DNA of 38,102 nucleotides from Thermodesulfobacteriota bacterium (GTDB taxonomy: Bacteria > Desulfobacterota > Desulfobulbia > Desulfobulbales > JBFMBH01). Positions 1 through 38,102 of this stretch are shown here, one piece after another. The DNA lies in assembly GCA_040755095.1 (NCBI GenBank), contig JBFMBH010000025.1:1-38102 (forward strand), in the 5' to 3' direction. A program made the position numbers and the translations under genes. Below the pieces are notes generated by a model that saw nothing but the letters and a program-made list of their open reading frames with translations, did not search any database and was not told the DNA's origin. Numbering within the stretch: position 1 is the stretch's first letter; each line of letters begins with the position of its first letter.

Positions 1-472
1 CATCCGACAGGGTCAGGGCCGTGTGGCAGCTGTTGAGGCAGCCGACCGCGCCGGGTGCTGCGGGAAGACTGGCATCCTGGTCGGAGATGCCGCGCACGTT
101 GTGGCCATAGGCATCGCCCCCCGCCGCCACCCAGTAGAAGTTGCCGCCGGCCAGCGGGCTGGTCGGCGCCACGGCGTTGTAGACAATGGGAATCACCGAA
201 TCCCCCAGGGTGATGGTGCTGGCACTGCCATTGCTGGAATGGCAGCCCACGCAGTCGGTGACCAGAAGCGACGCCTGGGCCGCAGCCGAGACGCCGCCCT
301 GCACCGCCCCCCCGTCCCAGCGAGCGCCGGTGCCGGCGCTCGCCAGGCCGGCGCCGTTCTGGCTGTTGTGCATGGTGTGGCAGTTGCTGCACACCCCGGT
401 CACCTGCGCCTGCACCTGGCTGGCCAGAAGCAGGACCACCCCCCATCCGGACAACAGCATTGGCCATCGCAT
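1..472 (-). CDS. Multiheme c-type cytochrome, partial at left edge
   Basis: Reads leftwards from an ATG at 472 and leaves the window at base 1, so only about 157 N-terminal residues are visible. A GGGGAGGAT ribosome-binding site precedes the start. Residues 1-23 form a Sec signal peptide (hydrophobic run then SQVQAQ). Two canonical heme sites are visible, CSNCH just after the signal and CVGCH, plus a stretched CLNSCH (CX3CH) near the edge. The family is exported multiheme cytochrome c, with heme attached in the periplasm. It lies 101 bp downstream of the giant cytochrome gene on the same strand, so it is probably the third gene of that operon. Total heme number and final location (periplasm, outer membrane or extracellular) cannot be judged from the fragment. 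Confidence 0.85.
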   Translation of the reverse strand, partial: MRWPMLLSGWGVVLLLASQVQAQVTGVCSNCHTMHNSQNGAGLASAGTGARWDGGAVQGGVSAAAQASLLVTDCVGCHSSNGSASTITLGDSVIPIVYNAVAPTSPLAGGNFYWVAAGGDAYGHNVRGISDQDASLPAAPGAVGCLNSCHTALTLSD

Positions 473-573
473 GATTCGATCCTCCCCTGAACCGCTCTCT
501 GCCCCAGTTATTCGTCAAATCGCTCCGCCATCCTGGCGCCACCCGCATCCCTTGCCGCGGCAGCACCGAGCCG

Positions 574-3500
574 CTACGGCGCGCCCTGCACCCCGGTATA
601 GTCTACGGTGCTCTGCCACTGCACCCAGTCGATAAGTCCCTGGAACAGGCTGCCCCCGCCCACGTCGGATCCGATGGCCGTATCCCCGGTCTCGATGTTG
701 ATGACATCGCCCTGGACCAACTGCCGGTCCGCGGTGTTCTGGCTCTGGCTGGCGTTGGTGCAGTTGATGTAACCGCTCCAGGCCTCGCCGGCGCCGTTGC
801 CATCCGTGCCCTGGTCGTCCACAAAGATGTCACCGGGGATGCCGGCAGCCTTGTCGCTGTTCCAGACCGCCCGCACCTGGTACCAGTGATCCGAGACCAG
901 GGGACAGACGAGATAATCGGTCTTGACCGGCTTCCAGGTCTGGCCACCGTGGGCGTCCACCGGCCGCACCCAGAAGGCGAAGGAGTACTGCCCGGCCGGC
1001 GCCTCGTATTCGGCCCAGGAGTTGTTCCGCCAGGCGGACAGCTGCCAGTTGCCGGTGGTGGTGGTCCGGGAGATGATCCGCTTGATGTAGTTGGCCGTGC
1101 CGCTGGCGCCGGTGGGCTTGACCCGTGCCTCCACGGTGAGAGCCCGGCCGTCCCCGCCCAGGCAGGTGTCGGCATCGGCAAAGATGATGGTGTTGGCCGT
1201 GGTGCCGTCGGCATGGAGGGAGCCGTCGCCGGTGAAGGTGGTGCAGGGGTTGTTGACCGTGCCGGTCAAAAAGCCGCCCGCATCCTGGGCCGTGGCGCTG
1301 CAGGACGGCTCATTGAGCGGGAAGACCGCCGGGTCCGGGCACAAGGAGCCGGAGATGGCCACCGCGGTCGTGTCCACCGCGATGCCCTGGTTCTCGAAAA
1401 TGGCGTTGGCCGCCGCTGCCACGGTGTCCACCCCGATGTCGTCGCTGAGATCCAGGGCGGCGGAAAGGGTCAGGGTGGCGGTGCTGGCACCAGCGGCATG
1501 GCTGACGCCGGTGATGGTGCGGCCGTTGTCCAGATCGGTGTAGACAAAGTCCGCCGGCACCAGGGCCCCGGTCTGACCGGGGCTGGTGTACACCCCCTCC
1601 GAAAAGGCCACGGTGATGGTTGTGGCCGAGGCCACCTTCGCGGAGAGAATCCTGGGCGCCACCGAGGCGTCGATGGGCGCAAAGTAGGTGACGTTCTTGG
1701 TGACGTTCCAGATCTTCACCTCGTCCAGCCGGCCGATGAAGTTGTCGTTGGGGGCCGACCAGTTGAGGCCACCCACCGACAGGGCCGAGGCGCACCACTG
1801 GCCGTTGTAGCAGACCTCAGGGTCCCGGTCGTTGTGGTCGGAGTAGGGGAACATGCTGGTCTCGCCGGTACCTGGCTGGGCATAGCAGGAGTTGACGTTG
1901 GCGTAGCTTGTCGTCACATCCTCGCCATTGACATAGATGCGGATCCGGCCCACCGAGCCGTCAGCCGGATTGCGGTCCGGGCCAGCGGCATCGTAGGTGG
2001 CGGCCACATGGGTCCAGTCGTTCAAGGGAATGGTCACCGAGCTGAAAGCGCCGCGCAGGCCGTTGCAGACCTCGGAATCCCAGCCCGTGGTGGGACCACC
2101 GCCGTCGATACTGGTCAGAAGTCCGACCTTGAGGGAGCCGTCGAGCTGCTTGAGCACCAGGGCGTAGCCGCCGTCCCAGTAGGTGTGCTTGGCCAGGATC
2201 TTGCGCTCGTTGGTGTCCGAGGTGGGGTAGACCCAGGCCTCCAGGGTCATGTTGTTCTTCATCTCGGTATAGACCCAGGTGCCATGATAGCCGGCATCCG
2301 TGGACCAGTACGCGTTCTCGGTGCCGATCTCCACCGGGTCGTCGCTGACCTCGATGGCACGGCCGACCTTGCCGGTGGTGAAGGCGCCGCTCGTCACCCG
2401 CCAGATGCCGTCCAGCTGCCAACCGCCGGAGTCCTGGAGGTTGTCGGAGAAGGCCAGATGGCAGGCCAGGGTCTGGTCCGGCGTCCGGATGCCGCCGGAG
2501 CCGTGGGCGTGGGAAATGCCGTGCAGGGTCGCTCCGGAGGCCTGGTTCATGCGGTCCGAGACGTGGCAGCTGGCGTTGCCGCAGGCCATGCCCGCATGCC
2601 AGTCGCTGTAATAGTAATGGCAGTTGTTGCACATGGTATTCCAGACCGACGTGAAGGTGCCGCCGTTGACATTGGCGCGGCCCAGGGTGCCGGTGCCATG
2701 GCCGGTATGGCAGTCGGTGCAGGAGAGGGTGAAGTTGGCACCGCCGACCCGCTCCAGGTGGGTGTACGGCTCCCGGGAGTAAAGCTGATCCCCCCAGCCG
2801 CGAGGACGTGCCGGCCAGCAGCTCGCCTCGTCCTGGCAATCATCGTTGTCCCAGCCAAAGGCCTTGCCACAGGCAAACCAGTTGGGGCAGGTGCCGTAGC
2901 CGTTGGGCTGATTGGCCGATTCCGTGCCATGGGCATCACCGGTCCAGTTGATACCAAAGGGCGGGCTGCCCGGCTGGCCATGGCAGGTGAGGCAAAAGGT
3001 GGCGTAGTCTGGCAGCTGGTCGCCGGGGAAGGAGTAGCCGCCGTTGGGCACCCGGTAGGTGCCGCTGCCGGCGTAATCGCTCATCTTCTCGCCGGCGGCA
3101 TCCCCCCAGACGTTGGTGATGTCGGTGATCCGGGTCACCGGGCTCTTGTTGTCCGGGGCCTGGGCAAAGGTGCCGGTCACCACATGGACGTTATGGCAGG
3201 AGACGCATTCCAGGGTATAGGTCGCGGCGCCGATGGCATAGGAGGCGCTGCCCACCCCGGGGTGGCCGCCATTGGCATGGCAGTTGGCGCACAGGGTCTC
3301 CTGGTTGGCCTTGGTCATGCCCGCAGCGGTACCCTGGCTACCGCCGTTTGTCACCCCGTGCACCTCGTGGCAGTCGGTGCACAGCTTGCTGCCATGGGCT
3401 GATCCCTCGTAGGCCGCCGAGGTGGTGTAGAACTGGGGATCATGGGTCGCGCTCTGACCCGGGGCATGGCAGTTGTTGCAGTTGGCGTTCTGCTGGTCGT

Positions 3501-4917
3501 TCTCGAAGCCGGCCGCAAGCCGCTTGCCGGCGTTGCCGAAATGGCTGGAGCCGAGATCGTGGCAGGCCGCGCAGCCCTGGCCGGCGGCCGGGTTGCCGGT
3601 GCCGCCGGCGGGCTGGAAGGAGAGCATCCCGTAAGTGCCGGCGGGCTTGCCGTGACCGGTGACGTAGAAGCCAAAGGTCGCTCCGTCGCCCAGCACGTTG
3701 AAGGCATTGTCGCCGCTGCCATCCCCCTTGGTGTTGCCCGGGGTGGCGTCGTGGCAGGAGCCGCAGAAGGATGCCTCCCCTTCCACCACCCGCCAGCTGC
3801 CGGCCGCTCCGGTATTGGAGCCGGGATACGCCCAGTACTGCTTGGCCAGGGCCGCCCCTTCGGCATGGCAGTTGTCACAGACCGTGGTCGCCTCCTTGTT
3901 GGCGGCCCCGTCCCGGAAGCTGGGCAGGTTGTTGGGCGCGTGGCACTCGATGCAGGCCAGGCTGAGCTGGGTGCCGGAGACATGGGTGGTGTGGGAGCGG
4001 ACCGTGCCATGGCAGGCGGTGGCGCTGCCGCAGCCGGAGCCGTCCGCCCCGCCGCCGCCACCGCTGCCGCCATGGGCAAAGCCATCGGTGTGGGCGTGGC
4101 AGTTGACACAGCGCGTGCCTTCCTGGCCACCGCCGATGTTCTCGTGATTCTGCTGGCTGCCCGTGCCGTCGTTCCGGAAATGGGTGGTCTGGGTGTGGCA
4201 GACCTCGCAGACCCCGTCCTGGGCACCGGTGCCGTCGGCAAAGGAATTCGGCCCGGTGGGCCGGAAGAAGCGGACCGTCCGGCTGCCGCTGTTGGGGGTG
4301 CGCAGCGTGCTCTTGATGTAATTGCCGTAAACGATGGCAAAGGGGTCGCCGGCGGTCGCCCGGTCCAGGTCAATCGGCCCGGCCACGGTCAAGGTCTCGC
4401 CCGTGGTATCGATGATCGGGTAGTTGAAGGAGACCTCGGCGGTGTTGGGCACCAGGAGATAGCCGTTGAACTGGTCCTCGGCCCAGCCAGCGCCGGTCAC
4501 AGTCAGGGTGGTGGCATCCACGGCCGAGGAGTTGCCGGACGCGACATAGCTGGCCGCCCCGTAGGTCCGGTACTGCATCTGCTGGTGCACCCAGTGGCAG
4601 GCCCGGCACTCGATGGACCACGTGCCGTAGCGGGTGCTGGTCTCCAGGCTGGAATGCGGCGCCACATGGGGCGCAATGACATTGTTGTGGCAACTCCAGC
4701 ACAGGTTGTTGTAGGCGGTGTCATCGATGTCCTGGGGCTCGTGCAGAACCCAGTCCGGCGGATTCTGGAAGGTCATGTAGTGACACGACAGGCAGCTCAA
4801 CGAGTTGACGCTGGAGTGCGGACTGTCCAGCCCCCGCCGATCCGCCTGCGCCACGCCATGGATCAACAACCCGCCAACAACCAGCCAGCCGATTCCCATC
4901 CTGCCCAGCTTCATCAT
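574..4917 (-). CDS. Giant multiheme cytochrome c with LamG-like C-terminal domains
   Basis: A 1447-residue exported protein. It has a signal peptide (residues 1-25, ending GVAQA) and 16 canonical CxxCH sites between about residues 42 and 766 (for example CLSCH 42-46, CWSCH 73-77, CTDCH 733-737, CNNCH 763-767). Two stretched sites, CGSATACH (CX5CH, 296-303) and CGNASCH (CX4CH, 779-785), bring the possible total to 18 hemes. Stretched-plus-canonical heme pairs are typical of Geobacter-type multiheme proteins. Residues about 820-1075 and 1200-1440 look like two LamG/concanavalin-like jelly-roll domains. The segment between them (about 1088-1190, with VAFSEGVYTSPG) resembles a SwmB/Ig-like module. 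This suggests an electron-transfer body fused to an adhesive or glycan-binding tail. A GGGGAGGCGG ribosome-binding site precedes the ATG. It follows the NHL gene after 53 bp, probably in one operon. The terminal electron partner is unknown. Confidence 0.9.
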   Translation of the reverse strand: MMKLGRMGIGWLVVGGLLIHGVAQADRRGLDSPHSSVNSLSCLSCHYMTFQNPPDWVLHEPQDIDDTAYNNLCWSCHNNVIAPHVAPHSSLETSTRYGTWSIECRACHWVHQQMQYRTYGAASYVASGNSSAVDATTLTVTGAGWAEDQFNGYLLVPNTAEVSFNYPIIDTTGETLTVAGPIDLDRATAGDPFAIVYGNYIKSTLRTPNSGSRTVRFFRPTGPNSFADGTGAQDGVCEVCHTQTTHFRNDGTGSQQNHENIGGGQEGTRCVNCHAHTDGFAHGGSGGGGGADGSGCGSATACHGTVRSHTTHVSGTQLSLACIECHAPNNLPSFRDGAANKEATTVCDNCHAEGAALAKQYWAYPGSNTGAAGSWRVVEGEASFCGSCHDATPGNTKGDGSGDNAFNVLGDGATFGFYVTGHGKPAGTYGMLSFQPAGGTGNPAAGQGCAACHDLGSSHFGNAGKRLAAGFENDQQNANCNNCHAPGQSATHDPQFYTTSAAYEGSAHGSKLCTDCHEVHGVTNGGSQGTAAGMTKANQETLCANCHANGGHPGVGSASYAIGAATYTLECVSCHNVHVVTGTFAQAPDNKSPVTRITDITNVWGDAAGEKMSDYAGSGTYRVPNGGYSFPGDQLPDYATFCLTCHGQPGSPPFGINWTGDAHGTESANQPNGYGTCPNWFACGKAFGWDNDDCQDEASCWPARPRGWGDQLYSREPYTHLERVGGANFTLSCTDCHTGHGTGTLGRANVNGGTFTSVWNTMCNNCHYYYSDWHAGMACGNASCHVSDRMNQASGATLHGISHAHGSGGIRTPDQTLACHLAFSDNLQDSGGWQLDGIWRVTSGAFTTGKVGRAIEVSDDPVEIGTENAYWSTDAGYHGTWVYTEMKNNMTLEAWVYPTSDTNERKILAKHTYWDGGYALVLKQLDGSLKVGLLTSIDGGGPTTGWDSEVCNGLRGAFSSVTIPLNDWTHVAATYDAAGPDRNPADGSVGRIRIYVNGEDVTTSYANVNSCYAQPGTGETSMFPYSDHNDRDPEVCYNGQWCASALSVGGLNWSAPNDNFIGRLDEVKIWNVTKNVTYFAPIDASVAPRILSAKVASATTITVAFSEGVYTSPGQTGALVPADFVYTDLDNGRTITGVSHAAGASTATLTLSAALDLSDDIGVDTVAAAANAIFENQGIAVDTTAVAISGSLCPDPAVFPLNEPSCSATAQDAGGFLTGTVNNPCTTFTGDGSLHADGTTANTIIFADADTCLGGDGRALTVEARVKPTGASGTANYIKRIISRTTTTGNWQLSAWRNNSWAEYEAPAGQYSFAFWVRPVDAHGGQTWKPVKTDYLVCPLVSDHWYQVRAVWNSDKAAGIPGDIFVDDQGTDGNGAGEAWSGYINCTNASQSQNTADRQLVQGDVINIETGDTAIGSDVGGGSLFQGLIDWVQWQSTVDYTGVQGAP

Positions 4918-4970
4918 CCGCCTCCCCGTGCAAACCCCGGCCAGCGATTCGACCTGGTTTCCCTAATCCT

Positions 4971-7814
4971 TCAGTCGGCCTGTCCCGATACCTGCACCTG
5001 CACGCTGTCCTGCCGCCAGGCGCTGTCCAGCCGGCCATTGCGGCTCGTGTCGAGCAGGAAGAAGAACGTGTAGGCCCCGGCCGGCAGTCCCGTGGCATCC
5101 AGGACCGGCACCTGGGACGGCACGTCCACCAGGGGACCCTGCCAGCTCACCTCGGGCCGCTGGGTCCAGCGCTGCCGCCGCAGATCCAAGAAGAACAGCC
5201 GGTTGAAGGCATACAGGGCCACAAACCAGTCACCGTCCTGGCCAGCCAGGGTACCAGCATGGAGGCCCAGACTCACCACCAGCCGCTCGCCCGGCGCCAG
5301 GGCGACCGGACCGTCCAGGCCGTTGGCCTTGAGGTCGGGCAGCGGCACCTCCTGGGGCTCGCGAGCAGGCAGGGCCACGTCATCCAGCCAGGCGGTCCCC
5401 GGGGAGCCTGCGGCCGGAAAATACTCCCAGCGCACGACATGGGGACCCGGGCTGAGCGGTTGGCGGGCCATCTGCCAACCGTCCGTCCCGATCCAGGAGG
5501 TCTGGGCCGCCCCGTCCACAAAGAGCACCAGCTCACCACCGGCGACCTTCAGCCAGAAGGTCAGCTCCCCGGCGGCTCTCACCTGCAACGGCAGCTCCAG
5601 ATAGCCGGCCTCGGTGGGCGCCAGCGTGGCGGGCGCCATGACCGCGAAGCGGCCAGCGTGGGATTCCTCTGCCGCGACGATCCAGCCCTGGGAGGCGGTG
5701 CGCCAGGGCAGCCTGGTGAGGTCGCCGGTCTCGAAGCCTTCGAAGTCCGCCGCCGGCAGGAAAGTGGCGGTCACGGTGCGGGCCTCCTCCATCGTCACCG
5801 CGCACAACGGACCCGAGCCGGCGCAGGCCCCTTCCCAGCCCCGGAAGGCCATGTCCGGGCCAGGAGTGGCGACGAGCTGCACGCGGCTCCCGGCCGCAAA
5901 ATCGCCACCACAATCGGCAGGGCATTGGATGCCACCGGGCTCGCTGGCAACCTCTCCGGTGCCGGCCACGCTGACCGCCAGCCCGTACCAGCGGGTGGGC
6001 AGCCGGAAGAGCGCTTCGATGCTGTGGCTGGCGCTCACCTCGGAGAAGCGGAAAGCGGTACGGGGACCCACCGAGGCGCCGTCCACCAGCACGTCGGCCA
6101 CCTCGTAGCCCTGGGACGGCAGGATCCGAAACTCCTGGGCCGCACCGCCAGCCACGGTGACCGTCCCCGAGGGCGCGATGGCGCCATAGCTGCCAGCGGT
6201 GGCGGTGATGGTGTAGGCGGCCTCGGGACCGAAGCGGGCGACCAGCTGGTGGCCCGCCTGCACCCCCCGGAAGGTATAGGTGGAGACCGCTCCCACGGAC
6301 CGGCCATCCGCCAGCACGTCGACAATCCGGAAACCGGGGGCCGGGGTGATGGCAAAGAACTGGTCGGCGCCCGCGGCCACCGTCACGGTGCCCGCGGGCG
6401 CGATCAGTCCCCCCTCCCCGGCGATGCCGGTAACCGGATACGTGGCAGCGGAGAACTGCACCGCCAGCTCGTGATCGGCCTGCACATTGGCCAAGGTGAA
6501 CGAGCCACCGGCGCCCAGGGCCACCGGCGTGCCGTCCACGGTCAGCGTGGTGACCCGGAAGCCCGCTTCGGGGCTGATGGACAGAACGAGGTCGGCACCA
6601 TGCTCCACGGCTGTGTCTCCGGCCGGGAAGACCGTGCCGTGCTCGCCAGCCACGGTCGCCACGGTGTGGCGCCGCCGGTCGAACTGCGCCTCGATGCTGT
6701 GCGCGGCGACAATGTTGCGGAAGGTGTAGCTCGGCACCGCCCCCACAGAGGCGCCGTCCACCAGCAGGTCGACCAGGGCATAGCCGTCCGCGGGAGCGGC
6801 CGTGAAGGTGACCTCGCTGCCCTGGGCCACGGTCAGAGCGCCGGCCGGGGTGATGCTGCCCCCAGGACCGGCGAAGGCGGTCAGCAGATGGTCGATGGGA
6901 AGGCGGAAGATCTCCACCCGGCCGGTATTGAGGGAGGCGACGGCCAGACGGCCGGACTGGGCCCCGATGGCCAGGCCAACCGGCGTGCGGAAGGGGTGCT
7001 CGTTGTCCGTGAGCATTTCGAGGCCCTGACCCGTCCCGTCAAAGACCTGCACCACATTCTGGTAGGCGTCGGCCACATACAGACGGCCCTCGGGATCGAC
7101 GGTCACCCCCACCGGCTTGAGCAGGAGGCCCGGGCCTTCCCCGAACTGGCCGAAGCTCCGCAAGAAGCCGCCTTGGCGGTCAAAGACCTGCACCCGAGCC
7201 GTGGCCATGGTGCCCGTTGGCCAGGACTCCTTGGCCACTTCCTGCTCCGGCAGATCACAGACCACGATCTCGCCGCGCCGGTCGTCCACCGCCAGGGCCG
7301 TGGGATGGTGCAGCTCACCGTCGCCGCTGCCCGGGCTGCCGAAAGACCCAAGCGGCTGGCCCTGAATACTGTAGACCGTGATCGTGTTGGCCGCCGCGTC
7401 CGCGACATAGGCCTGGCCCTGGCCATCGACGCCGATGGCGGCCGGTTGGCCCACCTCGCCATTCCCCTGGCCCAGCTGGTGCGACCAGCGTCCCTCCTGG
7501 TCAAAGACCTCGACGGAGCCCCGGCCGGCGCTGCCGACCAGAAGCTGGCCGTCGCCGGTCACCGCCAGGCTGATGGGTTCGGGCACGCCGGCAACGATCC
7601 TCAGCAGCCGGCCGTCGGTCCCCAGCACCAGCACCCGGTCCCGGGCGGTCTCGGCCACGTACAGCCGCTCGCCCCCATCCAGGGCGACCGCGGCCGGCGC
7701 CTCCACCGCTACGGATGCGGACCAGACATAGCCCGACGCCGCCGCCAGGCTCCACGCCGGCATCCCCAGACAGGCCGCAAACACCGCCAGCCAGGCAGCC
7801 CCTGCTCTCTTCAT
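4971..7814 (-). CDS. Exported NHL-propeller / bacterial-repeat surface protein
   Basis: A 947-residue protein with a signal peptide (1-25, ending SLAAA). Residues about 30-305 are NHL-type beta-propeller repeats, with recurring YVADA/VQVFD motifs. Residues 309-378, 379-454, 455-528 and 531-603 are four copies of a 70-75-aa repeat with the pattern TVTVAxG...AxxGYxVxDVLVDGxSVG...HxIEAxF, like the divergent InlB B-repeat (Flg_new-type) family. A fifth, more distant copy spans 607-685 and carries four cysteines likely to form disulfides. A MAM/LamG-like beta domain (about 690-815) and a C-terminal module (about 820-947) follow. The ATG at 7814 has a GGAGGAAG ribosome-binding site. It appears to lead the operon with the two cytochromes, so a scaffold role near them on the cell surface is plausible but inferred. 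No catalytic residues are recognised. Confidence 0.8.
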   Translation of the reverse strand: MKRAGAAWLAVFAACLGMPAWSLAAASGYVWSASVAVEAPAAVALDGGERLYVAETARDRVLVLGTDGRLLRIVAGVPEPISLAVTGDGQLLVGSAGRGSVEVFDQEGRWSHQLGQGNGEVGQPAAIGVDGQGQAYVADAAANTITVYSIQGQPLGSFGSPGSGDGELHHPTALAVDDRRGEIVVCDLPEQEVAKESWPTGTMATARVQVFDRQGGFLRSFGQFGEGPGLLLKPVGVTVDPEGRLYVADAYQNVVQVFDGTGQGLEMLTDNEHPFRTPVGLAIGAQSGRLAVASLNTGRVEIFRLPIDHLLTAFAGPGGSITPAGALTVAQGSEVTFTAAPADGYALVDLLVDGASVGAVPSYTFRNIVAAHSIEAQFDRRRHTVATVAGEHGTVFPAGDTAVEHGADLVLSISPEAGFRVTTLTVDGTPVALGAGGSFTLANVQADHELAVQFSAATYPVTGIAGEGGLIAPAGTVTVAAGADQFFAITPAPGFRIVDVLADGRSVGAVSTYTFRGVQAGHQLVARFGPEAAYTITATAGSYGAIAPSGTVTVAGGAAQEFRILPSQGYEVADVLVDGASVGPRTAFRFSEVSASHSIEALFRLPTRWYGLAVSVAGTGEVASEPGGIQCPADCGGDFAAGSRVQLVATPGPDMAFRGWEGACAGSGPLCAVTMEEARTVTATFLPAADFEGFETGDLTRLPWRTASQGWIVAAEESHAGRFAVMAPATLAPTEAGYLELPLQVRAAGELTFWLKVAGGELVLFVDGAAQTSWIGTDGWQMARQPLSPGPHVVRWEYFPAAGSPGTAWLDDVALPAREPQEVPLPDLKANGLDGPVALAPGERLVVSLGLHAGTLAGQDGDWFVALYAFNRLFFLDLRRQRWTQRPEVSWQGPLVDVPSQVPVLDATGLPAGAYTFFFLLDTSRNGRLDSAWRQDSVQVQVSGQAD

Positions 7815-8384
7815 CGGTCTTCCTCCACAATAGCCCGCCGAATAAGCCTCATCAGTTCGCCGGCACGGATGCCCAGCGTGCCCGTTCGCCTGACTCGTCC
7901 TGGGATTTCAGGCCAGGCATATTGCCCCTCTTTTGCTCAATTGGGGCCTGTTGTCGTCCACGGTTCTTCAGGCAGGAGGCAGAGCAGACCGATGTTCCGG
8001 GCCGACCGGCGGTGTGATCGCCTCGTGCCGGCACCATGGCGCACGCTTCTGCGCCAACGGCGCCGCTCCCCATCCCCCAGCCTCGAGCCGGCACTCGAAA
8101 GCAGGGGCCCCCGGGGGAGCGATCACCGCAACACCTTGTTATGGCGAGTTGTTACCAGGAAGGGCCGTTTACTGCGGCAGTTGCTGCATCCTTGGAAATC
8201 GACTTCGTTAATTTCCCCTATTGTCAAGATACTGAAAAGTGAAGCCAGCTCTCAAGTGAGATGTTCTCCACCAACAACCCTAGTCCGTGAATCGACTTCA
8301 CAGGATGATGACCGGTCGAACCCTTTGCTTCGGACAGGCGGCCTCACGCGGGGCAACCGGGAGGGCCGTGGCTACAGGATGGCG
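7815..8384. other. Long intergenic region upstream of the surface-protein operon
   Basis: No convincing gene is seen in 570 bases; short open frames here lack ribosome-binding sites and family features. A TTGACA-like -35 on the minus strand (8222-8227) lacks a good -10 at the right distance. The stretch around 8190-8260 is noticeably richer in A and T than its surroundings, as expected of a promoter region for the minus-strand operon. A possible structured element at 8014-8126 is listed separately. Confidence 0.5.
8014..8126. other. Possible structured RNA/DNA element closed by an inverted repeat
   Basis: GTGATCGC (8014-8021) is complementary to GCGATCAC (8119-8126) and could close a 113-base domain. 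Inside it is a 15-base direct repeat, GCCTCGTGCCGGCAC at 8020-8034 and GCCTCGAGCCGGCAC at 8080-8094, differing at one base. A GGCGCA/TGCGCC hairpin lies near 8038-8055. It sits in the leader region of the minus-strand surface operon. I could not match it to a known riboswitch consensus; chance structure in GC-rich DNA is possible. Confidence 0.25.
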
Positions 8385-9479
8385 TCAGGGAATGGACGGC
8401 GGTCGGACCACGATCTCTTCGCCGGTGAGGGCCTCGCGCAGGAACACCGCGACAGCCCTCTTCTCGACCGCGGACAGGAACAGGGGCACAAGCTTGCGGT
8501 TGCCGGGCCCGCCGCCCTGGTCGAAGAAGGTGATCACCTCCTCCAGGGTGGCGAAGCTGCCGTTATGCATGTAGGGGCCGGTGCGGGCGATCTCCCGCAG
8601 GGTCGGGGTGCGGAAGGCCCGCCAATCCTCGTCGTTCCTGCTCACCAGGTAGCGGCCCGGATCTTCGGTGAGATCCCGGTAGCCCTCGTAGCGGCTGACC
8701 TTGGCCACGAAGCGGCGGGTGGCCGCCACCCGAGCATCCTGAATCGGGTTCTCCGGCACATGCAGGGCATGGAAGCGGTCATCGGCCAGGGTCGGACCGA
8801 AATGGCAGTCCGTGCAGCGCCCCTTGCCGGTGAACACCGCCAAGCCGCTCTGGGCCTCCCGGGAAAGGGCCTCCTGGTCGCCGGCCAGGAACCGATCGAT
8901 CGGCGCTCCCCGGGAGACCAGGGTGCGCTGGAACGCGGCCAGGGCCAGCCCCACCCGGTCCCGGGAGGTGTCCTCGGAGCCGAACACCTCGGCAAAGGCC
9001 TGCCGGTACTCGGGCACCGAGCGCAGCTCCTCTTCCAGGAAGTCCAGATTCTGGTTCATCTCGAAGCTGGACATGATCGGAAACAGGGCCTGATCCTCCA
9101 GGGAGGCGCTGCGGCCATCGTGGAACAGGAAGCGGGCAAAGGCGATGTTGATGAGGGTGGGGGCATTGCGCCAGTTGGCGGTGGTGGGATAGGACAGGGA
9201 GATGGCCTGGCCGTCGGCGAAGGCCAGCTCGGGGATGTGGCAGGAGGCGCAGCTCATGGTGCCGTCCCCGGACAGGCGGCGATCGAAAAAGAGCATCGTG
9301 CCCAGGGCAATCTTGGCCGGAGTCAGGGGGTTGAGCCGGGATGGGGGCGCCTCGCCGAGAGGCAAAAGCGGGCCGCCGGCAGCGACAACCGGGCCGGCGA
9401 GGCCAAGGCCGAGCACCAGGAGCCACAGCCACCGGCGCGGAGCCCGGCTGCCTGGACGCCAGGGGTCAGGGGGCGGCAT
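8385..9479 (-). CDS. Di-heme cytochrome c peroxidase / MauG family protein
   Basis: A 364-residue periplasmic protein. The start is the ATG at 9479, overlapping the end of the upstream Sec-DsbA gene by 14 bases; the open frame extends further upstream but only as a shadow of that gene. An N-terminal signal or anchor (about residues 16-34) ends in VVAAGG. Two heme sites are seen, CASCH (77-81) and CTDCH (222-226), with the family context LxxGxxLFFDxRLSGDGxxSCASCH and, near the C-terminus, TPTLREIARTGPYMHNGS. Known members reduce hydrogen peroxide with electrons from small cytochromes, or (MauG) oxidise protein side chains. Lying behind a thiol/selenol oxidoreductase and formate dehydrogenase, a peroxide-detoxifying role in the periplasm is likely. 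Confidence 0.88.
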   Translation of the reverse strand: MPPPDPWRPGSRAPRRWLWLLVLGLGLAGPVVAAGGPLLPLGEAPPSRLNPLTPAKIALGTMLFFDRRLSGDGTMSCASCHIPELAFADGQAISLSYPTTANWRNAPTLINIAFARFLFHDGRSASLEDQALFPIMSSFEMNQNLDFLEEELRSVPEYRQAFAEVFGSEDTSRDRVGLALAAFQRTLVSRGAPIDRFLAGDQEALSREAQSGLAVFTGKGRCTDCHFGPTLADDRFHALHVPENPIQDARVAATRRFVAKVSRYEGYRDLTEDPGRYLVSRNDEDWRAFRTPTLREIARTGPYMHNGSFATLEEVITFFDQGGGPGNRKLVPLFLSAVEKRAVAVFLREALTGEEIVVRPPSIP

Positions 9480-10068
9480 GGGCGAGCTCCTCGTGCACGA
9501 TGGATTGCAGATAGTCGAAGGAGCGGTTGCCCACCACCTTGCGACCGTTGATGAAGAAGGTGGGGGTGTTGAACAGATCGAGCTGCCGGGCCAGCGCCAG
9601 ATCCTGCTCGATGGCCTCCTTGAAGGCCTGGTTGTCCAGATCCGCTTCGAAGCGCTGCCGGTCCAGCCCCAGTTCGTCGGCCATCCTGAGGACCGCGGGC
9701 CGATCCAGGCGCGGGGAACGGGCCAAGAGCAGGTCATGCATCTCCCAGTAGCGGCCCTGCGCACCGGCGGCCAGGGCCGCCAGGGCCGCGGCAGGGGCGT
9801 GATCCCGGTACTTGTAGGGAAAATTCTTGATCACCAGCCGGATCTTGCCAGGAAAGGCCGCAAGGAGCCGCTTGACGGTCGGACCGGCCGCCGCGCAGTG
9901 GGCTCACTGGAAGTCCAGGAACTCGACAATGGTCACCGGCGCATTGGCCGGACCGGTGCTGGGTGAGGAGCCGATGGGAACCTGGGCCCGCTCTTCAGCA
10001 GCCAGGGCCGCCGCTGACCGCAGGATGAGAAGGCACAGAACAGTCAGGACGAAAAGGCGTTTTGGCAT
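9466..10068 (-). CDS. DsbA-like thioredoxin-fold selenoprotein (UxxC), UGA decoded as Sec
   Basis: Read straight through an in-frame TGA at 9906-9904, the frame gives a 200-residue exported DsbA/thioredoxin_4-type protein. It has a signal peptide (1-24, ending ALAA), then VTIVEFLDFQ-U-AHC with Sec at 55 and Cys at 58 in place of the usual CxxC. The typical continuation follows: KNFPYKYRDHA, GRYWEMHDLL, and NTPTFFING with the cis-Pro. Both halves are complete, in one frame and in the right order, and the TGA falls exactly on the catalytic cysteine, which argues for selenocysteine and against a nonsense mutation. An AAGGAG ribosome-binding site precedes the ATG. Members oxidise, isomerise or reduce disulfides in the periplasm; which of these this one does is not visible. 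It overlaps the downstream peroxidase gene and follows the formate dehydrogenase genes, whose alpha subunit also needs Sec. Confidence 0.85.
9874..9906 (-). promoter_or_regulatory. UGA-Sec codon with candidate SECIS hairpin
   Basis: TGA occupies 9906-9904. Starting 11 bases after it, 9892-9886 can pair with 9880-9874 (six pairs including one G-U, with one C/A mismatch), leaving a five-base loop GGTCC at 9885-9881. A short stem with a GGU-containing loop at this distance is what bacterial SelB recognises. The pairing was found by eye; no folding energy was computed. Confidence 0.55.
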
Positions 10069-10097
10069 GGCAGGACTCCTTCTTGACTGACGGCAAG

Positions 10098-10129
10098 GGC
10101 CGGCGGTCAGATCCCACTGACCGCCGGCC
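10098..10129 (-). terminator. 13-bp perfect hairpin between nrfD-like and Sec-DsbA genes
   Basis: GGCCGGCGGTCAG (10098-10110) and its exact complement (10117-10129) flank a six-base loop. It lies in the 119-base gap after the NrfD-like stop codon. No T-run follows on the minus strand, so partial termination, transcript stabilisation or processing between the formate dehydrogenase genes and the downstream pair are all possible. Confidence 0.5.
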
Positions 10130-10187
10130 TCGTGGTCGCGACGCTTCCGGAAACAGGTTGCCTCCTGACCTGGCGTGCCGGCGCCGC

Positions 10188-11330
10188 TCAGGCCTTGACC
10201 TTGGCCTCGTCCGGGAAGAGGGGCAGGAAGAAGCCAGCGGCCCGGAAGAGGATCACCCCCAGGGCGACGATGCCCAAAGTGATCACCACCTCCATCCAGG
10301 AGGGGGCATAGCTGGCACCGGTGCTGGCGCCGTGCCGGTACATGCCGGTGATGGCGATGTTCATCCGGTTGAGGATGACGCCGCTGATGACAAGAAGATC
10401 CACCCAGACCAGCCCCTTGATGCTGGTGCGGATGCTGCGGGAGACCAGGAGCAGGAGCGGCAGCACGACGCCCATCCCCATCTCCAGAAGATACATGTTG
10501 GCCTCGTACGACCCGTCCAGGGCCGTGGCCACCCCAGGACCGGTGGCCAGGGAACAGAGCTTGAAGACCAGATAGCCGGCCAGGGCGATGGTGGTCCCCC
10601 GGGCGAGGCCGGTCAGGATCTCCATGGGGGGCGGGTGGTTGAAGGCCTTGGCGCTCATGATCGACTCGAAGGACACCATGGTGAGCCCCATCATCACCGC
10701 CGAGACCAGGAAGTGGTATGGCATGAGGGAGCTGTACCACAGGGGGGAAAGCTTGTCGGGGGCGATGAGGTAGACCGCGCCCAGGGAGGACTGGTGGAGC
10801 ACCGACAGCATGCAGCCGGCCAGGACCGCGCCCACCATGATCTTGCGGACGAAGCGCAAGGGACCCTCAAGCCCCAGCCGCTCGAAGAGCATGGGGGAGA
10901 ATTCGATGGCCAGGACGGTGGTGTAGCCGATGACGTGCAGGGCGACGATGAACATGATGGAGTGGATCTGCCACATCACCGCCGGGTGCCAGATGCGGTA
11001 GGGGTGGCCGAGATCCAGCATCAGGGCCACCACCGCCAGGAGATAGCCCAGAAAGGCGGTGAGGACCGCTGGCCGGGCGATGGGCTTGTACTTCTTGATG
11101 TTGAAGAGATACACCGTGCCGGCGATGATGAAGCCGCCGGCCGCCATGGCCACCCCGCCCAGGAGGTCGAAGCCGATCCACAGCCCCCAGGGGAAGTTGT
11201 CGTTGAGGTTGGTGGCCGCCCCCAGGCCCTTGGCCAACCGGTAGACGGCGACACCGATGGCCAGCAGCACCACCAGGGAGGCCAGAGAGGTGGCCGGACT
11301 GAAGAAGGGGATCTTTTCCGAGGTCTTCAT
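10188..11330 (-). CDS. NrfD/HybB/PsrC-type integral membrane subunit of formate dehydrogenase
   Basis: 380 residues, strongly hydrophobic, with roughly nine to ten membrane segments beginning at residue 13 (ATSLASLVVLLAIGVAVYRL). FPWGLWIGFDLLGGVAMAAG is typical of the NrfD/HybB superfamily, which anchors periplasmic iron-sulfur subunits and passes electrons to or from the quinone pool without its own heme. The ATG shares an ATGA overlap with the end of fdnH, so the two are translationally coupled. This replaces the cytochrome b-type FdnI subunit of the enterobacterial enzyme, an arrangement common in sulfate- and metal-reducing bacteria. The stop is followed by a strong hairpin and then the Sec-DsbA gene. 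Confidence 0.88.
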   Translation of the reverse strand: MKTSEKIPFFSPATSLASLVVLLAIGVAVYRLAKGLGAATNLNDNFPWGLWIGFDLLGGVAMAAGGFIIAGTVYLFNIKKYKPIARPAVLTAFLGYLLAVVALMLDLGHPYRIWHPAVMWQIHSIMFIVALHVIGYTTVLAIEFSPMLFERLGLEGPLRFVRKIMVGAVLAGCMLSVLHQSSLGAVYLIAPDKLSPLWYSSLMPYHFLVSAVMMGLTMVSFESIMSAKAFNHPPPMEILTGLARGTTIALAGYLVFKLCSLATGPGVATALDGSYEANMYLLEMGMGVVLPLLLLVSRSIRTSIKGLVWVDLLVISGVILNRMNIAITGMYRHGASTGASYAPSWMEVVITLGIVALGVILFRAAGFFLPLFPDEAKVKA

Positions 11331-12100
11331 CGCCGTCCCTCCTTTTCCGCCACCTCATCCCGCCGGGTGACCACCCAGGCGCCCAGGCCCACCGCGAACA
11401 CCAGGCCGAAGATGGCCGGGATGTGGGTGATGTACTCCCAGGTCAAGGGCGGCAGGGGCCGCTTCGAGACCTGGGTCCGGAAGCCCAGCTCGGCAAAGGG
11501 CCGGGAGGCGAGGTAGATCCAGGACGTGCCGCCCGCCTCCTCCTTGCCGTAGATGTGGTCCACATAGCCCCCCTTGGCCAGCCGCCTTTCGGCTTCGGCC
11601 GCTACCTCCTCGGCCTCGCCGAAGAACATGGTGCCGGTGGGGCAGGTCTTGACGCAGGCCGGCAGCATGCCTTCCGCCAGGCGCTCGGCGCAGAAATCGC
11701 ACTTCTGCACCCAGGGCAGGGGGGACTCCCACTCGTACTTGGGGATCTGGAAGGGGCAGGCGATCATGCAATACCGGCAGCCGATACAGCGGTCGTGGCT
11801 GTAGGTGACCGGCCCGGTCGGGGTCTTGACCAGGGCCGCCACCGGGCAGACCGAGACACAGGCCGGGTCCTTGCAATGGAGGCACTGGTCCTTGATGAAG
11901 GTCCAGACCGGTCCGCCCTGCACTTCCTCCTCCACGAAGCGGATGAAGGTGTAGGTGTCCGAGGAGAGGCGCTCCGGGTTGGTGAAGGTGCCGCGGATGG
12001 TGGTGGGCCGGGTGCGGCGCTCGTTCCAGGCCTTGCAGGCCACCTGGCAGCCCCGGCAACCGATGCAGCGGGTGAGATCGACAAGGACGCTCTTGGCCAT
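11327..12100 (-). CDS. fdnH: Formate dehydrogenase iron-sulfur (beta) subunit
   Basis: 257 residues carrying the four [4Fe-4S] cluster motifs of the FdnH/HybA/DmsB family: CIGCRGCQVAC near the N-terminus, CLHCKDPACVSVCP, CIGCRYCMIACP and CDFCAERLAEGMLPACVKTCP. A single C-terminal transmembrane helix (about 222-245, IPAIFGLVFAVGLGAWVV) anchors it, as in FdnH. It carries electrons from the catalytic subunit to the membrane subunit. The ATG at 12100 has a strong TAGGAGG ribosome-binding site that overlaps the end of the alpha-subunit gene region. It lacks its own Tat signal, as is usual for a subunit carried out with its partner. Confidence 0.93.
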   Translation of the reverse strand: MAKSVLVDLTRCIGCRGCQVACKAWNERRTRPTTIRGTFTNPERLSSDTYTFIRFVEEEVQGGPVWTFIKDQCLHCKDPACVSVCPVAALVKTPTGPVTYSHDRCIGCRYCMIACPFQIPKYEWESPLPWVQKCDFCAERLAEGMLPACVKTCPTGTMFFGEAEEVAAEAERRLAKGGYVDHIYGKEEAGGTSWIYLASRPFAELGFRTQVSKRPLPPLTWEYITHIPAIFGLVFAVGLGAWVVTRRDEVAEKEGRR

Positions 12101-12109
12101 GGCTGCCTC

Positions 12110-15100
12110 CTAGACCTTTTCGATGTTGACCATGAAGGCCTTGGTTTCCGGGATCATGGTGTTGGCATCGCCGATGGTGGGGGTGAGGAGATTGGCCGAG
12201 TCCCCACCACGGCCGTCCTTGGGGTATTGCCAGCCGAAGCACCAGGGCATCCCCACCTGGTGCACGGTTGTGCCCATGACCTTGAAGGGCCGGAAGCGGC
12301 TGGTGACGATGGCGGCGGCAAAAATCTGCCCCCGGGCCGAGGAGACCTTCACCCGGTCGCCATTCCTGATCCCCTTTTCGGCCGCCAGCTCGCGGCTGAG
12401 CTCGATGAAGCTCTCGGGCACCATCTCCAGCAGCCAGGGCAGCGGCCGGGTCATGGCCCCGGTCTGCCAGTGCTCGGTGACCCGGTAGGTGGTGGCCACG
12501 AAGGGATAGCGGATGTCGCAGGACAGGAAGATGTCATCCAGCTCGGCGCTGCCCTCTGTGTAGAAGAGCTTGGTGGTGGGGTTGATGCGATGGGACTTGG
12601 AGTACGGGTTCTCCTGCAGGGGACACTCCAGAGGCTCATAGTGCTCCGGGAAGGGGCCGTCGTTGGGACCGGGTCCGAAGACGGAGGAGACGCCGGCCGG
12701 CTTCATGATGAACGGCAGGCTGCTCTTGGGGTTGTCGGTACCGTCCGAGCTCCGGAGGGGCGGCGCCGGGCCATCCGGCACATCGCCGGTCCACTTCTCG
12801 CCGGCCCAGCGGATGACCGCCCGCTTCTCGTCCCAGGGCCGGCCCAGCTCGTCCACCGAGGCCCGGTTGTAGATGATGCGCCGGTTCACCGGCCAGCTCC
12901 AGGCCCACTCCGGATAGAGGCCGATGCCACTCGCATCCTCGTCCTTGCGACGGGCCATCATGTTGCCCTTGCCGGTGTAGGAGCCGCAATAGAGCCAGTT
13001 GCCGGAGGAGGTGGAGCCGTCGTCCTGGAGAAAGGCGAAGCTGGGCACCAGGCTGCCCTTCTTGTAGACCGTGCCCTTGATGTCCTTGTCCACCAGAAAA
13101 TAGCCGTTGATCTCCTTGGCCACCGCATGGGGATCCACATGGGTGACCCGGCCGGCGCTGTCCTTGGGACCATAGTCCCAGGCCAGCTTCATGATCGGCT
13201 CCGGGAACGCTCCCCCCTCCTGGGCATACAGGGCACGCACCCGCTGGTGCAGCTCATTGATGATCTCGGCATCCGGCCGGGCCTGGCCAGCGGGCTCCAC
13301 GGCCTTGTACCGCCACTGGCCCCAACGGCCGGAGTTGGTGATGCTGCCCTCCTTTTCCACCGAGACGGCACAGGGCAGCAAGAAGACCTCGGTCCTGATC
13401 TCTGCCGGATTCACCTCCGGCCCGCGCCAGAACGAGCCGGTCTCGTTGTCGAAGATGTTGACGTTCACCAGCCAGTCCAGCTTGGCCAGGGCCTTGCGCA
13501 CCTTGCCAGCATTGGAGCCGGAGCAGGCCGGGTTCTGGCCCCAGGCGAAAAAGCCCGTAAACTTGCCCCGGGCCATCTGGTCGAAGAGCATCAGCCAGGA
13601 GGCGTTCTGGCCATCATCCAGCTTGGGCAGCCAGGCGAAGCCGAGATCATTCTCCGGGGTGGCAGCGTCGCCGAAGAAGGCCTTCAGGAGGGAGACCGAG
13701 TACTTGGGAAAGTTGCTCCACCAGTTGAGACTGCGGGCCTCCACGGTCCTGGGGGTGCCCTTGTCGTTGTAGACTGCCAGGCTGGTGTCGCTGGCGGACG
13801 GGGTCCGCAGGTAGCCGGGCAGGATGTGGAACAGGATGCCATAGTCCGTGGAGCCCTGGACGTTGCTCTCGCCGCGGAGGGCGTTGACCCCGCCGCCGGC
13901 GCGACCGATGTTGCCCAGCAGCAGCTGGATGACGGCCATGGCCCGGATGTTCTGGGTGCCCACCGTGTGCTGGGTCCAGCCCATGGCGTACATCACTGTT
14001 GCCACCTTGTCCGGTTTGCCGGTGCTGCCATAGGCCTGGTAGACCTTTTCCAGAAGATCCCGGGGGGTGCCGGTCACCGCCGAGACGCTGTCCAGGTCAT
14101 AGCGGTCATAGTGCTTCCGGAGAAGCTGCAGCACGCACCAGGGGTCGGTCATGGTGGGGTCCTTCTTCACCACGCCGGCCTCGTCGGCCTGGAAGGCCCA
14201 GGTCTTCTTGTCGTATTTCCGGGCGTTGGGGTCGTAGCCGGAAAAGACTCCGTCCAGCTCGCCGGGCATCTGGAACTGGGTGTTGACCAGGAAGCTGGCG
14301 TTGGTGTAGAGACGGACATACTCTTCGTGGTAAAGCTGGTGGTCGAGGATGTAGCGGATCATGCCCCCGAGAAAGGCGATGTCGGTACCGGAGCGCAAGG
14401 GGGCGTAGATATCCGCCTTGGCGGAGGTGCGGGTGAAACGGGGATCAACGCTGATGAGCGTCGCCCCCCGGTCTTTGGCCTCGGTGACCCACTTGAAGGA
14501 GATGGGATGGTTTTCGGCAGCATTGCTGCCCATGATCAGGATGACGTCCGCGTTGCGGATGTCGATCCAGTGATTGGTCATCGCCCCGCGTCCGAACGAC
14601 TCTGCCAGAGCCGCTACCGTGGCGGAGTGTCAGATACGGGCCTGGTGCTCGATATAGACAATGCCCAGGGAGCGGATCCACTTCTGCAGGAGATAGCACT
14701 CCTCGTTGTCCAAAGCAGCGCTGCCCACGTGGGCGATGCCATCGCAACGGTTGACGGTCTGGCCCTTGGCATTGGTGGTGACAAAGGAGGCGTCCCGGCT
14801 CTTCTTCACCCTTTTCGCGATCTCACTCAGGGCCCAGTCCCACTCCACCTCGTGCCATTCCGCAGCGCCCGGCGCCCGATACCGGGGCTTGGCCACCCGC
14901 TCCGGGCTGTTGACCAGCTGCAGCAACGAAGCGCCCTTGGGGCACAAGGCGCCGCGATTGATGGGGTGGCTGGGGTCACCCTCGATGTTCACCACCCGGC
15001 CGGCCTTGCTGTGCACGACCAGGCCGCAGCCCACCGCGCAGTACGGGCAGACCGATGTGGTCTGGGTAGCGTTTTTGATCCTCAGCTCCTCCTGGCGGGC

Positions 15101-15187
15101 TTCAGCCGCCATGGGCCTGGCCACTGCCGCGCCAGCGGCCAGCACCGCGCCGCTGCCCTTGAGGAATCCCCGTCTCGAGATCGCCAT
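12110..15187 (-). CDS. fdnG: Formate dehydrogenase alpha subunit, selenocysteine-containing, Tat-exported
   Basis: 1025 residues when the TGA at 14632-14630 is read as selenocysteine (residue 186), matching the usual length of FdnG-type enzymes. A twin-arginine signal (SRRGFLKGSG) is followed by a [4Fe-4S] site (Cys47, 50, 54, 82 in CPYCAVGCG...ALCPKG). The segment HQAR-I-U-H-SATVAAL...SFGRGAMTNHW is the standard active-site region, with Sec ligating Mo or W. The rest is the molybdopterin oxidoreductase fold and a C-terminal dinucleotide-binding domain. It oxidises formate to CO2 in the periplasm. The ATG at 15187 has an AAGGAGG site. The ten bases after the TGA resemble the E. coli fdnG SECIS region only loosely. 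It would be misannotated as two genes (start at 14581) if UGA were read as stop. Confidence 0.94.
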
Positions 15188-15252
15188 GTCGTCGCCTCCT
15201 TCTTCTTGAGTAGGTTGGTTGTTGAAAGGGGGTACGCCGGGCCGTCCTCTTT

Positions 15253-15281
15253 CCCTATCAACCGCGGATTTCCCTTGTCAA
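15253..15281 (-). promoter_or_regulatory. Candidate promoter for the formate dehydrogenase operon
   Basis: On the minus strand TTGACA (15281-15276) is followed after 17 bases by ATAGGG (15258-15253). The -35 is a perfect sigma-70 match and the -10 is weak, as expected if an activator is needed. It lies in the 149-base divergent space between fdnG and moaB. Confidence 0.4.
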
Positions 15282-15336
15282 GCGGCAAAGCGTTCTCAGC
15301 CCAGCAATTCTCATACAACCTTCCAAGAGGTGCAGC

Positions 15337-15891
15337 ATGCGGATCGGCATCCTGACGGTGAGCGATCGTGCCTTCCGGGGCGAGCGGGAGGATCGGGGCG
15401 GGCCAGCGCTGGCAAGCTGGCTGAAGGATCGAGGGGAAGAGGAGGTGGTCTTTGGCCTGGTGCCCGACGAGGCCGAGGCGATCGCCGCCGTGCTGCGGCG
15501 CTGGGCGGATGAGGCGAGGTGCGATCTGGTGCTCACCACCGGCGGCACCGGGCTGGCACCCCGGGATGTCACCCCGGAGGCGACCGTTGGTGTCTGCCAG
15601 CGGCTGATCCCGGGCCTGGCCGAGGCGATGCGGCACGCCAGCCGCAAGAAGACCCCGACGGCCAGCCTCTCCCGGGCGGTGGCCGGTATCCGCGGCCAGA
15701 CTCTGATCGTCAATCTGCCGGGCAGCCCGGCGGGTGCGCTGGAGAATCTGGCGGCGATCTGGCCGGCTGTTCCCCATGCCGTGGCCAAGATCCAGGGCGA
15801 CGCCAGCGACTGCGCGCCAGACACCGGCGGCAGGCTGCCCTACGGTGAAAGACGAACCGCCGAATGTCCAACAAGGAATTTCGAAGGCTGA
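15337..15891 (+). CDS. moaB: Molybdopterin adenylyltransferase, MoaB/MogA family
   Basis: 184 residues. MogA/MoaB enzymes adenylate molybdopterin before metal insertion, giving the cofactor that the divergently encoded formate dehydrogenase needs. The family motifs are present: ILTVSDRA at the N-terminus, DLVLTTGGTGLAPRDVTPEA in the middle, and the late NLPGSPAGA segment. An AGAGGTG ribosome-binding site precedes the ATG. The conserved fold ends near KIQGDASDC (about residue 160). The last 10-15 codons (GERRTAECPTRNFEG) run into a palindromic repeat and are not part of the family, so the original C-terminus was probably replaced when the repeat arrived. The 3' end overlaps the convergent kinase gene by 52 bases. 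Confidence 0.9.
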   Translation: MRIGILTVSDRAFRGEREDRGGPALASWLKDRGEEEVVFGLVPDEAEAIAAVLRRWADEARCDLVLTTGGTGLAPRDVTPEATVGVCQRLIPGLAEAMRHASRKKTPTASLSRAVAGIRGQTLIVNLPGSPAGALENLAAIWPAVPHAVAKIQGDASDCAPDTGGRLPYGERRTAECPTRNFEG

Positions 15892-17783
15892 AGGGACGGT
15901 TGGACATTCCTTGTTCGGTATTCGATAGTCGTTCCGCCGTGGCAGACCGCTGCCGGCTGACCACCCGGAGAGGACCCCAGGGAGCGGGCGGTGCGCGGCA
16001 CCGGGGAATCCTGGTCCGCCACCACAGCCCGGCCCTGGCTTTCCGAGAGCCGGGGCCGAGGCCGGACCGGCAGGGGAAGCCCGCGACCGGCGGGCAGGAA
16101 GACCAAGAAGGTGGCGCCCTGCCCGAGTGCGGATTGCACGACCAAGGCGCCGCGATGGTCCCGGGCCACCGTTTGGCAGATGGCGAGGCCCAGCCCGCTT
16201 CCCTTCTCTTTGGTGGTGAAATAGGGCTCGAAGATCCGGGGCAGGACCGCCGGGTCGATGCCGGGTCCCTGGTCGGAAACGGTCACCACGACATAGTCGC
16301 CAGCCGGCAGCCCCTGGGCGTTATCCGCCGTCAAGGCGCGGTTGCTGGCGACGATGCCGATCTCGCCGCCGTCCGGCATGGCCTGGGCGGCATTGGCCAC
16401 CAGGTTCTGGAAGACCTGGGCCAGCTGCCCTTCATCGCCCTCCACCGGCCACAGGTCAGGAGCGAACCGGCAGCTGGCCGCGGAGCTGGAGCCGGAAAGG
16501 GTGAAGCCAGCAGCCTCCTGGATGAGGTCATCGAGACGCAGCACCGACCGGCGTGGCGGGCCGCCCTTGGCAAAGGTGAGGAGCTGCCGCGCCAAAGCCT
16601 TGGCCCGCAGGCACGCCTTGCGACACCCGGTCAGGAGGTCGGCCGTCCGGGGATCTCCCGCCGTCAGCTTCTCCAGGAGACAGATGTTGCCCAACAGGAC
16701 GGCCAGGATGTTGTTGAAGTCGTGGGCGATGCCGCCGGTCAGGGTCGGCAAGCTCAGGAGCTTCTCGGTCCGGCGCATCAGCTCTTCCTGCCGCCGCACG
16801 GCGGGAAGATCCCCGACCACCATGCTGTCGCCGCCGGCAGCCACCGGCTCGTGCCTGAGGGCCTGCACCGTGGTCTCGGCTTCGATGGTGGCGCCAGCTG
16901 CGGTCAGCAGCTGGGACCTGCGCACACCCCGCTCCACGAGCATCAGGGCCACCAGCAGAACCCCGGCCTCGGCCACGCTGAGCATCAGCAGGTAGAAGCC
17001 GATCGCCCGCCGGCCCTGCCGATCGATCGTCCTCGGCAGGCGTCCTTCCAGGAGCAGGGCCGGGGAGCCAGCGACATCCGGCAGGATCTCCCGGAGCACC
17101 AGCAGGCCATCCTCCACCTGGGGCTGACGGAAGGTGGCCTCCCGGTCGGCCCACCCTCGTTCCCAGGGCCGGAGCGTCACCTGCCAACCCGTCCGCTGGC
17201 CCAGCTCCCAGGCCAGGGCCGCGGTCAGAAATCGGCCCACGAGCAGGGTGCCAGCGACCGTCTCCCGGTCGATGGGGTGCGGAATCGGCCGGACGACGAA
17301 CAGGAACGGCCCCTGGAGCCCCAGCGCCAATCCCTGCTGGACGCTTGCCGGCTCGCCCTGCCTGATCAGTGCCGGCACACCACCGACCACCCCCGCCGGG
17401 GAGGAGGTGCAAAGCCCCCCGGTCTCCGGGTCCCAATGCCCCAGGCCGATGGGCGCGCCATCCGGACCGAAGATGCCAATGATGTCCAATGGCTGGCTGG
17501 CGCTAGCCTGGGAGGAGAGATGCTGGTCGAGGAAGGCTTCCGGGCGCAGGATGGCGAACGTGGCAGTTTCGGCCCGCGAGGCCCAGTCCCGGCTCAGAGA
17601 ATCCAGCTGCCTTACGAGGCCGTGGATCTGGCGGCGGGTCTCGTCGAGATGCCTTGCGGCATCATCGCGCTCCAGGCGGGCGAAGGTTGGCACGAGCAGC
17701 CAGCGGCTGAGGAGCGCTGCCGCCACGGCGGTGCCGAAGACGACGCAGGCCAAGGCCACGAGGACGTGGCGTCTCACACCCAT
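15840..17783 (-). CDS. Membrane sensor histidine kinase with periplasmic sensing domain
   Basis: 647 residues. Transmembrane segments at about 7-31 and 260-283 bracket a periplasmic domain of about 225 residues (CHASE4-like; assignment tentative). The cytoplasmic kinase follows: H-box GGIAHDFNNILAVLLGN with His354, N-box NLVANAAQAM, DQGPGID, IFEPYFTTKEKGSGLGLAI. No receiver domain is attached and no response regulator gene is adjacent, so the partner is unknown. The ATPase domain ends near residue 568. A proline- and arginine-rich tail follows, and from about residue 620 the codons lie in the palindromic repeat, so the natural end was probably shorter. The start at 17783 lacks a strong ribosome-binding site. 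The signal sensed cannot be told. Confidence 0.87.
   Translation of the reverse strand: MGVRRHVLVALACVVFGTAVAAALLSRWLLVPTFARLERDDAARHLDETRRQIHGLVRQLDSLSRDWASRAETATFAILRPEAFLDQHLSSQASASQPLDIIGIFGPDGAPIGLGHWDPETGGLCTSSPAGVVGGVPALIRQGEPASVQQGLALGLQGPFLFVVRPIPHPIDRETVAGTLLVGRFLTAALAWELGQRTGWQVTLRPWERGWADREATFRQPQVEDGLLVLREILPDVAGSPALLLEGRLPRTIDRQGRRAIGFYLLMLSVAEAGVLLVALMLVERGVRRSQLLTAAGATIEAETTVQALRHEPVAAGGDSMVVGDLPAVRRQEELMRRTEKLLSLPTLTGGIAHDFNNILAVLLGNICLLEKLTAGDPRTADLLTGCRKACLRAKALARQLLTFAKGGPPRRSVLRLDDLIQEAAGFTLSGSSSAASCRFAPDLWPVEGDEGQLAQVFQNLVANAAQAMPDGGEIGIVASNRALTADNAQGLPAGDYVVVTVSDQGPGIDPAVLPRIFEPYFTTKEKGSGLGLAICQTVARDHRGALVVQSALGQGATFLVFLPAGRGLPLPVRPRPRLSESQGRAVVADQDSPVPRTARSLGSSPGGQPAAVCHGGTTIEYRTRNVQPSLQPSKFLVGHSAVRLSP
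15861..15924. repeat. Palindromic repeat at the junction of two convergent genes
   Basis: AACAAGGAAT (15870-15879) pairs perfectly with ATTCCTTGTT (15906-15915) around a 26-base loop. A second, outer arm CGAAT (15861-15865) pairs with ATTCG (15920-15924), giving 16 matches in 19. Composition is lower in GC than the surroundings. It contains both stop codon regions, supplying the C-terminal codons of moaB and of the facing kinase. It could act as a bidirectional terminator, or be a copy of a dispersed REP-like family. No second copy was seen in this window. Confidence 0.7.
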
Positions 17784-17959
17784 AGGCGGGCCCCACCTTG
17801 TTCGACCGATGATGGCGACCGGCTGCGCGGTCCGCGGCAGGGGCCGGCACCTGCCCCCTGCCGGCCCGCATACTAGTCAACATCCCTGCCTCCGCACCAG
17901 GGGACAAATGCACTATTCTGGTCTAGGCGTGTCGTGAGCAGGCCGCAGCCACAGGCGTT

Positions 17960-19168
17960 CTAGCCGAGCCGTGCCAGGGCGTCCCGCAACCGGTCCATGC
18001 CCGCCTCGATGTCGGCCCGGGCAGTGGCGAAGGAGAAGCGGATGAAGGCGTCCGCCCCGAAGGCGACACCGGGCACGGTGGCCAGACTGGCCTCTTCCAG
18101 GAGGTAGTCGGCCAGGTCCAGGGAGCCCTGGATGACGCGCCCACCCACCGATTTGCCGAAGTAGGCGGCGAGATTGGGGAAGACATAGAAGGCGCCCTTG
18201 GGCTTGACGCAGGTGACGCCAGGAATGGCCGCAAGGCGGGCCATGATGAGGTCCCGCCGCTCCCGGAAGCTCTGGGTCATCGCCTGCGGAAAGTCCTGGG
18301 GACCGGCCAGGGCGGCGGCCGCTGCCTTCTGGGCGATGGAGCTGGGGTTGGAGGTGCTCTGGCTCTGGATCTTGGTCATGGCGCCGATGATGTGCTTGGG
18401 GCCGACGGTATGCCCGATGCGCCAGCCGGTCATGGCAAAGGACTTCGAAACACCGTTGACAATCAGGACCTGGTCCCGCAGGTCCGGGGCGATCCTGAGG
18501 ATGTGGGGCAGGGGCTCATTGTCGAAGACGATGGTGTCGTAGATGTCGTCGCTCACCACCAGCCACCGGTGCTGGCGGGCCAGGCGGGCCACCGTCTCCA
18601 GGGCCGCGGTGGAGAACACGGCGCCGGTAGGGTTCGACGGGCTGTTGAGGATGATCCCCCGGGTGCGGGGGGTGACCAGCCGTTCCAAAACCTCGGGCCG
18701 CAGGTCGAAACCGTCCGCCTCGGCCAGGGGCACGAGCACCGGCGCGGCACCGGCCAGCTGCACGATGGGCGGATAGGAAACCCAGTAGGGGCTGGGGATA
18801 AGCACCTCGTCCCCGGGCTGGAAAACTGCCTGGGCCAAATTGTAAAGGCCGTGCTTGCCGCCGCAGGAGACGACGATCTCGTCCTGGCCGTAGGTCCAGC
18901 CGTGGTCCTCCCGGAGGCGGCCGGCGATGGCCTCCTTGAGCTCGGCGATGCCCCCCACCGCGGTGTAGCGGGTGAAGCCCTGATCAATGGCAGCCTTGGC
19001 GGCCTCCCGTACATGGGCTGGCGTATCGAAATCCGGCTCACCCACCGAGAAGTTGAGGATGGGGGCGCCGGCAGCCTTCAAGGCCTTGGCCTTGGCGTCC
19101 ACGGCCAGGGTTGGCGAGGGCTTGATGGGGGACAGGCGGGCGGCCAGGGGAATGGCAGGCGTGGTCAT
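17960..19168 (-). CDS. aspC: Aspartate aminotransferase, class I PLP-dependent
   Basis: 402 residues of the AspAT Ib type found in many bacteria. Visible are NFSVGEPDFDTP near the N-terminus, GGKHGLYN, the NSPSNPTGAVF segment with the PLP-contacting Asn, SDDIYD, the PLP-lysine motif NGVSKSFAMTGWRIG, and FIRFSFA near the end. It transfers the amino group between aspartate and 2-oxoglutarate; closely related enzymes act on other amino acids or on arogenate, so the exact substrate is inferred. The ATG at 19168 has an AAAGGGAG site and overlaps the stop of truA by four bases (ATGA), so it is translated with the upstream gene. The gap to the kinase downstream (17784-17959) holds no gene, only a GC-rich hairpin. 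Confidence 0.92.
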   Translation of the reverse strand: MTTPAIPLAARLSPIKPSPTLAVDAKAKALKAAGAPILNFSVGEPDFDTPAHVREAAKAAIDQGFTRYTAVGGIAELKEAIAGRLREDHGWTYGQDEIVVSCGGKHGLYNLAQAVFQPGDEVLIPSPYWVSYPPIVQLAGAAPVLVPLAEADGFDLRPEVLERLVTPRTRGIILNSPSNPTGAVFSTAALETVARLARQHRWLVVSDDIYDTIVFDNEPLPHILRIAPDLRDQVLIVNGVSKSFAMTGWRIGHTVGPKHIIGAMTKIQSQSTSNPSSIAQKAAAAALAGPQDFPQAMTQSFRERRDLIMARLAAIPGVTCVKPKGAFYVFPNLAAYFGKSVGGRVIQGSLDLADYLLEEASLATVPGVAFGADAFIRFSFATARADIEAGMDRLRDALARLG

Positions 19169-20013
19169 GGCAACTCCCTTTCGATGGCTGGTGTGGTTGA
19201 AAAGGTCTGGGACGTGGCCAGGAAGGCGGCCAGGCCCTCGGGCTGGTAGAAGATCTCCACCAGAAACAGCCCCTGGGGTGGCGCGGTGGGCCCGGCCAGC
19301 CGGCGGTCGCCAGCAGCCAGGAGGCCGGCGAAGTCACCCTCCTGCCGCCGGCCCCGCCCCACCTCCAGGAGGGTACCGACGATGTTGCGCACCATGTGCC
19401 GCAGAAAACCGTCGCCGACCAGCTCCACGGCCAGAATCTCCGGCCGGCCCGGCTCCGGAGCCAAAGAGGCGGCCAGAATCCGCCGGCGCGTGCCCCGGGG
19501 CGGCAGGGCCGCAAAATCCAGGGAGCCGGCGCCGCAAAAGGAGCGGAAGTCGTGCTCGCCAACCAGGGCCGCCAGGCAGCGGCCCATGGCCGGCTGGTCC
19601 AGGGACCGCGGCTCGTGGCCGGCGTACAGGCGGTCGTAAGGCAACAGGATCCGGCCTATGGCCAGACGGTAGCGGTAGCGCTTGGCCAGGGCGCTCCGCC
19701 GGGCATGGAAGCCGGCCGCGGTCTCCTCGACCGCCAGGACCCGAATATCCCGGGGCAGGAGACTGTTGGCCCCCCGGGCCAGCCCGCCGGTGGCGATGGG
19801 CCTGGCGGTCACCAGGCTCGCCACCTGCCCCAGGGCATGCACGCCGGCGTCGGTGCGACCGGCACCGTGCAGGGTGACCGCCTCTCCCAGGACTCGGCCC
19901 AGGGCCTTCTCGCAGACCTCCTGGATGGTGGCCGGATCCCGCTGCCGCTGCCAGCCCCGGTAGGCGGTGCCATCGTAGGCCAGGGTGACCTTGAGGAAGC
20001 GGCGGCCGGTCAC
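19165..20013 (-). CDS. truA: tRNA pseudouridine synthase A
   Basis: 282 residues from a GTG at 20013 that overlaps the argC stop in a GTGA. TruA converts U38-U40 in the anticodon arm of many tRNAs to pseudouridine. The catalytic aspartate is in GAGRTDAGVHALGQ, and YDGTAYRGWQ, ANSLLPRDI, KRYRYRL and HMVRNIVGTL are all family motifs. The frame is open further, to 20061, which would add 16 residues (MRAGRDHG...) overlapping argC by 52 bases. That extension has no family similarity, so the GTG is preferred although neither has a strong ribosome-binding site. It lies between argC and aspC, all three overlapping, which looks like one operon of housekeeping genes. Confidence 0.9.
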   Translation of the reverse strand: MTGRRFLKVTLAYDGTAYRGWQRQRDPATIQEVCEKALGRVLGEAVTLHGAGRTDAGVHALGQVASLVTARPIATGGLARGANSLLPRDIRVLAVEETAAGFHARRSALAKRYRYRLAIGRILLPYDRLYAGHEPRSLDQPAMGRCLAALVGEHDFRSFCGAGSLDFAALPPRGTRRRILAASLAPEPGRPEILAVELVGDGFLRHMVRNIVGTLLEVGRGRRQEGDFAGLLAAGDRRLAGPTAPPQGLFLVEIFYQPEGLAAFLATSQTFSTTPAIERELP

Positions 20014-21047
20014 GGGAAGAGAGGTGCTGCCAGCAGTCCCGTGGTCTCGTCCAGCCCGCAAAGGATGTTCATGTTCTGGATGGCCTGGCTGGCTGCACCC
20101 TTGCCCAGGTTGTCGATGGCCGCCACCACGATCACCCGGTTGGTGCGGGGATCGACCCGAAAGCCGATGTCGCAGAAATTGCTGCCCCGGACATACTGGG
20201 TGGCAGGCAGCTCGTCCTGGCCGTACAGGCGGACAAAGGGCTCGCCGGCATAGGCCTTGCGGTATACGGCATCGAGGTCGGCCCAGGTCGTCTTGGCGAG
20301 CAGGCGGGCATACATCGTGGACAGGATGCCCCGGCTGGTGGGCAGGAGGTGCGGAGTGAAGGAGACGGTGAGGGGCCGGCCGGCAGCCTGGGACAGCTCC
20401 TGCTCGATCTCCGGCGTGTGGCGGTGGCTGGCCACCTTGTATGCCCGGAAGCCATCGTGCACCTCGCAGAACAGACTGCCCAGGCTCAGGCCGCGACCGG
20501 CACCCGAGGTGCCGGATTTGGAGTCGGCGATGATCGAATCCGGGTCCACGAGACCGGCCGCCAAGAGGGGCGTCAGGCCCAGGATGACGCTGGTGGGGTA
20601 GCAGCCGGGATTGGCCACCAGGCGCGCCCGCCGGATCTCCTGCCGGTGGATCTCCGGCAGGCCGTAGACCGCCTCAGACAGCAGGTCGGTTGCCGTGTGC
20701 AGCTGGTACCACGCCTCGTAGACAGCCGGCTCCCGGAGCCGGAAGTCGGCGCTGAGGTCGACCACCCGGCGACCAGCGGCCAGGAGTCCGGGCACGACAG
20801 CCATGGCCGTCTGGTGGGGCACGGCCAGGAAGAACAGCTCGGCGCTCTCCGCCAGCGAGGCGGCTGGAGGCTCGACGAAGGACAGATCGGTCCTGCCCTT
20901 GAGGTGGGGGAAAACGGCTGCCACCGGCTGGCCGGCGTGCTGCCGGGAGGTGGCCAGGGTGACGTCAATCCCAGGGTGGGAGCACGCCAAGCGCAACAGC
21001 TCGACGCCGGTATACCCCGAGGCGCCGACAATGCCAACGCGCACCAT
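20010..21047 (-). CDS. argC: N-acetyl-gamma-glutamyl-phosphate reductase
   Basis: 345 residues. ArgC reduces N-acetyl-glutamyl phosphate to the semialdehyde with NADPH, the third step of arginine synthesis. The nucleotide-binding VGIVGASGYTGVELLRL is at the N-terminus, the catalytic cysteine in VANPGCYPT, and SKSGTSGAGRG, SHRHTPEIEQ and DNLGKGAASQAIQN follow as expected. The ATG at 21047 was chosen because GGAGG lies eight bases upstream; an upstream TTG at 21065 in the same frame would put that site inside the gene. It follows the rpsI terminator, so it should have its own promoter, not clearly visible in the short gap. No other arg gene is nearby. Confidence 0.93.
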   Translation of the reverse strand: MVRVGIVGASGYTGVELLRLACSHPGIDVTLATSRQHAGQPVAAVFPHLKGRTDLSFVEPPAASLAESAELFFLAVPHQTAMAVVPGLLAAGRRVVDLSADFRLREPAVYEAWYQLHTATDLLSEAVYGLPEIHRQEIRRARLVANPGCYPTSVILGLTPLLAAGLVDPDSIIADSKSGTSGAGRGLSLGSLFCEVHDGFRAYKVASHRHTPEIEQELSQAAGRPLTVSFTPHLLPTSRGILSTMYARLLAKTTWADLDAVYRKAYAGEPFVRLYGQDELPATQYVRGSNFCDIGFRVDPRTNRVIVVAAIDNLGKGAASQAIQNMNILCGLDETTGLLAAPLFP

Positions 21048-21067
21048 GTGCGTATCCTCCGCCAACG

Positions 21068-21102
21068 AAAAACGGGGAAGCCCATCCCTGGATCTTCCCC
21101 GT
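21068..21102 (-). terminator. Intrinsic terminator after rpsI
   Basis: On the minus strand ACGGGGAAG (21102-21094) pairs with CTTCCCCGT (21080-21072), nine perfect pairs around a 13-base loop, followed by TTTTT (21072-21068). It ends the rplM-rpsI transcript before argC. Confidence 0.85.
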
Positions 21103-21142
21103 GCAATCGAATCCTTGTCGCCGGCCGCTGCCGGCTGTACCC

Positions 21143-21535
21143 CTAACGCTTCGAGTACTGGAAGCGGGCGCGCGCCGACCGCTGGCCGTACTTCTTGCGC
21201 TCCTTGGCCCGGGGATCACGGGTGAGGAGCCCTGCCTTCTTCAAGGTCAGCCGATGCTCGGCATCCACACCAAGGAGGGCCTTGGCGATGCCATGGCACA
21301 GGGCGGATGCCTGGGCCACCTTGCCTCCCCCCCGCACCGTGGCCAGGATGTCAAAGCGGCCGCCGGTCTCGGTCAGCTCCAGGGGGCGCTCGATGCCCTT
21401 GTGGGTGAAGCCACCGCCGAAATAGACCTCAGGCTCCTGGTCATTGACCGTGATCCGTCCCGAGCCCGGCTGCAGCCAGACCCGGGCCACGGCCGTCTTG
21501 CGCTTTCCGGTCGCGTAGTAGCGTGTTGCCGTCAT
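21143..21535 (-). CDS. rpsI: 30S ribosomal protein S9
   Basis: 130 residues, the normal length. The family pattern is complete: [19 protein letters not shown] at the N-terminus, [20 protein letters not shown] in the middle and the basic C-terminal tail ending ARFQYSKR, which reaches the P-site tRNA in the ribosome. The ATG at 21535 has a GGAG site eight bases upstream. It follows rplM after 50 bases, the conserved rplM-rpsI order, and is closed by an intrinsic terminator. Confidence 0.97.
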
Positions 21536-21585
21536 GCTGTTTCTCCGTCCGCATGGCCCTTGACGGGGGCGGTTCTTCTCCTGGC

Positions 21586-22014
21586 TTACAGACTGAGCTC
21601 TTCCGGTTGCTGGGCCTGGTGGGGGTGATCCGGTCCGGCGTAGATCTTGAGCTTCTTGAGCTGCTTGCGGCCCAAAGAGGTCTTGGGCAGCATCCCCCGC
21701 ACCGCCCGCCGCAGCACCTCTGTCGGCTTCTTGGCCATGAGCTGCCGGGGAGTGGTTTCCTTCAGGCCGCCGAGGTAGCCGGTATGGCGATAATACACCT
21801 TGTCGTCCATCTTGTTGCCGGTCAGGCGGATCTTGTCGGCATTGACGACGACGATGAAATCGCCGACATCCATGAACGGCGCGTAGCCGGGCTTGTGCTT
21901 GCCCCGGAGCCGGAAGGCGATCTCGGCCGCCATCCGGCCGAGCACCTGATCCTGGGCATCCACCACGAACCACTTCCGCTCCACGTCCTTGACCGGAATA
22001 AGCAATGTCTTCAT
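21586..22014 (-). CDS. rplM: 50S ribosomal protein L13
   Basis: 142 residues, the normal length. Recognised from [59 protein letters not shown] and [25 protein letters not shown]13 is an early-assembling large-subunit protein. It is first in the rplM-rpsI pair. Only about 55 bases separate its ATG from the tRNA-Gly terminator, and this leader holds a GC hairpin (22044-22062). In enterobacteria L13 represses its own operon by binding the leader; whether this one does so is unknown. Confidence 0.97.
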
Positions 22015-22043
22015 CGGTCGTTCCCTACCCTGTGGGATTGCAT

Positions 22044-22062
22044 CGGGGAGGCTTTCTCCCCG
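22044..22062 (-). promoter_or_regulatory. Hairpin in the rplM leader
   Basis: CGGGGAG (22062-22056 on the minus strand) pairs with CTCCCCG (22050-22044) across a five-base loop, AAAGC. It lies between the tRNA-Gly terminator and the L13 start codon and could be an autoregulatory or attenuation structure. Inferred from pairing only. Confidence 0.4.
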
Positions 22063-22069
22063 GAAGAAG

Positions 22070-22097
22070 CAAAAAGGTCCGAACCGGGTTCGGACCT
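22070..22097 (-). terminator. Intrinsic terminator after tRNA-Gly
   Basis: AGGTCCGAAC and its exact complement GTTCGGACCT (22088-22097 and 22075-22084) form a 10-bp stem with a three-base loop, followed on the minus strand by TTTTTGC. A textbook terminator between the tRNA gene and rplM. Confidence 0.85.
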
Positions 22098-22156
22098 CAC
22101 ACCTTCTGGCCTGCCTGCCGGCCCCGTGCCGCCGTATCGCCGGGGCTCAAGGCGTT

Positions 22157-22231
<75 letters not shown>

Positions 22232-22263
22232 TCTCGAAGCACGGTCGCGCCGTGAAGGCCCCG

Positions 22264-22292
22264 ATATAACCAGGAACCGAGTGCCTTGTCAA
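22264..22292 (-). promoter_or_regulatory. Sigma-70 promoter of tRNA-Gly
   Basis: TTGACA (22292-22287) and TTATAT (22269-22264) are separated by the ideal 17 bases on the minus strand, about 33 bases upstream of the mature tRNA 5' end. Confidence 0.85.
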
Positions 22293-22296
22293 CAGC

Positions 22297-22322
22297 AAAA
22301 ACCCGCGGCGCCCGGCCGCCGC
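22297..22322 (-). terminator. Terminator after the hybrid sensor kinase
   Basis: GCGGCG (22322-22317) pairs with CGCCGC (22310-22305) around a six-base loop, and the minus strand continues CGGGTTTTTG. It isolates the kinase gene from the tRNA promoter. Confidence 0.6.
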
Positions 22323-22344
22323 AATCCGCCCCCAGCAACCCTTT

Positions 22345-24507
22345 TCAGGCCTCGTCCGCGGCTCCGGTGTGGCGGAAGACCCAGCGGTTCACCACGTCGA
22401 AAACCTTTTCCCGCTTGATGGGCTTGGAGATGTAATCGTTCATACCGGCAGCCAGACACTTCTCCTCATCGCCCTTCATGGCCTCGGCGGTCATGGCCAC
22501 GATGGGCAACCGGTCGAAGCCCTTCTGGCGAATGAGCGCGGTGGCTTCCCGGCCGTCCATGATGGGCATCCGCACGTCCATGAACACCAAGTCGTACCGG
22601 TTGGCGGTCACCTTGTCCACCGCCTCCTGGCCGTTGGCCGCCACCTCCACCTGGTAGCCACCGTTGGTGAGCATGCGCAGCGCCAGCTTCTGGTTCACCG
22701 GGTTGTCCTCCACCAGGAGGATCATCACCTGCCGCTTCCGCTCCTCGGTCACGTTGTGGTTGGTGACCAGATCCCGCTCTGCCCTGGGGCCGACATCCGG
22801 CACGCCCTTGGTCAGGGTGGTGCCGAGGATATCGAGGAAGCGCTGCCGACGCACCGGCTTGGTGGTGAAGGCGTTGAAGCCGGCCTCCTGGCACTGCCTG
22901 GAGATGCGCTCCACCGTCGACGACAGGGCCACCAGGGGCAGGCCGGCCAGGTCCTGCCGGGCGCGGATCTGGCGGGCCAGCTCCATGCCGGACAGGTCCC
23001 CCATCTGCACGTCCAGCACCGCCAGATCGAAAGGGCGCCCCTCACGGAAGGCATCCTGCAGGACGGTCAGAACCGCCCCGGGCTGCTCCAGGGCCGTGGC
23101 CTCCATGCCGGCGGCCTGCAGGAGGTGCGCAAGGATCTGCAGGTGGTTGCGGTTGTCGTCCGCCACCAGAGCCCGCCGCCCGGTCAGCTCCGCGGGCCGG
23201 GTGCGGGCCACCGCTGCCTCCGGCGCCCGACCCAGCCAGCAGGTGAAGTGGAAGGTGCTGCCCACGCCCACCTGGCTGGTCACCCAGACATCGCCGCGCA
23301 TGGCCTGGGAGATCTTCTTGCAAATGGACAGGCCCAGTCCGGTGCCGCCGTATTGCCGGGATGTGGAGCCGTCCGCCTGCTCGAAGGCCTCGAAGATCTT
23401 GGCCTGCTTGTCCTCCGGGATGCCGATACCGGTGTCCCGGACGGTGAGATAGAGCCGGATGCCGTCCACCGTCTCCTCGGCCACCGAGGCGGCCAGCTCG
23501 ATCTCGCCCTGGTCCGTGAACTTGGGGGCATTGCCCATGAGGTTGGTCAGCACCTGCCGGAAGCGGTGCGGGTCGCCGAAGGCCCGGGCCGGGAAGTCGT
23601 CGGACACCCGGCACAAGAGCTCGATGGGCTTGGTGCCAATCCGGACCTTCATGAGATCCACCACGTCGTAGACCGAGACCTCGGGATCGAACTCGATGTT
23701 CTCGAACTCCATCTTGCCGGCTTCGATCTTGGAGAAGTCGAGAATGTCGTTGATGAGGGCCAGGAGGTTCTCGCCGCTCTGCTTGATGGTGCCGGCAAAA
23801 TCCCGCTGCTCGTCGGTGAGCTCGGAATCCATGAGCATGTCCGTGAAGCCGATGATGGCGTTCATGGGGGTGCGGATCTCGTGGCTCATGGTGGCCAAAA
23901 AGACGCTCTTGGCCTTGCTCGCCTCCTCGGCGATCCGGCGGGCCTCTTCCAGCTCCCGGTTCTGGCTCTCGATGCTCTTGGCATACTCCTCCACCTTGGC
24001 CAGGGCCTCCTCGGTCTCGTCCTGGGCCTTGGCCAGCTCGAAGGACAGCTCCTTTTCATTCTGCAGGGCCTCGATCATGGCCCGGCTCATGTCGTTGGCC
24101 TCTTTCTCCGCCTTCTTGAACTCGGTGACATCCAGGACCTGCACCACCACCCCTTCCAACTCCTGGCTCGCCAGGGGAAAGAGGTGGTATTCGTAGATGG
24201 TCTCGTCCGCCGCCTCTTCCTCGATCTTGTCCCGCCGCTTGAGATCCAATACCCGCGCCAGCACCGGCTCGCAGTTGGCCCGCCAGCCGGTGTCGGCCAG
24301 GCTCGAGATCCTCACCCCCAGCAGGATGGAAACAGGCTGGCCGTGCAGCCGCGCCGCCGTGCGGTTGAGATAGAGGATGGTGCCGTCCCTTTTCAACAGG
24401 TAGAGAGGGATGAGAATGGCATCGAGAATGCCCTGCTGCATGGCATTCTGCCAGATCTGCCCCCCGTTGGGCAGAGGAGCGGACGCGGATTCAACTGCTG
24501 CGGTCAT
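22345..24507 (-). CDS. Hybrid sensor histidine kinase: PAS - kinase - two receivers
   Basis: 720 residues from the ATG at 24507; the frame continues to a TTG at 24543, and no start has a good ribosome-binding site. There is no membrane segment, so it is cytoplasmic. A PAS domain (about 15-130) is followed by a long coiled coil (about 128-198, [10 protein letters not shown]...[12 protein letters not shown]). Then come the H-box [19 protein letters not shown] (His209) and the ATPase motifs DTGIGIP and [12 protein letters not shown]. Two receiver domains follow, one with [10 protein letters not shown] (Asp499) and one with [20 protein letters not shown] (Asp644) and Lys in YISKPIK. The N-box reads [10 protein letters not shown], with proline where V, I or L is usual. 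No HPt domain is present, so phosphotransfer beyond the receivers needs another protein. Ligand unknown. Confidence 0.9.
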
Positions 24508-24657
24508 GGCTGGCACGGTCTCGGGACGGATCAGCAGCGGCAAGGGGCGGCCCCAGAGTCCCTCGCCGATGGCACGGCCAGGGTCTCCTGCTGGCCTCCT
24601 GACGCCAGGGCAATGGATCTATCGTACAACGATGCGGATGACTTTGTGAACCGTTCC

Positions 24658-24954
24658 TTACGGAATCCAGTCCAGGTGCCAGAACCGGAACGCCTCAGCG
24701 GAGCGGATGATCGCCGGGTCCAAGGCGCACAGCCGGCAGAAGTGCAGGAGATGGCCCTGATTGGCCGAGATGACGTGGAGGGAGGCCCGGGAGGAGGTGG
24801 AGAAGTTCTCGTGCACGGCAACGTGGCCTTGCTCGGCCCAGGAGATCGCCTCGGCCAGCTCGGCCAGGACAAAAAAGCGCACCGGCAGCTCGGCGGCCAG
24901 CGCCGCCATGCGACCGGTGAGTCTCTCCTGCGCCATGCCTTGCCCCTTGCCCAT
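24658..24954 (-). CDS. Small conserved-looking protein of unknown function
   Basis: 98 residues from an ATG at 24954 with a GGGGGA purine run upstream; the longer frame upstream has no support. The protein has a mildly amphipathic helical start (RLTGRMAALAAELPVRFFVLAELAEAISWAEQ), one cysteine pair (FCRLC) and an aromatic C-terminus (FRFWHLDWIP). I do not recognise the family and see no signal peptide or membrane segment. It lies divergently from hisB and upstream of the hybrid kinase in the same direction, so co-expression with the kinase is possible. The 150 bases between the two hold no gene. Confidence 0.6.
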   Translation of the reverse strand: MGKGQGMAQERLTGRMAALAAELPVRFFVLAELAEAISWAEQGHVAVHENFSTSSRASLHVISANQGHLLHFCRLCALDPAIIRSAEAFRFWHLDWIP

Positions 24955-25168
24955 CGCGTGTCCCCCGGACGAGAGCGTCAACCTTCCTTTCGGTCGTCGC
25001 TTGCAGGAACTTGAGGGCGCGGTCGGGCAACTTCCTTGTTGCCTTGCCCGGTCCGGAACTGATACATAGATACACCCGGGGCGGGCAGCCCGATCCCGAG
25101 CCGTGCTCCCGGTCGCCAGCCGCAACCGGGGCCTTTTCCCCAAGAGCTGCATGGAGACTGGAAGCGTC

Positions 25169-25768
25169 ATGACCGCGCCCACGCCCCGGCAGGCCCACAC
25201 CCTGCGCACCACTGCCGAGACCCGGGTCGAGGCCACCCTGGTTCTGGATGGCAGTGGCCGGGCCGAGGTGGCCACCGGGGTCCCTTTTCTCGATCACATG
25301 CTGGTGCTGTTCGCGGTGCATGGCCTTTTTGACCTGACCCTCAAGGCTGCAGGCGACGTGGAGATCGATGATCACCACACCGTGGAGGATGTGGGCATCG
25401 TTCTGGGCCAGGTCTTAAGCCAGGCCCTGGGGGACCGCCGCGGCATTCGTCGCTACGGCCAGGCCACCGTGCCCATGGACGAAACCCTGGCCCGGGTGGC
25501 GGTGGATCTCTCCAACCGCCCCTATCTGCACCTGACCGCCAGCTACCCCCACGCCCAGGTGGGTCGCTTCGACACCGGTCTGGTGCGGGAGCTCCTGCGC
25601 GCCCTTTGCCAGCACGGCGGCCTGACCCTGCATGTGGAGGTGCCGTACGGTGCTGACGGCCACCACATGATCGAGGCCCAGTTCAAGGCCCTGGGCCGGG
25701 CCCTGGACGAGGCCTCGAGCCTGGATCCCCGGCGGGTCGGCCTCCCCTCCTCCAAGGGCTTGTTGTGA
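25169..25768 (+). CDS. hisB: Imidazoleglycerol-phosphate dehydratase
   Basis: 199 residues, the usual length for the monofunctional enzyme, which catalyses the sixth step of histidine synthesis. The metal-binding motifs are intact: FLDHMLVLFAVHG, IDDHHTVEDVGI and GADGHHMIEAQFKALGRAL. The ATG at 25169 has GGAAG six bases upstream; an ATG at 25151 (METGSVM) is possible. The next gene, a lipoprotein, starts close behind, so hisB heads a small plus-strand operon. A candidate promoter lies near 25040-25075 (TTGCCC, 17 bases, TAGATA). No other his gene is in view. Confidence 0.95.
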   Translation: MTAPTPRQAHTLRTTAETRVEATLVLDGSGRAEVATGVPFLDHMLVLFAVHGLFDLTLKAAGDVEIDDHHTVEDVGIVLGQVLSQALGDRRGIRRYGQATVPMDETLARVAVDLSNRPYLHLTASYPHAQVGRFDTGLVRELLRALCQHGGLTLHVEVPYGADGHHMIEAQFKALGRALDEASSLDPRRVGLPSSKGLL

Positions 25769-25803
25769 TGGAGCCCCTTCCCTTTCCCCACGAGGCCGCT
25801 GCC

Positions 25804-26433
25804 GTGAACGACAAGCTGTTGCGCCCCTGCCTGCCCATCCTTCTGGTTGCCGCAAGCCTTCTGATCGCCGCCTGTCAGGGGACCCTGCCGCCGCCACCCA
25901 GCCAGCCGGTGGCGGCGGTGGAGCATCTGGCGGTGCTGCCGGTGGAGCCGGCTGCCGACCAGGCCCGCCGCCTGGCGACCGGTGTCGAAACGGTGAACCG
26001 GCTGGTCCGCGAGGCCACGGTCCGGATGCCCGGGGTGCGGGTCCTGTCCCCGGATCAGGTGGAGAGCATTGGCACCGGCCTGTATGCGGACCGGCGGCGC
26101 ACCGCCCTCCAGGTTGGACGGGAGGTGGGGGCCGAGGCGGTGCTCACCGGCGTGGTGCACCGCTTCGACGAGCGGCAGGGCGGCGAGTATGCCATTGAGG
26201 CACCGGCGTCGGTGGATCTGGAGCTGGAGCTGATGGCAGTGGCCAGCGGCCAGATCCTCTGGTCGACCCGGATCACCGAAACCCAGACCGGGGCCCTGGA
26301 GAACCTGCTGACCTTTTTCTCGTCCAAGCGAGGCCTGCGCTGGGTGACGGCGGAGGAGCTGGCCCGGGAGGGCATCGAAGAGCGGCTCCGGGAATGCCCG
26401 TATCTGAGGAGCCCTGGCACCGAGGGCCAGTGA
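25804..26433 (+). CDS. Outer-membrane-type lipoprotein, CsgG/LpoB-like fold suspected
   Basis: 209 residues from a GTG at 25804, chosen because it gives a normal lipoprotein signal: short basic start NDKLLR, hydrophobic core, lipobox LIAA-C at Cys24. A GAGG site is nine bases upstream. An ATG at 25768 overlapping the hisB stop would add an acidic 12-residue leader. Residue +2 is Gln, which favours the outer membrane. The body has the pattern AVLPVE...RLVREATV...GAEAVLTGVVHRFDE...DLELELMAVASGQILWSTRI, seen in CsgG/LpoB-like periplasmic lipoproteins that read as secretion or assembly partners. Exact family not certain. It is followed, with a four-base overlap, by the PP-loop ATPase gene. Confidence 0.75.
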   Translation: MNDKLLRPCLPILLVAASLLIAACQGTLPPPPSQPVAAVEHLAVLPVEPAADQARRLATGVETVNRLVREATVRMPGVRVLSPDQVESIGTGLYADRRRTALQVGREVGAEAVLTGVVHRFDERQGGEYAIEAPASVDLELELMAVASGQILWSTRITETQTGALENLLTFFSSKRGLRWVTAEELAREGIEERLRECPYLRSPGTEGQ

Positions 26434-27158
26434 CCGGCAAGCTCTGGCAGGGATTGCGCCGGCGGGTCGGCCAGGCCATGCACCGCTACCGGATGCTGGC
26501 CGACGGCGACCGGGTGCTGGTGGCGGTATCCGGCGGGGTGGACAGCCTGTTCCTGGTCTGGCTGCTGGCCGCCTGGCGGGCCAAGGCCCCCATCGACTAC
26601 CACCTTGCCGCCGTGCACCTGGACATGGGCTTCGAGCCGGCCACCGGACCGGCGGTCCGCCAGCGGCTGGCTGGCCAAGGGGTGCCCTTTTCGGTCATCG
26701 ACACCGACTTCGGGGCGCGAGCCGCCGCCGAGGAGGCCCGCTCCGCCTGCTTCCACTGCGCCCGCCGGCGCCGCAACCGCCTGTTCGAGATCGCCCGCCA
26801 GGAAGGCTGCAACAAGATTGCCTTCGGCCACCATGCCGGCGACCTCATCGAGACCTTCTTTCTCAATCTCTTCTACAGCGGCAACCTCTCCACCATGGTG
26901 CCCCGCCAGGACCTCTTCGGCGGCCGGCTGGCCATCATCCGCCCCCTGGCCTTCCTGGACAAGGCCGCCATCACCGCCGCGGCTGGCGAGCTGAGCCTGG
27001 ACGCCGTCGCCAACCCGTGTCCGCTGGCCGCCACCAGCCGGCGGGCCGGGATCCGCCTGCTCCTGGACGGCCTGACCCGGGACAACCCCCGCCTCAAAGC
27101 CAACATCCTGGCTGGCCTGGCCAACGTCCGCCCGGATTACCTGCTGGCCCCCCGGTGA
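26430..27158 (+). CDS. TtcA-like PP-loop ATPase, probable tRNA thiolation enzyme
   Basis: 242 residues from a GTG at 26430 overlapping the previous stop (GTGA), with GAGGG upstream. The PP-loop VAVSGGVDSLFLVW binds ATP. CFHCARRRRNRLF and a later NPCPL provide the three cysteines that hold the [4Fe-4S] cluster in the TtcA family, and GHHAGDLIETFFLNLFYSG is the family's downstream motif. TtcA makes 2-thiocytidine at position 32 of tRNA. It lacks the C-terminal domain of TilS, so lysidine synthesis is unlikely. TtcA-like enzymes in other lineages have other thiolation targets, so substrate is inferred. Confidence 0.85.
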   Translation: MTGKLWQGLRRRVGQAMHRYRMLADGDRVLVAVSGGVDSLFLVWLLAAWRAKAPIDYHLAAVHLDMGFEPATGPAVRQRLAGQGVPFSVIDTDFGARAAAEEARSACFHCARRRRNRLFEIARQEGCNKIAFGHHAGDLIETFFLNLFYSGNLSTMVPRQDLFGGRLAIIRPLAFLDKAAITAAAGELSLDAVANPCPLAATSRRAGIRLLLDGLTRDNPRLKANILAGLANVRPDYLLAPR

Positions 27159-28063
27159 AAACCAGCGCTCGTTGTCTGCCCTGCTTCCGGCGCCAGGCAG
27201 AAGGGGTGCTCCATCGCGCCGGGCTGGCGCCGGAGGCTGCCCGGCCAGCGATGGCAGCGGTTGAGGCCTGGCTGGCCCAGGTGCAGCCACAGCTCAGTCC
27301 GCCGGAAAACGCCGCCAGCCTTTACCGCCTGCTGGCTGCCATCCTGCACGACCCGGATCCCTTCCGGACGATGAAAAAGGCGGCCAACCGTTTGGCCCTG
27401 GACCTCCTGCCCCGCCTGCAGAGGATGATGCCGGTCCAGGGGGACCGCCTGGCGGCCGCGGTGCGCCTGGCCATCGCCGGCAATGTCATCGACTGCGGTG
27501 CCCCCCACAGCCTCAAGCTGGATCGGGTTCTGGCCAGCTGCCTCGCCAGACCCCTGGCGGTGGACCATCTCGAGCGCCTCCGCCACGGCTTGACCACGGC
27601 GGATCGGGTGCTCTTTCTGGGCGACAACGCCGGCGAAGTGGCCTTCGATCGACTGCTCCTGGAAGAGCTGCCGGCTCCGTCCACCTACGTCGTGCGGTCG
27701 GTGCCGGTGATCAACGATGCCTTGAAGGAGGATGCCCTGGCCTGCGGCCTCCACCGGCGGGCCGCTTTGACCACTTCGGGCTGCGACTGTCCGGGCACGG
27801 TGCTGGCCCGCTGCCGGCCGGCGTTCCGGCAGATCTTTGCCCAGGCCCCGCTCGTGATCAGCAAGGGCCAGGGCAACTTCGAGACCTTGAGCGACGTGCC
27901 GGCGCCGGTGGTCTTCCTGTTCACGGTCAAGTGCCCGGTAGTGGCCGAGCACCTGGGCCAGCTCACCGGCTTGGCTCCGGAGGAAGGGGATATGGTGGTG
28001 CTGGCTCATCCCCGGTGGGACTGGGACCAGGGCCAGGCCCTGGACAAGACCGGGGCGGCGTGA
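27155..28063 (+). CDS. DUF89 / ARMT1-like metal-dependent phosphatase
   Basis: 302 residues from a GTG at 27155 that overlaps the upstream stop (GTGA). The N-terminal CLPCFRRQAEGVL matches the paired-cysteine start of the prokaryotic DUF89 group. The metal site motifs LFLGDNAGEVAFDRLLLEEL, VPVINDALKEDA, SKGQGNFETLS and FTVKCPVVAEHL are all present. Characterised relatives are cobalt/nickel- or manganese-dependent phosphatases proposed to remove damaged phosphometabolites. Translational coupling to the tRNA-thiolation enzyme suggests common expression rather than a proven joint function. Confidence 0.85.
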   Translation: MKTSARCLPCFRRQAEGVLHRAGLAPEAARPAMAAVEAWLAQVQPQLSPPENAASLYRLLAAILHDPDPFRTMKKAANRLALDLLPRLQRMMPVQGDRLAAAVRLAIAGNVIDCGAPHSLKLDRVLASCLARPLAVDHLERLRHGLTTADRVLFLGDNAGEVAFDRLLLEELPAPSTYVVRSVPVINDALKEDALACGLHRRAALTTSGCDCPGTVLARCRPAFRQIFAQAPLVISKGQGNFETLSDVPAPVVFLFTVKCPVVAEHLGQLTGLAPEEGDMVVLAHPRWDWDQGQALDKTGAA

Positions 28064-28159
28064 TTACTCTATGGGCTTGCCGAGGCTGGGCGCGGCCGTG
28101 GAGGGACACGGCTCCCTGTCTGGCCTCCCCCCGCAACCAGGGCAAGGAGGGTTTGAGCC

Positions 28160-28372
28160 ATGCCGATCTACGAGTACCGCTGCCGCGCCTGCGGCCGCAT
28201 CTTCGAATGTCTGGTGACCGTGAGCAGCGGCAGCCAGCAGCAGACCTGCCGGTATTGCGGCAGCCAGGAGACGGACAAGACCTTTTCCGCCTTCAGCTGC
28301 CGGAGTGGCTCGGCGGCGAGCCTTACCAGCAGCGGCGGAGGCGGCTGCAGCCCGCGCGGCGGCTTCAAGTGA
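28160..28372 (+). CDS. FmdB-family zinc-ribbon protein
   Basis: 70 residues. MPIYEYRCRACGRIFE at the N-terminus and CRYCGS give the CxxC...CxxC zinc ribbon of the FmdB putative regulatory family. The remainder is a serine- and glycine-rich tail ending GGCSPRGGF. The AGGAGG site lies nine bases before the ATG. Members are widespread in anaerobes and in methylotroph and formate-related loci, but their function is not established. It ends at two hairpins (28383-28400 and 28423-28479). Confidence 0.88.
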   Translation: MPIYEYRCRACGRIFECLVTVSSGSQQQTCRYCGSQETDKTFSAFSCRSGSAASLTSSGGGGCSPRGGFK

Positions 28373-28382
28373 GGATGAAAGC

Positions 28383-28400
28383 GCGGTCCGGTCGGACCGC
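28383..28400 (+). terminator. Short perfect hairpin after fmdB
   Basis: GCGGTCCG and CGGACCGC flank a two-base loop, eleven bases after the fmdB stop. No T-run follows, so it may only protect the 3' end. Confidence 0.45.
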
Positions 28401-28422
28401 CTGTCTGCCCCGGAGGGCCTGT

Positions 28423-28479
28423 CTGAAACGACCACGGCCCGACCCATCTTTCGGATGGATCGGGCCGTGGTCGTTTCAG
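28423..28479. terminator. 26-bp hairpin between convergent fmdB and ftsB-like genes
   Basis: CTGAAACGACCACGGCCC... (28423-28448) pairs along 26 positions with 28454-28479 around a five-base loop, with only one wobble position. It lies between two convergent genes and most likely stops transcription from both sides, though neither side has a long T-run. Confidence 0.75.
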
Positions 28480-28494
28480 GGCCGAAAAAGCGTG

Positions 28495-28827
28495 CTACTT
28501 CTTCCGGCTGGTCTTGGAGAAGTCGTAAACCACCTCGTTGGGCCGCACCAGCCCAAACCGGTTGCGGGCGATCTGCTCGAGGAAGGCCGGGTCGTTCTCC
28601 AGCTTCTCCAGCTCCTGGGACAGCTCCGCGACGGCCCGGCTGCTGTCCTCAATCTGGGCCGTCACCTGGGCCCGCTGGCGATGGACGTCGTAGAGCTGCC
28701 ACAGGCCGTAAGGTCCGGCCAGAAGCCAGCCCAGGAGCAGGATCAGGATGCCGGTACCGACAGCGACAAGCCGCCGGTCCTCACTGGCCAGCCTGCCCCG
28801 CCCCCCTGCCCTGCCGTGCAACACCAT
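28495..28827 (-). CDS. ftsB: Septum-formation initiator, FtsB/DivIC family
   Basis: 110 residues from the ATG at 28827, with AGGGGCGG upstream; the frame stays open to 28938 but that part is low-complexity and unsupported. A single membrane helix (about 20-42, LVAVGTGILILLLGWLLAG) is followed by a coiled coil (QRAQVTAQIEDSSRAVAELSQELEKLE) and the family ending ARNRFGLVRPNEVVYDF. FtsB links FtsL and FtsQ in the division complex; the short bitopic coiled-coil form is shared with DivIC, so ftsB/divIC is the safest reading. It lies behind the AbiE pair on the same strand with an 80-base gap. Confidence 0.85.
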   Translation of the reverse strand: MVLHGRAGGRGRLASEDRRLVAVGTGILILLLGWLLAGPYGLWQLYDVHRQRAQVTAQIEDSSRAVAELSQELEKLENDPAFLEQIARNRFGLVRPNEVVYDFSKTSRKK

Positions 28828-28907
28828 GGACCGCCCCTGTGCCCCGCGCTGAGCTTCCCCTGGACCGCCCCCTGCACCTCGTTGTGCGGCTTCACCACAC
28901 GACCAGC

Positions 28908-29555
28908 TCACTCTACGCGAGTCGTGGCCGTCTTGCAATGGGGGAGCACGGGGCTACCAGCCTTGCCAAGCAGCGCCTGCAGGTAGGCCCGCACCGAACG
29001 GGGATAGAGCGCCGCGCTTCTGCCCAGCCGCGGCAGACTGACCGCCTGCCAGTTGATCTCGTCCTCCACCGGGAGCCGGCCGCGCAGGTAAATGGTGTCC
29101 AGGACCGCCTTCTCCGGCCGGGCGAGAAAGGCGCCGTTGGCCGATTCAAAGCCCCAGAACAGGGATTCCTTGATTCGGGAATACTCGATGACCGCGCCTG
29201 GGAGGACGACCCGGTTCCGGCGGCCCACCGACGGGGCCAAGGTCACCACCGTGCAAACCGTGGGCGCCTGGTCCAGAAGGCCGTGGGCATTGAGGGCCCA
29301 CTCCGCGGAGATGTAGGACGGTGGCCGCAGAAAACAGGCGATCTGCTCAATCGTCGGCTCCTGGCCAGCAATCCGGGCCTTCCAGACATTGACATAGCAG
29401 CCACGGATCAGACGCGCCACATCCCCCCGCTTCACAGCCCGATTGAGCAGGATCTGCGGCGATGGGGCCAGTTTGCCGACATCCGCTGACCGGAACAGCA
29501 GCGGCAGGAAGGCGAGGATATCTTGTCTCCGCTGGTGCTTTCTAGAAGAGGGCAT
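28908..29555 (-). CDS. AbiEi-type antitoxin / transcriptional regulator
   Basis: 215 residues from the ATG at 29555; a TTG at 29570 is in frame but unsupported. The N-terminal winged-helix part (QILLNRAVKRGDVARLIRGCYVN) and the motifs SYISAEWALNAHGLL, VVTLA and RPEKAVLDTIYLRGRLP fit the type IV AbiEi antitoxin family, which binds its own promoter and counteracts the partner nucleotidyltransferase. It overlaps the end of the upstream toxin gene by 14 bases, so it is translationally coupled to it. In most AbiE modules the antitoxin gene comes first; here it is second. Confidence 0.85.
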   Translation of the reverse strand: MPSSRKHQRRQDILAFLPLLFRSADVGKLAPSPQILLNRAVKRGDVARLIRGCYVNVWKARIAGQEPTIEQIACFLRPPSYISAEWALNAHGLLDQAPTVCTVVTLAPSVGRRNRVVLPGAVIEYSRIKESLFWGFESANGAFLARPEKAVLDTIYLRGRLPVEDEINWQAVSLPRLGRSAALYPRSVRAYLQALLGKAGSPVLPHCKTATTRVE

Positions 29556-30381
29556 CGGGGAGGCTGGCAAGCACCCTGTGGACGGACGCGAGCATGGTCG
29601 GCAGATGGGTCGACTCCAGGGCGTCGGCCACGGCAGCGGGCACGAAGCGTTTCAGGTCGTCCAGAATCTGCGCCCGGGTGAGGTCGCCGTGCGCACCCAG
29701 ATCCCGAAGAACATCGGCGACCGAGCGCCGCTGCGTGAAATCGTACATCCTGATCTTGCGTGCCACAGTCTCGGGATCGGCCTTGACCCCACAGGTCTGC
29801 TCGAGAAACCAGATGTCCCAGAAATCTCGACCCTTGTACGCCGGCCGCTCCAGAAGAGCGCGCAGCTTGCCAGCCATGATCTCCGGCAGGGTCTCTGCCA
29901 GAAGGATGGCATGGGGATCGGTCTTGAGGCTGCCGCCCTGCAGGCGCTGCGCCACCGCCGGCAGGGTGCCCATGATCATCGGCTGGGTGTCGGGTCGCAG
30001 CGGACCGACGATCCGTTGAAACTCAAGCTTCACGGCAATCTTGCCGCGGAAGTTGGCCGGCGCAAACCGGACCCAGGCCTTGCCAAGGGGGCCGGCCATG
30101 CCCTCGGTCTGCAGCTCCAGGCGTCCGGGCCCCAGGTGCGCCACCAGATCGCGTCGGATCGCTGATCCGGCCTTGGCCAGCAAGGCACAGACCTCATCCG
30201 CCGCCAGGCAGCTTTCGAAGTCCAGGTCCTCGGAAAACCGGCTGCCGCCATAGCACCAGCGAAGGGCCGTTCCCCCCTGGAAAAAGAGGCCGGAGCTTGC
30301 CGGGTGACGAAAGAGGTGGGCAATGAGCACAAGTTGAATGATTTCAGCCCGTTGGATGTATGAAGCCTGCCATATCTTCAT
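29542..30381 (-). CDS. AbiEii-type nucleotidyltransferase toxin
   Basis: 279 residues. The nucleotidyltransferase signature is visible as FFQGGTALRWCYGGSRFSEDLDFE, with Gly-Gly at 36-37, and Asp52 and Asp54 as metal ligands. Further downstream are the family segments EIMAGKLRALLERPAYKGRDFWDIWFL. Family members inhibit growth reversibly by modifying RNA (studied relatives add nucleotides to tRNA), and some protect against phage. The ATG overlaps a palindrome (CTTCAT-ACC-ATGAAG), so regulator binding could hide the start. It leads the pair, which is reversed with respect to most AbiE loci. The pair sits between ftsB-like and cysK genes, which looks like an insertion into a housekeeping region. 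Confidence 0.87.
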   Translation of the reverse strand: MKIWQASYIQRAEIIQLVLIAHLFRHPASSGLFFQGGTALRWCYGGSRFSEDLDFESCLAADEVCALLAKAGSAIRRDLVAHLGPGRLELQTEGMAGPLGKAWVRFAPANFRGKIAVKLEFQRIVGPLRPDTQPMIMGTLPAVAQRLQGGSLKTDPHAILLAETLPEIMAGKLRALLERPAYKGRDFWDIWFLEQTCGVKADPETVARKIRMYDFTQRRSVADVLRDLGAHGDLTRAQILDDLKRFVPAAVADALESTHLPTMLASVHRVLASLPDALF

Positions 30382-30405
30382 ACCATGAAGGTATCATTTT
30401 TGATA
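30376..30405 (-). promoter_or_regulatory. Palindromic operators upstream of the AbiE pair
   Basis: Three nested inverted repeats are packed into 30 bases: CTTCAT-ACC-ATGAAG (30376-30390, over the start codon), ATACC-ATGAA-GGTAT (30380-30394) and TATCA-TTTT-TGATA (30392-30405). The stretch is AT-rich, unlike its surroundings. AbiEi antitoxins repress by binding inverted repeats near the promoter, so autoregulation is likely. Confidence 0.6.
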
Positions 30406-30476
30406 AATAACGTCAACGGATATCCCCAAACGGCCTACCACTGCACTCCATCGGCTACGGCCTGGCTCTCCTCCCG

Positions 30477-31436
30477 CTACCCGCCCACCCCTTCGAACAG
30501 CGGGGTGGACAGATAGCGCTCGGCAGCATCCGGGAAGATCACGACGATGGTCCTGCCGGCCAGCGCCGGCAGGCTGGCCAGGCGTACGGCCACCAGGCCG
30601 GCGGCACCGCTGGAGATGCCGGCCAGGATGCCCTCTTCCAGGGCGAGGCGGCGGGTAAAGGCGATGGCCTCGGCGCTGTCCACCTGCTCCACCCGGTCCA
30701 CCATGGTCAGGTCCAAGGTATCCGGGATGAAGCCGGCGCCGATGCCCTGGATCTTGTGGGGACCCGGCTGCAAGGCCTGGCCGGCCAGCTGCTGGGCGAT
30801 GACCGGGCTTTCCTTGGGCTCCACCGCCACCGACAGGATGGCCTTGCCGCAGGTCTTCTTGATGTAGCGGGAGACACCGGTGATGGTGCCGCCGGTGCCG
30901 ACGCCGGCCACCAGCGCATCCACCGCACCGCCGGTGTCGTTCCAGATCTCGGGGCCGGTGGTCTCTTCGTGGATGGCGGGATTGGCCGGGTTCTTGAACT
31001 GCTGCGGCAGGAACCAGCGTCCGGGATCCGAGGCAGCCAGGTCCTCGGCCCGAGCCACCGCCCCCTTCATGCCCTCGGCCCCCGGCGTCAGGATGAGGCT
31101 GGCACCCAGGGCGGCCAGCACCCGGCGCCGCTCGATGCTCATGGTCTCCGGCATGGTGAGCGTCAGCCTGTAGCCCCGCGCCGCGGCCACATAGGCCAGG
31201 GCGATGCCGGTGTTGCCGGAGGTCGGCTCCACGATCTCCCGGCCCGGCCCGAGGAGACCCCGGGCCTCGGCGTCCCAGATCATGCTGGCACCGATGCGGC
31301 ATTTGACGGAATAGGCCGGGTTTCGGCCCTCGATCTTGGCCAGCACCGTGGCGCCGGTCCCGGCGGTGACGCGGTTCAGGCGGATGAGGGGGGTGTTGCC
31401 GATGGAGCGGGAGTTGTCCTCGTAGATGCGTGCCAT
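30477..31436 (-). CDS. cysK: Cysteine synthase (O-acetylserine sulfhydrylase)
   Basis: 319 residues, normal for CysK/CysM. It makes cysteine from O-acetylserine and sulfide with PLP. The PLP lysine lies in [11 protein letters not shown], with [11 protein letters not shown] (acetate-binding loop), [19 protein letters not shown] (phosphate loop) and QGIGAGFIP as the other family motifs. The ATG at 31436 has an AAGGAGG site. A promoter (31540-31514) with an overlapping inverted repeat suggests regulation by sulfur or iron-sulfur status. CysK and CysM are hard to separate by eye; CysK is preferred from the GAGFIP motif. Confidence 0.92.
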
Positions 31437-31489
31437 GTGGTGCCTCCTTGACGACCGTGAAGCCGCAAAGGGTCTTCCTGGAAAGGACC

Positions 31490-31518
31490 ATAGTCTACAA
31501 AAATAATAGACAAACTAT
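31490..31518 (-). promoter_or_regulatory. Inverted-repeat operator upstream of cysK
   Basis: ATAGTCTA (31490-31497) faces TAGACAAACTAT (31507-31518), an imperfect inverted repeat with an A+T-rich centre, placed just downstream of and touching the -10. Its form resembles sites of Rrf2-family regulators (IscR, CymR), which control cysteine and Fe-S genes; the identity of the regulator is inferred only. Confidence 0.45.
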
Positions 31519-31540
31519 ACGTTCAGGGAAGGCCTGTCAA
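31514..31540 (-). promoter_or_regulatory. Candidate cysK promoter
   Basis: TTGACA (31540-31535) and TATAGT (31519-31514) on the minus strand are 15 bases apart; shifting the -10 to TAGTTT gives 17. The operator palindrome overlaps it. Confidence 0.6.
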
Positions 31541-31684
31541 GAAAGCCTGCGGGCACCGCGCCCCGGACTGTGCCGACCCGTCCGGGGAGAGCCGGCTGCC
31601 GCCGGGGGCTGCCCACCGCGCCGGGCTGGACAGGAATGTGAGCCATCCTTCACAGATCAGGGCTGCAGGCGAAGGGTTGTTCTC

Positions 31685-31714
31685 TTGCTGGCGGGCCGGG
31701 AGGGGCACTATCTT
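31685..31714 (+). promoter_or_regulatory. Weak candidate promoter for receiver-kinase gene
   Basis: TTGCTG, 18 bases, TATCTT, located about 64 bases before the ATG at 31778. Both hexamers match the sigma-70 consensus only partly. Confidence 0.3.
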
Positions 31715-31777
31715 GGCACGCTCTGCGCCTCCCACTCCAATGAACCGGATCGACCGCCCCCGCCGTATGGAGTCAAC

Positions 31778-33343
31778 ATGAACAGGCTTGATCTTGAGCC
31801 CCAGCCCGCCGACCAGCCGGCGCGGATTCTGCTCGCAGGAGATGACAGCCATCTTTTGGCCATCATGGCCGAGGTGATCGGCCGGCTGGGCTATGGCGCC
31901 GACACCGCCCGGGACGGGACAGAGGCCATGGACTGCCTGCAGCGAGGCCATTACCCCCTGGTGGTCAGCGACATCGGCCTGCCGGGTATGGACGGCCGGG
32001 CCCTGCTGCAGCATATCCACGTCCATTGCCGGGCCACCAGGGTCATCCTGACCCCGCGTCCGGACGAGGCCACGAGTGCCTCGGAGCTCTTGCGGGCCGG
32101 AGCTGCCGACGTTTTGCGCAAGCCGTTTCGGCTGACGGACCTGGAGGCCAAGATCCGGCGGGTGCTGGGAGCCTTGCCGCCGGCCGGTGGCGCCGGAGTG
32201 GTCCGCCGGATACCGCCGGCGGCGTGTCCAGGGGAGAATGGCCCGGACCCCGGCCTGTTCGAGGCGATCACCCACCCGGTCTACGTGATCGATATCGAGA
32301 CCTATACCGTGCTGTACGCCAACAGCAGTGCCGGCTTTGGCCCTCTGGTCGGTCATCCCCTCTGCTACCGCCTCACCCACGGCAGCGACCAGCCCTGTTC
32401 CGGCCCGGACGGCCCCTGCCCGCTGGCGATCGTGAAGAGGACCGGCCAGCCGGCCACGGTGGAGCACCGGCACCGGGACAGCCGCGGCAACGAATACCTG
32501 GTCGAGGTGCACGCGTACCCGATCCGGGACGAGAGGGGGGTCCCCAGGCGGGTGCTGGAGTATTGCCTGGACGTCACCGGGCGCAAGCAGGCCACGGACA
32601 GCCCGGCCCAGGCCACGAGCGGCCCCGAGGGCGCCAGTCTGTGGCGGCAGATCCTGGCCACAGCCAGCCACGAGATCCGCACCCCCATGGCCGCCATCCT
32701 CGGCGTCAGCCAGCTCGCCCTGGAGACCAGGCTTACCCCGGAGCAGCACCGCTACCTGTGCGTGGTCCAGAATTCCGCCCAGGCGATGATGAAGATCATC
32801 GACAACCTCCTGGACCTCTCCAAGGCCGAGGCGGGAGCGGTGACCCTGGAGCGGCAGCCCTTCGACCTGGCAGCTACCGTGGCCGGCTGTGTCGAGACCC
32901 TCGCCGCCATGGCGCACAGGAAGGGCATTGATCTGCGCTGCCAGCTGGCGGACGACCTCCCCACCTCGGTGGTGGGAGACAGCGGCCGTCTGCGCCAGGT
33001 CCTGCTCAATCTGGTCGGCAACGCCGTGAAGTTCACGCACCAGGGCCATGTGGCCGTACACGTGGAGTGCCTGAGCCAGGAGCGCGGCAAGGCGGTGCTC
33101 CACTTCCAGGTGGCGGACACCGGCATCGGCATCCCGGCCGAGGCCCAGCATCTGATCTTCACCAGCTACCGGCAGGCGGATCCAGGCATCAGCCGGAGCT
33201 ACGGCGGCACCGGGCTGGGGCTTGCCATCTGCCGCCAGCTGGTGACGCTCTTCGGCGGCGAGATCTGGGTGGAGAGTGAGCCGGGGGCCGGCAGCACCTT
33301 CCATGTCACCGCAGCCTTCGATCTCCTGTCAGGGCAGGACTAG
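31778..33343 (+). CDS. Receiver-PAS-histidine kinase with cysteine-bearing PAS domain
   Basis: 521 residues, no membrane segment. An N-terminal receiver domain (16-130) has Asp24-Ser region GDDSHL, phospho-acceptor Asp65 in VVSDIGLPGMDG and Lys115. A PAS domain (about 155-270) contains HPLCYRLTHGSDQPCSGPDGPC, a cysteine pattern (196, 207, 214) met in PAS domains of anaerobic deltaproteobacteria and possibly metal- or redox-responsive. The kinase has His298 in [16 protein letters not shown], the N-box NLVGNAVKFTH, DTGIGIP and GGTGLGLAIC. The ATG at 31778 has GGAG six bases upstream; a longer frame upstream is unsupported. An input receiver on a kinase means it is likely itself controlled by another kinase. 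Output partner unknown. Confidence 0.9.
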   Translation: MNRLDLEPQPADQPARILLAGDDSHLLAIMAEVIGRLGYGADTARDGTEAMDCLQRGHYPLVVSDIGLPGMDGRALLQHIHVHCRATRVILTPRPDEATSASELLRAGAADVLRKPFRLTDLEAKIRRVLGALPPAGGAGVVRRIPPAACPGENGPDPGLFEAITHPVYVIDIETYTVLYANSSAGFGPLVGHPLCYRLTHGSDQPCSGPDGPCPLAIVKRTGQPATVEHRHRDSRGNEYLVEVHAYPIRDERGVPRRVLEYCLDVTGRKQATDSPAQATSGPEGASLWRQILATASHEIRTPMAAILGVSQLALETRLTPEQHRYLCVVQNSAQAMMKIIDNLLDLSKAEAGAVTLERQPFDLAATVAGCVETLAAMAHRKGIDLRCQLADDLPTSVVGDSGRLRQVLLNLVGNAVKFTHQGHVAVHVECLSQERGKAVLHFQVADTGIGIPAEAQHLIFTSYRQADPGISRSYGGTGLGLAICRQLVTLFGGEIWVESEPGAGSTFHVTAAFDLLSGQD

Positions 33344-33409
33344 CCGCCGGCTCTGGTCCGGGATGCAGCCGGGGGACGGACGCGCAGCGTGCGAATGCGG
33401 GGACAACGG

Positions 33410-33435
33410 GGCGCCACTGAAGACCGGTGGCGCCG
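33410..33435 (+). terminator. Hairpin after receiver-kinase gene
   Basis: GGCGCCAC and GTGGCGCC (8 bp) around a nine-base loop (TGAAGACCG), 66 bases after the stop. No T-run follows. Confidence 0.45.
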
Positions 33436-33459
33436 GCTGGCAGGAAGAAGACGGGATGC

Positions 33460-33492
33460 CGCCCCCGGGCCGGTGGCCAACCCGGGGGCGGT
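33460..33492. terminator. 11-bp GC hairpin between convergent genes
   Basis: CCGCCCCCGGG (33460-33470) pairs perfectly with CCCGGGGGCGG (33482-33492) around an 11-base loop. Placed ten bases before the stop of the minus-strand gene, it can end transcripts from both sides. Confidence 0.55.
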
Positions 33493-33501
33493 GGCCGGCG
33501 G

Positions 33502-34956
33502 CTAGCGGAAGAAGCCGGTCTGGCTGATGAAGCTCCACAGATCCCGCTGGATGAAGGCCGGATGGCCGCTGGGAGCGAAGAAGGCGTAGACCTGGTACCA
33601 GCCCGAGGGCAGCCCCGCGGTAGGCAAGGGTCCCAGGAGGGGCACCGCCTGGTCGAGACCAAGGGGGAGCCGCAGGCCCGCCGCATAGGGCTGCCAGCTC
33701 GCCAGCTGGTCCAGACGTCCCGGCTGGACGCCGCTCCGGGTGATGAACAGCACCTGGCCGCCGGGCATGCCAGGAACGGCCAGGGCCAGATACAGATCCA
33801 CCGGATCCCGGAACGACATGTTGCCCAGCCAGGCCTGGATGGTGAGTGTACATCCCGGGCCGCACTGCATGTTGGTCCAGATGTCGATCTCCGGCATGAG
33901 GTCAAAGGCGTCCACCAGATCCCATTGGGTGAGCTGCGGCAGGATGCCGGAGAAGGTGGGATCCGGGAAGGAGTTGGCCACCGGCGGCCCTTCCTCGGTA
34001 AACTCCGGCAGCAAAGTCCGCAGGCTCGCGATCCGGTCCACGAAGAACTGGGACAGATCGAGGACAAAATCGTTGTTGATGAGCTGGGGCCCGGAAAGCG
34101 CCATCTGGAATTCCCGGGCACCGGCGATCACCCCTTGCACATCGGTGCCAGGATCGAGACCGATGAGGTCGTCGCTCTGGTCGTCGGTCTCGGCGGCCAT
34201 GGCCTGATAGGCGGCCACAAAGGCGTCGATGGCCGCCGAGGCCAGCAGCCGGCCGTAGCTCAGCCACTGGGGGCTCTGCAGCTTCAGGAGGTTCGGATAG
34301 TCCCGCAGGATGCTCCGGGGCGTGACGCTGATCTCCTGCTGGATGTCGCTCAAGGTCTTGTCGATATCCACATTCAGGTTGTAGGCGCCGGGCGAAAGGA
34401 CCCAGGCCAGGGTTCCCAGACAGGCGCCCCTGAGCATGAGGACGTCGCCGTAGTCCACCTCGGCGGCCTCCATGCCGGGCCATTCGTTGGCCGCCAGCTG
34501 CAGGACGAAGCTGGGCTGGATGCGGTCCAGGCGGCCGAGGCCGGCGGAAATGGGCGGAAAGAAGGCCTGGATGAAGCCCTGGATCAGCTCGCCGCTCCCG
34601 GGTGCGTTGCCCGGCAGCACCACGTCCCCGAAGTGATTCCTGGGCAGGTCCGCGGTCCAGTTGAAGAGGTCCCGTCCCTGGGGATCGACTCCGAGCCGGT
34701 CCAGGAGGCTGTTGAAGGTCGGGGACCGGGTGGCCATGGCGATGCCGGTCAGGGTGGCGAAGAAGTTGGCGGCCTGATGATTGGGGCTTTCGGCCAGCGC
34801 CGCCCGGAAATGGCCGTCGGCGCCGGCCAGGTCGCCGTTCTGCAAGGCCTGGCGGCCGGCCGCCACCTCGACCGCCGGGTCGGCGGCCGCCCATCCCGCC
34901 GGCCAGCACAGAAGGACAACCGCCAGCACCAGGCCCAAGCGCACGTACCGTTCCAT
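33502..34956 (-). CDS. Exported protein of unknown function with TPR-like start and beta-rich C-terminal module
   Basis: 484 residues from the ATG at 34956, with GGGGAGGG upstream. A signal peptide (1-25, ending WAAA) is followed by a short TPR-like helical pair (ADPAVEVAAGRQALQNGDLAGADGHFRAALAE). A long middle without known motifs follows. The last 120 residues (DLYLALAVPG...GLPSGWYQVYAFFAPSGH) match in spacing and hydrophobic pattern the C-terminal module of the 947-aa NHL protein at 4971 (DWFVALYAF...GLPAGAYTFFFLLDTSRNG). I do not recognise the whole protein. Its ATG overlaps the stop of the upstream gene by one base (TGATG), so the two are produced together. Confidence 0.7.
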   Translation of the reverse strand: MERYVRLGLVLAVVLLCWPAGWAAADPAVEVAAGRQALQNGDLAGADGHFRAALAESPNHQAANFFATLTGIAMATRSPTFNSLLDRLGVDPQGRDLFNWTADLPRNHFGDVVLPGNAPGSGELIQGFIQAFFPPISAGLGRLDRIQPSFVLQLAANEWPGMEAAEVDYGDVLMLRGACLGTLAWVLSPGAYNLNVDIDKTLSDIQQEISVTPRSILRDYPNLLKLQSPQWLSYGRLLASAAIDAFVAAYQAMAAETDDQSDDLIGLDPGTDVQGVIAGAREFQMALSGPQLINNDFVLDLSQFFVDRIASLRTLLPEFTEEGPPVANSFPDPTFSGILPQLTQWDLVDAFDLMPEIDIWTNMQCGPGCTLTIQAWLGNMSFRDPVDLYLALAVPGMPGGQVLFITRSGVQPGRLDQLASWQPYAAGLRLPLGLDQAVPLLGPLPTAGLPSGWYQVYAFFAPSGHPAFIQRDLWSFISQTGFFR

Positions 34957-35654
34957 CACGTATCCCTCCCCTGTTCCAGTTTTCTCAGCCGTTCCAAATG
35001 GGGCGAAAAGATCGCCCGCTCCCCTGTTTCCAGCTGGCCCTGCCGGGTCAGGGCAAAGCCGTGCCGCAGCACCAGAACCTGCGCCGGCAGGGCGATGAAG
35101 GCCTCGCCGGTGTCCAGCCGGCTGCCGCCGGCGGTCAGGTGCACGGCACCCGCCAGGCGGATGCCCCGGGGGTGGCTCTGCCACTGGGCCCGGCCGGCAG
35201 CCAGCTGCCAGCTGTCCCCAACCGCCACCTGCAGCCGGACGAGCTCGACGCCCCCGCCTGGCGCCAGGGCCGCCAGCCGCTCCACCCCGGTGACCAGGCC
35301 CGCCAGGGGGGAGTTGCTCTCCTCATCCCCTGCCGGCGACCGCTCCTGCCCCTGGTCCCGCACCGAGACCCCCGTGAGGCTGAGATCCCGCAGAAAGTTG
35401 AGGCGCAGCCCCCCCAGACGGCGGCTGGCCAGTGTCATAGCCTCGACCCGTGTTTCCCAGCCCCGGCCCGTGTCCAGGTCCAGAAGCTCCAGCACCAGGC
35501 CAGAGGCGGCGCAGGTGACGGCAGTCGGCTGGGACACCGGGGCCTGCCGGCTGAGCGGCCGCCGGCGGAGGTCTCCCCTCGCCGGCCACCACAGAAGGCC
35601 GACCATCAGGAAGCCGGCCGCGGTGGCCCCAACGATGCGGCGAAAAGGTCCCAC
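34956..35654 (-). CDS. Small membrane-anchored or exported protein of unknown function
   Basis: 232 residues from a GTG at 35654; TGA bounds the frame upstream and no better start exists, although the ribosome-binding site is weak. A hydrophobic segment (about 7-26, IVGATAAGFLMVGLLWWPA) is likely a signal anchor. The rest alternates short hydrophobic strands and glycines (VTCAASGLVLELLDLDTGRGWETRVEAMTL; GIRLAGAVHLTAGGSRLDTGEAFIALP), which suggests a beta-rich envelope domain. The layout resembles LptC/AsmA-like envelope proteins, but no motif secures this. It is coupled to the 484-aa exported protein, so the pair probably act together. A strong promoter lies upstream. Confidence 0.65.
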   Translation of the reverse strand: MGPFRRIVGATAAGFLMVGLLWWPARGDLRRRPLSRQAPVSQPTAVTCAASGLVLELLDLDTGRGWETRVEAMTLASRRLGGLRLNFLRDLSLTGVSVRDQGQERSPAGDEESNSPLAGLVTGVERLAALAPGGGVELVRLQVAVGDSWQLAAGRAQWQSHPRGIRLAGAVHLTAGGSRLDTGEAFIALPAQVLVLRHGFALTRQGQLETGERAIFSPHLERLRKLEQGRDT

Positions 35655-35710
35655 GGCGTGAACGTGAAGAAGAATGGAAGAAGGCTTGGATGAGACTCAC
35701 CCGGCTGCAG

Positions 35711-35740
35711 GTTATAGCCCTGGCCTCACCCCCTTGTCAA
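35711..35740 (-). promoter_or_regulatory. Promoter of the two-gene unknown operon
   Basis: TTGACA (35740-35735) and TATAAC (35716-35711), separated by 18 bases on the minus strand, about 57 bases upstream of the GTG start. Confidence 0.65.
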
Positions 35741-35955
35741 GGAATTGCCGTCCGTCGGGTTGCACCGCGACGGCCTCCACCAACACCCGAGGCCCTCTTT
35801 GCCCGGGACAGGAAAGGCTGGCCTGACATTCCGTTCAATCAACACTGCGCAGCCCTGATCCCGGTGTCGGGATCATCTTACGCCCCTCGATTGTCAAAGG
35901 CGAAGGTGACCTGCTCCTCCCGCTCTCACAACCTGCTCATTAATCGTTTCTTGAT

Positions 35956-35984
35956 TTGACGTTCCCCGTTCATGCCTGTTAATG
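35956..35984 (+). promoter_or_regulatory. Candidate promoter for the FG-GAP protein gene
   Basis: TTGACG, 17 bases, TTAATG. The MITE-like element begins about 15 bases after it, so a transcript from here would carry the element in its leader. Confidence 0.5.
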
Positions 35985-35998
35985 GACGGGAGCATCAA

Positions 35999-36125
35999 CT
36001 AGGAGCCTGTCGGACTTGAGCCAAAACCGGTCATGTCGATACCATATATGGTATGTGCGATCTTGATGACTACCCTATATCGTATGCGGAACACTAAAAA
36101 AGGCCTAAGTCCGACAGACTCCTAG
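35999..36125. mobile_element. 127-bp MITE-like element with 19-bp terminal inverted repeats
   Basis: CTAGGAGCCTGTCGGACTT (35999-36017) and AAGTCCGACAGACTCCTAG (36107-36125) are inverted repeats with 18 of 19 matching. The element is too short to encode a transposase. Inside is a perfect 16-base palindrome ATACCATATATGGTAT (36039-36054) and a similar, broken version (TACCCTATATCGTATGCG, near 36071-36088). Its interior is AT-rich. It most likely moves with the help of an IS transposase encoded elsewhere. The terminal CTAG may represent part of the target site. Confidence 0.7.
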
Positions 36126-36186
36126 GCTAGTGTCGCCCTGTTGCCCTCGCCCCCCCACGTCAGGCGTCAACGCCGGAGGGATACTG

Positions 36187-38102
36187 ATGAGAAAGAAATC
36201 TCACGCACCAGGCGCAGGAACAAGATTTGTCGTCCTCTTGGCCGTCCTCTTGCTCACCCCCTGGTCCTGGGCACAAGTGCCTTCGCTGAGGCCGGCCGGG
36301 GATGCTTCTCCGGAGGTTTCGTCACCGGCTACCACGACGTTGCCCGCTGGGGTGAACCCAGATTGGTGGCAGGAGGCGCAGCGAGGACTCCGCCAGGCCG
36401 AGTACCATATTGTCAGGCAAGGGGAGAAGGCGTCTCCCAGCGCAGAGCCCTCGTGGCAAGCGGCGAACCGGGGCCACAACCTCAGAACTTCCTTCACCGA
36501 CCACGGCATTCGGGTCACACCGCGGAGCCCGGGGGAAGCTTTGACCTGGACCTGGGAGCTCACACTCACAGGCCTCGGCAATGAGAACGGAGTACACCCC
36601 GTAGGTGCAGCGACCCGCGCGGCCTCGAACAACCGCATCGAGTACCGGCGGCCGGAGCTTATCGAGTGGTATGTGAACAGCGAAGAAGGGCTGGAACAGG
36701 GCTTCACCCTGCACAGGCCTCCCTCGCCACCCGATGGTCGGGATGTGGTCCTGCAGCTCACCTTAGGAGGCGACGTCCGAGGGGCCCTCGACGCCTCGTC
36801 GGGGTCCATCGAGCTGCTAAGCGCGGGGGGCGTGCGCGTGCTCGACTTCGGCCGACTGCGGACCGTGGATGCCACCGGCCTCGAGCTGCCGACCCACTTT
36901 GTGCTGGCGGACAACCACCTGGACATCGTGGTGGCGGCAGGAGAGGCAGTATACCCAATTGTGGTCGACCCGCTTGCCACGTCCCCGGCTTGGACGGCGG
37001 AATCGAACCAGGCGGGTGCGGAGCTGGGTTGGTCAGTTGCCACGGCCGGGGATGTGAACGGCGACGGCTACGGTGATGTCATCGTTGGCGTCCCCATCTT
37101 CGATAATGGCGAGACCGATGAGGGCCGGGCCTGTCTTTTTCTGGGAGGGTCATCAGGGCTTGGGGCGAGTCCGGCCTGGACAGCGGAGTCGAACCAGACA
37201 GGTGCGGAACTGGGTATTTCAGTGGCCACGGCCGGTGATGTGAACGGCGACGGCTTCAGCGATGTCATCGTTGGGGCGCACAAGTTCGACCGCGGCGAGA
37301 CCAACGAGGGCCGCGTCTATCTTTATGTGGGCGGGCCAACGGGCCTAGCGGCGAGTCCGGCTTGGACCGCGGAGTCGAACCAGATTGGGGCCCAGCTCGG
37401 TTGGTCAGTGGCCACGCCCGGTGACGTGAACGGCGACGGCTTCAGTGATGTCATTGTCGGGGCCCTCGGATTCGACAGTGGTCAGACCGACGAGGGACGC
37501 GCCTTTCTCTACCTGGGCGGGCCCGCGGGCCTGGCGGCGAGTCCGGCCTGGACAGCGGAGTCGAATCAGGTGGGTGCGAGCCTCGGTTCGTCAGTTGCCA
37601 TGGCCGGTGACGTGAACAGCGACGGCTACAGTGATGTCATTGTCGGGGCCTTCGGGTTCGACAATGGTCAGACCGACGAGGGACGCGCCTTTCTCTACCT
37701 GGGCGGGCCCGCGGGCCTGGCGGCGAGTCCGGCCTGGACAGCGGAGTCGAACCAGGTTGGGGCCCAGCTCGGTTGGTCAGTGGCCACGGCCGGTGACGTG
37801 AACGGCGACGGCTACAGTGATGTCATTGTCGGGGCCCTCGGGTTCGACAATGGTCAGACCGACGAGGGACGCGCCTTTCTCTACCTGGGCGGGTCCGCGG
37901 GCCTGGCGGCGAGCCCGGCCTGGACAGCGGAGTCGAATCAGGTGGGTGCGAGCCTCGGTTCGTCAGTTGCCATGGCCGGTGACGTGAACGGCGACGGCTA
38001 CAGTGATGTCATTGTCGGGGCCTTCGGGTTCGACAATGGTCAGACCGTCGAGGGACGCGCCTTTCTCTACCTGGGCGGGCCAATGGGCCTGGCACCGAAT
38101 CC
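36187..38102 (+). CDS. Secreted FG-GAP repeat protein, partial at right edge
   Basis: Starts at the ATG 36187, seven bases after GGAGGG, and stays open to the window end (638 codons). A signal peptide (1-29, ending SWA) is followed by about 235 residues of unrecognised beta-rich sequence. Then come six tandem 62-aa units starting WTAESNQ. Each has an FG-GAP core GDVNGDGxSDVIVGA with a calcium-binding DxNxDGxxD loop; unit 4 reads DVNSDG. FG-GAP units form integrin-like beta propellers in secreted and surface proteins. Six units fall just short of the usual seven blades, and the sixth is cut four bases before its end, so more are expected. No stop codon or C-terminal sorting signal is in view. 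Confidence 0.88.
   Translation, partial: MRKKSHAPGAGTRFVVLLAVLLLTPWSWAQVPSLRPAGDASPEVSSPATTTLPAGVNPDWWQEAQRGLRQAEYHIVRQGEKASPSAEPSWQAANRGHNLRTSFTDHGIRVTPRSPGEALTWTWELTLTGLGNENGVHPVGAATRAASNNRIEYRRPELIEWYVNSEEGLEQGFTLHRPPSPPDGRDVVLQLTLGGDVRGALDASSGSIELLSAGGVRVLDFGRLRTVDATGLELPTHFVLADNHLDIVVAAGEAVYPIVVDPLATSPAWTAESNQAGAELGWSVATAGDVNGDGYGDVIVGVPIFDNGETDEGRACLFLGGSSGLGASPAWTAESNQTGAELGISVATAGDVNGDGFSDVIVGAHKFDRGETNEGRVYLYVGGPTGLAASPAWTAESNQIGAQLGWSVATPGDVNGDGFSDVIVGALGFDSGQTDEGRAFLYLGGPAGLAASPAWTAESNQVGASLGSSVAMAGDVNSDGYSDVIVGAFGFDNGQTDEGRAFLYLGGPAGLAASPAWTAESNQVGAQLGWSVATAGDVNGDGYSDVIVGALGFDNGQTDEGRAFLYLGGSAGLAASPAWTAESNQVGASLGSSVAMAGDVNGDGYSDVIVGAFGFDNGQTVEGRAFLYLGGPMGLAPN
36991..38102 (+). repeat. 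Six tandem 186-bp repeats within the FG-GAP gene
   Basis: Units begin at 36991, 37177, 37363, 37549, 37735 and 37921, exactly 186 bases apart. Units 4 and 6 are almost identical, as are 3 and 5 in their first third, so the last four units look like a duplicated 372-bp pair. The final unit lacks four bases because of the window edge. Confidence 0.9.

Follow-up and report, generated by a model that had tools for sequence, protein, structure and literature searches.

The window analysed here, a 38,102-nucleotide stretch of contig JBFMBH010000025.1 from a Thermodesulfobacteriota bacterium (assembly GCA_040755095.1), raises the question of whether a gene with a TGA codon in its active site encodes a true selenoprotein, and what such a protein would do in a formate dehydrogenase operon. 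The gene, called Sec-DsbA below, and its surroundings are as follows.

8385..9479, reverse strand: di-haem cytochrome c peroxidase (CCP_MauG; PF03150, 165.8 bits), whose start overlaps the end of Sec-DsbA
9466..10068, reverse strand: Sec-DsbA, 200 residues, with a signal-like N-terminal helix, a DsbA fold, a UAHC active site and a terminal TGA stop
9874..9892, reverse strand: bacterial SECIS-like hairpin, from synonymous freezing of codons 60-65, covariation and an RNAalifold consensus
9881..9885, reverse strand: GGTCC apical loop of the hairpin, which 40 of 42 distinct orthologue sequences share
9904..9906, reverse strand: in-frame TGA at codon 55, interpreted as selenocysteine, the first residue of the CxxC-type motif
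10076..10083, reverse strand: Shine-Dalgarno-like AGAAGGAG, 7 nt 5' of the ATG, read from the sequence
10188..11330, reverse strand: NrfD-type membrane subunit of formate dehydrogenase (PF03916, 79.2 bits)
11327..12100, reverse strand: FdhB, the 4Fe-4S electron-transfer subunit
12110..15187, reverse strand: FdhA, with a Tat-type N-terminus, selenocysteine at codon 186 (TGA 14632-14630) and switch cysteines C855 and C890

Read on the reverse strand from 10068 to 9466, Sec-DsbA is a single frame of 200 codons whose sole internal stop is the TGA at 9906-9904, in the context VEFLDFQ-U-AHC. With this TGA taken as cysteine, a profile search gives 103.9 bits to PF13462 and 81.3 bits to PF01323, exceeding both Pfam gathering scores (23.2 and 25.6, respectively). 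The sequence-only reading had placed the TGA on the first active-site cysteine of a DsbA/Thioredoxin_4 protein, with the second cysteine kept and both halves in one frame; the single frame through DFQ-U-AHC agrees with it, as does TGA at that site in 52 of 52 members of the clade described below. It had also foreseen that standard gene calling would yield a 122-residue fragment, and translation table 11 indeed returns only a GTG-started piece of that length at 9466-9834. Because gene calling breaks at the TGA, annotation will probably overlook this fixed part of the formate dehydrogenase operon or label it a pseudogene. FdhA is similarly split by table 11 calling, into ORFs 12110-14581 and 14630-15187.

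The TGA is a fixed character of close relatives. Of those found by scanning GTDB genomes, the six nearest (50-61% identity), which come from Nitrospirota and Deltaproteobacteria, carry TGA at codon 55 without exception, and those below 47% identity mostly have TGC or TGT there. Orthologues of at least 50% identity occur in 40 of the 258 genomes of the order, each with TGA in the matched frame. Once duplicates are removed, TGA falls exactly at codon 55 in 43 of 43 close orthologues, and again in all nine further Sec members from other families of the phylum, far more often than chance would give; none of these relatives has a frameshift at the site. In a maximum-likelihood tree the 52 Sec members group in a single clade (ultrafast bootstrap 100, SH-aLRT 99), spanning two phyla at 45-63% identity, with 52 TGA codons and no cysteine. 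Its tree neighbours are all Cys or mix Sec and Cys, its sister groups have cysteine in the codon-55 column, and comparison with cysteine homologues finds this residue at the same position in more distant relatives. Selenocysteine is normally exchangeable with cysteine in thioredoxin-fold families; a clade of two phyla without a Cys member suggests that selenium is functionally required here. DsbA-like proteins with Sec had been called known but rare from the sequence: the kind is recognised, and the rarity holds only in part, with the gene in 40 of the order's 258 genomes.

The same genome contains a second DsbA-like gene (L075, G000:C24:37461-37937), of about 280 residues and 39% identity, whose active site contains a TGA too (SDFQ-U-PYC). 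Within the order, Sec and Cys forms occur side by side in its clade, and a formate dehydrogenase or peroxidase neighbour is absent in the stretches inspected.

The RNA downstream of the TGA is conserved as well. A scan of the window with Rfam returned one tRNA only and reported no bacterial SECIS, and the hairpin was tested by comparing orthologues. Its stem occupies nucleotides 15-33 counted from the T of the TGA, after an 11 nt spacer, with a 1x1 internal mismatch at 20/28. Codons 60-64 (Ala-Ala-Gly-Pro-Thr), which make up the arms and the GGUCC loop, rank first to fifth in synonymous conservation among 142 testable codons: given the amino acid, the same codon is used at a frequency of 0.95-1.0, against about 0.33 expected. 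Codon 65 follows with 0.66 identical against 0.28 expected. The pairs are formed in 87% of cases among orthologues and in 16-49% if the register is slid by 1-3 nt; compensatory two-sided changes occur at five of them (15-33, 18-30, 19-29, 20-28 and 21-27), and RNAalifold recovers the same hairpin unprompted. In the window copy, the GGTCC register (-7.7 kcal/mol) is nearly isoenergetic with a second one (-8.4 kcal/mol); across relatives, the conserved register is the GGTCC one. The hairpin with a GGTCC loop, noticed from the letters as beginning 11 bases 3' of the TGA, thus proves to be conserved as RNA in orthologues. The GGU of its loop lies at what we take to be the same distance from the UGA as in E. 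coli fdhF, whose loop is presumably alike; our literature search for a SECIS with a GGUC loop gave nothing. Two sister genomes (G201 and G202) have the loops GGGAC and GGTAC at L101 and L129, with TGA and protein intact.

The organism has the means to decode such a codon. Its genome (4.52 Mb, 99.8% complete) was searched family by family for the Sec machinery, all of whose parts named in the sequence-only reading are there: SelA (524 bits), the C-terminal wing domain of SelB (67.9 bits), SelD (347 bits, the match itself crossing one TGA) and tRNA-Sec (74.7 bits for a cut-off of 47; the next best match, at 40.6, is under it). FdhA, 4.7 kb upstream of Sec-DsbA, is the second selenoprotein in the window.

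These results bear on the simplest rival reading, that of a pseudogene, an assembly error or a frameshift, with the downstream half dead or translated separately from the GTG at 9834. The 122-residue ORF is all that table 11 calling offers, as this reading would have it. Against it stand the invariant TGA, the intact frames with purifying selection on either side of it, the conserved hairpin and the full Sec machinery. At third codon positions, 58% of sequence pairs differ 5' of the TGA and 56% 3' of it, compared with 9% in the hairpin; both halves of the gene are therefore under selection as protein, and the hairpin as RNA too. The GTG needed for separate translation is found in only 22 of 43 orthologues and is not conserved, so that this variant was rejected. 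We regard the whole reading as extremely improbable: for practical purposes, pseudogene, frameshift and sequencing or assembly error are excluded by the 52 of 52 TGA codons, the two-sided selection and the RNA conservation. Sec-DsbA is, very probably, a genuine selenoprotein and a thiol-disulfide oxidoreductase.

An AlphaFold2 model built with 30 aligned orthologues (pLDDT 94.2) shows a thioredoxin fold with a helical insertion, the (C/U)xxC motif where a helix begins, and a cis-Pro loop. The modelled protein has a single domain, lacks a dimerisation domain and begins with a hydrophobic helix at residues 3-21, and is likely to be periplasmic according to this model. Residues U55, H57, C58 and the TP cis-Pro motif, T168-P169, are invariant in the orthologues. 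The nearest solved folds, at TM scores of about 0.7-0.8, are the Silicibacter pomeroyi thioredoxin-like oxidoreductase 3gyk, Wolbachia alpha-DsbA2, ScsC and BdbD; unlike Sec-DsbA, they have CxxC and other partners. Sequence comparison leads to DsbA-type structures too.

Selenoproteins of this general type are not new. UxxC DsbA-like and DsbG-like proteins were predicted in 2005-2006 and figure in recent reviews (PMC1088965, PMC1794560, PMC2398784, PMC9312934, PMC13188914). The DsbA-like selenoproteins of Zhang and Gladyshev (PF01323), which occur in a few Deltaproteobacteria and some other organisms, have the same domain, with Sec first in the redox motif; the accessible text of these reports does not give the link to formate dehydrogenase or peroxidase (PMC1088965, PMC1794560). 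Some of the published DsbA-like entries may belong to the Sec-DsbA clade. The NCBI family NF041057 (Rcas_1661 family thioredoxin-like (seleno)lipoprotein, DsbG-like; PF13462) shares the Thioredoxin_4/DsbA-type domain with UxxC, and its model is matched by all 30 clade members scanned. We nevertheless rejected filing the window protein under it: the score is 88.3 bits for a cut-off of 190, only model positions 83-245 of 247 are matched, and the long N-terminal region of that family is missing. No association of a Sec DsbA with formate dehydrogenase and cytochrome c peroxidase was found in the freely accessible literature searched, a negative of little weight. Altogether, UxxC DsbA/DsbG-like selenoproteins are already recognised, and the Sec-only clade in its formate dehydrogenase and peroxidase setting constitutes a new subfamily, of which members may have been listed earlier.

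The sequence-only reading had noticed neither that setting nor the absence of Cys from the clade. The setting is highly regular. In 38 neighbourhoods the usual order is FdhA (Tat-type, with Sec), FdhB, membrane subunit, Sec-DsbA and di-haem peroxidase, followed 3' by FdhE or an AhpD-like gene and then FdhD/MoeA. Most relatives have a cytochrome-b-like membrane subunit where the window has the NrfD-type one. In six neighbourhoods (L108, L111, L128, L129, L134 and L135) a small AhpD-like gene (CMD, PF02627) replaces FdhE after the peroxidase, and is possibly a further peroxide-related member of the module. Elsewhere in the window, and judged by eye, a large protein that resembles a multihaem cytochrome and has many CxxCH motifs lies at 574-4917 and an adjacent pair of genes resembling AbiEi/AbiEii (type IV toxin-antitoxin) at 28908-30381, both on the reverse strand.

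A whole-gene search among the 258 genomes finds Sec-DsbA in 40, the peroxidase in 40 and both in 39. One genome, G169, only seems to lack Sec-DsbA: the tail of the gene lies at a contig edge directly before the peroxidase. Counting it, the order has 41 genomes with at least one of the two genes, and 40 of these have both, adjacent in the neighbourhoods examined. Only in G244 does Sec-DsbA lack an adjoining peroxidase, and there the formate dehydrogenase is absent beside it too. Formate dehydrogenase genes are found in most neighbourhoods; the co-occurrence of Sec-DsbA is tighter with the peroxidase. Among the nine divergent Sec members of the phylum, eight have peroxidase and formate dehydrogenase nearby and one lies on a small contig with peroxidase and FdhD. 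From these gene arrangements, it is reasonably probable that Sec-DsbA serves the formate dehydrogenase/peroxidase module. Since it usually sits between a Sec formate dehydrogenase and a peroxide-destroying cytochrome, it is a good candidate to protect or switch the dehydrogenase.

We propose that the UGA at codon 55 is decoded as selenocysteine by SelB and tRNA-Sec at the downstream hairpin. The product would be an exported, single-domain UxxC oxidoreductase of DsbA fold with Sec as its attacking residue, and a dedicated part of the formate dehydrogenase locus, which runs through Sec-FdhA, FdhB, the membrane subunit, Sec-DsbA and peroxidase to FdhE or FdhD. Its most likely job would be thiol-disulfide control or protection of an oxygen-sensitive periplasmic module, a role in which we infer both reaction direction and substrate. 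Because the genome encodes membrane reductant proteins of CcdA/DsbD type as well as one VKOR-type oxidase homologue, Sec-DsbA could be driven either way.

A substrate is suggested by the Desulfovibrio vulgaris enzyme FdhAB (6SDR), to whose catalytic subunit the FdhA of the operon is homologous. In FdhAB, a surface disulfide, C845-C872, leaves the enzyme oxygen-protected and nearly inactive when closed; the enzyme becomes active once the bond is opened, as by DTT in vitro (PMC11323313, PMC11134731, PMC13397495), and the switch governs activity and oxygen tolerance (PMC11323313, PMC13397495). The accessible part of the switch review mentions neither thioredoxin nor a physiological reductant. Aligned to 6SDR, the window FdhA has C855 and C890 at the positions of C845 and C872, and keeps Met405, so that Sec, this methionine and both switch cysteines are common to the two; the window locus, unlike that of D. 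vulgaris FdhAB, also encodes Sec-DsbA and the di-haem peroxidase. Of 40 FdhA beside Sec-DsbA, 39 have the cysteine pair, as does one of 21 without such a neighbour, figures that overstate the independent evidence because the FdhA copies are kin, largely one clade against others. C555, C606 and C734 likewise differ between the FdhA groups; the association of C855 and C890 is thus in part clade membership, and we dropped the use of all FdhA cysteines as evidence for the switch. Among the 21 are paralogous FdhA from the same genomes (L157, L158), with Gly/Ala at the switch positions.

Three explanations of the function have to be weighed. Sec-DsbA may open (activate) or close (protect from oxygen) the C855-C890 bond of FdhA, with the peroxidase removing H2O2, a narrower form of the module reading that is attractive but tentative and that we would not call probable. 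The distribution of the cysteine pair and the in vitro behaviour of FdhAB speak for it, as does FdhA of L184 (G253), a close relative that has neither Sec-DsbA nor peroxidase beside it and has serine at both positions, which makes it a natural comparison for this hypothesis. It is weakened by the lone exception L174, where the second position is Asn despite the presence of Sec-DsbA, by L183, an FdhA operon with both cysteines but without Sec-DsbA and peroxidase, and by D. vulgaris and D. gigas, whose FdhA have the cysteines too.

A somewhat less likely role concerns the peroxidase itself. CcmG and ResA keep CxxCH cysteines ready for haem attachment in other cytochromes, and Sec-DsbA might similarly keep those of the peroxidase reduced or correctly paired. 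The tighter co-occurrence with this gene is in line with such a role; so are the invariant cysteines of the peroxidase, which are its four haem-binding ones only, and the CcdA/DsbD-type reductants. A dedicated helper for a single cytochrome would, however, be unusual. Other c-type cytochromes of the genome, such as that of ORF 574-4917, do without an adjoining partner, and G244 has Sec-DsbA without a peroxidase beside it. It is unlikely that Sec-DsbA is a general periplasmic DsbA that forms disulfides, is recycled by the VKOR-type oxidase and lies in the operon for co-regulation only. The DsbA fold, its TP cis-Pro motif and the one VKOR homologue would suit such an enzyme, but the strict linkage to peroxidase and formate dehydrogenase and the presence in 40 of 258 genomes are unlike a housekeeping oxidase, and the genome has a second DsbA-like protein.

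The reading that involves the FdhA switch can be put in evolutionary terms, with the same caution: conceivably, the Sec-only subfamily arose in evolution to serve the switch as its dedicated redox partner, with the peroxidase as the peroxide-removing arm of a three-part oxygen-protection module. For CO2 reduction, W/Mo formate dehydrogenases that tolerate oxygen are in demand. The agent that toggles the protective disulfide in the cell is unnamed in the accessible text of the switch papers cited above, and Sec-DsbA is a concrete candidate for it. If this is true, Sec-DsbA would be the in vivo opener or closer of the FdhA switch.
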